From: Entophlyctis helioformis
Taxonomy: Eukaryota; Chytridiomycota; Chytridiomycetes; Chytridiales; Chytriomycetaceae
DNA length: 64,000 nucleotides
Direction of reading: 5' to 3'
Assembly: GCA_025526915.1 (NCBI GenBank)
Contig: JAHLKH010000093.1
Span: 1 to 64,000, forward strand
The notes below the pieces were generated by a model, which saw nothing but the letters and a program-made list of their open reading frames with translations, was not told the origin of the DNA and did not search any database. Of the stretch, positions 1-64,000 are shown piece by piece. The translations under genes were made by a program, and so were the position numbers. Position 1 is the stretch's first letter. The number at the start of each line of letters is the position of its first letter.

Positions 1-2
1 AC

Positions 3-3000
3 CCCAAGTCGCAGCAAGGCAACCCCCATCCCAACATTGTGCACCTGACGCAGAAGGATATCGACTGGCACATCAAGAAGATTGTCAAGACAAGGCAAAT
101 GGATGCTACCTTTCTCAATGTCAAGCAATGTCCGATTGCATTCGACTGCATTGTCAAGCACGTGCCAGGTTACCTCGCTCGCAACCCCGATGGAGTCGCA
201 GGCCGTGACATTCTGGCGACGATCAGCAGGACGGCAAGTTTGCAACTTTTAGAGATTGCCGCGAGAAGTCTCAAGTAGCGGTAGTGCGCGCAGAGCTTGG
301 TCGACTTGATCGGTTTGTTTGGGACACACATGTACGTTATGGCATGACTTGGATGCATGTGCATTTCTCACCTTGAAGTGTCTAACTCAATCCACTGTGC
401 ATTGGACAGGGCGCCGCTCGGAGGATGACGAATCAGTTGGGCAAGATTCTGGATCCTAAAGGTTCATCCTTCCAGAATCTGTCAACTCCACGTACGTTTG
501 GCTTGCATTGGAATGACTCGATGCCATGTACTGACAGCAGCCTTTTTGCCGAATGTGCTATTCCAGAACCAAAACCGCAGCCAGGCATGCAGCAAGTCAA
601 GCAAAAGCCCAAGCAGCAAGGCAAGGTCATCAACCAAGCTGATCTCCATGAATTCTCGGCCAAGAACCGCAAAAAGGCCAGAAAAAAGCTCAAGGCCCTG
701 GGACGCATCATGGATGACCAATCAGTGACGCTTGTCAAGCAGCTGAAAGAGGCCACCGAGATGCTATTTTTGATCATCAATCAACCCTCGGTGCGTCTTC
801 ATCTTGACTGTCTGTGTGTGCATGTACTGACTTGGTGCGATCACTCATTTCTCCAATTGGCAGGCGGCTCCATCTAGAAAGCGGCACAAGCGGCATAAGC
901 GACCACAGCCATCTGTTGACGCTCAGGTGGAAGAAGTACAACCCGTGGTCTTTTCTCTCAATCGACATTTAGACACCAAGACGACGGTTAGTTCTGATGT
1001 ACCATTGGCGCTTGCGTATGCATTGTGTGCACTCGGAATGCATTGCTCATGCTGCATCCAACCTCCACAGCCACGACTTCAATTCACAAAGAAGCAGGAG
1101 GCCGCGCTCATGAAGAGTAGCACATTGCAAGCTGCAAAGGCCGCGACACTGAAGGCCATCAAGGCCAACAAGGGAAAGTCGAGCCGGTTTGCCCGCAGTA
1201 GTTTGCCTGCTGGCACGAGACATGGGTAAGTGATGTATGCTGTGCCATTTGCCTTGAGTACTCTTGCTGACATGCGTGTTTTGGCAGAATCGTGCTTCGC
1301 TCACGATGGGCACTACATCTGCTGATTGAAAGCTGGGTCGCATTGTTACAGGGCCACTCATGTCGCTCTCTGCGGCGATCGGCAGCAATGATCAACAAAC
1401 AGCAGAGCAAGCAACCAATCAATCTGCTGTGGATGCGCCAGATCAGCCTGCCGTGGACGAGCCTGATCATTGTGGCGCGAGAGTGCTGCTTGAGGTATGG
1501 TTTAGGATCGCCATTCTGCCTGCATGTATGGCTTTGCATGGACTGACTCAGAGGTTGGCGTGGTGCGCAGAAAATGTTGTCGGGCGATCCAGGAAGCACC
1601 AAGGTCTATGGCATTGAAGCCAGGAAGACACCAAAGAAATGGACGCGGCGTCTGATCATCGAGGACACATTCGCAAAGGTGTACTCGTTCATCGTCGGTC
1701 TTCGGCATGCTGGGTTCGTCGTGATTGGCGCCATCGTCGAAGAGCTACTCGATCTTGTCCCGGATGCCCGCTCCCGCCCAAGTACCACGTCTACAAGTGG
1801 ATCGATGGCAAGACGACGCGGTATTGTTTCTTGGACCTGGACTTCAAGGGCATCGACAACCTCGGCGACCATGCCAGCATCGACGGCCTCGGCGGCGTGA
1901 CCAAGGCGGAGCTCTTCTCGGGTCGATTCACCCTCGGAAAGGACATCACTGTCCGCCTCATGTACGGCTCGAGTTTGTACAATCACAAGAGCAAGAAGCC
2001 TCGGTATGGCCATCCGGTGCAACTGGCGACGGGTACAAGACTCGAGCGTGTTATGTTTGAGAAGGTCGAGAAGCCCAAGACAGCCGAGGAGTCAAAGGAC
2101 GCAGAGCAGCATGAGGATGCCGAGGACGCCGAGGATGCTGAGGACGCCGAGGATGCCGATATTCACGAGCAGCCTGACGATCACAAGAAACCTGACGAGC
2201 CTCAGCAGCCTGATCAGCCTGCAGCAGCAGCACCAACAGTGCCGACATCCAACCAGCTGTTCACGGCACTCATCAACAGCACCTCGGGTGGTGAGACAAC
2301 TGTGGCCTGCATCTTTCGCCACCTGTCGTTCATTTTCACCGGCAAGGAGATGGCCAAGCCGCAGCATGACATGGACACGACCAACGCGTGGGTCGTCACT
2401 GTCATGCAGTTGATGATCCACCGCGCATGGACGCGTGGGATGGTGCAGGCCAGTGCGGACAAGATGTACGCGGACAAGAATGGCGCGCAGCAGGCCGACA
2501 CAATCCAGACGGACATGCAGGAGGACGTCACGTATCAGGCAGCTCTACCATACCGCCTGGACAACACTCTCTGTGGGAGCGCGACGAATGACATCTTCAA
2601 CAACCTCGCCAGAGAGGTGAGCACCATACTCGCGCGGCACTACATTGCAAGTCAGGTCGACCTGGCGGTTGGTGCAGCCATCAAGCTTGCTCCCGGAATG
2701 TCTCGCGAGCAGGCGAAAGAGTTGGTTCAATCCCTGTTCGATGAAGCCGATGCCGCCAAGGCTGCTGCTGCCAAAGCCACCAAGGCTGCTGCTGCCAAAG
2801 CCACCAAGGCTCCTGCTGCCAAGGACACCGCGCCAAGACCATCGGCGGCCAAGAGAGGGAGACAAACGAATGTGGCGTCAAGCACTGAGGACGCCGCGTC
2901 AAGCCCGACGCAACCCAAGAGAGCAAGGCGCAAGAGTGCAGCCCAAACCCATCGTCGGCCGGTCTTGACACCACCCCTCCTGCAGCAAGCAACAAGAGAG

Positions 3001-5602
3001 GCCAGTCAGGCTCATCGTCGGCCACTGACAGGAGCGGCGCGACCAAGAAGGCACGCGGCAAGAAGCCGGCCGCCAAGGACGCCGCAGGGAACAAGAGTGC
3101 TATCGTAACCCCGCCAGCATTGCACAAGCTCGTGGCCATCATACGCAACATGTCGCTGTCGACTGTTGGACGCTTCAAGCAGCTGCGCGATCTCGCTGGA
3201 AGAGAGAGCATCAAGCTCTGTCCTCAAGCGGCAAGTCGTGATCCCTTTGTTCTGATCACCGAGACCGTCCTCTTCTGGGCGGTTATGGGGCTGAAAAGGG
3301 ATCGCACCAGCAAGTCACAAGATCCGTCTTGCGAGCATTGAGACTGGAGCTTCTTGCTGCAATAAGTCAGTCACACTGCCTGTCTATGCCATCTTTTTAT
3401 GATTTGATGCTAACAATCCACTCTTCTCAAAGAGCCTGGCTGGCTTCTAAAAAAGCTTAAATGGAAAGACTCGGAGCTTGCATTGCCCAATGACAAGATC
3501 GACAAGGCGTTCAGTTCAAGTGACGAGCTGTGCGTCATGGATCTCCTGCTTCCGGGTCTCGCCTCCGATACACGGCGCTATCAAACGCCAGCACAGGCCA
3601 AGTTGCAGATTGACCCAGCCGACACCGTGGAAGAGGCCAGAGCAACTCCTGATGTGACACAAGAAGCCAAGGCTGACGATCTTCAACTGGACGACAAGCA
3701 GTCGGCGGACTTGATCAAGGCCAAGGTTGATGCTCTTCCTCAAGTGCTACCAACCAAGTCGGTCAGATTTGGCAGCATCAAGACCGACGGGAAGAGTGTC
3801 TTTCAAACTGTTCTGGAGTTTCGCACAAACCGTCCAAAGTCACCTCGCAGTATGTGGCGTGCTTGGATGCTGTGGTGCACGCATTGATTCTGACCACTGC
3901 CTTGCTCTGCAGGTCCCAACGCGGCGACTTCAGACGAGCAGCCCAGTCACGTTGAGGATGCTGATGACTCTGATTCTGATGATGACTTGGATGATGACTT
4001 GGATGATGATGACTTGGATGATGATGGGCATGATGGGCATGATCACTTGGATGGCGAATGTGAGTTGCTGTGCCAATCCAGACGCGCACTTGTTGTCCAC
4101 ACCGACTGACATGCCATCCACAGCCGCCAATCCAGCCAACCCGTCAGCCACCAAGCCATACATACCCAATCCTGTAAGCCACTTGCATGCTAAACTCGCG
4201 CATTGGTGCACATGCATTGCACATTCCTCACTCATGCCATGGCATGACAGGTCAAGCGCAACTTTTACGCCTCGCAGCGACTGCCCGATGTTGCTGATGC
4301 CAACAAGCTGCTCGCCGACAAGGACTTTGTTCGCGTTGTCAGCTTTGATTGGGGCGAAAGGTACCTGTTTGGCGCGTCCAGCATGCTGGTCAATGTCAAG
4401 GAGGAGACATACACGCTCGAGTCCAACTACGTGCTCTCCTCTGGCGTATTTCATGCTGAGCGCATCTTTCAGCGGTGGTATGCATGCAATGCCTCTGCCA
4501 CGCGCACTCTTGACCAGATCAACTCACAGTGCCTGCCTCTTGTGTCAGGCTCAACAATCGATATGCCAAGGCTGCTGACGTCCACGAGGCCATTGCATTC
4601 AAGACAGCAAAGCATGCCGATCCAGCCGTCTCAGCAGGCGAGAGAGCCTTTTGGGATCTGCGCTGCCATGCGTACTGCACGCCATTCCTGAATGCACAGG
4701 TACGTTTTCCCTGTTTCTGGATGCCCATTGACACGGCCGCCATACTGCTTGATCGCCTGCTGATTGCACTGCATGGCATGGCATGGCATGGCATTCCACA
4801 GAAGGTCAAGGACAAGCGGTTTGCCATGCGCTGCAAGCGCATGTCTGATCGCGGACAGGCTCTTGAGGGCATCATGAAGCTGGCAGGATCGAAGACTAGA
4901 TATCGCGCATCCGATGCATCTCAAGGCCTCCCTGTCGCAACCCTGAGAAGGACATTCCCGTTGTTGGGCATTTGGCATCGACTTTACAGGCCAAGGTGGC
5001 CGGCACGCTGTGTTTGAGAAGTTTCTCATCAGGCATCTGCGGTCGTCTGGATATGCCTATGTGCGTCTGATGCCACACTGTCGATCCATCCATCCATCTG
5101 TGCACCAACTGACACACGATCATGCACACACACAGATCTACCGCTGCAACGAGAACCTGACCAGCCAGATGTGCCCGCAGTGTAAGCAGCGGATCCCATA
5201 CGAGAACCGCACCAACCTGCGACGCTACGAGTGCATACCATGCAAGACTGTCTACCACCGCGATGTGCTTGGAGCCACCAACATCGGAATGGTTGCACTG
5301 GAGCATCTGCTTTTGGACAACGGCCGCTCTACTTGACGCACACGCCAGTCGATCCGCCTGTCGTCCAGCAGCCTCCAGCACCAGATCCGCCTGTCGTCCA
5401 GCAGCATTCTAGACACGCCATCAAGCGGCGTCCAGCACCGGATCCGCCTGTCGTCCAGCTGCCTCTAGCACCGGATCCGCCTGTTGACCAGCAGCGTCCA
5501 ACACGCAGACAGCGTGCCAGCAAGTCAAGTGCCACTCCACGTGCTCTGACTTCCAGCACAACCACCAACACTTTGAATCGGGGCACCTCCCGATCGACCT
5601 AA
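3..5602 (+). CDS. Fanzor (eukaryotic TnpB-like RNA-guided nuclease), 5'-partial
   Basis: Multi-exon gene already open at the window edge. Fanzors are eukaryotic relatives of IS200/IS605 TnpB, carried by transposons and acting as RNA-guided DNA nucleases. Seen in order: a basic, Lys/Ala-rich N-terminal half (Asp/Glu repeat near 2107-2160, Lys-Ala repeats 2755-2829); a GSIKTDGKSVFQ block (3767-3822) as found before the nuclease domain; RuvC-I FDWGERYLFG with Asp codon 4347-4349; FGIDFTGQGGRH (4971-5006); CNENLTSQMCPQC (about 5145-5183) and YECIPC (to 5243) forming the C4 zinc ribbon; HRDVLGATNIG with RuvC-III Asp codon 5262-5264. This fits the TnpB/Fanzor pattern D...[TS][TS]xxC4...RD. Introns are clear, e.g. 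donors at 345, 563, 781, 987, 3840 and 4080. The frame breaks near 230, 1350, 1770, 2945, 3340, 4967 and 5334, each equivalent to one missing base. Family assignment is strong; intactness is unproven. Confidence 0.82.
2755..2829 (+). repeat. coding Lys-Ala tandem repeat inside the Fanzor gene
   Basis: Three near-identical 24-27 nt units encode Ala/Lys/Thr repeats (AAAAKATK type) in the N-terminal half of the Fanzor protein, followed by further Lys/Arg-rich sequence to about 3080. Such a basic, probably disordered stretch could bind nucleic acid or act as a nuclear localisation signal. That role is inference from composition only. Confidence 0.7.
5340..5500 (+). repeat. imperfect tandem repeat encoding a PDPPVVQ-type tail
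   Basis: Four imperfect units of about 33-45 bp share a core gatccgcctgtcgtccag. The frame just after the apparent Fanzor stop (5334) reads them as DPPVVQQ, PDPPVVQQ, PDPPVVQL and PDPPVDQQ, then a basic Ser/Thr tail ending at 5602. Conservation at the peptide level, and the fact that one missing base would join this frame to the Fanzor frame, suggest it is the protein's C-terminal tail rather than 3' UTR. It is not a CRISPR array: the units are adjacent and diverged. Confidence 0.6.
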
Positions 5603-5853
5603 CGGGTCACTTTATCACATCATTATTCAAACAATGGTGCAAGGTGAGCATCTCGATGGATGTGCCACGCCCGCCTGTCGTCGCATGTTCTTTGCTGACT
5701 CGAACCTTCCATCGTGTGATGTGCTCGCTTGCATTCGACGCTTCTCGGGTCGAATCCAATTCCAAAACGCTTGGTAATTGTTTGAATGTCGGGCCATTTG
5801 CCGGCGGTTTGCCGGCATTCCCTCGCCCTATTGCCCACCCCTTCAAGATCGAA

Positions 5854-7551
5854 ATGCTGTCGCCGCTGTCGCTCTTTGGCAAGACCTCGTCGAGCGACAC
5901 TCTCGAGGCGTACCCGCTGCGTCTGGCCACGTCTGCGTCGGGCTCTGCCGCCAGCGCTGCGGGCGCCGCAAAGTCTGCGCTGGCCGGGCCCGCGGGCTCT
6001 GCAGCCGGCGCCGTGGGCAGCAGCGCCAAGAGCGCCGCCGCAAGCCTCGGCCTGTTTGACGACGAGGAGACCAACTGGCCGGCCTTTGCCATCCAGCACT
6101 ACCTCGAGGCGCTGCTGGTGTCGCCGCTGCTGGTCGTCGAGACGCTGACGGACGTGCAGTTCCAGAAGCGCATCGACACGCCGTACGAGGTGGGCCGCCC
6201 TGCCTCTTGCTCTGCACGCTGCTCGCTGGCTGTCCTGTCACTGTGACGCTGCTGGCGAGGATCTTGGCGTGCGCTGCCTCGTGGCTGCGTGCTGGCGTGG
6301 CGGGCGTGGCGGGCGTGCGGCTCGGTGCACTGACCGGCCGGCAATGCATGCGCAGGACGAGGCGTACGCTGGCTACGAGAACGTGCAGCCTGCGGGCACC
6401 GGCAGCCAGGCACTGCCTCTGTACCTGCCCGCATGAGCACCGACCTGTCCACCAACCTGCGCCGAATCACCGACAGCGAGCTCGAGGGCGTCAGCGGCTT
6501 GCTCAAGGGTGCGTCCTGCACGCATGGATGCCCTGCAGACGGATCTGCGCAGGCGGTACAGTCTGCCTGCCGACAGCGCTTGGGACTGACTCGGATGCTG
6601 CCCAACCAGGCCACTTCACCGAGTCCATCTTCCGCGGCTCGTTTGCCATCATCCAGCCAGGCATCGAAGAGTTCATGAATGACATGCTGGATGTCTTTGA
6701 AGACGTCAATCCCGCCACCCGCATCATCAGTCACGCCGTGGCTGGCGCTGTGCTCAGTCCGCTGGAGCTCGTCCGCACTCGGTAGGTGCACATGCCGTTG
6801 ATGGCTGCCGCTTCTGTCCGCCGGCAGCCTAACCCTTGATCGCCGCAGATTGATTGTGCAGGCATCAAGCTCGGCCAGAAGACGCTACTACGGCCCGATC
6901 CACGCGCTCTACGCCATCGCAAACGAGGAGCGTCCATCGCCTTCGACGGGATCGCTGTCGACGCTCTACTCTCCACGCATCCTCATCCCCTCGATCCTCA
7001 TCCACTCGCTTGGCCCATTCGTGCGCTTCTTCTCTGCGCGCATCATTGCCGACGAGCTCGGCTTGGATCCCGACTTTACACCCATGATGTACCGTCTCGC
7101 CACGCTCGGCTTCCTGGCCATCGAGTCTGCAATCCTGGCGCCGCTCGAGATGGCCCGCAAGCGTCTGCAGGTGCAGCGTCTGGACGCCTTCCGCTCGTCG
7201 CCCAACCCAGCCAACCCCTCGGGGTCTCGCGTGCAGTCGTTTGAGACGACCGTCGAGACGTCTGGCACGCCGTACACGGGCATCATGCACTGCCTTGGCT
7301 CCATCATTGCGGAAGAGGGCGGCAACAGATCGGTGCTCAAGAAACGCAACGTCAACACGAACCTGTCGGCAGCCGACTGGCAGGACGTGTATGGCGGCGG
7401 TGCCCCGCAAAGCGCACCGACGGGCATGTGGGCGTCCATGACGCGACTCAGCAAGGGTCTGAGCACGCTGTACCGTGGATTCTGGGCACACTACGCATCG
7501 ACGGTTGTCTTGTATGTGTCGAGCGAGATTGCAAAGGACGATGGATGGTAG
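5854..7551 (+). CDS. UGO1: UGO1/SLC25A46-like mitochondrial outer-membrane fusion protein
   Basis: Degenerate mitochondrial-carrier-type protein. The carrier signature appears twice in modified form: SPLELVRTRLIVQA (exon junction 6781/6849) and APLEMARKRLQVQ (about 7138-7176). In yeast, Ugo1 links the fusion GTPases Fzo1 and Mgm1 on the outer membrane; the animal relative is SLC25A46. Exons: 5854-6189, 6356-6508, 6610-6781, 6849-7551. The N-terminal region is Ala/Gly/Ser-rich, then ETNWPAFAIQHYLEALLVSPLL. The second exon needs one extra base near 6430 (gcatgagc) to stay open, and the summed exon length is one base short of a multiple of three. In-frame ATGs further upstream (5656, 5719) are possible starts; 5854 was chosen because the conserved part begins there. 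It lies in tandem with the STRAP-like gene. Confidence 0.72.
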
Positions 7552-7788
7552 ACATTGCAGCGCCTGCCTGTCTGTCTGCCTGTCTGCCTATCTGTATCTG
7601 CCTGCCTGCCGCCATCCTCATACTGCCGCCACCTCTTGCATGCGCCATCTCGGACAATGAACAATGCCGGGTTTTGTGGCACTTGCCTTGCGTTATCAAA
7701 CAATCGGCGCCACTTGCCCAGGCGAGACCAAGCGAGTGCACCAGCCAGCCAGCTAGCCAAACCGACGCAGCAACACACACACACAGCG
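7552..7788 (+). other. intergenic spacer with CTGT/CCTG simple repeats
   Basis: Short spacer between the UGO1-like stop and the STRAP-like start. It begins with a polypyrimidine tract of repeated ctgt and cctg units (7562-7612) and ends with an acacac run just before the ATG at 7789. It probably carries the UGO1 3' end and STRAP promoter; no TATA box is evident. Confidence 0.5.
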
Positions 7789-9304
7789 ATGGCCTTTCCA
7801 GCAACACAGTTCAACGGCCCTGATAGCATGGCCCCGCTGCGCCGGCCGCTGAGCCTGCGCAACCTGCAGCTCAGCCAGCTGGCGTCGGCCGCCGGTGCAC
7901 CCACCCCGCAGCTCGCCTCGCCCGCCCCGCTGTCGGCCCAGTCGTCCATGTCGTCGTTTGCGTCCGGTCTTCTTCCCAAGCAGCGGCCGCTGACCTGCAC
8001 CGGCCACACCCGCCCGGTCGTTGACGTCTGCTTCTCGGCCGTCACTGGCTCGGGCGACCACTATTTCCTCAGCGCCTGCAAAGGTAACATGTGTGTGTGT
8101 GTGTGTGCACCTCTGCCGTCGCTTTCAACCCTTGCGCTGACCGAGCGTGGATACAACACGCGCCGTTCAAAACATTGCCTGTAAACGACCACGACCGCGA
8201 CCACGACCACGACCACCGACCACCGACCAGACTCGAACGCGATCCTCCGCAACGGCATCACAGGCACAACCATCGGCACGCTGTCGGGCCACAAGGGCGC
8301 CGTCTGGTCGTCAAGGCTCACGCCAGACGCATCAACGTCCGTCACAGGCTCGGCCGACTTTTCCGCCAAGGTGTGGGACAACCGGCTCGGGGTCGACACG
8401 CGCACCGTGCCGCACTCGCACGTGGTGCGCTGCGTCGACGTGGCAGACGATGCCCAGGTGCTCATGACGGGCGGCTACGAAAAGATTGTGCGGCTGTTTG
8501 ATCTGCGTAGTGCGGACGACCGGCCTGTGCGGCAACTCGACGAGTGTCGGATGGAGATCAAGCATGCTGTGCTGGACTCGACGCGTGGGTGAGTCTGCGT
8601 CTGCGTCTGCCTCTGCCACTGTCCGTCTGCCTCTGTCCGTCTGCGCGACTTGCCCCTCACTCACTCACTCGCTCACTCATCACCAACAGACTGGTGTTTA
8701 ATGGCGACGGCAAGGAGCTGCGGATATGGGATCTGCGAACCTCTGAGGCGCTCCCGTCGCGGCAGTTTGAGCACGCCATCACCAGCATGCGCATGACCAT
8801 GGACAGAAAGTCGCTCATCTGCACAGCCGGCAAGGGCGTCCATGTCTTTAGCCTCGATAGGTGCGTGAACGCGTGCACCATTTGCCTGGCACACGTGGAC
8901 TGCTGGGCAGTCATGTACTGACTGGCAGGATGGCACAGCTCGGAGCTGGAGCTCTCTGTGTACACGAATGTGGAGCTGTCGTCGGCATCGATTCATCCTG
9001 CGCGGGACCGTGTTGTGGTGGGCAGTGGGTCGGATCTCTGGGTGCGCACCTATGATGTGCAGACGGGCAACGAGCTCGGTGAGTTTGGCGGCTGCATGCT
9101 GCGACCGCTGTCAACGGCTTCGCAGACTGACTCGGCGTTTGCCATGCCTGGGATGCGACAGAGATCTGCAAGGGCCACCACGGCCCCATCCATGCCGTTT
9201 CGCACAGCCCGGACGGCCTCGTGTACGCGTCTGGCAGCGAGGACGGCACCGTGCGACTCTGGCAGACCTTTCCGGGCCTGCCGCACGGTCCATGGGCAGG
9301 CTAG
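7789..9304 (+). CDS. STRAP: STRAP/UNRIP-like WD40 protein
   Basis: Five exons (7789-8083, 8231-8588, 8690-8860, 8939-9078, 9162-9304) give an exact 368-residue ORF. After a 60-residue Ser/Ala-rich leader come WD40 repeats closely matching serine-threonine kinase receptor-associated protein (STRAP/UNRIP), a component tied to the SMN complex and to cap-independent translation in animals: [85 protein letters not shown]. The C-terminal LWQT...GPWAG ending is characteristic of STRAP rather than of a generic WD40 protein. The first intron begins with a (GT)n run (8090-8108). The gene is co-oriented with the UGO1-like gene and convergent with the RING gene. Confidence 0.88.
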
Positions 9305-9532
9305 TAGGCATATGCCCCTGTCTGCACCACACCACACCACACCACAGCACACCACGCTGCATCCACAGCCTCCAATGAACGGCAAACCCTGGGCCATCAG
9401 AGCATCAGACAGTGTGCAGTATCATTCAATAGCATGGCCGTCTGTAGCCAAGAAAAGTAACAGCACATAGAGTTGCAAGCCGTGGGAAAGAAGAATGTGC
9501 AAAAACAGGCGCAATGCGTGGGATTGTCGGGA

Positions 9533-12532
9533 TCAGTTGAGAACGAAAATGACCGCACCGGGTCTGCGGCTTCCGTCTCCTGCAGGTCGGGCAGCCCCGT
9601 CCAGCCCAGACGGTCTGGCACCAGAATCGCCGTCTTCGCCAGCAGGAGCAGGCGAGGGCTCGACACCCTTGCCGCGGCAGATGGGGCAGCTGTTGCGATA
9701 GGACACGAGCCAGTTGTCCAGACACTCCTTGTGGAAGCCGTGCATGCAGGGGAGCACGCGCAGCTGGTCGTCTTCGTCGTACTCGGTCAGACAGATGCTG
9801 CACTTTTCGTGTGTCGCGCCAAGCAGGTCGCGCACCGTCAGCGGTGCCTTGCTGTCCTTGGCGTCGTCGGCCGTCTCCTTGCCAGCCGATCCAGACGCAG
9901 GCGGCTGCTCAGACACGGGCTCCCACAGACCCTCGCGTTTGTAGGTGATGATGGGCACTTGGGCATCCACGTCGCCGCGGGTTGCGTTCTGCGGACGCGC
10001 AGGGCCAAGAAGCTCGCCGAGCCGCAGCAGCGTCTCGTAGTCCATCGTGTTGGGTCCACCGAGTCCACCTCCAAGCCCGAATCCTGTCCCGCCAACAGGG
10101 CGTGGTCCGCCGGGACCGCCAAGAAGGCTCTGCAGCAGAAGCGGCAGGAGCAGCTGTCCAAGCGAGGCAGGACCTCCAGGGCGGGCAAGAGCTGCTGTGC
10201 CTGCCCTGGTAGATCCAACAGTCGGCCCCGGTTCTGGTACGGACGCGCTGGATGCAGAGGCTGGGCGGTGGCAGGAGCAGACTCGACCGACTGAGAAGAG
10301 GGATTGGGGGTGCGGCCGCGTCCGGCGAGCAGTGGTGCAAACAGTCGGCTAAACGGACCAGAACCCGCAGGGTCCGCAGACGCCGAAGCAGTAGCCGATG
10401 CGCTGGCAGTTTGGCCAGACGGCGTAGAAGGCCCAGATCTCGCTGCCATGCTTGACGGTTCATCTGCCTCGAGCGCGGCACGGTGGCGCTCGCGCATGGC
10501 TCTCATCATCGCAAGACGGGCAGCCATGCTGCTGCTCAGGTCGTCCGAGTCGCTGTCCTCACTTGAGTCTGCGCTGTCCTCGGCCTCATCCGCTCCTGCA
10601 TTGGCACGATCCGATGCAGCAACAGCAGGCGTTGCAGCTGCAGTGCCAGCCACTGCAGCTCCAGAGGATGCAGCGGTAGATGCAGCAACGCTGGATCCGG
10701 CAGCGGCCCTCATCCGTGCAGCACGCATGGCACTCGTCATGAGCATGCCCATCAGGATTGTCTGCATGGCGGCATCGCTTGCCTGGCCAGACTCGTCGCC
10801 GTCCGCCTCGTCGTCATCAGAGTCGGCATGGTCGGCAACGGTGCTTGGGGACGCGACAGTGGCCCCAACCTGCGAGTCCGAGGCGACAGTGGCTCGGTTG
10901 GCGGCTGTGGATGAGCCAGCTGCCGAACGCGTCTGGTCCAGTGCCGAGGTCGACAAATTGCGCAGCATGGCATACGGGTTGAATCGCTGCGATGGCTGGA
11001 TCGGAGGTGGACGCAAGCTGCCCGCTCCAGCCAACATGTCCAGCAGAGAGGCGCTCGTGCTAGATGCAGATTGCTGCGGCTGCGGCGGCGGTTGCGGTTG
11101 CGGTTGCTGGACTGGCCGAGAAAACATTGGAAATGCGCCAGGGATGGGAGGCATGGACATGTCGATGGTCGAAGCTGCGCCAGAGCCGAGCGAGCCAGCA
11201 GACGGAAACATGGGCATGGTGTTGCCTGCACGGCTTGCCATGCCCAAGCCCAAGCCTGTTCCGAGGGGGTTGGGTGGCGGAATGCTGTCACTGGATGCGT
11301 TGGACGGATCCGTGACCGTTGTGGCCGTTGGAGTACCGCCGTTTGGAGAGAAGATGTACACGGACCAAGGCTGTTCCATCCGCTGCTGCTGCTGCGGTGG
11401 CTGGCCATCGGAACCGGGTGTGCTTATTACTGGGCCGATAGGGCGAAGAGGCATGCGGATGGCGAGAATGTAAACGGGTCCGCGACGAGCAGCAGGTGCA
11501 GGCCGATCCTCGCTTGCGTCGCTTTCTTGGTCAAGGCTGGCATTGCTTCCGGCTGCTTCAGCCTGCTGTTGTTGACCATAACTTGTGTTGGTTGCATGAG
11601 ATCCGAGAGAAGAGGTTGAAGAAGAGGCGTTTTGGTCACTGGCGTGTGAGGATGGTGCGCGGCGTGAAGGCAAGGTGCCAGGCGGAAGGTTGGCCATGAT
11701 GGAGCGCAGCAAGCGGTTGATGGTGTCACCGGATTGTGTGCTCTGAGCCTGTGACTCGGTGGCAGAGCTGGTCGTTGCATGCGTGGCGCTGCTGACTGCA
11801 TCGTGATTGGAAGCCTGGTGGACAGACGCGCTGGAAGCAGCGGCATTGGCCGTCGAGATGGCCGCTGGGTGATCTGCGAGCACAGTCGCGTCATGCACGT
11901 CTGTGGTCGGCAGGGATGTAGCAGACGTGGACATGCTGACGAGGTCATCCTCTTGCAGCGCGGTGAATGGCACAGGGTCGGTTGCGTCCATAAGGGCAGG
12001 CATGTCGTCATTGTCGCTGGCTGCAGCGTCCTGCTCGACTGGAGCAGCAGGTTCAGCAGAGGCTGGCTCTGGCTGGAAGCGTGCGTGCGGATCGGCGTCA
12101 GCACTGGTATCCATTGGCTCGTCCTGCTGGTCTGGCATCGCAGTCGCAGCAGCCGCCGGCCCGATGGGCAGCATGGTGTCCGAGACCGTGTGCGTGACGG
12201 AGCGCAGCGACGCTCGCGACTGGCGAGATGCAAGGATCGGACGCAGGGAGCGGTGCTGCCGCAGGGACCTGCTGGACGCAGGCTGGCGCAGGGGGCCATG
12301 ATCGGCAGCATCTTGTGCCTGCTGCGTCTCCTGTGGCACGTTCCGTTCGTGGTCTTGGACGGCAGGCTCGTCGAGCGGCAGCGGCAGCGGCGGATGATCG
12401 TCGAGCCGTTCAGAAGGCGCAGCCACAGGCTGGTGGGCAGTGTGACGACGGATGCCGAGCGAGCGCAGAAACGAAGACGGGATGAGGGGGTTGATGGGCA
12501 GTAACTGGCGACGCATGTGCCTGCGGCTGCTG

Positions 12533-12570
<38 letters not shown>

Positions 12571-12957
12571 TGGTGCGGCGGGATCTGAGTGGCGGCCAGG
12601 GACGGCAGCCGCATTCAGAGTTGGCGATGGTTGCGACTGCGACTGCGACGATGAGGATGCGGATCGACGACGGCCGAGCGACCAGAACGACGAGGACGCA
12701 GACGAGCGGCGGGCATGTGCCACCTGCGCAGCCTGCGCAGTTGCTTGCGGGCCGGCGGCGGGAGTATGAGGAGAAGGAGGGGACGGAGGAGGAGGAGGCG
12801 AAGCGCTGGGCGGCGGAAGCCGGTCGCTGGAGTTGTCAGGGCCGCGGGCGGCGGGCGGCGGCAAAGTCCGCCCTTGACTGGGCGGCTCGGGCGGCTCGGG
12901 CGGCTCTGGGGGGCCAGACGGCTCGGCGGCGAGCGGATGCGACAGCGTGCTGCCCAT
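9533..12957 (-). CDS. large disordered RING-H2 protein, probable E3 ubiquitin ligase
   Basis: About 1140 residues. The C-terminal RING-H2 finger (plus-strand 9678-9806) reads CSICLTEYDEDDQ, then CMHGFHKEC, then CPICRG, giving the full C2-C-H-H-C2 ligand set. RING-H2 fingers recruit ubiquitin-charged E2 enzymes. The preceding roughly 1000 residues are Ser/Ala/Pro/Gln-rich with acidic DSDDDEADGDES and DSSEDSDSDD clusters; no other domain recognised. The start at 12957 was chosen because MGSTLS fits the N-myristoylation consensus MGxxxS, predicting a membrane-tethered ligase. The reading frame changes once between about 10230 and 10270 (equivalent to one missing base), after which LARPGGPASLGQLLLPLL...MDYETLLRL leads into the RING. 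A mirror-image antisense ORF exists on the plus strand but has no recognisable content. Confidence 0.75.
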
Positions 12958-13395
12958 GGCGGCTGGACGGTGCTGTGGGCGAGGGTGAGGGTGCTGTGTG
13001 TGTATGAGTGTGTATGAGCGTGTGAGTGAGCTGGAGCTGCACGTCAGTCGCGAGCAGGCAGGCAGGCGGCCGCACAGACCTTGAATGCGTGGCAAGGGCG
13101 GCGCAGACGGCGCAGATGCATGCAGACGACGGGCAGATGCTTGCAGACGCTTGCAGACGGAGGGCCGGACGGAGGGCAGAAGGCGAGACGGCGCAGAAGG
13201 CGAGATGCGGGCGACTAACGAGGAACTTGGATCACGCACGGCGTGGCGGCCGGTGACGTCGCGGGCAAGAAGGCGAGCGGGCGGGCAAGAAAGCGAGCGA
13301 ACAAACGCGGGAAAACGCGGCAGCGCCAGAGCCGGGCTGTATTGCGTCACGTCACATCACATGCGCACGGTCGCACCACTGGGCATCACAGGGCT
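12958..13395 (-). promoter_or_regulatory. intergenic region upstream of the RING gene
   Basis: 438 bp separate the RING gene start from the stop of the next minus-strand gene. It is GC-rich, with a tgtgtatgagtgtgtatgag run just upstream of the start and repeated cagacg/gcagac elements (13100-13200). No TATA or CCAAT box stands out. It presumably holds the RING promoter and the 3' end of the upstream gene. Confidence 0.4.
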
Positions 13396-16300
13396 TCACA
13401 GGGCAAGCTGGTCCAGCTCGTAGTAGCTGATCACCTTGGGCAGCGTGGCCACCAGCCGGTCGTACTTGAGCTCCTCGAGCTCCATCAACAGCCGCTTGTT
13501 CGACGCAACCAGCTTCTTCTTGCGCGCCTCGATCTTGTCCATCGTCTCGACCTCGGACGACGACGTGCGTCGCGACTTGGACGGCGGGATCACCATGCTG
13601 CTCCCAACCCCCGTCACCGTCGGGTAGTCGATCGACATGCGCGGTCGGTGCGGCGACACGGACGGCGCCACAGAGGCCGGTGCCAGCGACACTTGCGATG
13701 ACGGCACCGCGCCGCCTGGCCCGACCCCCGTCGACGAGCCTCGCCCATACACTCCAATCGCTCCCAGACTGGACGCTGTCTGCTGCCCTTGCTGCTGCTG
13801 CTGCTGCCCTTGCTGCTGGGCTTTGTTGTGGTGCGCTTGGCCGTGCGGATTGGCCTTTGACCCGCCCGCTGTCGGTGCCTGGCGCGGGATGCTGCTCTGC
13901 GACTCTTGCTGTCCCGCGTCGCGCTTGTTTCGTGGACTGCCAATGTTCGAGTCCATCTCTTGCTGCTTGTGCAGCTCAGCTAGGTCCTGCAGATTCGAGT
14001 CAGTGTGCGAGTGCGGAATGCCTGACATGGTGACATATCCGCTGATTCCGCTCGCGCCGCTCTCGTTGCTGTTGCCGCTGTTGCGACTCGTCCCGCTGTA
14101 CGCACTGCTGTCGAGTCCGACCCCGCTCGTATTGTGGCTGGTGCTGTTGCTGCCCATGTTGCTGTGGATGTGCTGCGCCGACGCGTCTGCTCGTGCATGA
14201 TCGAATGACGCACGCTTGCGTCCATACAGCCCTGCACTCACGCCTGCAGCTGCGCCTGTGCCTGCGCCACCGCTCCCCGCAGATACGCCAACATTCGGTC
14301 TGTCCTGCACCCCAGGCAGCTGTCCGATGCTTTCGCTCGCCTCTGCATCCTCGACAATCTGCAGCTGGGATGACAGGACCGTGTCGGCGGTCATGGTCGA
14401 CACTCCTGTCCAGATGGCCGACAGTGTGCTCGTGCGCCATGGGAAAAAGTTGGATGCAGACGAAGGCGTCGATGGGATGGCGGATGCGCCGCCGGTGGCA
14501 CTGCCGCCACGAAAACTCGGCCGAGATCCCGCTGCTTCTTGCCGTTTCTTGAGACTCTGCAGCCGCCGCGGCCGGCCGCTTGATCCCGTGCTCGTGTCTG
14601 CACCAGACGTGGAGGTGCTTGGGGCCGTGCCATCACTGCCATTCGCACTTGGACTCGATGGCAGTCCTGCGGCGTGGCGATGGAATGTGGCGGCAGTTGT
14701 GGATGCCGCGAGGTTGGGAGGAGCAGATGGCTGGCCTGCTCCGGCGGGCTTGCGCACATTGGGATTGAACGATGCAGACTTTTCCATGAGCGGCCGCCGC
14801 AGCTTGTGTTGCGTATTCATGTTTGAGCTCATGGGCGGGGGCGAGCTGACTCCAGACGCAGTCCCAGACGATCTGCCAGGACTGGCGCCACCATCGCGCT
14901 CGGCAGAGTCCAGCACGTTGATTCCCGATCCTCCCGACTCATTGCTGCTCAGAGTGCCATCTGCCCGGCTGGTTCTGCTGGTGGTCACGGTCGGGATCGA
15001 GTACGGCGTTGTCTCTTGCGACTGCTTGGTGCTCAGGCTAATCTCGTGCACAGACGATATGCCTGGATTCGACTCTTCGGTTGTGATACCCGCAGAGTAC
15101 GCACTCGCGCCAGTCTCTGACCGATTGCCGGCAGACGACTCGGACGTCCTGGCTGCATTCTCGCTTGACTGGCTGGCTCGTCTATTGTCCGGAGTGATGC
15201 GAGTAGCAGCAGCAGACGCGGTAGCAGCATCGGCACTGTCGCCGCCGCCGCGCTTCTTGATGGAGCCTTTCTTCTTGGGAAGCAGGCTGCGGAACATGGA
15301 CAGGCCAAACCCTGTTGCTGATGCACCCATTCCCACACTTCCCTGCGACGACTGCAGGTCGACCATGGATATCGACGGACGCCGATGGTCGTATTCATAG
15401 ATGCCAGACTCGATACGACCGCCAGCCTCGACTTGCCCTGCCAGTGGCGATCGTTGTCAGACGGCAGAGTCGCGCTCCTTCTTGCAGATCCCATTCAGTC
15501 TGCATAGACCATCCAAACGCACTCACCGTTGGGAAGGACAAACGACACGCTGCTTCCAGGCGTTTTGGGACCGACCGAGCTGCTGCTGCCAGGGTGAGTT
15601 ACAGACGGGATGCTAATGTCTGACATGGGCGTCGATCCATCTGCCGAAAACGCATTCACGACCACGTGTGTCGTCTGTCCGCGACTCTCTCTCCGATCCG
15701 GGATGCGCAGAAACATGGTGCCGGCGGACATGTCCGACATGTCCTCGTGGCCACCGGCACCTGTATAGTTTGGTGCCCCATAGCCACCGCCAACGACACC
15801 AGAGCTGGACGGTGATGCAAGGATGGACATGGGGGTGTTGCTTGACGATCGCACTCGCGACGATCGCGTTGAGCGCGTTTCGGTCTTGCTGCGCTTGACA
15901 AAGTTGTTGCGCGAGGTGGAGAGGGACGGATCAACGACGGGCACGTCGATGGACTCGGACGCCATTCCCATGGACGACGAGAGCGACAGTTGGATGTTGG
16001 CGAGCATGCTTGATGTCGACGACGGCTCTTCGCCGAGTGCTTGTGGAATGGGCATGAGGACAGGTGCTGCTGAAGACGGTCCGTGCGGATGTGCAGATGA
16101 TCCAGATGCGTTTTGCATCAGTTCTCTGGAACGCGGCGCACTGAGAGACTGCGAAAAGACTGCTGCATCGGCAGGCGGCACTTCTGGCACACTTTTTTGC
16201 ACGGCCGCAGAGTACGACTGGTACTTTTGCGCCATGGACTGATGGAGCAGTGGAGGCTTATCTGCCGATGCATTGCTTGGCGGCACAGATACCTGTGTTT

Positions 16301-17414
16301 GCAGTTGAACCGACGCAGCCGATGATGTGGGAAGGCCACTCGGATGTGTCGAGGATGGCGACGATGGCGTTTGCTGCTGGCTGCCAGACCAGAATGACGA
16401 CGTGGTGGTGGTGGTGGTCGTTGCAACGGCGGTAGTGGCTGCGCGGCTGGCCGTTGTTGCTGCCGATCCCAGTCTATGCTGACCATGTGTTGCACCAGAT
16501 GTCGATGCGATGGCCATATCCAGCTCATAATCGTGCAAGGACGGCCGATCCTGATCGTCAACGCTGATGTCAATGGGCGGAATCATGGGAGATGAGCCGG
16601 ACAAGTCTGATGGCGTGCAGACGGTCGTGATGGATATCGGAGTGAGCAGAAGATCGACCGACGATGCCGCAGACTGTTTTGGTGGTTGATCTGTCGCTTT
16701 GATTGACATCAGTTGCTGCGGCTGCGGCTGTTGCTGCTGTTGCGGCTGTTGTTGTGTATGGTGTCCACGAACGCTGATGCTGTTGGCGTGCTGCGGGTTC
16801 TGGTCTGGCAACTTGATAGGGTGAACGATGCCGCGACTGCTCCGGCCAGCAGCACGCGCGTTTGAGCCAGAGGAAGGTGCTGGAGACGCAGATACGGCCG
16901 CGTGCTGCTGGTCGGCTAGGGGTGACTGCGTGGGGCTGCCTGGATGCTGCATGTGCTGATGCAGGTGATGCCCCAGACCGTCGCCCAAGCTGCCATTCGC
17001 ATTCGCGGCTGCATTCACATTTACGCCTCTGATGCTGCCGGTATGGCCGCTGCTGCCGTTGCTCCAGTTGCTGCCGTTGGAGCCCGAGCGTCCCCTGCGA
17101 TAGTGCGGTGCCGTAGTGGCAGCGGCGGTAGAAGCCGAGGCAGAGGAGGGAGAAGCAGCCGAGCCTGGAAATGCAGTGCTGGACGCCTTGCGCTGCTGGT
17201 CAGCCATCGCCTGCGCGACCTGTACGTGATGCGTGTACTGCATGGTTGGCGCGCTCTTTGCGCCGTAGGGCGACGGACCAACGCTGGCGCTGTTCGTGAT
17301 GCTGCTGCTGGCTGTGCCGGCTCCTTTGCTGCCTTGCCCGGCTGCAGCCGTGCGTTTGTTTCCGCCAAACCACGACGCGAACCGCCACAGCGGCATCGTC
17401 GAATGCGGTGCCAA
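13396..17414 (-). CDS. 1309-residue low-complexity protein with C-terminal coiled coil, unknown function
   Basis: Two exons (17414-15527 and 15437-13396) join exactly in frame across an 89-nt intron, reading VLPNG|QVEAGGRIESGIYEYDHRRPS. Most of the protein is Ser/Ala/Thr/Gln/Gly-rich and probably disordered, with Gln runs (plus-strand 13790-13825 and 16715-16755). More ordered patches are MPLWRFASWFGGNKR at the N-terminus, SAGTMFLRIPDRRESRGQ, SVSFVLPNGQ, and a charged C-terminal helix, DKIEARKKKLVASNKRLLM then ELEELKYDRLVATLPKVISY, resembling a short coiled coil. I do not recognise a family. The many Ser/Thr-Pro and Arg-x-x-Ser sites would suit a phosphoregulated scaffold, but that is speculation. 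It is divergent from the asparaginase gene. Confidence 0.75.
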
Positions 17415-17812
17415 GACAGCATACGCGGCGACGCGTCAAAGTCGACCGCAGTCCAGTCACGTGATGCGAAGCGGTATTTAAGCAGCAGCTGGATTGGGCG
17501 ATTTTGCCGCCATACATAAAACAATCACGGCCTCTTATACCATGGGCGGACTTTTCTCCATGTCCAGTCACTAAATGGCGAGGACCCAGAGCCAGGCGGC
17601 TCCTCTAAACTTGTGCAAGCGACTCTCCGCTGCGCCGGTTCGCTGGAGCCGAACATTCCTTTGCCCGCCTGTGTGTGTGGATCCGACAGCGTCCCCTCTT
17701 GCATGCGTGCCTGGCTGTTTGTGAGTCGTGAGAGCTGTGAGCCGAGTGAGCCATGTGCGGCTGAGTGAGCCATGTGAGCCCACAAGGCCATGTGAGCGAG
17801 GCCACGAGAACA
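17415..17812. promoter_or_regulatory. bidirectional promoter region between gene 13396-17414 and the asparaginase gene
   Basis: 398 bp between two divergent starts. Facing the minus-strand gene, in order upstream of its ATG, are a CACGTG E-box (17458-17463), a TTAAATA TATA-like box (reverse of 17475-17481) and CCAAT on the minus strand (17493-17497), spaced like a conventional promoter. CACGTG is the core site of bHLH factors such as Cbf1/Pho4. Nothing equally clear faces the plus-strand gene; its leader carries several out-of-frame gtgagc repeats. Confidence 0.5.
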
Positions 17813-20800
17813 ATGAATCCGTTGGACGACGCCGACGACGCACTTTGTCAGCCTTTGCCCATTGCCACTTGGCACGCACGCCAGACCGCCAGCCAAGCCA
17901 TGAAGCGCTCGCCAGACGCACCCGAGCAGGCAGCGGCGTCGCCCAGCGCCAAGCGCGAGCGGCCGTCCGAGGCGGCAGCCGGCAGCACGCGGCCGCAGCA
18001 GCAGACGTGGCAGACACCACCGCTGCTCCAGCAGCAGCAGCAGCAGCAGACGCTCTTGCAGCCGTCGCCGGTGTTTGTCAGCGACGCCGTGAACGCCTCG
18101 GTGGTGTCGGACGCCGTCGACAGCATGGTGCCCGCCGACACGTCGCGGGTGCTGCTCATCTACACGGGCGGCACCATCGGCATGAAGAACAACCACACGC
18201 ACGGCTACATCCCCGTGCGCGGCTTCCTGTCGCAGACGCTCGCCAGCATGCTGCGCTTCAACGACCGCGACGCTGCTGCCGACTCGGCGCTGCCCGTGCA
18301 GGCGTCGTCTGGTGGTGCCAGCGGTGTCAGCGGTGCCAGTGGAACCAACGGCCAGCCCAACGGAGCCAACGGCCAGCCCAGCAGCACAGAGCTGCCCTCT
18401 GCCACCAGCTCGCTCTTTGCCGCCCCGCCCCCGGTTCTCACCCAGGCATCGGCGGCCGCCTTATTCCAGCAGACAAACGCCGTGCATGTCCCCATCTCCG
18501 CTGCCACGCTGGCCGCCAACGACCGCGCCGAACTGCTCAGACAGCCAGACGTGTGCGTGGTCAGCGGCCTCATCGTGCGCAAGATGCGTCTGCCCGCCCT
18601 CATCTCGCCGCCGTCGCTGTACGGCAAGCGCATCAACTACTCCATCCTCGAGTACGACGAGCTGCTCGACTCGTCCAACATGACCATGTCCGACTGGGTC
18701 AAGATCGCCACAGACATCGAAGTCAACTACCGTCTCTTTGACGCCTTTGTCATCCTGCACGGCACAGACACCATGGCCTACACCGCGTCGGCTCTCAGCT
18801 TCCTGCTCGAGGATCTCGGCAAGACGGTCATTCTGACCGGATCGCAGGTGCCCATCTCAGAGGTCCGCAACGACGCGATTGAAAACTTGCTGGGTGCACT
18901 CACCATCGCGGGCCATTTCGTCATTCCCGAGGTCGGCCTGTTCTTTGACAACAAGCTGTTCAGGGGCAACCGCGCGTCCAAAGTCAATGCGCTCGAGTTC
19001 AATGCCTTTGACTCGCCAAACCTGCGGCCGCTTGTCAATGTTGGCATCAACATCGGTTGGTTTCCTTGTCTGACTGGCCTTGCTCGTCTCGTCTCGTCTC
19101 GCCTCGTCCCATCTTGCTTTGAGAGTCTGTTACTCACCCCCTTGACCTGCCAACACAGACGTGTCATGGGTTGATGTGTGGCGGCCAAAGAAAATCGCAC
19201 AGTTTCGCACACACAAGGTCCTCAACCCGTCCGTTGCCACACTGCGACTCTTTCCAGGCATCACAGAAGCAACCGTTCGCGCGTTCTTGTCGCCGCCTAT
19301 TGCAGGCGTGGTCCTCGAGACGTACGGATCCGGCAATGCCCCAAGCAACCGTCCTGATCTCTTAACGGCACTCAAGGAAGCCAGTGACCGTGGCGTGGTG
19401 ATTGTCAACTGCACACAGGTACACCCGCCGCCGTCTTTCCTGTCCTTGCCAGTCAGTGCACTCATCTCCCACGAAACAGTGCAAGCGCGGTAATGTCGCA
19501 GACATTTACGAGACTGGAAAGGCACTGCTCAAGATCGGTCTTGTTCCTGGAGCAGACATGACGCCCGAATGTGCCCTCACCAAACTGTCGTACCTGCTTG
19601 GCAAGCATTCCGACGTCAACATCTGCCGCAACCTCATGCGCAAGAACCTGCGCGGCGAGCTCACCGTCCCTACGCGCCGCCAGCGGTTCACCTACCTGCC
19701 GCACCCGTCCTCTCACCAAGGCGTCTTTGCCGGCCACAGTACACTGGTTGCATCGGTCCTCTCCATGCTTGGCGTCAACCTCATCTCATACACACCCGTC
19801 GACACCACGACGTTCCCGCCGCATTTACGCGACCGGCACGGATCGGTTGGCAGCCCCGCGCTGCTGGCGAGCGCTGCTGCTTCCCTCGAGTCGGGCGGCG
19901 AAGAGAGCGGGCATGACGACGAGAATGCTGCTGGGCTTGAACGCGCTCTGATCCCAATGCTCCTGTGCCAGGCAGCACGTGCTGGCGATGTTGCCGGGCT
20001 CCGGTCTGTCATCCACGAGTACGAGTACATGGTCAATGTGCCAGACTACGACGGCGTGTAAGTGAGCGCTCTTGCAAACCGTGGATAGACATGCCGATGC
20101 GCGAGACTGACGGACTCATGGACGGATGGTGGCTTGTGGCTTGTGGCGGTTTGCAGTCGCCGTTGCATGTTGCTGCATGTGAGGGCCAGCAGGCGTCGGT
20201 GGAGATGCTGCTGTTAAATGGCGCCAATGTGCATCTGCGCGACCGGTTCGGCCACTCGCCGCTCTTTGACGCTGTCCGGAGCGGACATGCGGATGTTGTG
20301 CGTCTGCTCCGCAAGGCCGGCGCGCACTTTTCGACCGAAGAAGGCGAGGAAGTGACGGCGGCTGTCTGCAGGTACGAAACGGGATTACATGCGACGCGTG
20401 TGCACAGCATGGACCCGCCCCGAGTGCAGCTGACCCCCCGTCATTGCGGCCAGATCGGTCACCAGCGGCGATGCCATGCGGTTCAGAATGTTTGTCGAGT
20501 GCGGCGTCGACCTCAACAAGTCGACCCAAGACGCGCGCACGCCGCTGCACCTGGCCGTTGCTGGCAACCAGACCGAGATCGTTGACACCATCATTGATAC
20601 GGCACTCAGCATCCGCCGGCTTCAGATGGCCGGCCAGACACCGCCGGCTTCCAACGCCGCCCTCACAGCAGCACTGGATGCGCGGCTGTCGCCCGAGCCC
20701 ATGTCGCCCAACGAGCCCATCGCCGTGTCTGTTCTGCAGCGGCCGGCGTTTGTGGGCTCGGTGGACAGCGACGCGGACGCTGGCTCGTCGCTTGGGGTCG

Positions 20801-20982
20801 GTGTGCCGCTCAAGCGGTCGCTGTCGCAGTCGGCCCTCCCGCACTCGTCCGAGGTGGACTTTGACGCTGTGGATTTCATGGGCCGCACGCCGCTGGACGA
20901 AGCGCGCCGTCTGGGCCACACGGATCTGGTCGCCAAGCTCGAGGCTGCCCATGCTGCTCTCAGTGCACTCGACAGCACCTGA
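17813..20982 (+). CDS. type I L-asparaginase with C-terminal ankyrin repeats (ASPG-like)
   Basis: Five exons (17813-19055, 19159-19418, 19480-20055, 20157-20371, 20454-20982) make an exact 940-residue ORF. It hydrolyses L-asparagine to aspartate and ammonia by family membership; mammalian relatives are called 60-kDa lysophospholipase/ASPG. Visible: the first catalytic motif LLIYTGGTIGMKNN (about residue 113), the second VILHGTDTMAYTASALSF (about 312), TGSQVPISEVRNDA, and the C-terminal asparaginase lobe with NCTQCKRGNV. After about residue 690 come ankyrin repeats (DYDGSPLHVAACEGQQ, DRFGHSPLFDAVRSGH, DARTPLHLAVAGNQ, DFMGRTPLDEARRLGH). An insert of about 90 Gly/Ser/Asn-rich residues interrupts the N-terminal lobe, and the leader contains a Gln run. 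The start at 17813 is the first in-frame ATG. It is convergent with the ubiquitin hydrolase gene. Confidence 0.9.
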
Positions 20983-21101
20983 CGGCAATCGTGTGGGAGG
21001 CGTTCATTCCAATGTACGATGAAAAGGGATGGTGGCTGGTCGGCGGAATGAATGGTCAGCCATTGGACGGCCGTCTGGCAGCTCGGGTCCAGTAAACTGC
21101 T

Positions 21102-23577
21102 CTAGATCCTGGCCGGCATGTCGTTTGACCACCAGTTGTGCGACAGGCTCGACTGCCCGCCGGACCGCACATAGAACAGGATGTACGCAGCAGCCGACTT
21201 TACAACAGACAACGGCACTTGTCAGATACAGGCATGACAGTCATGGCCTGCATCGCGTGCAAAGACAACTTACGCGGACCGACTTTTCGTCCGTCTGGCT
21301 GATGCGCGAGTCGTCGAAATTGTACCACTCGCGCCGGTAGTTGTTCTTGACCTGCGCCGTGTAGTGGCCGCCATTCAGGCCACCAAAATGGCTCGAGATG
21401 GCATACAGATCGTACGTGTGCATCTCCGGCAACACAGCTTGTCCGTTTGGCAGAATAGTCTTGGGCATCATGTATGTCGTCATGTTGAGCCCGCTGTTAT
21501 CCCAAACATTGGTCATTGTCAGCGTGCCCGTCTGCCTGCCCGCTTGCAAGCCAGCATAACGCGTTGGCACATGCCACACTCACTTGGTCTGGAAATGCAC
21601 ATAGGTCTCGACCTTGTTGCGGAATGGGCCTTCAAACGAGAATCGCTTGAGGTGGATAATGAGAATCGTGGGCAGCCGCGCAATTGTCAGCTTCTTGGAC
21701 GCACGCCGTCGCTTCTTGCATCTCGGACAGTGCCTGCCATGTCTATGCGTCAGCCACACGCACGTACGCACACACACGCGCGCACTCTGGTGCATGCAAT
21801 TGTATCCATCCCAGACGAGCCACATACCATGCGTCATCGCCATCCAGAATCTCTTCTTCGACAAACAGCCGCAGACACTCTTCGAGGAGCACAGGGCCGC
21901 CACCGACTCCCTGCGAGTTGCGCTTAGGGATGGGCAGCGACAGCGACATGAACGGATTGAACGTGGTCGATGTCTTGCCGCACGTCAGGCACGTCAGACA
22001 CGACTTGAGACTGCCCTGGAACATGTCCACAACAATCGACCAGTTCTTCTGGCGGTACTTTGACTGCGCTTCCTGCAGCACGAGCTCGTCCGGGATGCCT
22101 TCGGTGTCCTTGTCGTCATCGTTTTTGGCATTGGCCGATCCAGCTCCAATCGACCGCATCTGCATCTGCACAGCCGACTCGGCCCTGCGCGCAGTGTTGA
22201 GATCTTCATGGAGCGCGTCCAGCAGAAAGTTGAGAAACTCTTGCGAGTCCTGCTGTTCGTTGCCAGCAAAGGACGGATGCAGACTGCCGACCGTGTCCTT
22301 GAAGCCAGACGGCACAACAACAGTGTCTTGTGCACGCCAGATGGACTGCACGAGCTCAGAGTACGACTCGGCCATGCGGCCCTTGGACGAGAGCGGGTTG
22401 TGGCGGTTGACATACTTGCGGTACGAGCCATCGAGGAAAAACCGCGCAAGTGGCACCGTTGCAGACAGACACTGCAGTGTCGAGTTCATGAAGCACGTGT
22501 TGCCGAGGTTCTTGAGTCCCGACATGCCAATGTTGGCCGATCCGAGCTGCAGGATCGGAATGCTCGACAGCTCTTGCGAAAATGCATTCATGGCCGCAGC
22601 ATTGCCCATGTGCGAATGCGGCTTGGGCGGGAGGTGCGGCGCCTTTCCGGGTAAGATGGCAGGCGGCAATGCATTGGTGAGGTGGCTGGACGGCTCCATG
22701 AGGGGCTGGTAGAATCGCTGCGTTGTGGGCGACGGCGACGGCGACGACGATCGTCTCATGTACACTGCCGGCGGCGCGCTCATGGGCTGATCAGTGTAGC
22801 CTTGCTGTCCATTCGGCCTCGGCGGCCCATTGGGATACGCATTGTTGACCTGTGGCCTTTGCGGCACCAACGGCACTGGCTGTTGTTGTGACACGGGCAC
22901 ACCAGTGTACTTTGTTGAGCTCGCAGGTGGTTGTGGTTGCGGTTGTGCTGGTGGCGTGATGCGCGTCGCTTTAAGATCGGACGGCTTGTGCGGCCTTGGA
23001 GGTGTCGATGGTGCGCTGCCAGGAGCGGCCTGCGTTTGCGAAGTGACCGCCAAAGGCTTTGGTGAGAGCGGCAAGGGAAGCCGAGATGAGCTGCTGGTGC
23101 CCGCTCCACCAGGGCTCGTCTGGCTTGCACCCAATCCCGCCGAAGATCCAGAGGATGTTTGCTGTTGGGGCGTTGGCGGCCTGGTTCCTGCCGCGCTGCT
23201 GTTGATGGCATTTGCAAGTGCGGCGACTTTGCCGGCAGGCACTTTTGCTGGAATCGCAGGTCCGTCAGGAGATGTCGCCGGCAGCTCGGGATACATGGCG
23301 TTGAAGTTGGCCAAGTCGTCATCCACCTGCTCGGGCGAGGCAGACGAGTTCGTTGGCGTGATGGTAGGGTACAGCGATGTCTCGCCAGACGCGTTGGGAG
23401 TCGGCGAATACGACTGCTGTCTTGTTGCCATGTCAATGGCATTGCCTAGACGAGGATAGACGCTTGATCCAGACGAGCTGCCCGTCAGATGCATGCTGGC
23501 CATCGATGCAGACCGAGACATGGTGATCACGCGGCTGGGCAGAACGTTGCTTGATGCCTGCTGGTACTGTTCTTCCA

Positions 23578-23611
<34 letters not shown>

Positions 23612-26057
23612 GTACTGGTATTGGCCGCCAAACTGCGATGGCTGGTCCTCAGACCCAGCACTGGGCCGCTGGAACGTGTAAAAGGGATCGTCAAACCGTG
23701 TTACTGGCGACGACAGGGATGACCGGCGAGAGCCAGAGTCTTGCGGCTGGTTGCCAAACTGCGCATTCGAGCCTGATGCAGGTACCACTGCATTTTGACT
23801 CTGAGCCGCAGATGGTGGGCGTGGCGACGGCGACGGCGTCTGGCGCTGATTGACGTACTCGTATGCACTTCTGACAATCTGCACGTGTCCCTGCTGCGGC
23901 TGGCCTTGCTGACCGGGTGGCTGCTGCTGCTGCTGCTGCGACGAGGACGATGCAGCCGATAGCAGAGTAAGCGATGTGGTCCGCGGCTTGGGTGCCAAGG
24001 GTGGTGGCAACGCGTTGATGCCCAGGCCAGCCATGCCTTGCAGTGCTGGGTTGATGGCAGATGCTGCACTCGCGGATATTGCCGAGGACGGACCTGCAGG
24101 CCTGAACCCGTCCACCTCGTAGATGCCGCAGCCCTCGCCAATCTCGACCCAATCGGAGATGGACTTGCCGGTTCCCGTCACATATGAAAGCCAACCAGCA
24201 TAGCCACCGCGAAGGACAACAGGCGGGTTCTTGGGAATCTTGTTGAACTCGTGTTGATAGATGACCGAATCGAGCCTTGACAGCGTATGCGAGCTTGGCA
24301 GCGAGATGGAATCTCGGTCCATCATCACAACCAGATCGAACGTATTGCGCGCATCAAACAGTTTTCGTGGCTGCATTGTGCTTGCTCCAAACGAAGAAAA
24401 GTAAATGGCGAGATCCTCTGACTGAAGCCTGTCAAACGTTGCAAGCAAGCCGATCAGTCGGACTGAGCAGCAAAGTAACACCAAACACTGCCATGCAGGC
24501 GACAGACATACGCTTCGTTAGAGTCAATCCACTCGGGCTCGATGTTGACGACACCGCCGCGAGCAAGTTGCTGGTCGTGGGGAGGCCGCTTCCACATGAT
24601 ATGGCCCGCAATGAAATCCTCGGTCGGCCGCACATCCAAGATCAGAATGGATTGATCGAGACGGCTCAGCACGTCCATCAGCTGCTGGCACGACATGGTT
24701 CGCGGCTGATTTTCCGACAGGTCCGGGATGCTAGTGTCGAGCAACGTCGAAGATGACAGTTTGCTTGATGTGGCGTACAAGGCTGCAGATGATGCTGTTG
24801 GCTGCAGGATCGCTGGGGCAGGCGATGGTTGTCTGGGCATCTGATAGTACTGCTGCTGTTGCTGCGGCTGCTGATATTGCTGGTAACGCGTCTGCTGCTG
24901 TTGCTGCTGTGGAAGTTGCATCGGCTGGAGCGGCTGCTGTTGCCACAGGCCGTTTGGCGCAGCAGGTCCGGCATATCCGAGACCCGCCGTTGAAGCAGAC
25001 GAAGCAGCGGATGAAGATGCATTGCCAACGCGCAGATTCTGGAGCCGTTCTGCGAGAGAAGCATTCGTGACTGCGGCAACCGACGATGACGAGGCAAGAG
25101 ACGATGCCGATGACGTAGATTCGTGGCGAGAATGCGGTGCTTGAACGAAAGATTGCTGCTGTTGCTGTTGTTGTTGCTGCTGTACATTCCACTGCTCTGT
25201 GCGCCGATTAACCTCTTCTTTGAGGCTCTCGACCGTCTTCATCGCTGCTTCAAGTTTCTGCAATGGCGTCATTGTGGCAGCAGATCAGCAATCGTGCATC
25301 TCGGATCAAGTGTGTGCATTGGTCGTGAAGAGGCATCACATCCAAGCTGCCACATCGCAACCCCGAACTCACTCTGCGCAGCTGCATGTAGGCTGCATCG
25401 TTTGTGTTAAAGTCTCGGTGCTTTGGTAAGACCTCGATGATGATGCTGCAACAGCAACGGAGAGCCAGGATGCGTGAGCCGCCATACCCACAGAGCCATG
25501 CGATGGCGTATGTACCTGGCACCTTTCATGAGCTTGATGACGGCGTTGTCGATGCTGCCCTTGCTGCGATCAGCATAGCCCTGGTCATGCACACCAGCCG
25601 CCATGCGCACCGTGAAGCAGCGGGCCAGGCATCCATCGATCCATCCAAGCATCCACAATCGATCGCATCCACAGAGCAAGCATAATGTGCCACAGCAGGC
25701 GAGTCGGCGTCAGTTGCAGACCATGCGCAGGCAGTTGCTGCAGACACAGACCTCTTCAAGCAGCGTCGTCGCAGCGGCGATCCACTGGCGGGTCGAGTAC
25801 GACGGGTTCTTGGCCAGCAGGCCGTCCGTGTTGGCCCGCATTTGCAGGTCCTTGTACGTCAGCGGTGCAGCACCACCGTGGCCACCTGCGGGCCCTGGCT
25901 GTCCAGCCTGCCCTGCGCCTCCAGGAATGCCATTCGGCACAGAGGCGCCGTACCCGCCGCTGACTCTGCTGCTGCCACTGCTGCCACTGCTGCCGTTGCT
26001 GCCGTAGGTGCTGTTGTTGCCGTAACCAGCAGGCCCTGTGGACAGCGGCCGGCTCAT
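21102..26057 (-). CDS. ubiquitin-specific protease with rhodanese-like domain (DOA4/UBP4, USP8 type)
   Basis: Multi-exon cysteine deubiquitinase. N-terminal helical exons (LTYKDLQMRANTDGLL, GYADRSKGSIDNAVIKLMKG, IIIEVLPKHRDF) resemble the MIT-like region of DOA4/USP8. Then come a coiled segment, Gln-rich stretches, a rhodanese-like domain (SILILDVRPTEDFIAGHI ... FDLVVMMDRDS, without the usual active-site Cys), a roughly 450-residue Ser/Pro/Gln linker, and the USP domain: Cys box GLKNLGNTCFMNSTLQCLS, two CxxC pairs, and His box GGLNGGHYTAQVKNNYRREW followed by SAAYILFY. The rhodanese-USP order is that of yeast Doa4/Ubp5/Ubp7 and animal USP8, which recycle ubiquitin at endosomes. Introns include those after 25752, 25516 and near 24500, 21800, 21580 and 21270. 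In-frame ATGs at 26057, 26092 and 26102 are all possible starts; the last overlaps the divergent OCA start codon. Confidence 0.87.
23573..23612 (-). repeat. polyglutamine-coding CAG/CTG microsatellite
   Basis: A run of about ten ctg triplets (CAG on the coding strand) encodes an uninterrupted Gln tract in the linker of the ubiquitin hydrolase. Shorter Gln runs from mixed CAG/CAA codons occur near 23925, 24850-24910 and 25155-25185 in the same gene. It is a likely length-polymorphic site. Confidence 0.8.
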
Positions 26058-26100
26058 GCGTTGTGGTTGGAGAGTTTCGTGCGAGATTGCCATTGGCGCC

Positions 26101-27025
26101 ATGTCGTCGTCGCTGCTGCTGGTGCTTCCCGACGCATACGGGCTGGTGGAGCGCAACGTGTACCGCTCGGCGGCGCTCCAGCCGGCGTCGTATGCGCACT
26201 TTAAGCACGTCAAGACGGTGCTGCTGCTGTCGCCCGAGGCACCCACCAAGAGCCTGCTTTCGTGGATGGACGACAACCGCATCACGCTGGTGGGTGCGGG
26301 CTGTGGCTGCCGCATGCGTGCCTGCGCGCTCGGCCGTCTGTCTGCGTCCACCACCAGGCTGACTGTCCTGCGCATGGCCGTGCAGGTGCACCTCGGCTAC
26401 CAGCAGCTGTTCAAGTTCACGTCCAGCTGGCGGCCCGTGTCGGAAGAGCTCGTCAAGGAGGGCCTGGAGCTTATCTTGAATGCAGACACGCACCCGATCC
26501 TCATCATGTGCACGTACGTGGGACTGTGCTCACATGTGCCGCATGGCTGATGCACGGCTGATGCATGGCTCGTGTGCAGTTGGTGCACGGCTGACGCATG
26601 GTGCTGACATGGCGAGGTTGGCATGCGCACACGTTGCAGATCTGGCGTCCAAGAAACAGGCACGCTCATTGGATGCCTGCGCAAGCTGCAGGGCTGGAAC
26701 TTCAACTCGATCATTGTCGAGGCAAGTGGTTGGTTGCTGATGAGCCATGTGCAGGACTCGGCGATTGGCCGTCTGACTTGAGGATGGCATCCCGCTTGGA
26801 TGGCTTTCCGCGACACAGTATCGCAGCTTTGCGGGAAACAAGAGCAGATACGTCAATGAGCAGTTTATCGAGCTGTTTGATCTGGATCTGGTGACGCTGC
26901 CCAAGAACCTGCCGTCTTGGTTCACAGACCACCAGCGGCTGCTCAAGGAGGAAACTGAGAATGCGCATGAGAGTGCAAGGAGAGCTCTTGCTGCTGAAGC
27001 ACGATCGCCTGTTGCTGGCCAATAA
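26101..27025 (+). CDS. OCA/SIW14-family atypical phosphatase, catalytic Arg missing
   Basis: Four exons (26101-26289, 26386-26513, 26640-26721, 26819-27025) make an exact 201-residue ORF. It matches the fungal/plant atypical dual-specificity phosphatase family (Siw14 and Oca1-6 in yeast; Siw14 cleaves inositol pyrophosphates): YGLVERNVYRSAALQPASY, FKHVKTVLLLSPEAPTKSL, then the signature region PILIMCTSGVQETGTLIGCLRKLQGW. Active enzymes carry C-x5-R; here Cys105 is followed by TSGVQ and Glu111 where Arg is needed, so this is probably a pseudophosphatase like some Oca subunits. The third intron starts with GC (26722, gcaagt), a GC-AG intron. An AATAAA overlaps the stop codon (27021-27026) and may be the poly(A) signal. 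It is divergent from the ubiquitin hydrolase. Confidence 0.82.
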
Positions 27026-27057
27026 AGATCACTGCTTTCAGTCAGCGAGCCGTACCA

Positions 27058-27205
27058 CGACCCAAGAGTCATCAGCCAAGTGCCCAGACAACGGGAATGC
27101 CATTCTCTGGCAGGTCGTCAAGGACACACGAGATGCGAGAGACGCATGAGATGTCTGTATCTGCATGATGCCTTCGAGGGCGTGTCCGCGATCCGACACG
27201 GTTTG
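27058..27205 (-). mobile_element. Fanzor-derived relic fragment
   Basis: The minus strand here resembles the Fanzor segment at 4845-4995. It shares SDRGHALEGIM against SDRGQALEGIM and, about 75 nt further on, nearly the same run ggcattcccgttgtctgggc (reverse complement) against gacattcccgttgttgggc, followed by a diverged FGID..GRG block. The relic has in-frame TGA codons in that block and no open frame. It fills most of the 199 bp between the OCA stop and the URB1 start. It looks like a decayed piece of the same Fanzor family in inverted orientation; identity was judged by eye. Confidence 0.6.
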
Positions 27206-27224
27206 TCGAAAACAAAAAAAGTGC

Positions 27225-30200
27225 ATGGCCGACGTGGAGTCGACTCTTGCTCCTGCTGCTGCTGCATCGGCGCCGCAGACGCTGCTGACCGTTGCAGAAT
27301 GGCAAAAGGCGCTGCAATCCGACAATGTGCAGGTGCAAGAGGCTGGTGAGTGCATGTCTGCACTCTCGGGCCAGTGCGGCACATGGCCCAGCCCGCCGGC
27401 CTGGAACGAGTACGTGCTCACCAACAGATGCGACTATGTCGTTACTGTGCAGGCTTGACGGCTTTTGCCGGGCTCGTGCGCAAGGTTGCGCTCGAGGAAG
27501 TCGACGCTGAGGTGTCGTACGAGTCTGAGATGCTCAGAAAGTGGCTCAAGGCGTCGCTCGAGTGTGCCGACCTTGTGCGGGTCCTGGACTTTCAAGTCTC
27601 GGTAAGAGCATTCATGAGCAAAGCGAGCGCCGACTGTTGGATGTGTCAAGGCAGATGCGTGCTCAATGCATGCCAGACGCTGCAGGACAGCCAACACTGA
27701 CAGCATGCGGCCCACTGTGTATGCAGAGCTCGGTGCCGCAGCTGGAGCCTGTCATCAACTGTGTCGCATACACGCTGGCCGCGTCGCGCTTGGTTGGCCA
27801 TCGAAGCACCGGCACCAGTCTCGCGCGCTCGGTCATCCGCAACCATCTCAAGATGGTCTACCGCAATCTGTCGAGCGGCAAGCCGATCCTTGTGCAGAGC
27901 ACCCTTCGCCTGCTGGTTGCTCTTGCAAGCCACGGCTCCAGCACCACCCGCGAGCTGCACGAGTCGTTCAACTTTACTCACAAGGTAGATCAGCTTGCTC
28001 TGGCAGCTTATGCCGTTCTCATATCCCAACGGTCCAGCTGTTGACCATCGCCAACCTTGCTATGCGCAGTCGTTCCCGTCGCTGCTCAAGATCCGCAAAA
28101 AGGGCGCAACAGGCGGATCGCTGCCAGATGGTCTGTTGCCAGCTCCATGACGGCAGCATCTGCATGGCCGATTGCTGACACTGGCTCTCTTGCCGAATGG
28201 CCCCAAACGACAGATATTCGCACGCTGACCATCCAGTTCATGCTTGCTTTCATCAATCGTGGAGATGCAAGCATCAAGAAGACGGTGCTGGAGACCAAAG
28301 AGTTTCTCGCAGGCATTATCAAGGACATCAAGAACGATCCCTTTGAGACGATCAATCTCGTGCTCTCGACTCTCCAGCGCGGCATCGTTGACGACCACCT
28401 GGTGTCGCGCACGTCAAAGATCTCCTTCTTCAACAACCGTCTTCTGGACCAGCTTCTCGCTCTCTACTCGCTAAGCGATGCGTCCAACCCCAAGCTGGTG
28501 TCGCCAACAGACAAGACGACGACCGTCGCCATGATCACGCACAACTTTTTCCTGCACATCTGCACCAAGCCGGGCGTCGGCATCTGCTTTGCCGACTTTG
28601 GCTGGTATCCCGCCGTTCTCAACGACGGAGCTCAGCAGGCATTAGATGCGACGGCTGCGGCTGCCGACTCGCTTGGATCCCTGTCTGCTGGAGGAGGCAG
28701 CGCGCGTGTGTACAACAAGTCTCTGCTCAAGCTACTTTCGAGTCTCAAGATCTCTGGAACGGACATGTACCAGCGCGAGCTGTTTCTGTCCATCCTCGAT
28801 GCGTGCCCCGAGCTCGTCCATCCATTCTGGACAGGCAGTGGCAGTCATTTGGTGTTCGAGCCTCGCTCCTCGACCCAGTACCTCGCCAACATGGCCCTCG
28901 CCACGTCTGCCGTGAAGCTGCCCATCCCGCCGGCGTTCATTGGCCGCGCGTCATCGACAGTCCTCGCCCCGCCTCCAGTCAGCCATGCGCTCTCCAACAT
29001 CCTGCCAACCGTCCTTGCACGCCATGTTGCTGCTCGTGCACTGCAGCATGGCTCGCGCGACGTTCGGTTTGCATGCACGGCCTTTTTGACATCGGCTCTC
29101 GCCAAGTTCCAAGACACGCTGCAAGTGGCCACAGACATTGTGCAGAGCCTGCATGCTTCAGACAACCCCAACGCACTGGCGGCCGAGCGCATGTGGACCG
29201 AGTGGATCGCCCAGGTCTCGCAGCAGATGCGTCTCCGCCTCCCGGACGTCCAGATCGCCATTGTTCTGCAGCAGCACACGGCGCAGGAGGAGGCGGGCGA
29301 TTCCGTCTCTGCTGATGAAATGCTCGTGTCGTCTCTCGCCTTTATCCGCAGATACCAGAGCCACTTTGCCGATCTGTGGCGCGAGTCGCGCTTTGATTTC
29401 GGCAAGCTTGTGCCGCCAACCTTGTGCGACGAGCCGGCCCACGTCCAAGCCTCGACGGTTGCGCTTCTGCAGGACCTTCGTGACTTTAGGCTGTTCTCCA
29501 AGTTCCCAAAGGCAGACCATACGCACTTTTACACGCTGATGCGGCTCGTCATCAAGGACGGCACGGACGCCTCGGTCAAAGCAGACACACTCGCACTGCT
29601 CGACCATCTCCTCTCGTCGCTGTTTCCAATGCAGGACCACGCCGGTGCCTTCCGTCTCTTCATTGATGTCATGACGACCTTTACGGCTGACGAGCAGATT
29701 GCACTTGTGGAGTTGGTGGACAATGCCTTTGTAGAGTGCACCCACAACAGTCTGGTCATTTCCGACACCATCTCTCGGCTGACGCGTCTGCATCGTCGAT
29801 CGGATCCCGCCGACTCTCGTGTCGCGGACAGGCCCAGCAGTCGCGATGTGGACAATGACATGGATGTCGATGAGCCCGACCAGGATGCGGTGCCGGTTGG
29901 CCACACAGCCCGTTTCCAGTTTCCCTTCCCGCCTGCGCTTGCTTCCCTTGTTCGCGCATCGCTCAACTCGGCCGCAGCAAGCCTGCAATCTCAGTTCACG
30001 GCTCTTCTTGTCCAGGCGGTCTTGGGCCGCACTGGCTCCCAGTCATCTGCCGCAATCTTTGCGCTGCTTCTGGACGATGCTCATTGGCCACAAGGCGCGC
30101 AAGAATCGACGATCATGCAGTGGTGTCGTGCTTGGGCAGTTGCGGCCTCGGGCTCGCTTGATTTGGAAACTCCCACTGCGACCGCCAAGACGCCGTCGTG

Positions 30201-33200
30201 GAAGAAGGGCTCCAAGAGATTGCAAGCGGCATCCGAGCACGAGTATCGGTCAGCCTTGGTCGAGTTGGGCCCGGAGTTTGTTGTGGAGCATGCTGCCAAG
30301 CTTGTCGAGACGTTTGGTGATCACAAGGCCGAGACATTGCGTCTACTTCAGCTGTATCTGCCTCTTTCCAGCAACAGCACCGCATCATCGTCGGTTGCCA
30401 CGCTTCTAGAGTCCGCCAACTCGGATGGTTGGTTGGGCGATTGCAGCCTTCCTTTGCTGCTGCACTGCGTCTTTGCACTTTATGGACGCGACGCCGTTGC
30501 GGAATCGCCTGCTCTGCGTGCTCATCTAGTCGACGCGTTTGGCCGCACTGATCCTGCCAATATGCAGTCGTTCTTGTGCAGCATGGGCTCGCTGTTGCTC
30601 TGGGCATACGCGCTGCTGTGTGACAACACCGTGGCTCGCGCTTCCAAGGCCGGCCGTCTTGCTCTTGCCGCCGAGCTTCTCACCAAGGGCCTTGAGACCG
30701 TGAGCTCAATGGACGGCCGCGACGTTCGCGCACTTGTTTTTGGACACTCTTTTGTCCTCGATCTGTTCCTTGAGCAAGACTCGTATGGATCTGTCAATGT
30801 GGAGGGCCTTGTTCGCTTTGTGCTTCCGGCGGATGGTATCATCATGACCAGCTACGCCAGCAAGCTTTGGTCGTTTTTCGACTCTCTCCTGCACTCCTCG
30901 TCTCGTAGCAAGCCCTCTGCCATGAGTGCCCATTACAGCTTGTTCGAGTTGACCATCGAGCTGCTTGCGCCGCACCTGCTGTCCAGTGATCTCAGCGAAC
31001 GGATCGAGCACCTTCTTGCCAAGGACAAACGCAGCGCTCTGGACGAGCGGCTTCTTTTCTCGCTGGTTGGAGCATATATCACGTCAAGTGGAGACGGTTT
31101 GCGCAGCGACCACATCCGCATGCACAGCAGCTTGTTTCAGCAGCTGCTCCTCTCACTGACAAGACCGCCGGTCGAAGGCATGGAGCACAGCCGCAATAGC
31201 GCATCGGCCCTTGTGTCCCAGCTTGTCCTCGGTGGATCAAAGACTAGCAGGAGCGCACACCCGACAAGCAGCGTCGACCAGATTGTGGGCTCGTATTCTG
31301 TCGTTACCGAGCGTGGCATCCAGGCAGTGACAAGCAGTGCAGTCGAACGCGTTCCTGTGCCCCTGGATGTCTGGTCGGTCCTTTCTGCAGACAAGCTCGT
31401 GGCGCCACTTGCCAAGTCGAACGATCCAAACCTGTGGCGGCTTGTGCTTGCATGTGCCGCTTCGAGCGTACCCCACGCCCATCGTCTCCTTCAGATGCTT
31501 GTTGCAGGCGAAGACAAGACCAAGAGCCACGGCGTTCCACAGATCTGGCGCCAGGCAACATTACGTGTTCTGACTCGTGCTTGGATGCACGTTTCGGACA
31601 CTCGCTCATGCACTGTGCAGTGGCTGGGCAACCTTCCTGCCGAGTACAGCTCAATGCTTGTGCGTCTTGGCGAATCTGTTCTTGACAGTGAGCTGCAATC
31701 CATCGAGCGACGCCTGCAGGGACTGGATCCGTTCGAGCGCAAGGAGGACACGGACTGTATCAGCAGCATTGCCTTTTGCGGATCAACCGATGCAATGTCA
31801 CTGGCTGTACTTTCGGCAGCTATCTCTCCTGACGGCACGTCGGCGTGGCTGCGAGAGTTTGTTCCCCGTTTCCTCAAGTCTGGCGGCATCTCGGATCCTG
31901 CTCGTGCTGCTGCGTCTGTTGCGGAGCTGCTGCCTGCTCTCGACCAAATCGCTCGCCGCGACCCGTCTGCACGCATTGGCGATCTTCTTCTGTTTGTTTG
32001 CGGTCCACCTATCTCTGGCTCAAGCGCGACGACCCAGACGCAGCATTGGCATCGGCGCTGCAGGCCATCATTGCACACTTCAGGATTGCTGATCGCGTAG
32101 AGCCGAGCATCGATGCACCACGCATCGAAAGCATGGCTCTGGCCAAGAGCGTCATGACAACCTGCCTAAAGCACCGCATTGCCGACTCGATGGCCGTGAC
32201 GCTTCTTCGCCATCTGGTCACCCTGCTTTACCGTGCCAAGGGGTCCCATCCACACGAGCTCCCGTCGCCGTCCGATTTGATCGGCATGATCGCAACACAC
32301 TCGCAGTTTGACGAGCTTCTGGCTCCATCTCTGTCGAGTCGCAAACGCCTCTTATCAGCCATATCAAGTCCATCTCGCCCATCCCACGATTCCATGCCAC
32401 CAAGCCAACGCTTGTGCGGCTGTTGAGCTGCATCATGGCTCTGGACCCCGTCGCGTGCTGCAAGCCAGACCTGCTGCCCAAGCTTGTGCAGCACTATTAC
32501 GGCACAGTTTCCAAGGCCGATCGCAGCATTCTCTCGCTCCTGATGCTGTACGAGTCGCGCGCTGCCATTTCGGTTGCTGTGTATCTCGGCGCATGGGGTG
32601 CGTCGCAGCAGCTCCTCAACCAGCAGCAGCGGCAGGATCAGGACGAGCAGGACCCAGCGCTTACAGCAGCGCTGTTCCAGGCTCCTGCCAACGAGGCGCT
32701 GGGTGCCATCGACATGCAGTGGATGGCTCAGTCTCTGCGGTGGTTCCCCATTGACCTGGACGTGACGGATCTCGACTCGATCGACACGGATGATGAGCCT
32801 GCGAATGAGCGTGATCCGGCAGCTGCTCTACATGCATCTGGACTTGACCCTCTGTATGATGCGGCGTTCATCATTCCGTTTGTCGCTGGCCTGTTTGTGC
32901 ACTCCAAGAAGCCTGTTGACGCGCATCGTCTGCTCGAAAGCAACGCTCTGGGCATGTGCATCATGGGTCTTGCGTCAGAGTCTGCAGCCACCCGCCGCAT
33001 GTCCCACTTTGCACTCGCACACGGCATCCACCTGCTCGATGGGTCTCGTCTCAAGGAGCGCAACCAAGTCATGATGCTGCTGACCGCTCTGAAGAACAGC
33101 ATTGTCGTCGACGACCTGGATCTTCTCATCAAGAGCAAGAGCAAGCGCCAAAAGACGAGCAATGCCAAGAGCAACGCCGCCAAGAGCACCGAGCCCATCG

Positions 33201-34853
33201 TGCCGCCACGCATCCCGACGCTCATTGCCGCCTTTTGCGCTCAGGCCATCATGGTTCTGCTCAAGCCGAGTCGGACATGTATCCGCTCATCAATCAGTTC
33301 CTCTTGCAACGCCCATTGATGGACTCGAAGACGTACCCCTGTTCTATGCCATGCTTTTTTCGTCGACCGAGACCTGCACGCGCGACCGCATATGGCTCCT
33401 CAAGCTGCTGGCCATGGGGCTCAGGACTGCCGACGACTACAAGTTATACCGGCGTCGTCAAGTCATTGATATCCTCATGTCTTACTTCCACTCGACCCTT
33501 GCTGATCCAGTGTCTCGCAAGCTTGTCATTGAGATCCTCGTCAAGGCAGCCGCCATTCCTAGCGTTCTTTCGTCGCTCGTGACGCGCTCGGGCCTTGTTG
33601 GATTCCTGGAGAGCTGTTGTGCACAGCTGGATATGCGGGATGCCTCAGACGTGACGCTCGGGGTCGTGTTCCTGGCGACATACGTGGTGCGCAACTACAC
33701 TGCCGCCGTCTTGGGCAGACTCAACGAGATTGATGCAGCCAGCAAGGACGAGACGCAGGCAGTTGCTCAAGCGCAGAACGGACGCCGGATTGCACGCGCC
33801 AGTCTGCTGATGGTGCAGTTTGCGCGTATTGCAGGCGTTCTGACTGGTTGTCTCGCCACGGATCTTCGGCCAGCCACTTCTGTCGGACGCCGTGCCGCCC
33901 TAACGTTGCGCATCCTGCGCATGGTCCAAGTCACGATAAAGTCAGCCTCGACACTGATGAAGGCTGCGTCAGCACTGGTGGCCTCGTCTGCGGAGATTGA
34001 CGTCTCACTGCCAAGCAGCGTCGCTCTGCTCAAGACTGCGACGGCGTTCCTGGGCACAGCCGATCTGCAGCAACTCTTGCGTGTCTGTGAGACGCTGCGT
34101 CCTCTGGAAGCCGGCGGCGACCAGAATGCCACCATGGACGTCAATGTGGATGGCGATGACAGCGACGTTGATGCCATCTTTGCCATGCCGCGCGTGCCGC
34201 ATGGTGTCGCATACCGCCATGCGATGCTTCGGCTGCTGGGCATTGCTGGCAGCGCTGTAGCAGTGTCGTCGGGACAGACGCCGGCACAGCACGCCGCCTT
34301 TGTGGGTCAACTGCGCGACATGCATGCCTGGATCCGCCGCACGCAGGCATCAGGCGACAGCCGGACGGCCAGCGCAGCCATCGAGCCGCTCGTGCAGTGG
34401 ATCGTGCGGCACCTTCTTGGAAACAGCTCGGATCTGGTCGCATATCTCGTGTGTGAAGCCCCGTCTGCGCTGTGCGAGATCCTGCAGCTGCTGTTTGGAT
34501 GCCACGACGCAGCTGCTGCTCCGCCGCGTCTGAGACAGCTGGCGCTGGCTGGCTTGCTGCTGATTGTGCGACACTGGACGACGACAGATGCAGGGCATTC
34601 GGCACAGTACAGGCTGGACGACTGGGCAACGGATCTGCTCGCTCGCATTCTGCCTCGGCTGGCACTATTCACGCCTGCCCCACGATCGCTGCTCCGATTG
34701 GCAGACAACGACGCAGACACTGCTGGGGACCACATGCAGTTGCCGCCGGCCTTTGAGGCCGTTGTGCTCGGCCAGCTGGTGCGGCTCGCTGTTGGTGGAA
34801 CAGCATCGGATGCGCTCTCGTCTTGGCAGCCATTGCTCTCGAACCTGCAATGA
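27225..34853 (+). CDS. URB1: URB1/Npa1 pre-ribosome assembly protein
   Basis: About 2410 residues of alpha-helical repeats. Urb1/Npa1 is a nucleolar scaffold for early 60S subunit assembly, acting with Urb2/Npa2, Dbp6, Nop8 and Rsa3. The N-terminal domain is diagnostic: LRLLVALASHGSSTTRELHE, SFNFTHK, then FPSLLKIRKKG, DIRTLTIQFMLAFINRGDAS, IKKTVLETKEFLAGIIKDI, VSRTSKISFFNNRLLDQLLA. Exons: 27225-27345, 27453-27601, 27727-27984, 28070-28130, 28214-34853. The long last exon changes frame near 32005, 32340, 33270 and 33315. All four changes equal one missing base, and adding four bases makes the total length divisible by three. Codon use and hydrophobic pattern continue smoothly across the breaks (e.g. 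MYPLINQFLLQRPLMD then GLEDVPLFYAMLFSS). A nuclear-type basic stretch KSKSKRQKTSNAKS lies near 33140. Confidence 0.8.
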
Positions 34854-34866
34854 AGCGTTTTTTACC

Positions 34867-35637
34867 ATGCCGTCAACAACCGTCATTCTCATCCGCCATG
34901 CCGAGAAGCTGCCGTGGACGCAAGGTCTGCAGCCGGGCAGCGGCGTCAAGGACTCGTACGTCGACAACCACCTGCTCTCGGCCAAGGGCTACGAGCGGGC
35001 ACAGGCCTTGACCGGATACTTTCTCTTCCGCAAGGAGATGCAGGACCTCTTTGCCAGGCGTCCGCTGGCAGCCGTTGCAGCGCAAGCCGTCGACACGAGC
35101 GCAGACCCGTGGGGCCGCAGCCGGCGTCCGCTAGAGACCGTCGAGCCGCTCGTGCAGGCCTGGAACACCGCGCTGTCCGCATCGAGCCCATCCGATGCCG
35201 CCAGCAAAGTGTCTGACGCATCGCCGGCCGTTGTGGATGCCGTCGCGATGGCGTCTGGTGCACGGCGATCCGATGACGGTGCTGTGAGCAGTGCCAAGCC
35301 CCAGACGCCACACCCGCTCCCGCTCATTCAAGTGTGTAAGAAGGATCTCGGCGACCTGATCGCCTTCCTCAAGGGCGAGCCGCACCGTCTGCAGGCACCG
35401 CACATGCCGGCATCGCTCGACGGCCGGTCGATCATCGTGTCGTGGTCGCACCAGCAGCTGCCTGCGATTGCGCGCTATCTTGGTGCTCCGTGCGAGCTCG
35501 TGCCGGACAAGTGGCAAGGGCCGCGGTTTGACGTCACGTGGGTGGTTGAGATAGACGAGGGGCAGGAGCCGACGTTCAGGCAGATGCCGCAGCGGCTGCT
35601 GTACGGCGACGGCAATGACGTGATTGCAGTCAAGTGA
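34867..35637 (+). CDS. histidine-phosphatase-superfamily-like protein
   Basis: Single-exon ORF of 256 residues starting 14 nt after the URB1 stop. The N-terminus TTVILIRHAEKLPW contains the RHx catalytic motif of the histidine phosphatase (phosphoglycerate mutase-like) superfamily, followed by LSAKGYERAQALTGYF, the usual post-motif helix. A second His, in IIVSWSHQQLPAIARYLG, fits the distal catalytic His. The middle is an Ala/Ser-rich linker of about 80 residues. The substrate is unknown. The usual second-half acid residue is not obvious, so activity is uncertain. The very short gap means the URB1 3' UTR and this gene's promoter must overlap. Confidence 0.65.
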   Translation: MPSTTVILIRHAEKLPWTQGLQPGSGVKDSYVDNHLLSAKGYERAQALTGYFLFRKEMQDLFARRPLAAVAAQAVDTSADPWGRSRRPLETVEPLVQAWNTALSASSPSDAASKVSDASPAVVDAVAMASGARRSDDGAVSSAKPQTPHPLPLIQVCKKDLGDLIAFLKGEPHRLQAPHMPASLDGRSIIVSWSHQQLPAIARYLGAPCELVPDKWQGPRFDVTWVVEIDEGQEPTFRQMPQRLLYGDGNDVIAVK

Positions 35638-36012
35638 GCGTGCGAGAGTGTGTGTGGCTGTGGCTGTGAGCGTGTGGCTGCTTGTGAGTGCAGCACTTGC
35701 AGAGTAAACTGTCGCAGTCGATCGATCCATCAATGCACTTGTTCATTCACACTGCGTGTTGCATTCACGATGCGTTGCTTGCATGCAGGCTTGTCTGTGT
35801 GCTTGCATGGCAGCCCATTCAGTAGACATTCCAGCAGAGCGCAGTCCTTGCTGTTGTGGCATCCACGAGCGTGTCTGTCTGCCTTGCCAGCCTTGTCTGC
35901 CAAACACAGCCAACTACTGCACAAGCCAATCTCAGACATCCGCGCGTAGTGTCAAAACCGTGCGATCCAGCCAGCCGTCCATTCTCTCCCACCACTTCTT
36001 GTCACAGCGCAG
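35638..36012 (+). other. intergenic region, nothing recognised
   Basis: 375 bp between the phosphatase-like stop and the first exon of the kinase gene. It contains a tgtggctgtggctgtgagcg repeat tract (35650-35690) and no conserved ORF or clear promoter element. The short ORFs on either strand show no coding character. Confidence 0.4.
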
Positions 36013-37541
36013 ATGAACAACTCTGAGATTCCTGCAGCCCTTTGGACCGCTGAGGCGTCCTCCAGCGTGACAAGCACGTGGTTTGCTGCCATGATGCTCG
36101 TGTGGCTTGTGAGTGCTGGCTGCGTGCTGCGTGCTGCTGGCTGTGTCCAGATATCCCGCGTGGTTGCGTGCCATATGTCGCTGTGTGTGCCAGACGCCAT
36201 TGCAGACTGTACAGTCTCGGCAGTCTGGAGGGCCGCGCCAGCAGGCTGCGCGTTGCTGCAGTCTTCGTGATGAGCAAGCCAGACTGCTCGTGAGTGTGCG
36301 GCTGTTGGCGGTCACTCTGCCAGTCGTCAGTGTCCTGCATTGCCTTGTCTGTGCCTCTGCAGCAGCCGCCCTCCGCCTTGCTGCTGCTTGCCGCCGTGCT
36401 GCCGTTGCTCGCAGCCATCCAGATGCGGCGACGTGCTTTCTGCTGCTGGCATGGCAAGGCCGATGTCCGCAATGTCGGACTGGCTGAATGTCGAGCAGAA
36501 TGCGCCGTGCTGCTTTGGCGTCGCTGGGCTGGGCTGGCGGCACACACGGCGCATGCGGTTGGCTGCTTGTGGATGCTGTGGGCGATGCTGTTGGTGTCGC
36601 ACGTGCTGGTGTCCATGCGCATGCGGGCTGTGGCAGGCTGCTTGGATAGACGGCTCGCACCGACGGCCGTCCTCTGCCTGCAGTTTGGCTGCTCGTGTGC
36701 TGCTGAGAATGCCGCGCTGTGGCTGTGGCTGTGGCGATTTCGCGCTGTGATGGCGCATCCTGTTGCTGACTGTTGGCATGCTGCTGCTCTCCACTACTGT
36801 TGCTGCAGCATGAGCAGGCTGCTACCGGGCACAAGGCAAAGCCACCGCGTCTCGCTTGGTGCTCCTGGCGTCGGTCGCAGCCGCCTTGCTCGTGGCCGTG
36901 AGCATCTTGATCGCCTGGCCAGCCGCCGCGTGCTGGATCGCAACGTCGCAACCAACGAAGCCATTCACGGCATCAATGCGCTCGCCAGCAGCCGTGTGCT
37001 GATGGCTATGTGCATGGAAAGAGCGCAAGGCTCTGCAAAGTTGGCCGTGCTTGGCTGGATCTGTCTGCAGAGCAAGCAATGATGCGGCCAATGCGACACA
37101 GCACAGCACTGACTGCCACACAAACCGTACATCCACGACCTGCCATGCCAGACTCGTCAGTCTCGCCGTGATCGTCACGTCGTGGCTCGTCGCCGTCAGC
37201 AACGCGGTCCGTTGGCTGGTCGTCACCGTCGCGTGGGTCGCTTGCCTTGCAGCTGGCGCTGCTTGGCTCGGCGTGTTCGTGGCATGGCACGCCATCGGTA
37301 TCGTCGCCTGTGGCTGTCTCGCTCTCGTCGCCCTTGCAGCCCTCTGGCTCGCTGCTGCTCGTCGGCTGCTTGCACGCATCGCTGCCCAGTCTCGCTGGCT
37401 GGCGGATCTCGCTCTTGCCGTGCTGCCGTCGGTCGTCGGCGTCGTGGACGGCATCTGGACGAGCATCGCCGACGGCAGCAGCGACCGAGAAGACGCCGAC
37501 GTCGACGCCGCGAGCGATGCTGGCAAGGTGAGCAGTTACAG

Positions 37542-37584
<43 letters not shown>

Positions 37585-40389
37585 CACAGCGGGAATGGGC
37601 TGGATCGATGGCTGACTCTGGTTTGTATTCCTGAATCTCGTGCCTGCCTGCCTGCCTGCCCGTCTGTCTGCCCGGCTCTGCGGCCACTCCCACCGTGCGG
37701 CCATACGCTGCCCGCCTGCCCGCCTGCCTGTCTGCCTGCCTCCAACGCCAAGACCACCGCTCCCACCCACGTCCCGCTCCTCGTCCGCCGCCTCGACAAG
37801 CGCAACCGCCGCAACAACCGCCGCAAGCACGAGCGCAAGCGTCGCTTCGAGGCCAAGCGCAACGCCAAGCAGAGCCAGCGAGCCAGACGCAGGAACGCCG
37901 CCGTCCAATCAAACGCCGCCGACCAAGTCACGTGGTCGGTCGCGTCGCTTTCCGTGTTCTGCTCGGTCGTTTTCAAGGCAGCCGTCGCCGCCGCCGCCGC
38001 CGTCGTCGTCGCATGGCTCGCTGCCTGCATCGTCATCGTCCAGCAGTGCGCTAGCGCCTGCTCGCCTCTCGCTGCCGCCACCATCCACAGGATCGTCGAC
38101 GATGCTGCCGTCCCCATCCCGCAGTCACAAGGAGACACCGACCAACACAAGGCAGTCCTGGCAAGCAAGAGACTCGCGCGGCATGAGCGCCATGTCCATC
38201 ATATCAAGGCAGCCATCCAGGCAAGACTCGACGCCGCGGCCAAGGCAACCGCCATGCCCAGCCGCGTCGAGTGCCTCGGAAGCCTAGCCCAGGCCGACGG
38301 ACAAGCGATCCACCGCTCGCCTTCCTTGCCAGCCTCGCCTGCCTCATCGGTCTGGTCGTCGCCGTCTCTGCCGCACGCCTCGCCAATGCCATTGACTCTC
38401 TCGTCAGTGGCATCGTCGGCATCATCGGCATCGTCGGTTTCGTCGTTGGCTGTCTTGTCAGCCGCCTCTGTCCTGCCGCCACCGTCGTCGCCTCCCGCCG
38501 CGTCCGGATCGCTCGGCCATGCCCATCTCGGTGCCGGCGCGTCACAGCCGCCGAACGTCCCAAAGGCGTTCGTGCTCTCGATCACGGGCATGCTCAACGG
38601 CTCGCCATCGCCATCCTCGCCCACTGTGACTGTGGCTGCCAGCGCGTTGCTGCAGCCACACGTTCCGCCTGCCGCCGGTCTCACGGTCTCGGCCCTGCTG
38701 GTTGACTCGCAGCCAGTGCTGCAGTCCCAGCCCGCTCCAATGGCGATCGACTCGCAGCCGGCAACAGCACCAGCACCACCAGCAGCCGCACTGCCACCGC
38801 AGACACCTGCCGACGACCTGTTCTCGCGGCTTGTCTTTGTCAGGCTTCTTGGCGAAGGTGCACAGGGCCAAGTGTCTCTGCACACCGAGGCAGGCACCAA
38901 CCAACGCGTGAGTGCGCGGCAAGTGGATGTGCTGCTTGGATCCAAGATGCTGACGCTTGATGCTGGCATCCATGCTTGCTCTCATTCCCCACAGATTGCC
39001 GTCAAGATGATCAGCCGCAATGTGGGAACCGTACTCGAAAGGTACGCGCAAGTGGAGATGATGCTGGCTCAGCTGATCCAGCACCAGCACATCGTCGCGT
39101 TCAAGGCTGTGCGCGTTGAGGCGGACCACGTCTTGATCGCCATGGACTGCGTGGACGGGCCTCGCTTTGGCGGCACGCTGGCCGGCTTCCTCGCGTGTTC
39201 CAGGGGCGGTTCACGCCGCAAGGTGCGCCGACTGCCGCCACATCTTCCAGCAGTTGGCTCAGCAGTCAAGTATCTGCACGAGGTAGGCGGCGATCCATGC
39301 GCTCTTGTGCACCGGCAATGGTCCACAGTGGTTGTTGTTGCTGACTCTTTGGCTGCCGTGCTTGAACAACAGAACGGCATCTACCATCGCGACATCAAGC
39401 CTGGCAACATTCTGATGAATGATGCCGGGATGTCTTCCTCGCGGACTTTGGGCTCGCCGAGGAGTATGTCCCATGGCGGCTCACACGAGTTGCTGTGGCA
39501 CATGGGTAAGTAGCCGCTTGCACATGCACCACGTAGCCATGATCTGCATCCCTGACAGTCATTGCATCGCCATCAATGCACACAACCTCGTCAACAGCAC
39601 GCCAGGCTACATGGCACCAGAATGGTCGCCCTGGAGGAGCACGTCGGCCCAGAACTCGATATCTGGAGCATGGGCGTCGTGCTCCACGAACTGGTGTTTG
39701 GCGTCCAGCCAGCCATGGATGCCAATGGAACGCTCGAGTTCCCAGCCACGGCTGCGGTCAGTCCTGGTATGTGATCTGGTCTGCGTGTTGATGATCGTCT
39801 TGCTGCTCCTGACTTGGTAGTCGCTCACATTGCGATGGCTGTTGGCCGATGCGACTGCTGCAACAGGCGTCAAGGATCTGATCCGCAGGATGCTGACGAT
39901 GGACCGGCTGGCACGTCCATCCATCGTACAGGTCATGAGCCACCCGTGAGTCGCCATGTCTGCATGCATGTCTCTCATGCTCATCGACCCAATGCTCCAT
40001 TCGAGCCTGTAGCGACTGACTGTGGGCTGATCTCTGCAGGTGGTTGACTGGAGTCCCGTGAGCACGATGGTGCACCGGGACTCGGCAATGACGCGGCGGA
40101 TCGTGCACAAGCTCCAGCACCCGACAGTGGCTGGAGCTGCCAAGTCAGCCAAGGTCGCCAAGCAGTAAGCAGATTGCAATGTGTTTCGCTATGCTGGTTG
40201 GCAATGGTGACTCTGACACAATGTGCGAGGACAGTCTCACGACAGCCACAAAGCACGCGGCTGGCCGCAAGCTGTGGGTCGCGGTGTTTCAGATGGACAA
40301 GAGGATGTGAGTGCTGTGACTGGCTGTTGATTGTGATCCTCGAGACGGCGAGCTGACTCTTGGCTGCATCCAACAGCGTGTCTTCCTAG
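36013..40389 (+). CDS. serine/threonine protein kinase with hydrophobic, probably multi-pass N-terminus
   Basis: Kinase motifs: Gly loop LLGEGAQGQVSLH (ending at the 38907 junction), IAVKMI with the ATP-binding Lys (exon from 38995), KYLHE, IYHRDIKPGNIL (about 39380-39416), DFGLAEEY (39447-39470), GTPGYMAPE (about 39598-39620), LDIWSMGVVLHELVFG, and LIRRMLTMDRLARPS. The tail continues through small exons to a stop at 40389. The frame breaks in subdomains V-VI (39165-39260), at 39429 (ggg where gggg is expected before DVFLADFG) and at 39624 (gaatgg where gaaatgg is expected). Upstream are hydrophobic blocks such as LVSLAVIVTSWLVAV, WLVVTVAWVACLAAGAAW and WLAACIVIVQQCASACSP, plus a basic KRNRRNNRRKHERKRRFEAK stretch. 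Earlier exons from 36013 also encode hydrophobic helices (PSALLLLAAVLPLLAAIQM). The 5' exon structure is uncertain, and the 36013-37050 part could be a separate small membrane-protein gene. Confidence 0.6.
37541..37581 (+). repeat. (CA)n microsatellite in an intron
   Basis: About 19 uninterrupted CA units lie inside the probable intron 37509-37751 of the membrane kinase gene. A likely polymorphic site. Confidence 0.9.
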
Positions 40390-40651
40390 ACTTGCCCGCT
40401 CGCCTTTCTCATCTTGGCCATTTCTTGGATTCAGTAGTTTACAGCCTAATGATACCCTAATCTTCAACACCGTTCGAATCCTTATGCTTCACTGTTTTTG
40501 ACCAATGACGATGACAAAGAATGATGTATTGGAGCATATCAGGAGCATCCATCGGACGGATTCGACAAAGGAAAAACAAGATACAGAGGCACAAGGAGCA
40601 GGAGTGGTGAAATGTAGGCGGCATGATCGCACATGGGGTCCGACAGCACAA

Positions 40652-43506
40652 TCACGGAAGGACTTTTTTGATCTTGAACGTGGTCGTGGTCTTGACAACC
40701 TGCGACGACCGCCACTTGGTGGTTCTGCCATCGGTTTCGGTCGTGTTTTCAGTCATGGTCTCGGTTGTTTTGTTGTTGCCGCTCTCGACTTTCTTGGTCT
40801 TGACCGTCTTGATTTTGGTGTTGCCGTGGGTGGACTCGAGGGTCTGCATGACGTATCGCACAATATCGCCGCGCTCTGACTTGGGGGCGAAGCGCCAAGT
40901 TTCGAACGGCACAGGCTCCCAGCCGCCGTGCTTGCCTGCATTCTTGGCGACTGTGACGGCCACGGACTCGTACGCCGAGTTCTTGTTGATCTCTTGCACA
41001 AACGCAGCATTGGCCGCTTCGACTTTGCGGATGAGCGTCAGGTTGTAGCCAAAGCTGCGCGCGACTTCTTCAGGGATCGGCGGCGGCAGGATAATCTCGC
41101 TGCTGCCAGTGTCCGCAGCCGTCGTCTCGTTTGCAGGACCGCGACGGAAGTGCCGCTTGGTTCTGGCGCTTGCAGGGCGAACCGAGGCCGAGTAGACGTA
41201 GCAGAGACCAGGAGCACGCGTGTCCATGACGCGAGACACGGGAACGTTGAACGGAGCCATGTTGTCCGAGAGGCGGGCAGTCACTCCTCGGACAGGATCG
41301 AACCCGCCGTAGGCAGTGATTGCGTTTTCAAAGCTCTGCTGCCACACGGACCAGTAGCGATCCACGTTCGCGTGGTGGACCCAGAAGATCGGGTCGTTGG
41401 GCGAGAACATGGCCTGCATGTCGCCAGCAATGCCCGTGTGCACCTGGGCATGGGACGTGCTCTCAAACTCGTTGCGGAATCGGTCGTCTGTCGTTCCCAG
41501 ATCCAGGCAAGGCGGCACCATGTGTCAGCCATCGGCGCAATAAAATGCTCAACAGAGTAGATCAGAGCCATCTGCATACAGTCGCCGTCTTGAAGGATCA
41601 TGCGGGCCATGGCCTCGGGTGATGTCCATCGGTCCATGAAGTCTTGGCCGCGCCGAATGTGGCGAGAGACACACTTGCTCGACGGGTAGTTGGTTTTCCA
41701 TCCGGCAAACGCGCCAGAGTCGATGCATCCACGCGGGTCTGCCGATCCACTCGACCCAAAGGCGCTGGCACTGAAGATGGGGGAACGCGCAGGGGCTTGC
41801 GAGTCGAGTGCCCAGTCAAAGTATGGGACGACAACCGACGAGTCGATGGCTTGCAGCGATAGTTCAAACTCGCGCAAAAACTTGCGATGCCATGGCAGGA
41901 ACTGGGGCTGTATGCGGTGATGATGGCCGTGGTGGTATTGGCCCAAGGCAGGATCAATCAGAATGGGTATTAGTGGATCATGTTTGTCTCGTTGCGGCGA
42001 TGGGCAGAATACGTACAACAACGTGCGCAACATCAGCGAAATCCATGTGTAGTGCCACAAAGTCCTCGTAGCGGTTGGCATGGCCAGCGTTGCTTGGACG
42101 ACGCTTGAGCTCGTTAACAGCATCTGTGAAAGCGCGTTGCTCACTTGGCGAAAGTTCACGCCACTCGCGACGAACAGCAGGGTTGGTGCAGCCCGTGTTG
42201 GTGTTGGCAGTCGCAGGAGTGGATGCCTTGGTATCGTCTGGTGAAGGTGAGGGTGAGGGCGGAAGTGGGGACGAAAATGGAGGCGAGGGTGAAGTCGTGA
42301 GCTGTTGAGCAGGCGGGGCAGTCGATGGCGGAGCCGTTGGAGTCTTTGTTTCGACAACAGTGGTCGTGGATGGGTCGACATGTGGTTGAATGGCAGTGCT
42401 TGGAGATTCCGACTCGTACAACGAAGTGGTTGTTGAATGCGGCGCAGGCGAATGTGAGACCAAGGCTGCAACGGTCGATGACGACAGATCAGGAGCATGG
42501 CTACCAACAAAAACCGACGATGCAATCGATGCCGTTGCGGAGGGGATTGCGTCAGTGCGACTGCTGTTGGCATCGGCATGACCAGCGCTAGTGTCGGCTT
42601 GTGCAAGAAACGCAATCGATGTGATTGACAACGACGCGGCTTGCACAAGAGCAGACAGCGAAGCAGGCAAGTGCGAGACAGTCGCAAAGGGAACTGACCC
42701 AGTTGGAGAGGCAGCGATGGTAGCAGGCGATCTTGCACTGGTTGCTTGAGAATCGCGTCCACCACGTGTGCCCCATGTGGCACTTGGTGCAAGGGCCGTT
42801 TCTGAGACAGCAGGAGCGGTCTGATACACATTTCCGTGGGCATCATGGCTTTCCTTGTCTCTTTGCTGCTGTTGCTGCTGCTGCTTCAGGTCGTTCTGGC
42901 CCTGCTCCTATCAGGGTATTGTACGTGCAACAAAGGCGACTGGGTAAGCTATCCAATGGCTGAGTTGAGATGGTCGGTTGGCGGACTTACTGCACGAACT
43001 CGGGCGAGGGTGACACTGGCCGCAATGCCGACGGCAATGAGGACGAAGGAGAGCAGGAGGACGCCCAAGAAAAAGCGTCTGTGATACCATGGATTCGATT
43101 CCTTGACGTTGACGGCGTTGCTCTTGCCGCTGTTGTCTTTTGCAGCTTGGCTTGGGAATGGGCTCTTGGCCATCGGAGTGCTTGCCGAAACCCCGCCTTC
43201 GTGGATCGGGTGGCGCGGATGTGCGAGATTGGTTGGCACCGACGCGGACATGGCCGTCATTGGAGGTGTTGGCGACGGCGGGCCTGACGAGCGGGCAAGC
43301 GAGACCTGGGGGCGCTGGCTCTGTCCAAGCCGCATGCCGTTCTGCTGCATCGGGAAGCCGTTGCTGCCACGACGACCGTGAACGGCGTCCATGTTGGCGA
43401 GCGACTCGTTGCTGTCGAGGCGAGAGAAACGGTTGTGTTGGGCCGGAGCGCTGAGTGGCGGAATGCCATACATTCCATACGCAGCTGAATCCTCGTAGTA
43501 TGACAT
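40652..43506 (-). CDS. tyrosinase with an N-terminal cytoplasmic domain and membrane anchor
   Basis: Four exons (43506-42991, 42901-42017, 41907-41580, 41487-40652) give an exact 854-residue ORF. Tyrosinases oxidise phenols to quinones (melanin and cell-wall chemistry) with a type 3 dicopper centre. CuA ligands: LHMDFADVAH then VPQFLPWHRKFLREFE (about 457-475). CuB ligands: SHAQVHTGIAGDM (589, 593) and PIFWVHHANVDRYW (614-615). CTNPAVRREW opens the domain. Unlike typical secreted tyrosinases there is no signal peptide: about 140 hydrophilic residues precede one transmembrane segment, RRFFLGVLLLSFVLIAVGIA (about 143-166), predicting a type II membrane protein with the catalytic domain outside. 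A Ser/Thr/Pro stalk of roughly 200 residues follows the anchor. The C-terminal tail is Lys/Thr-rich, ending KTTTTFKIKKVLP. Confidence 0.88.
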
Positions 43507-44697
43507 GGCTGCGGCGAGCTTGAGGCGATGGATGCAGATGAAGGTGGCTTGGCAATGAACAGCGGGTATGGTATCAATGAGCAGGCCGCAGTGGGCAGAT
43601 CCGCACGGCTTTCTTCTATGCAGATATGGGATATGTGGAGAAGCGAAGAATGGACGGAGGGGACGAGCTGGACAGAGAGGTGGCAACACGGCATGGGGGC
43701 GGACGGCGGCTTTAAAGCAAGCTGGGCGGCACCAGCAAAGGATGCGCTGACAAACGCGATGCACGCCACGCAGCAATGCCGCAGGGCTGTGCAAGCAAGT
43801 GTTTGCAGCCACTCCGCTCGGGCAGGCGCGTCGAATGCCGCTGCAACACCCCCTCGCTCTGCCGGTGGCTTGTCTGGCGCGACAAAACACGGAGACGGCA
43901 CACAGAGCGGATTCTCTTGGCCAGCTGTCGCCGACACAGAGACCAGGGCCAGCTGACAAACGCAGTTGGCCACAAGGTGGCAGCCGCAGGAGTGACCCAT
44001 GCTGATTTCACTGCTCGTCACATTGCCCTTGTCCATCTATGCCGCCAGTGTCCATCGAAGCCAGCCCAGCATGTCTTGATTTGCCAGTCAGAGGAACCGC
44101 TTCTTGGGCAACAGACGACTGAAGCGTCTTTGAATGCCGTGCAAGTCAAGTTTGCAGATCCGGGGCCCAGTTCAACGCCAAAGTTTGACTTGCCCACTTG
44201 AACGGCGGAGGTTTCCGCGTTGGTCCTGTGACGAGCCTGCGACCCTCGCTCATCTGGCGGAGAATGTGTATCGAGTTGTGAGATACTGGAAGGATTGCGG
44301 GTTCAGCGCCGGTGCAGTGGGCGTTGAGAAGCGAGATGACTGCCCTGTTGGGGTTGATGAGAGACGGTGCCCTCATCAGCGTTCTCCGCTCTGCACGAGT
44401 CCAGCGGCATGCGGGAGCGACCACGCGATGTGGGGTCAAACGCGACCCCTAAAAACCCCTGAACGACCCTCTCCCATGCGCATATTGCCAACAACCCGCG
44501 GGGTCGGGCCGCGCCGAGCGCAGCGAGAGCAACGAACCGCAGCGCACTTGGCGGACGATGGCGCTGGCATCTGATGCCCTCCCACGACCACGGGTTCAGT
44601 CCGACGTGGCCTGCTGTCTGCCGAGATCGGCTATAAAGACAGGCGACTTTCCCGCAATGGCACGCCGACCAGCCAGCCAGTACTCGACATTCCAACA
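43507..44697. promoter_or_regulatory. 1.2-kb intergenic region between tyrosinase and aminopeptidase genes
   Basis: It separates two divergent genes for extracellular enzymes. Besides the TATA box for the aminopeptidase gene I find no conserved ORF or RNA gene. Several ORFs of 100-260 codons on both strands are unsupported by composition or motif. It is likely a shared control region. Confidence 0.4.
44632..44638 (+). promoter_or_regulatory. TATA box of the aminopeptidase gene
   Basis: TATAAAG in the context ggctataaagacagg, 60 nt upstream of the ATG at 44698. It suits a strong, regulated promoter for a secreted hydrolase. Confidence 0.6.
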
Positions 44698-45952
44698 ATG
44701 CAGTTCGCTACTCTTGCCGTCGCCGTCGCCGGCCTTCTTGGCGTTGCCGATGCCCTCGCCCCCCGCCATGTGATGGTTGAGCGCCGTGGTGCACCTGCCC
44801 CTCCTACCAACCTGGCCGTCACCAGAGCTCCCGTTGCCAGCTCGGCCATCCCTGCCAACACCACCCGCCAGGCTCTGGTCAACTCGTACCTCGAGGGCCT
44901 CAGCGTCAACACGTCCAAGCCCTTCCTCGTCAGACTTGCCACCTTCCCCGACCGCTACTACAAGTCGCAGAACGGTACGTTATGATAGTGCCGATTGCAG
45001 ATACGCTGGTTCATGTTGTGGCACCTTGTAAACTGTGTGCAGATCCGGCCCGCACGTGAAGCAAACGTGCACCAGACCGGATCTGGAGTACCAAATGGCA
45101 GCTGGGCTGACACGATGGCGTCATTCTTCCTTTGGTGCCTCGGCGGCATGCACCTCGACGCTCTCCAGGCATCGATGCGTGCAAGTGGGTGCGCGACCAG
45201 GTCGTTGCTCTGCAGGCCAAGACCTCGCCCGACGTCAAGCTGAGCGTCAGACTCTTTGAGCACTCGTGGAAGCTCCAGCCGACGGTCATTGCCCGTCTCG
45301 AGCCCAACGTCGTCACCGCCAAGGACATTGTCATCACCGGCTCGCACATCGACTCGCTCGGCATGGGATCCGGCAGACCCGAGCCCAACGCCAACCCTGC
45401 TGCCGACGACTGCGCCTCTGGCTCGACCGTCGTGTTTGAGGCTCTGCGCATCCTCGTCGAGAAGAAGTTTGTCCCCTACCGCCCGATCGAGTTCCACTGG
45501 TACGCTGCCGAGGAGGTCGGTCTCCTGGGTTCTGCCGAGGTCGCCGAGGCCTACTCCCAGGCCAAGATCGACGTCATCACGTACCTCAACCTCGACCAGT
45601 CCGCCTACGTCAAGCCCGGCATCACGCCCACCATTGGTATCCTCACCGACAACGTTGACCGTGTGGCCACCGCTTTCCTGCGCAAGGTCGTGTCCACCTA
45701 CAACACCGCTCGCCAGGCCGACACCAGCTGCGGCTACAAGTGCACCGACCACGCCTCGTGGACCGACCGTGGCTACCGCGCCGTGCTCCCCATCGAGTCG
45801 ACTCTTGCCAACGCGTTCCCGTACAACGACCGCGTCAACCGCGACGGCTCGCCCCTCGACACCCTCAACGTCATCAACTACGACCACCTTTGCGCTTCAT
45901 CCGCATCTCTGTTGGCTTCCTTGTTGAGCTCTCGCTCACTGGCAAGCCCTAA
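44698..45952 (+). CDS. secreted M28-family aminopeptidase
   Basis: Begins with a clear signal peptide, MQFATLAVAVAGLLGVADALA. Zinc aminopeptidase of the fungal leucine aminopeptidase (M28E-like) type: ITGSHIDSLG (His ligand), NPAADDCASGS (bridging Asp), YAAEEVGLLGS (catalytic Glu and Glu ligand), YLNLDQSAY (Asp ligand), the CGYKC disulfide pair, and a final His in INYDH. Exons 44698-44974 and 45169-45952; the splice reads SQNG|IDACKWVRDQ. The last 20 codons are reached only after one base is added near 45892 (cacctttgcg), giving RFIRISVGFLVELSLTGKP and a stop at 45952. Without it the frame runs on into unrelated sequence. The role is probably extracellular or vacuolar peptide digestion. It is convergent with CKS1. 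Confidence 0.88.
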
Positions 45953-46412
45953 GCGAAAGCGGAATGCGCTGGCTCCGCCTTCCCCTTCCCCCTGCTCTCT
46001 GATCCGATCTGTGTTCTTCTTGTTTGTCGTCCCTACAACTACAAAACTCTCCCCCCCCCTCCTGTGCCACTACTACCGCCAATGAAGAATATACTGCCCC
46101 TCACATACTGTCTTGCAGCTCTCATCCGCCACTGATCCGAATCAGACGCGACCCACACTGTGCTTTGAGCGTAGCGAGCCTTGGTACTGTCTCGATGGAA
46201 CCCAAATAGGGATGTGCTCCCACGTACGTCCTCGACTTTATTGCCCACAGCCAGTCGCATCCCTCCCGTCGACGTCAATGGCACACGGGAAACGCGCACG
46301 TCGCGTCGGTTCGCTGCGTGATTATCCAACCAGACCGCCGATGTGGTGCGGCGGTGGCGCAGTGTTGATTGTTGCGTCAGGGTACTTGAGCTGTCCAGTG
46401 CAACCACAGACG
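45953..46412. other. convergent 3' intergenic region
   Basis: 460 bp between the stops of the aminopeptidase (+) and CKS1 (-) genes. It contains a C-run (46051-46060) in a pyrimidine tract and no recognisable gene; it presumably holds both 3' UTRs. Confidence 0.4.
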
Positions 46413-47366
46413 TCAGCATCTACTCTCCGCATAGTGTTCCATCAATCCATGGCAAGATATGCAGCGTCCAGGAAGCCGTACCTGGAAGTCCTTTTCGCGG
46501 CGGAACAGCAGAATATGGGGCTCAGGATCTGTCAAGAGAGAGAGAGCGAGAGAGGGTCAGGTTAGGCCAGTCACGAGAAATGGTGCGCAATGCACATGGA
46601 TGTCAAAAGACGTACTGTGGATCATGTAGTGCACCCATCCAGGGCTTTGCTTGATGCCGTAGCCTCGCCACTCGTACTCCTCAAGCAGCCGTCCTGTCCG
46701 TTCCATCCACCAGCGCACGTTAGTGTAACGACCAGCCATGACATAGGGATCGCATGCAAGTGTACCTTGCGGCATCCACCTCGCTGTTTGGTGGTGGTGG
46801 AGCAGCCCGTCGTGTTTTGGAGAGGGAGGGTCAGCGTGATGGTTGACGGCCGGACGACGGCTTGTACGATGGTGCAGGCAGGCAGGCAGGACAGGACAGG
46901 CAGGCAGGCAGCAACAGGGACAAGAGCAGAAGCAAGGACGTACAGATGGGCTTGGGGACGCTGACGTGCCGATACTCGTAGATGTCGTCGGTGTACTTTG
47001 GGCTGTAGTAGATGTCGTTCTCCTGGAGGCAGGCGGCCGACCGCCGGACACAGAAGCGGACGGGCCGTCGCCAGCGGGCAAGCGGAGCCGATACACGAAG
47101 CAGACGGGGCAGTACAGGTGCGCAGACAGGCAGGCAGAGGTGAGCTCGCACTGCCGCACAGACACCCACACGCACGCAGACGGGCGGAATGCAGGCAGGC
47201 AGGCAGGCAGCCGGCAGCCGGAAAGCTCGCCAGATGGGCAGCGGATGAACGGGACGAGACGAGCGACAGCGAGACGTACGTGCTCCAAGATGTCCTGGTC
47301 ACGCTGCTCTGCTTCGGTGAGCTTCCGTGACGGCGCACGGCGCTGGCCAGCGGCAAGGTTGTTCAT
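46413..47366 (-). CDS. CKS1: CKS1, cyclin-dependent kinase regulatory subunit
   Basis: Five short exons, none long enough to stand out alone: 47366-47280, 47022-46944, 46783-46766, 46693-46616, 46528-46413. They sum to 378 nt, an exact 125-residue ORF. The product has the full Cks fold: [66 protein letters not shown]. Cks1 binds the CDK and phosphothreonine substrates and promotes multisite phosphorylation and SCF-dependent degradation in the cell cycle. The third exon is only 18 nt yet restores the exact family spacing between PK.I and EYEWR. The last 25 residues (EKDFQVRLPGRCIS...) are not conserved and could reflect a further unrecognised splice at CAG|gtacgg. The gene lies directly downstream of the calcium-channel gene on the same strand. 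Confidence 0.87.
46872..46917. repeat. CAGG/CAGGA simple repeats in a CKS1 intron
   Basis: Short tandem caggcaggcagg units and caggacagg variants lie in the intron between CKS1 exon 2 and the 18-nt microexon, forming its pyrimidine-rich strand. A similar caggcagg run occurs at 47191-47210 in the first intron. Confidence 0.7.
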
Positions 47367-47367
47367 G

Positions 47368-47368
<1 letters not shown>

Positions 47369-47396
<28 letters not shown>
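47369..47396. repeat. (GT)n microsatellite next to the CKS1 start
   Basis: About 12 GT units immediately upstream of the CKS1 ATG (47366), i.e. (CA)n in its 5' leader or promoter. Length changes here could alter CKS1 expression; that effect is inference. Confidence 0.85.
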
Positions 47397-47399
<3 letters not shown>

Positions 47400-47550
47400 G
47401 TATGTATCTGCTCGGCCCAGCTCAGCTCTTCTGCAGCGGCTGACGGGTCGTTGTTGGTGCGAGTTCGGACAAAAGGATTCATTCCACACTTCGATGGCAT
47501 CCAGCCCAGGCAGATCCATCACAGATCCAGCACAACAGATCCAGCACAGT

Positions 47551-50500
47551 CTAGTCGTTGCCGGCAGAAAAGGCAGCAGGCACGTTGAACCGAGTCGTGT
47601 TCGTGACGCTCTCGCGTGCGCTGCGTATGCCTGCCATCGCATGGTGCGCCTGCTGCGCCGGCCGCATCGCAGCAGCCGCCGCCGCCGTTGCAACCGAAGC
47701 AGCAGCAGCACTCGCAGCGGCAGCAGCTTTGGCGTTGCGCCACCGCGCGACCACGACATCCGCCTTGCTTTCCGCCATGCGCAGCTGGTCTTCGATGCGC
47801 CGCACGCGGTCCAGGTGGTCGGCCGCTTTCTGGCGCTTGAGCACACGGGCACGCTGGAGCGGGAAGAAGGAGTAGTCGTGCGCAGCGAGCATGTCGGCGA
47901 CGTACGACTCTTGCGCCGTGTACTCGGTGACGTCCTTGACCTGGAGGTGCACAAAGAAGAAGAGGTAGTGGAAGACGTTGTGGTCGGTCTTGATGTGTGC
48001 CTCAAACCCGGCCGCGTGGCGCTGGAACTCGGACGCGTGGATCGAGCAGATGAAGCACACGTTCTTCATGTCTTCGGTGATGGTGAGACGCTCGTCACGC
48101 AGCTGGCCAAACGTGTCGAATATGATACTGGGCATTGGATGGTTAGTGTCCTGCGTGCTGCGAGAGACGGCAATGCGGAGGGGGAGTCGCGCGGCCCGTC
48201 TTACCCAAAGATGACATTGAGAATGAAAATGATGACGACCAGGAAGAAGGAGAGGTCGAGAATGACGCGGCCAACAAAACTCTGGTCATTGTCGATGGGC
48301 GGCACAAGAATCTCGCCGATGCCGCCGCCAGACCGCACGCTGCCACCACCAAGGCAGCCAGAATAGAAAACGTCAGCACAACCAGCCAACCCCACCCTCG
48401 TCCATCAGCTCGACTTACGCGTAGCTGAGCACAGTGATAAAACAGTCAAACAGCGTGTGGCAATAGTGTCCTTGCTCGGCATCGAATCCCGCACGGAAGA
48501 ACACAAAGCCAACAACGCCGTAGCAGTACACAACGACCGCGCCAAGCAGCACTGTCTTGGACAGAGAGTTGGCGTTGGACGTGATGCTCGCAATGACGCC
48601 TTGCAGGATCTGGTCGCGGTAGATGTAGTCGAGCAGGTGCAGGCAGTAGAGCGGCGGGTAGAAGAGACTCAGCAGCGACAGAAGCGTCATGGCGTAGTGG
48701 TACACGAGCCGGCTCTCCTGGCGTGCAAAGAAATGAAGCACTGCGGCTGCGTGCTCGTAGACGCGCCAGCAGATCCACAGTGCCTTGCCAGTCAAAGGGC
48801 GACGCGTTAGCACTCGTGCCGGTGTCGCGTTGCAACAGGATAACGACTGCAGGGCTTACTGTCTGCAGCGCGGTCTTGCTCGCCAAGACCTGTTTCGTCT
48901 CGTCAGACTTGTGTGCCGACGCACGTGCATCAGCGGATGACAATTCCTGGTCCTCCATGTTGCGATGGTGCACAAGCGGCGGCAACTGGATGTACACAAA
49001 CTCTAGGGTGGTGAGGATCCAGAACCCGAGATGCAAGAGTCCCAGCATGAAGTTGGCATGCGCCAGCCACGACGGGCAGATGGTGGTGCGCGCCGTCATG
49101 ACATCCCACAGCGACTGGTTGTCGAGCGGGGCGACCAGGCACACGAGTGTGACCATATTCATGGCAAGAGAGAGCGAGAGAGCACATCGCCACCACCAGC
49201 CGTGGCCGCCGGCGATCAGCGACAGCCACGCATTCTGAGATGCGAGGTACTGCGTGCGGATCTGGACCATCATGTCCTCGGATCGCGCAACAAAGTCTTG
49301 GATCTTGCTTTCCGGCGATTCCCTGTTGGTCGCCACATCCACAAGTCAGCATCGCCAGTGGCGCCATCCATGGACGCACGGCACGACTGTCATTGCAAGC
49401 ATACCGATTGACAGACCACAGGAAGCGGTCCTTGACATCCTTGCGAATCTCGCGAGCCATTTGCGGGATTGGAAACAACAGCTGCGTCCCCATCAGCCCA
49501 TTGACAGTCAGTCCGTGGCTCAACTACACTCGGTGCACCAGCCGTTGCCCGACTCACAAGCTGCAGCTGCTTCTCGCCATCAGGCATTGCCTTTAGGATC
49601 TCGATACGGCCCGTCTGGCTCGAGAACCACAGGAATCCAGAGGACCGCTTGCACAGAGCGCGGTTGTCGTCGGTCATGGACGGGAGGAGCGTGATGAGGA
49701 GCATCGTGTTGAGGAAACCGGCATCAAAGAGACTGGATTCCTCGTCGGTCATGTTGGTTCGCGACGGCATCGGCAGGTCAACAAACCCGAGATCGTCGGT
49801 CTTGCGTGAACCAAGCACGCATCGCTGGTAGATCGTGTCACTGTCGATCGGTGTGTGCCACGCGTCAGCTCCTGCATGCAAGCACTTTGCCGACTCCACC
49901 GCAGATGAACAGAGAGGGAGGGGAGAGGCAGAGATACTTGCGTGTACTGCAGGATCGTGACAAAGTTGAGCACGCTCGTCATCTCCCTGAAGATGATGCG
50001 CGAGTCCTCGTTCCACTCGTCCTCGAGGAGCGTGAGAAGACATAGCACCGCCTTGCCCTTGAGCTCGGCAACCTTGGCCGGCTGCGCATTCGCAAACCCT
50101 TCCGCCATGATCGTGTTGACGGTTGGCAGGATCTTGGCATTGAAGATGGCGAGCTGGTTCTCGACGCAGCCCTGCGCGAGCTCAATGAGCGTGTCAAAGA
50201 TCTGGAGCAGGATCTGGAGGTCGACGGCGCCAATGACGCCGGTAACGCATGAAGGTACGACACAATGTCATTGACAATGTCAAACGACGCCGCGTTGTCG
50301 CTCTGGAAGCGGATGTAGTTTTGCAGCGCGTAGTTGTGGCCTTCGGCAAAGAGCTGCAGGAGCCGCATGAGGTCGCGCGCGAAGCTGCTTTCGTCCATGC
50401 TGTCGTGGTCGGTCTGCGTCTCGGCAAAGAGCGCTGTGAGCGACGCGTTGCCTTGGCTGGTTGACGATACCATGCCGGCACCGCCGCTCACACTGCCCCT

Positions 50501-53500
50501 TCCTGCACTGCCATTGGCGCCAGCCGTGGGTCCGGTCGTGCTGCCTGCGACAGTGGCTGTCTCGGACATGCCAGCCGAGCTCGTGTTGTTTGCACCGCCA
50601 AGGAACAGACTGATATCCGACCGATCGCGACTCAGCATGCGCTTGATCCTGCCCTTGGTCGCACTTTTGCCCAGATCCGCATTTACTGACTGCGAGATGG
50701 TGCGTTCCATGTTACGGATCGACCGGTTGGTCTTGCGTTCCTCTGCGATGCAGCCACCAGCCAACCAGCGTGTCAGTTCAGCGCATCAACAGCCACGACC
50801 AGCAGAACACGCAGCCAAGCCAAGCCCACCTACCGCGTCGAAGATTGTGCTGGAACGTCTGCTGCGTGTCGCTCAGATGCGAAATGAACTGGCGGATATG
50901 CTCATGCACGCAGTAAAAGAACCGCTCCTCTTGCGTCGACAGCCAAAAGTCGCGGAGGGTCGCCTGGACCTGCTTGTTGCCGCCATGGAGCAGCGAGATC
51001 ATCAGGCGGGCAGCACCCTGGACAAGCGCACGGCGACGGCTCGTGAGCAGCCGCTCGGTCATGAGCGAGCAGCCCAGCTTGTCGAGACGGTCCTGCAGCT
51101 CGCGTTTCTGCTGGTCGCACTCGGCCCATTCGTCGGGCTGCATGCTCCGCGAGAGCGCGGCCTGGTCCGAAATGACCTTGTCGACCATGGTCTGCAGGAT
51201 CAGCAGCGTGCGCACATCGAAGCGGTCGTCGGCCGCCATGGCCGTCTGGGTCGACAGACTGTCAACGCCCGAGGTGGCGAGCGACGAGGTGAGCGTCTCC
51301 ACATCCGCCGTGTCGACCAGATGCTCAATGAGGCTCTGGATCGCCGTGTACGATCCGCGACCGGCCTTTTTGGTGTCCACGCACTCAAAGAAGCTGCACA
51401 GGTGGTCAAACTCGGAGTCGGTGATGCGGCTGACTTCCTCGTGGCCGGCAGCCTCTTCGAGAAAGTGCTGGTAGTCGAGATTGATGCTGTCGAGGTGCAT
51501 CGAGCCGCGGGTCGCGTCGTCGCGCACGTCGTGGCGGGTCTTGTCGCCCATGGACCCGTTGGTGCTGCCATGGAGCGAGGAGACGGACTGCATGCGTACA
51601 TGCCGGCGTCCATGCATGCCCTGCCCGACCACGTCCACCATCTCCTCAATGTCCTGATCAGCGGTTGTGTGGCCCTGGATGCTGGCCACCGTTGTCATGG
51701 TGTTGAGCGCGTGTGCAAGCCTGCGTTCCAGCACTTCATCAACGCACGTGACGCTCCGCGAGACATCGACAAGGCGGTCGACCAGCTGGCGCGACAGCTC
51801 GGCGGCGTCCGAGAGCCAGCTGCGCTGCTGCAGGTCGTCGGCATTGATGAGCGAGTACAGCCGGTCGATGAACGGGAGGACAGCGTCGACCACAAACGAC
51901 TGCTCGTCCACGGACGCAAAGTCTCGTGTCTGCGACACCTGCTGCAGCGTCGAGCAGATATCGCCCAAAAAGTCCCACAGCCGCTGCGACTTGCGCGTCT
52001 CGTGCATGCTGAGTGCCACACCCGACGGCGCGCGCATCGAAAACGATAGCGCCGGGTTGTTCAGACGCAGGGAGCTGCCCAGATCCACGACGCTGCTGCC
52101 GATCCCGTCGCTCACACTGCCCACGCCGTCCTTGTTCGCAGGAACGCTCACCGTCTCGACAAAACCCGCCAGCAGCTGCTCGACAAGCGGCTCAAACAGG
52201 TGTATAGACAGCAGGAAGCGCGTCGCAGCCCGCTTGAGAGCAAGCGACGAGAACGGCGACGTCATGAGCACCATGGTCTGTGTCCAGTTGAGCAGGTTCT
52301 GCAGGACCGACTGGCAGAAGCGGTTCTCGCCCTCGCCGCAGATGGCCCACAGGTCGACCATGGCGGTCTGAAACTGCACGCGCTCCGAGTCTGGGTTGAG
52401 CAGCTGTCCGAGCGACATGACCGACGCCGATCCGTGGGAGCCAGCGAATGCCGCGGCATGCGAGTCTTCAAGCCGGCGCGTGGGGCCGGTGAGCGCGTAC
52501 AGCGACAGAAACGCCGGCCGTTCCTGCAGGCATTTCATGACGAGGTTCTGGTTGCGCTTGAGGATCTTGCCCTGGACCTTGACGATGGACCAGAGGAGGA
52601 CAAGCCAGTCCGCGTGGCGCGTCTGCGAGTAGTCAAGTATGCACCGGACCTGCGACTCGGTGATTTTGAGGCAGATGCCAACATTGGAGGCGAGGATGGC
52701 CGTGATGGCGGAGATGGCCGCTGTGCCGATGGACGGGGATGTGGCAATCGTTTGCACGACACTGGCGCAATGCAGGAGCATGTCGAGCTTGGCAAACACC
52801 ATCGCCTGCAGCTCGCGGTTGCCGCTCGCAAAGTCGCGCAGGAACTCGAGCGCGCACGTGAGCAGAAGCGGCAGGCTGTCGTCCAACTCGACGTTGTCCA
52901 TGCTTGCCGAGGGATCCAGCTGGCCACCAGAACCGGATGGCTGTTGCTGCTGCTGTTGAGGCGACTGGGCCGTGCTCTGCAACCGCTCAGACTCGCTGCT
53001 GCGATCCTGGTTAGGCGGCGTGTTGGCTCCAGATCCGGTATTGGCTCCATCCGACGGCAGAGCAGAGCTGTTCAAGCTATGCAGACTGCTCGTGCTGCTC
53101 AATACACTCCCACTACCGTCTATCCCGCCGCCGCCACTCAGACTCGCAATGCTGGCAACGCTAAACACTTGCATGTGGTGGAGTGACGTCGCCGTATCGC
53201 CCATCTGCTGCGCGAGTGCCAGCGGCATGAGTGTCTCAATGAGCTCAAACACGTATGCATGCACGCTGATATTGCGCAGGATACGTTGGATGGTCGCGTT
53301 CCCCGTGGCAGGCGACATGTGACGCAGATAGGTCGGCGTGCTCTCTTCCGTGGCCTGTGCAAACGCGCCGGCATCCAGAGCCAGCATTTCGGTGGACGCC
53401 CGCTCGGGACTGGACCACACAAACACGCCGGCATCGTCAACGGCACCGTCGGCAGTGCACAGCGCACCGAGCTGTCTCAGCACCTGGAACGCCCGGCGAG

Positions 53501-56500
53501 CCGCCTTGCGGTCGTACATGCCGTGCATCTTGGCACTCGCAAGCGCAAACACGGTGATCTGCCGCTGGATGAACGTGTACGCGAGCCGGTCGTCTGCCCG
53601 CCACACGAGCAGCGACCGCCGCGCAAACATGAACAGCTCCTCGGCGTTCGAGTACACGCGATGCAGCGTCTGGAGAGCCATCTTGCGCAGCGTCGTGTCC
53701 TTGTACCGCAGCAGCTCGAGGAGGAGGCTCGTGAGCCCGGCCTCTGGCTCGGCATAGTCCGTGGACGCAAAGACGTCCTTGAGCATTGGCCCCAAGCCCG
53801 CGATCGCACCGTTGAGCACCGACGCTGCCGAGCCGCCCGACTGCTGGCGATGGTGCTGCCAGTACAGACACATGAGCTCAGCGCGCGACTCGAGCCGGAT
53901 ATCAAAGAACAGGTCAATGATCCGGCAACACTCGATCTTGATGCGCACCAGGAGCGAGTTGTCGTCATTGACTTCGTAGCGGTCGCGCTGGGACCACGTG
54001 TCGCGGTCGCGCACGCGGGACCGGTTGAGACTCACGGCATGGGCACGGTCGCGGGCATCCGAGAGCGGATCAAGCACTTGTGTCACGGCCTCGAACCGCG
54101 CATAGATCTGGTCATGGCTGCGGTAGAAGCCGTACTGCACGAGATGGCGCAGCAGCTCTAGGGTCGACAGGAGCAGTGCGTTGCGGTCGCGCTTGTCGGC
54201 GTACTGCCAGGTGTTCTCGTCGAGGAACAGACAGATCCAGGCGTCGAGGCCGATAAAGTCAATGGGGATGGGCGACTGCATGGGCTGTGGTGTGGCGTCG
54301 TGATCGTCGGCGCCGGTGTTGTGGCCAGAGACGGATGCATGGCTGCGCGTGCCGGCCAGGAAGACATAGTCCTGCAGGGCAGGCGTGACGGGGAAGACAT
54401 CGACGAACATGACGCGGAGGAGGTTGCAGAACTGTGCACGCACGCCGTCGTGGATGCGTTTGTCGGCCATGCCAGCCAGACACATGGGCAGCGTGAGGAT
54501 CTTGAGACGCTTGACAATGACGTCGACGCAGTACTGGTTGTGGCCCTTGCAGAGAGCCTCGAGCAGCAGCAGGCCGTTGCGGAAAAAGTCTACAAGGCCC
54601 GTCTTGTGCGCGTCGGACATGGCGTGGCAGAATGCATGCAGCGGCGTCCATGTGCCCTCGCGGTTGCTGGCGGTGCTGGATCGGCCACCGATGCTTGATC
54701 GAGCGTCGCCAGCGAACGACAGGTTGCCCGTGCTCCCACCGTGTCCTGCATTCAAGGTGCTTCCGGTGAGACCGCTGCTGTTTCCAGCAACCGAGCTCGA
54801 CGCACGCGGGCCAGCGACGCTGCCGTGCCGTGAAAACGACCGGCTGCTGTTGCGACTGCCCATGCCAGCCGACGCGTCCTTACTGCCTGCCAGTGCACTC
54901 GCAGTGCCAATGACGGGGCTGCCAAACGAGCCGTGCGCAACGCCCGACGAAACCGGCGACGCCGTGCTGCTGTTCCGGTACTGATCTGCAGCCGTCCCGA
55001 GCGGATCCTTTGCCATACGAACCATGACCTCGTACTCACTGCCTGTGCTCAGCGGATCCGACTTGACAATCTTGGCGCGAAACAGGAGCACGTCATTCCC
55101 CTGGCACTGGAGCAACCGCGCGGCAATGTACGCCTGGTGTTTGGGCACGGGGACGCCGTTGATGTGGCAGAGGGCGATGAGGAACTCGACAAACGACGCG
55201 CGCTTCTCCATCGCGAGCATGCTGATGAAAAAGTCAATCTGAGCGCTGCTGATGGACTCGATGATGGCGCGGTTGCTGGCCACGAGCTGCATGAGGGTGT
55301 CGGTGGCACCGAGACGCAGCTTGATGTGCGCAGCAATGGTGTCGAAATCGCGCGCGAGGTACAGCTGGTTGGCCTCGGAGGCCGAGATGAGAAACACCTG
55401 GAGGAGCGAGTAGATGAGGCGGAAGATGGCCTTGAGCTGGGGCTCACGGCCGCGGAGGAGCTCGTCGACGGTCACCTCGTGCTCGCCTGGGTGGATGGGC
55501 GGGCCAGAGTTGGAGACAAAGTCGTGGGCAAGCTTCTCGCGGATGATGCGGCGGGCAGCCAGACTGAACGGGATCTCGAGCATGCACACGAGCAGGTCAA
55601 TGATGCCCGTTTCACGCAAATACTGCTGGTGCACTGCCGGCCACGTTGCGCCACGTTGCGCCACGTCAGCATGAGACTGCCGACACGATCAAAAGCACGT
55701 CGACAGCAAAGATACGATGCTTACACTGGTTGGTATGCGTCTTGCGCTTGAGGGGGTCCATTTCCGGCGACCGCGTGGCGTAGTACACAAGAGCCGTCAG
55801 GATCCGCCGCGACTTTTTCTCGCCGCGCGACGTGATGGGGAACCGGCTCTTGGACGTGGGGGTGCTGATCCGCGGCCGCATGATCCAGTACTCGAGCGGC
55901 AGGCCCATACCCATGATAAAGATGTATGCTGACACGTACTTTGGGTCGACCAGCGACACGGAAAAGTAGTCGTCGCCGCGGGTGTCGGGCCGCGCGACAA
56001 TCTTGTACTGGCGGCGGCTTTGCTGCGAGTCTCGCGTGCTGGCTCCTGGCACACGGCTGGAGTCAGTTGCACTCGCAGCGCTGTTGGCAGAGTGTGCGCC
56101 AGCAGTCGGTGCAGGCGTGCGTTTGAATGCAGCGTGCGAGCCGAGGGGCTGCGAAGGCGGCAGGTGCACCGACGTGTCGCCCGTCGACACGGACTGGACA
56201 GCGGCAGCATGCAGCCAAGCACCGGTGCGGTAGTTCTGGATGCGGAAGTAGGACGAGAACGAGAGGTGCTCGTCTTGGTCGACGTTGACGGGATGCAGCA
56301 CAAACAGGGTCGGGTCCTGCAGTGGGTCTGCGTAGAGCGGGTGGGAATCGACGAGCCGTGCACGCATGCGTTTGGTTTGCGCAGGCATGTCGGCGAGGTA
56401 GTCGGCCGCAGACTGGGCCGACGCTGTCTGTCCCAAGAACGGCGCTGCCTGCGGGAACCCAGACGGCCCAGCTGCCGACGCGGAACCCGGTCCGGCCGCG

Positions 56501-58228
56501 TTTGGCATGGGCGAGATGCGTGGCGCGGCGCCACGGATCGGGGACGTCTCGCGGCCATGGAGAGGCGTGCCCTCGACCTCGAGGTACGAGTTGGTCATGG
56601 CATGGCGCAGCCGCACGAGCTGCGAGACGCCAAACTCGCCGCCCTGGTACTCGTTCATGTGCAGAATCTGCCAGAACGTTGCGCACGAGGTCGTGTCTTT
56701 GGGGTGCAGGGGGTTGAGCTGGTGGTACGACAGATGCACGCGCTTCTCGCGCAGATGGGCTGCCAGGTACCCTTCCTTTTCCTTGTGGTAGAAGCGCACA
56801 AACTGGCCGGCGCGGATCCGGCGCGAGGCTTCGGGCGTGTGGTTGGCGTGGAACAGGTGGATGAGCCAGCCGTGCGGCTGGATCGCTGCGCTGGCCTCGA
56901 AAAAGCCCGACTGGCGCACATCGTCAAAGATGCGTGCGCGCTCGACCGTGGTGGTCAGGCCGTCTGCCGACTGAGGGTCGTGGCCGCCGCCGCCGCCATT
57001 GGCGGTGCTGCTGCTGCTGGCAGTGGGCTGTGCAGACGCGGGCGTGGCGGACGGCACCACGGAATGGAAGATGCGGCCGACGTTGAGGTAGTTGTCCGTC
57101 TTGACCGACTGCAGCACAACCACGTCGCGGATGCGCACGTTTTCGCCCTCGGCGCGGATGCGGTAGCGCGGCAGGATGCGGAAGAGCGACTCTTTGCGCA
57201 CATTGGCATCCGCGCCGACGCGCATGCTGATGCTCTCGTGCGAGCACGTCTCTTTGGAGTTGACGCAGAGCACCTTGGACGAGTAGATGTTGCGCAGCTG
57301 GAGCACCATGCCGTACACGACTGTCGATCGGATCGTCCAAGACGAGTGTCAGCCGCAGGTCCATGCCGTTGCAAAGCGCAGCTGTAAAACGCGCAGATCG
57401 GCATGCAGGTGCAGATCGACATCCAGGTGCACAACAACCAAGCCCAGACACACGGCAAGAAACGCATCGCAACGTGCCTGGCTTCCCCATCAGGCGAGCA
57501 AGCTCTTCCTCGTTCTGCTTGCGCTCGGCCCGTGCCTCGCTGCGCAGATCCTCCCAATGGGCCGCATCGGCCGCCGAGATGCTGGCGGGACACGGCGCCA
57601 GCAGCGGATCCGTCTGCGTGTCAAACAGCAGTTCCTGGTCAGCGTACTGCGACGACGCCACGGCCACGCTCTTGACGCTCAGCGCGAACTTGCGGAATGT
57701 CTTGAGGCAGCCGTACTGCGACAGCGGCTCGATGCGGAACACGGACTTGAGCGGATTGTCGCAGCGCACACTATGGCCGTGGCCGTGGTTGTGGTTGTGG
57801 TTGTGGTTGTGGCCGTGGTTGTGGCCGCTGTGGGTGGTGGCCGAGGCGGTCGTGGTGCTGGCGCGGTCGCGGGCACGGGCAGCGCGGCCGGCAGCAACAG
57901 CAGCAGCGGCAGCAGCGGCCGCAGAGGCAGCGTCGGCACCGGCACCGGCACCAGCGTCGGCAAAGGCAAAGTCGGTCTCGCGAGGCTTGACGAGGCCCTT
58001 CCACGAGATGCCGCAGCCGTCGACAAACAGCGAGCCGGCCGACTCGGACTGGATGACAATCTCGTCGCCGATGCGCAGCGGCTCGTCCTGCTGGAACTGC
58101 TCGTGCTGGCCATGGCCGTGTGCGTGTGCGTGGCCGTGTGCGTGGCCGTGGGTATGGCCGTGTGTCTGATGGTGACGGTCGTTCATCCGTCTGGGCAATA
58201 TCGGCAAACCGCCAGATCCTGCCTTCAT
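47551..58228 (-). CDS. inositol 1,4,5-trisphosphate receptor-type calcium release channel
   Basis: About 3300 residues over roughly ten exons; the largest is about 50785-55640. Order: N-terminal beta-trefoil/MIR region (LRIGDEIVIQSES, VVYGMVLQLRNIYSSKVLC, FVRFYHKEKEGYLAAH, LVRLRHAMTNSYLEVEG), armadillo-like RIH modules (ILTALVYYATRS, GIIDLLVCMLEIPF, VFLISASEANQLYLARDFD), RIH-associated region (GAVDLQILLQIFDTLIELAQ), six transmembrane segments (48900-48210), pore SGGGIGEILVPP, FILNVIFG, then CFICSIHASEF with HIKTDHNVFHYL, the zinc-binding linker of IP3 receptors, and DVTEYTAQESYVADML. It should release Ca2+ from internal stores. Two His-rich stretches (58108-58180 and 57765-57835) are unusual. 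One frame break near 50250 equals one missing base. Starts at 58228 or 58186 are possible. The first intron near 57470 appears to begin with GC. Such channels are absent from Dikarya. Confidence 0.88.
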
Positions 58229-58261
58229 TTCAACGAGGCCAGCAGCGCAGGTCAGGTCAGG

Positions 58262-59384
58262 TCAGGCGTGCAGCGGCAGCTTGGCCGTGCGCGAAGCCGC
58301 AGCAGGAGGAGCATCGACGCTGCCGGCATCGTCAATGGCCGAGTCCAAGTCTGGCGCGCCGGCGCCAAGGACCAGCGAGCACGTCGCCACGCGGGCCTCT
58401 TGTGCGGGATCGTGCGTGATCCAGACGAGGTTGCCGCGTTGGCACAGCGACTGCTCCACAAGCCGGCACGTCTCGGGGTCCAGTGCACTCGTGGGCTCTG
58501 TCCGATCGGTCGGTCGGTCGGTCGGTCGGTCGAGGTGAGTGTCGGCTGCCAGCACAAGCACAGGCACGCTGCGTCGCTGCTTACCATCCAGGAGCAGCAC
58601 GTCGGGGTTGCGCGACAGGCCGATCGCAATGGCCACGCGCTGCAGCTCGCCGCCGCTGAGCTGGTTCCACGGCTTGCTCCACGTCTCGGTGGGCAAGTTC
58701 CACCTGTGCATGCGTTCGCTGTCAGCCACTCGATAGACCCGCAGCAGACACACTCACGCAGACACACTCACGCAGACGCAATCTTGATGGGGTCGGTCAG
58801 ATCTGCTGCTGCATGCCGCTGCTGTGCACGGAACGCCGACAGGGTTTCAATGAACTGGCTGGGCGTGCCGCTCAGCACCGGCGGCCGCTGCGGCACGTAC
58901 AGCACACGCGACCGCCACTCGGGCACGCCGAAATGCGATGCATCGCTGCCATCCAAGTCAGATCTCGGAATGCCCATCGTCCAAGGCGGAGGTTTCACGT
59001 ACTGGCCGTTGAGGCACACGGTTCCGACGTCGAACGGAACGAGCTGTGCCAGACACTTGAGCAGCGTCGTCTGCCGAGGGGTGTGGGTGAGTGGTCGTGA
59101 GTGGTTGTGAGTGGTTGTGACTGTCAGCACCAGCTGCCACAGGCTGCAGGTCTACAGGCTGCGACACCGCACCTTGCCGGACCCTGTTCGTTCTCCGGCA
59201 AGTCAGCTGTGCACCAACGGCCGAGACAGGGACTGCGAGTGAGAGCCCGCAACGCACCACTGGGGCCGCGGACGGCAAGCACAAAGGGCCGCACCGAGTC
59301 GTCCAGGTGCAGCGACACCTTGTCAAACAGCGGCTGGCCATCGGGCAGACGCTTGCAAAGGGAATCCACTTGGAACGTCACCAT
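58262..59384 (-). CDS. soluble ABC ATPase with a microexon-encoded Walker A
   Basis: Exons 59384-59258, 59183-59173 (11 nt), 59070-58772, 58703-58585 and 58497-58262 sum to 792 nt, an exact 263-residue ORF. All ABC motifs are present: Walker A GPSGSGKTTLL (Lys46 encoded by the microexon), Q-loop region VLYVPQRPPVLSGTP, signature LSGGELQRVAIAIG, Walker B NPDVLLLDEPTSALD, switch region LVWITHDPAQE. There is no membrane domain and a single nucleotide-binding domain, so it resembles bacterial-type importer/exporter ATPases such as FetA/YbbL or plant STAR1, which pair with a separate membrane subunit. That partner is not in this window. Its stop lies only 33 nt before the earliest start of the downstream channel gene. 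A (CGGT)n run fills part of the last intron. Confidence 0.85.
58506..58534. repeat. (CGGT)n tetranucleotide repeat
   Basis: About seven cggt units inside the last intron of the ABC ATPase gene. A simple-sequence tract, likely polymorphic. Confidence 0.85.
59173..59183 (-). other. 11-nt microexon of the ABC ATPase gene
   Basis: Flanked by cgaacag upstream and gtgcgg downstream on the coding strand. It supplies GG TCC GGC AAG, completing Gly-Ser-Gly-Lys of the Walker A. Introns of 74 nt (59184-59257) and 102 nt (59071-59172) flank it. Omitting it leaves the ORF out of frame and without the P-loop Lys. Confidence 0.85.
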
Positions 59385-59552
59385 GACGAGATGATGTCAA
59401 TGAGTTGAAGATGAACGAGGCAAGTGGTTTGTATTGGGCACAATAAGATAGATAAGTTATGTTGGGATGAGATGGGCCCAGACGGCGAGATCAGCGATGC
59501 TCAGCCAGTCGAGACGCGGCGATGGGGCGATGGGGCGATGGAACGACGACGC

Positions 59553-59768
59553 TCAGTAGAGACGGCCGGTGAGCTCAAAGTTGGCGAGGTCGACGACGCT
59601 CACGCCGATGCTGGCATCCTTGGACGACGACGCAGGCGACGACGGCGACGACACGGCAGCAGGAGGGGTTGCGGTCTTGACGCCGGCGGCAGGGCTGGCG
59701 GTGATGGCGGGAGCCACAGACGCGGGGCCGTTGTTGCGGAGGGCAAAGAGGTTGACGTTGGAGATCAT
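59553..59768 (-). CDS. 71-residue protein of unknown function
   Basis: Single-exon ORF behind a good TATA box. The sequence starts MISNVNLFALRNNGPASVAP, continues through an Ala/Ser/Pro/Thr-rich middle, and ends in SIGVSVVDLANFELTGRLY. No signal peptide or transmembrane helix. The hydrophobic end segments and strong promoter suggest a real, perhaps abundant, small protein; I do not recognise a family. The leader between TATA and ATG contains gagtgtgtgcgagagag-type repeats. Confidence 0.55.
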   Translation of the reverse strand: MISNVNLFALRNNGPASVAPAITASPAAGVKTATPPAAVSSPSSPASSSKDASIGVSVVDLANFELTGRLY

Positions 59769-59895
59769 TGCGAGAGTGTGTGCGAGAGAGAGTGTGTACG
59801 AGAGTGCGAAAGTGCGAGGCCGAGGGCTGGTAGGCGAGTAGACGAGTGTGTGTCTGTGTGTGATGGAAAGAAAAAAGTGGGCAAGTGGCCCCCCC

Positions 59896-59902
59896 TTTTA
59901 TA
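59896..59902 (-). promoter_or_regulatory. TATA box of the 71-residue protein gene
   Basis: TATAAAA on the minus strand, in gggtataaaagggg, 128 nt upstream of the ATG at 59768. The best TATA match in the window. Confidence 0.65.
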
Positions 59903-60334
59903 CCCGCTAGATCGAGGGGGGATCTGGCAGCGATCAAGGGGGGATCAAGGGGGAAGGCGAGCGTGCCGCAGCGTGCCGCAGCGTGCGGAAGTGGCTGTGA
60001 AGGCACAGCACCGCATGGATGAATTTTTGTGGGCTCTCCGTAGGCTCTGTGCCTGAATGTTGCTCCTGTTCCCCCTCCTCAATCACCCGCGTGGGCTCCT
60101 CGTGCGCTCCTCGTGGGCTCTGCATGGGCTCTGCATGGGCTCAACCACCACGTTGTGGCGAATCTGAGCACAACGCGGACGGCGGTGCGGTGATGAAGAG
60201 TGTGCACGAGGTGTGCACGGCGAGGTTGGCCGCATCGGAAGCGGACAAATGGGCCGCTCGACGGCAGAGCACACTGCCATCTCATCTCTCCTCATCGTGC
60301 CCTCATGCCACCTCACACTGCATCGCCGTTGGCC
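59903..60334. other. intergenic region with short direct repeats
   Basis: Between the small-protein promoter and the SDR fragment. It contains ggggatcaagg repeats (59915-59955), gcgtgccgca repeats (59969-59990) and tgggctct/ctcgtg repeats (60091-60142). Open frames here are low-complexity and show no conserved SDR 3' end. Confidence 0.4.
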
Positions 60335-60825
60335 TGACGTCGCGAGGTAGATCTGCGTGAGCGCTCCCTGCTTGGCCGTCAGCGATGTCAGGTACGACAG
60401 CGTGTCCGTGATGTATCCAAACACGGACAGGATGCCGCTGGACATGCTGTAGAGATCCTTGGGTCCGCGCATCAGCTCCGTGTGCACAACGCCCGGGTGC
60501 AGCGAGTTGACGTAGATGCCGCTGTCGCCAAAGCGCTTGTCGAGGCCGCGCGAGAACAGGATGTTGGCCAGCTTGGACTGGCCGTAGCGGGCCCACGCCG
60601 ACAGGAACGTCTCGTCGTTGATCCTGTCAAAGTTGATGCCTTCCTTGGGAGCGAACGTGTGGCCGTATGAGCTGACGTTGACGACACGCGACGGCGTCTG
60701 CTTCTGCAGCGCGGGCAGGAGCGTGGTGGTGAAGACAAAGTGGCCGACGTGGTTGGTGCCGATCTGCGTCTCGATGCCGTCCTTGGTGAGCGCAAAGGGG
60801 CATGCCATGATGCCTGCCGCGAGAC
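60335..60825 (-). pseudogene. short-chain dehydrogenase/reductase fragment (headless)
   Basis: One exon-like block encodes the middle and C-terminal part of an SDR of the retinol dehydrogenase/WW-oxidoreductase type: GIMACPFALTKDGIETQIGT then NHVGHFVFTT, SRVVNVSSYGHTF (catalytic Ser), YGQSKLANILFSRGL (catalytic Tyr-x3-Lys) and SLHPGVVHTELMRG. A splice acceptor (cgcggcag) precedes it, but the cofactor-binding TGxxxGIG half is absent. The next 110 bp look intronic, and beyond 61008 the opposite strand is occupied by the PIL1 gene. The end after QIYLATS is also unclear. It is probably a remnant, though remote 5' exons nested in the PIL1 introns cannot be fully excluded. Confidence 0.65.
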
Positions 60826-61007
60826 CAGTCAGACCCGCCAGGGTACGCAGCGTGCGATGCAGCGTGCGATGGCAGGCGGATGGCAGCGTGTCAGCCGTGC
60901 CTCCATCCATCCGCACGATCCAATGCATCCAATGCCACACAGGCCTGCCACAATGAGCGTTGCGAGCACAAGATCCTTGTCCGACATTCACACGCCACAA
61001 CCTTCTG

Positions 61008-63268
61008 ATGGCGTTCCAAGGCCTCCGACGAGGCCTCGTGTCCATCAACTCGGCCGACCCCAAGCTGGCCAACCTCGTCCAGGAGGAGAAGGACGTGCTC
61101 AAGGAGCTGTCGGCCTTTACCAAGGAGAAGAGCGAAGGTGCGTTGCTGCCAGCCAGGGTGCAGTGTGCGTCCATGCACGCTGCGATGCCCTTGCCGAGCC
61201 TGGCCGGACGGTCGGAGAACGGGCGGCACGCCAATGTGGCAATGACCGACTGCCTTGAACAGCCGGCGGCCCCGGGGATGGGCACAGTGGCTGCGGATGC
61301 CCGGGATGCGACGCTGACCGCTGCCGTGGGACACACGGCCTGCAGCCAACAAGTACCTGACGCTCTGGGGCAACATCGAGCATGCCGACGTCAAGGTGAG
61401 CAGGCCAGCCCTGCGTCACGGCAAGGGCCGCTGCTGCTGGTGCTGACAGTTTGCGGTGCAGGACATTCTGGACAGGACCAAGGACATTCTCGACGAGCTC
61501 GACACCACCTTTGCCGACTTTACGGGTGTGTGTCTGTCTGTCCGTCTGTCCACCTGCCTGTCTGCATGCCTGTATGGCCACCTACATGCCTGTCTGAATG
61601 CCATCGTGCGGCCAGCTTGACCAAGCATGTGTTGTTTGCACATCAGCCACGTCACTGGTTTGTGCTGTGCCACTTACACGTGAAGATACGCATGGTCACA
61701 GCCAGATACACGGCCTACCGCGAGAAGCTCAAGGAGATCAACCGGCGCAGCGAGACGCTACATGCGCTTCAGCAGAAGGAGAAGCATCTGCAGGAAAAGG
61801 TGGCGAGCGCCATCAGGAACAAGCGGCCGCACGAGCAGATCCAGGCCGAGCTCACGGTAGTCGAGAAGGAGGTGCTGGAGCAGGTGGCAGAGTTTGAATC
61901 GAGCAAGCGTGCGCTGCTCAAGGAGGGCCTGGACGAACAGTTTGACGGGTACTTGAATATGGGGCGGCACCTTGCGGTCATGGGCACGTTTGGAAAGCAT
62001 ATCGCCAATCAGCTGCCACAGGGCAAGCTCTCGCCTGGCCAGGAGCTGCCGCTCTACACGGGTAAGCCAGAGTGTCACTGTCGCGTTGTCTGCCCATCCA
62101 CAGCCTAACGGATGGGATGGATCGGATGGAATGGGATGGGATGCAACGATCAGGAGGCGAGGTGACCAAGCAGATCTACTCTGACTTTATGAAGGAGCTC
62201 AAGGAAGTGCGGGCACGCGGCACTGGCGCAGGCGGCGTGCCGCACTTGCACCGCAGCAGCACACAGGGGTCGCTGCACGAGCTCACGCGCCGATCGACAA
62301 TCAGCAGCAGCACATCTGGAGTGGACGGAGGCGCGAACCGACGGATATCCACCGACCAGTTTGGACAGCCCATTCCGTCGTCGCCCCTGCCGCCGCCGCT
62401 GTCCAACTACGGCAGCGACACGCAGAGCATCCATCAGCCCATGTCGCCGCAGCAGCTCATGATGCAGCCGTCGCCGCCCTTTCGGCCCGTGCAGCAGCCG
62501 CCGCATGTGCCCCAGATGCAGCTCCACCAGCAGCTGCACCAGCGGACCGACACGCTGGCGAGCGATGGCGGGTACTTTCCAGGGCCGCAGACCCTGGGGG
62601 GATCCCAGCCCATGCCGCAGGAAGGAGCATGGGCAGGCAGCAGCATAGGCGGCATAGGCGGGGGCTACGGCGGGCCCGGATCAGTGTCTGGATCGCTGGT
62701 CAATGGGCAGTCGGGCAGCGGGCTGGGCTACCAGCCGCAGTACCAGCAAGCGCCACATCCAAGCATCTCGCAGTCTCCGCCAAACGCAGCCTTTGCGGCA
62801 TATGGGCTTGCGGGGCCGCCACTGCGCAGCAACGGGCCAGGCAGCGGCCTTGCGAGCGCGACGCACACGAATCCGATGGCCATGCAAGGCAACAGCTACC
62901 ACTACCAGCAACAGCCGTATCCGACGCAGATGGCGTACCAGGGCAACGCGCACTTGCCACCGCCACAGCACGCGTCGTCGCTGGGATCGTCGCCGGCGTC
63001 GTCACAGGGCCGGTTCATGCCGGGCCCGATGACGCCGTCGCCGGTGCTGCAGCCGCAGCGATCAATGACGATGCCGCCGCCGCTGGGGGCAAGCCTCGCC
63101 AGCAGCCTCGCCAGCAGCCTTGCAAGCAGCCAGCCGCTTCCAGGTGCGATGCCGCCGGACGATCCCGAGGGCACGGTGCGCTGCGGCTTGTGCGGGCATG
63201 CAGTGGAGAGTGCGCGGCTGGGCGAGCACCGGGACAGCAGCTGCCTGACGTATATCCGGGCAGCGTGA
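61008..63268 (+). CDS. eisosome PIL1/LSP1-type BAR-domain protein
   Basis: Five exons (61008-61137, 61346-61395, 61462-61525, 61702-62061, 62154-63268) give an exact 572-residue ORF. The first 200 residues match the Pil1 BAR domain: LRRGLVSINSADPKLANLVQ, EEKDVLKELSAFTKEKSE, YLTLWGNIEHADVKDILDR, YREKLKEINRRSETLHALQQ, EVLEQVAEFESSKRALLKEG, GTFGKHIANQLPQGKLSPG. In yeast, Pil1/Lsp1 assemble into half-cylinders under the plasma membrane that shape eisosome furrows. A long Gln/Pro/Ser-rich tail follows. It ends in RCGLCGHAVESARLGEHRDS then SC, a C-x2-C-x12-H-x5-C arrangement resembling a zinc finger and not part of yeast Pil1. The start at 61008 (MAFQGLRRG) is the only ATG that leads into the BAR domain in frame. 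Confidence 0.88.
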
Positions 63269-63754
63269 GCGAGAGAGAAGTGAGTGGCGAGAGAGGGAAT
63301 AAAGCGAGAGGCGTGAGTAATGGCAAGTGAATGAGTGGCAAGTGATCAGGGATATGAGTGAGATAAGAGAGAGAAGAGAGAGAGAAGAGAGTGAGTGAGA
63401 AGAGTGAGAAGAGAGAAGTGAGTGAGTAGAGAGAAGAGCGAAGAGTGATCCATTTCCCCCACACCGACACCGACACGGCACGGCACGGGTTCACACCCCG
63501 AGCCCCCACACGCAGCCAATCAGAAGGCGCGGCGGTGACCGAGTTCCGAGCCGGCGACCTCGGAAGTGCACGCCTGGGCCGTGGTGGGCCGACGTGAGTG
63601 GGCAGGGCGGGCCAGCCAGGCGTGGCCTGTTCCCCACACTCTCCCTGCTCCAACGCACAGTCCCGGCAGTCCAGCCCGGCAGTCCAGTCCAGCCCGGCAG
63701 TCCAGTCCAGCCCGGCAGTCCAGCCCGACAGTCCAGCACTCGCACCCCAGTGCA
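63269..63754 (+). promoter_or_regulatory. intergenic region with GA-rich tract and CCAAT box
   Basis: After the PIL1 stop comes a gagagaagagag/gtgagt tract (63270-63440), probably the 3' UTR. Further on is a CCAAT box (63516-63520, agccaatcag), then tandem repeats just before the next start. Confidence 0.5.
63655..63735 (+). repeat. tandem repeat of cccggcagtccagtccag units
   Basis: Four to five imperfect units of 13-18 bp immediately upstream of the ATG at 63755, in the presumed leader of the last gene. Coding cannot be excluded on the minus strand but no conserved ORF is seen. Confidence 0.7.
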
Positions 63755-64000
63755 ATGCAGCCCCCGCCGCACGGTGCTCCCTCGGCGAGTCCGGCGGGTG
63801 CAGACCACCCAGACAGCGCAGACCGCTCAGACCAGACAGACCACACACCCGCAACCACGGCCCAGACAGACCAGACATCCACAGCCCAGACATCCACAGC
63901 CACGCCGGCCGTCGACTGGGCCGACATCTTCGCCTGCCCGCTGCTCAACTCGCCGTCGTTCCTCGCCGACCTGGCCTTTGCTCCCTCGGCCCTGCCGCCG
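63755..64000 (+). CDS. N-terminus of a gene cut by the window end, function unknown
   Basis: ORF open from ATG 63755 to the last base, 82 codons. It starts MQPPPHGAPSASPAGADHPD, then Asp/Thr/Gln repeats (QTDQTSTAQTSTAT), then a more ordered segment VDWADIFACPLLNSPSFLAD followed by LAFAPSALPP. The WADIFACPLLNSPSFLADLAF segment could be a short interaction motif. No family recognised. A CCAAT box and repeats lie upstream. Confidence 0.5.
   Translation, partial: MQPPPHGAPSASPAGADHPDSADRSDQTDHTPATTAQTDQTSTAQTSTATPAVDWADIFACPLLNSPSFLADLAFAPSALPP

Follow-up and report, generated by a model that had tools for sequence, protein, structure and literature searches.

The 64,000-nt stretch of the genome of the chytrid Entophlyctis helioformis analysed here (the window) opens inside a mobile element, and we consider it likely that this is a truncated, frame-broken copy from a recently active transposon family that carries a Fanzor1-type nuclease, with an EXO1/FEN-like domain upstream of it in many copies, and operates by the mechanism proposed below. 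The window starts at base 1 of contig C93 (482 contigs make up the 29.57 Mb assembly), so the left side of the copy is missing. Sister copies run on 5′ beyond the equivalent of the window start and encode another domain there, and the interval 3–5602, which a first-pass annotation had taken for a whole gene, is thus only part of one. Nor is it the intact large Fanzor once suspected: the copy is left-truncated and, when spliced on its exon borders, contains stops inside the RuvC and ribbon exons. The long basic N-terminus described at that stage does belong to a larger coding region, but the FEN-like 5′ part of that region is absent from the window; the acidic, Lys-Ala and Pro-Val stretches and the multi-exon layout are present as described.

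Splicing on GT..AG borders common to the copies places seven exons between 3433 and 5602 (Table 1), with a TAA stop at 5600–5602 in the window copy. A codon check located the RuvC-I Asp, the four ribbon Cys codons (5172–5174, 5181–5183, 5232–5234 and 5241–5243) and the RuvC-III Arg-Asp at the positions first assigned to them. Two sister copies, L018 and L011, are 94–95% identical to the window copy across nearly its whole length; in the same RuvC and ribbon exons L018 is open and L011 is not. The frame breaks of the window copy may be mutations or errors in the sequence. The region equivalent to 1618–3341 has codon-like conservation between subfamilies, and a Pfam scan of the corresponding sister-copy piece found no family above cut-off. 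Immediately right of the element lies a gene (5854–7551) whose product we take, by its look, to be perhaps mitochondrial-carrier-like.

Table 1 Features of the transposon copy at the start of the window
Feature	Position	Strand	Basis
3′ portion of a single W-type transposon copy	1–5841	+	Alignment to 20 fetched copies
Coding region 5′ of the Fanzor C-terminal part, with acidic and Lys-Ala stretches; frames broken here	1618–3341	+	Open reading frames
TDG-motif exon; TDG codons at 3783–3791, the Fanzor1 WED-domain signature	3433–3849	+	GT..AG borders common to copies; available text of PMC10711439
Acidic exon	3913–4059	+	GT..AG borders common to copies
Short exon	4124–4173	+	GT..AG borders common to copies
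RuvC-I exon (FDWG); Asp codon 4347–4349 (GAT)	4251–4477	+	Borders and codon check
Exon separating RuvC-I from RuvC-II	4549–4699	+	GT..AG borders common to copies
Exon preceding RuvC-II; frame-broken in window copy	4802–5060	+	GT..AG borders common to copies
Exon with alternative RuvC-II Glu (5151–5153), C4 zinc ribbon (5172–5243) and RuvC-III Arg-Asp (5259–5264); frame-broken in window copy	5136–5602	+	PF07282, codons, splicing
Conserved 3′ terminal segment, candidate guide-RNA scaffold	5572–5795	+	38 copies, mean identity 0.845
5′ splice-site-like AAG/GTRAG, here AAGGTGAG	5641–5648	+	Present in 36/38 right ends
Candidate half-intron: GTGAG in element, first AG in host DNA (5846–5847)	5644–5847	+	AG depletion, sequence
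Right terminal inverted repeat core	5773–5795	+	19/23 bases pair with left end
W-type right-end extension, 46 nt beyond main end	5796–5841	+	Comparison of right ends

The elements are predicted to encode a divergent Fanzor1-type nuclease with an alternative-Glu RuvC site, a zinc ribbon and, presumably, cleavage activity. Membership of the Fanzor/TnpB family, in a fungus, had been proposed at first sight, and both the motifs and the profile search bear it out: the ribbon exon (4947–5333) matches PF07282, the TnpB/Cas12f zinc ribbon, at 4.6e-10 (score 40 bits; cut-off 26.3), and this family scores above cut-off in 6/6 members tested. On the window, the best match to the NCBIfam TnpB models (9.6e-6) is far below their cut-offs, and the best match to the PADLOC Cas12 models is 2.6e-7. 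A sequence search of solved structures gave weak matches, with E values from 0.44 upward, and nine of the ten listed are TnpB-type nucleases; a PDB profile search with the Fanzor part found no clear relative and one weak TnpB-like match (E 0.47).

Individual residues place the protein more closely. In alignment A4, which comprises 6 of the 11 open copies, row 1 carries D66, T255 S256, C259 C262 C279 C282 and R288 D289, corresponding to the Fanzor motif D-X(125,275)-[TS][TS]-X-X-C4-X(5,50)-RD of Bao and Jurka (PMC3627910, available text). The C4 ribbon and RD are kept in every row, and also invariant in 6/6 rows are the alternative RuvC-II Glu (E252, six residues before C259) and TDG (T11 D12 G13), which, according to the available text of PMC10711439, lies in the WED domain and is characteristic of Fanzor1. 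At RuvC-I, all 6 rows and all 11 open copies have DWG in place of DPG, given in the same text as near-exclusive in Fanzors. The motif set read from the predicted protein is therefore that of Fanzor1 except for DWG.

Upstream of the Fanzor part is what a low-confidence fold model and the residue pattern indicate is an EXO1/FEN-like nuclease domain. Acidic residues D55, E135, D137, D163, D165 and D223 are invariant in 7/7 rows of its alignment, and D5 in the 6 rows reaching it; together with D5, we take these to be the FEN/XPG active-site positions. XPG_I_2 is the best Pfam family in 6/7 gene models, at 15–17 bits (below the cut-off of 24.2), and reaches 4.2e-5 in the best A1 row. Foldseek and VIA-align runs on the model placed EXO1 first, then FEN1, with XPG, T4 RNase H, T5 FEN and XRN/Rat1 also high; the model has a pLDDT of 48.9 and a pTM of 0.43, and this low confidence makes the fold match weaker than it appears. 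A PDB sequence search with the domain profile found no FEN relative. Among 49 loci with such a domain, 41 have a Fanzor match or a right end downstream, and the two parts may form one gene or two adjacent genes.

Fanzor C-terminal matches are dispersed through the genome, at least 150 in 29.6 Mb: in a PF07282 profile search of the contigs, 150/150 scored matches, of 205 candidates, were above cut-off. One of four candidate database proteins carries the ribbon exon, E. helioformis BC831DRAFT_121329, which is 98–99% identical to contig C214. A 949-residue Fanzor query found no match among the 7997 candidates listed, perhaps swamped by low-complexity words, and profiles of the Fanzor and FEN-like domains found no relatives in viral contigs. 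The 20 copies that we fetched were selected for long frames and are not a random sample; 18 align over the Fanzor module, and L017 and L023 are fragments. Open frames run from the TDG motif through the RuvC-III RD in 11 of the 20, and 9, including the two fragments, are not open. Some copy pairs are 96–98% identical over 2–5 kb, which indicates recent spread. L015 looks like a short element with an internal deletion; on the reverse strand of C69, L032 and L022 constitute a single element interrupted by ~6.6 kb between short repeats, probably an LTR-type insertion, and those repeats are found near other copies too. Some copies have host flank in common on one or both sides (the right ends at C141/C176, L061 and L062; C272/C18, L069 and L072), which suggests that segments were duplicated or that the element inserted into genes present more than once.

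With its main type of end, the element is a terminal-inverted-repeat DNA transposon that makes an 8-bp target duplication. Most copies end abruptly on the right at ...GGTAATTGTATGAATATCGGGCC or a near variant, and a degenerate pattern of this end has 109 exact genome matches (backward control, 0); the left end, GGCCCGGTTCTCATACCATTACC, has 86 matches with at most three mismatches (backward control, 0), two of which are rather right ends read backwards. The two ends form 23-bp inverted repeats in which 19 of 23 bases pair. No terminal inverted repeat had been noticed in the window, yet one lies at 5773–5795, with its extension to 5841, just past the end assigned to the gene. The mobility inferred by the first-pass annotation is borne out by these repeats, by the at least 150 matches and by target duplications. 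In 20 left–right end pairs matched by place, with longer spans left out, the elements measure 7.2–9.7 kb, and 11 pairs have 8-bp duplications with at least 7 matches (6 of them perfect) against 5 of 380 mismatched pairs; since pairs 15 and 18 share flanks, the independent count is slightly below 11.

The window copy has the second, W type of end. The terminal 20 bases of the W-type extension have 91 genome matches with at most two mismatches (backward control, 0), and W-type left ends resemble the inverted right-end extension. These left ends (GAGGGGYRGGCAATT-like; L095–L100 and L015) differ from the main type; the Fanzor module is the same. W-type ends compared by eye yielded no firm 8-bp duplication; C16 alone gave 7/8 matches, under one placing of the ends. 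No DDE-type transposase was recognised by Pfam in the element pieces scanned, and a transposase may be hidden in the middle part of the element or act in trans. A KDZ transposase was not found in the element; its four genome matches are to pieces of KDZ transposase genes on C334, C271 and C396. A hAT transposase gave no match, but the hAT control was also silent. Insertion just 5′ of host start codons in one orientation, which had stood out in the first right flanks examined, was set aside after a crude test (27/38 against 32/54 control pieces), and several right flanks that look by eye like convergent gene ends also speak against such a rule.

Divergent subfamilies have a homogenised Fanzor 3′ module, its introns as well as its exons having been evened out by exchange. 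Among 19 copies (171 pairs, with the fragments L017 and L023 left out), mean identity is 0.68 (minimum 0.48) over 3110–3850 and 0.908 (minimum 0.879) over 4251–5330, and the 149 pairs whose identity in the 5′ stretch is under 0.75 still reach 0.88–0.94 in the module. Just upstream of 4174, mean identity is 0.88 and 0.914 for the introns but 0.69 and 0.74 for the exons. The idea that the module introns are mobile introns of other genes was dropped: in the 20 loci and the window, their sequences lie inside copies, save for pieces of 18–38 nt. Linkage within the module, calculated for 22 copies (another three did not have the length needed), falls from an r2 of 0.415 within 20 bp to 0.06–0.15 beyond, as the fraction of four-gamete pairs rises with distance from 0.31 to as much as 0.95; 0 of 1000 permutations matched the distance trend, and five additional copies gave the same linkage result. 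The 5′ control is flatter, from 0.287 to 0.17, yet it decays too (0/500 permutations) and has many four-gamete pairs. In the same 19 copies, the minimum number of recombination events is 61 in this control against 45 in the module, a larger count that reflects saturation of the control; because the control is imperfect, only the steepness of the decay is evidence for exchange in the module. The RuvC-I exon (4251–4477) is more variable (pi 0.172; at synonymous sites, pS 0.265) than the intron that follows it (4478–4548; 0.059), and its variation falls into blocks with few alternatives each, apparently shuffled among copies.

At the right end, the last 210–235 nt are conserved across 38 copies (L024, whose right end does not match, was left out). 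Hairpin arms at 5577–5582/5589–5594 and 5596–5599/5605–5608 are kept in 38/38, the alignment folding energy has a z of −2.9 against shuffled columns, and the 38 copies show no covariation for the fold. Copies enter this stretch in different frames, making a constraint at the DNA or RNA level likely. Rfam returned for window 1–6000 only a weak sR5 match (E 0.77, below cut-off) and nothing group I-like.

The last 147 nt look like an acceptor-less intron, with putative splicing from a donor-like AAGGTRAG. Behind this motif, the ~147-nt tail contains 0.08 AG per copy against 5.99 expected, with none in 33/36, and GA occurs as expected. In the window, an ATG at 5854–5856 comes directly after the candidate half-intron and opens the next reading frame. 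Across copies, a host AG lies at most 8 nt from the right end at 30/40 main-type and 11/16 W-type junctions, or 41/56 overall against 0.36 in control windows (p 1.6e-8, after five near-duplicate flanks of 61 were dropped), and an A-rich target preference at positions 2–5 accounts for part of this excess. AG-making changes in the tail are mildly under-represented (6/60 possible against 102/381 others), and GA-making changes are also low (6/48). With the donor near the right end, splicing would take out that end alone and the transcript would run on into host DNA, which speaks against removal of the whole element as an intron.

We propose that the transcribed right end would act as guide-RNA scaffold, with the adjoining host DNA as the guide, and that the Fanzor part would cut the corresponding site, still without the insertion, of the sister chromosome or allele. 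The break would then be trimmed or resected by the 5′ nuclease part, and homologous repair would copy the element back. Through many rounds of breakage and repair between copies, the Fanzor module would be homogenised, introns and all, across subfamilies with only 48–75% likeness in their 5′ parts, and the right-end splice donor and AG-free intron body, completed by an AG of the target, would let element transcripts be spliced into host sequence. Resection or flap removal in such repair would suit the FEN/EXO1-like domain, and the exchange signature agrees with breaks being frequent; guide RNA, cleavage, resection and splicing are what we infer for this element. A full composite RNA-guided system, in which Fanzor1 and its own EXO1/FEN-like nuclease make and resect breaks and drive constant gene conversion among at least 150 loci, and in which a spliceosomal half-intron end, completed by an AG of the target, sets splicing and guide-RNA formation in competition, is a tentative extension that we think rather unlikely.

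Two alternatives concern the life of the family and the likeness of its 3′ module. The copies could be inactive relics that keep their motifs by descent, their 3′ likeness reflecting recent amplification of one master. The window copy and 9/20 fetched copies (two of them fragments) are not open in the module, and exon dN/dS there, at 0.37–0.65 among the 11 open copies, is only moderately below 1, both in keeping with decay; however, 11/20 copies, albeit from a set picked for long frames, keep RuvC-I, ribbon and RD in an open frame, identities of 96–98% over 2–5 kb speak for recent spread, and one recent master cannot explain a module common to subfamilies with 48–75% identical 5′ parts. We regard this explanation as improbable. 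The same low standing goes to the idea that selection on protein, RNA and splicing, rather than exchange, keeps the module alike. A dN/dS below 1, a terminal segment that probably has an RNA or DNA function and AG-poverty in four of six introns, which must be constrained somehow, would agree with it, whereas the introns within 4174–5336 (averaging 0.925–0.965) match or exceed the exons (0.824–0.943) in conservation, linkage between sites falls with distance, and identity in the module does not follow that in the 5′ part (L027/L012, 0.955 in the 5′ part and 0.895 in the module; L022/L012, 0.665 and 0.936).

The intron-like end and the coupling of the two nucleases are contested more closely. 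The AG-free right end may be no intron at all, its composition being due to ancestry or to inverted-repeat and guide-RNA sequence and the adjacent AG to A-rich target preference, and to this we assign somewhat less than an even chance. The tails are indeed all related by descent, changes that create an AG are no more than mildly depleted, target positions 2–5 are A-rich and the AG varies in its position within the target; against this stand the donor AAGGTRAG in 36/38 right ends, an AG observed/expected ratio of 0.01 in the tail, like four of the element's six introns (0, 0.46, 0.02, 0.77, 0.07 and 0) and unlike exons (0.92–1.39) or host flank (1.0), and a W-type extension without AG in 13/14 copies, although no more than 0.92 per copy would be expected. 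It is nearly an even call whether the Fanzor and FEN-like parts are separate genes sharing a transposon, the latter serving excision or gap repair unrelated to RNA-guided cutting. Database gene models P0002–P0008 contain the FEN-like domain without the Fanzor part, but the two parts lie on the same strand in fixed order at 41/49 loci, and the copies read by eye have no evident gap between conserved coding stretches.

Several known systems come close to our preferred reading, a recently active Fanzor1 and EXO1/FEN-like transposon family. The Fanzor1 transposons of Spizellomyces (SPu-1/SpuFz1), Cyanidioschyzon (CMe-1A) and Mucor (MCi-2) share with it the motif, the alternative RuvC-II Glu and TDG (PMC3627910, PMC10711439, available text). 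In the part of PMC3627910 available, SPu-1 has inverted repeats, CMe-1A reaches ~150 copies and MCi-2 families are alike only in the Fanzor half or 3′ parts, like the E. helioformis subfamilies; the corresponding part of PMC10711439 mentions ‘hundreds of copies’ in Fanzor families, so that high copy number and chimeric families are already known. Those transposons have DPG at RuvC-I as opposed to DWG, and SPu-1 is ~2.1 kb long against 7.2–9.7 kb for the 20 paired elements. What the E. helioformis element adds is the upstream FEN/EXO1-like domain, the 8-bp duplications and the acceptor-less, intron-like right end. Judged by titles and abstract openings, none of the papers listed describes a Fanzor element that has a FEN-like domain or ends in this way, and none is on E. 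helioformis Fanzors.

IS607 TnpB and pro-Fanzors share the alternative glutamate and zinc ribbon, and another clade of alternative-Glu TnpBs has a RuvC-I of the D-hydrophobic-G form (PMC10711439, available text); unlike these, the element is eukaryotic and spliced, and no serine recombinase was recognised in the pieces scanned. With FEN1, EXO1 and XPG 5′ nucleases, the upstream domain shares the set and order of acidic residues, the topology and the Foldseek and Pfam matches, but it is transposon-borne and too distant in sequence for Pfam cut-offs. Introners are known that bring their own 5′ splice site and rely on the target for the 3′ one (PMC9860276, available text); donor in the element, target-site AG and transposition as DNA with inverted repeats and target duplications are common to both, whereas here the donor lies ~150 nt from the right end and would not splice out the whole element. 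IStrons likewise combine an intron, of group I, with an IS element (PMC4227781, available text), as opposed to the candidate spliceosomal half-intron found here, with nothing group I-like in window 1–6000 by Rfam. For TnpB, a sister-chromosome break followed by copying through homologous recombination has been proposed, and the available text of PMC10432273 considers this possible for Fanzors, whose role for their transposons it calls unknown.

One species offers at least 150 sibling matches, open and broken, with defined ends and a linked repair-type nuclease, and short-range exchange that is strongest in the Fanzor module is a measurable signature predicted by a break-and-repair life cycle. 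The acceptor-less intron, if true, would bring a eukaryotic RNA-guided element into contact with the host splicing machinery in a new manner. IStrons reportedly can carry TnpB, and splicing and guide RNA are said to be in conflict there. The composite system, if true, would be the spliceosomal counterpart of these bacterial elements.
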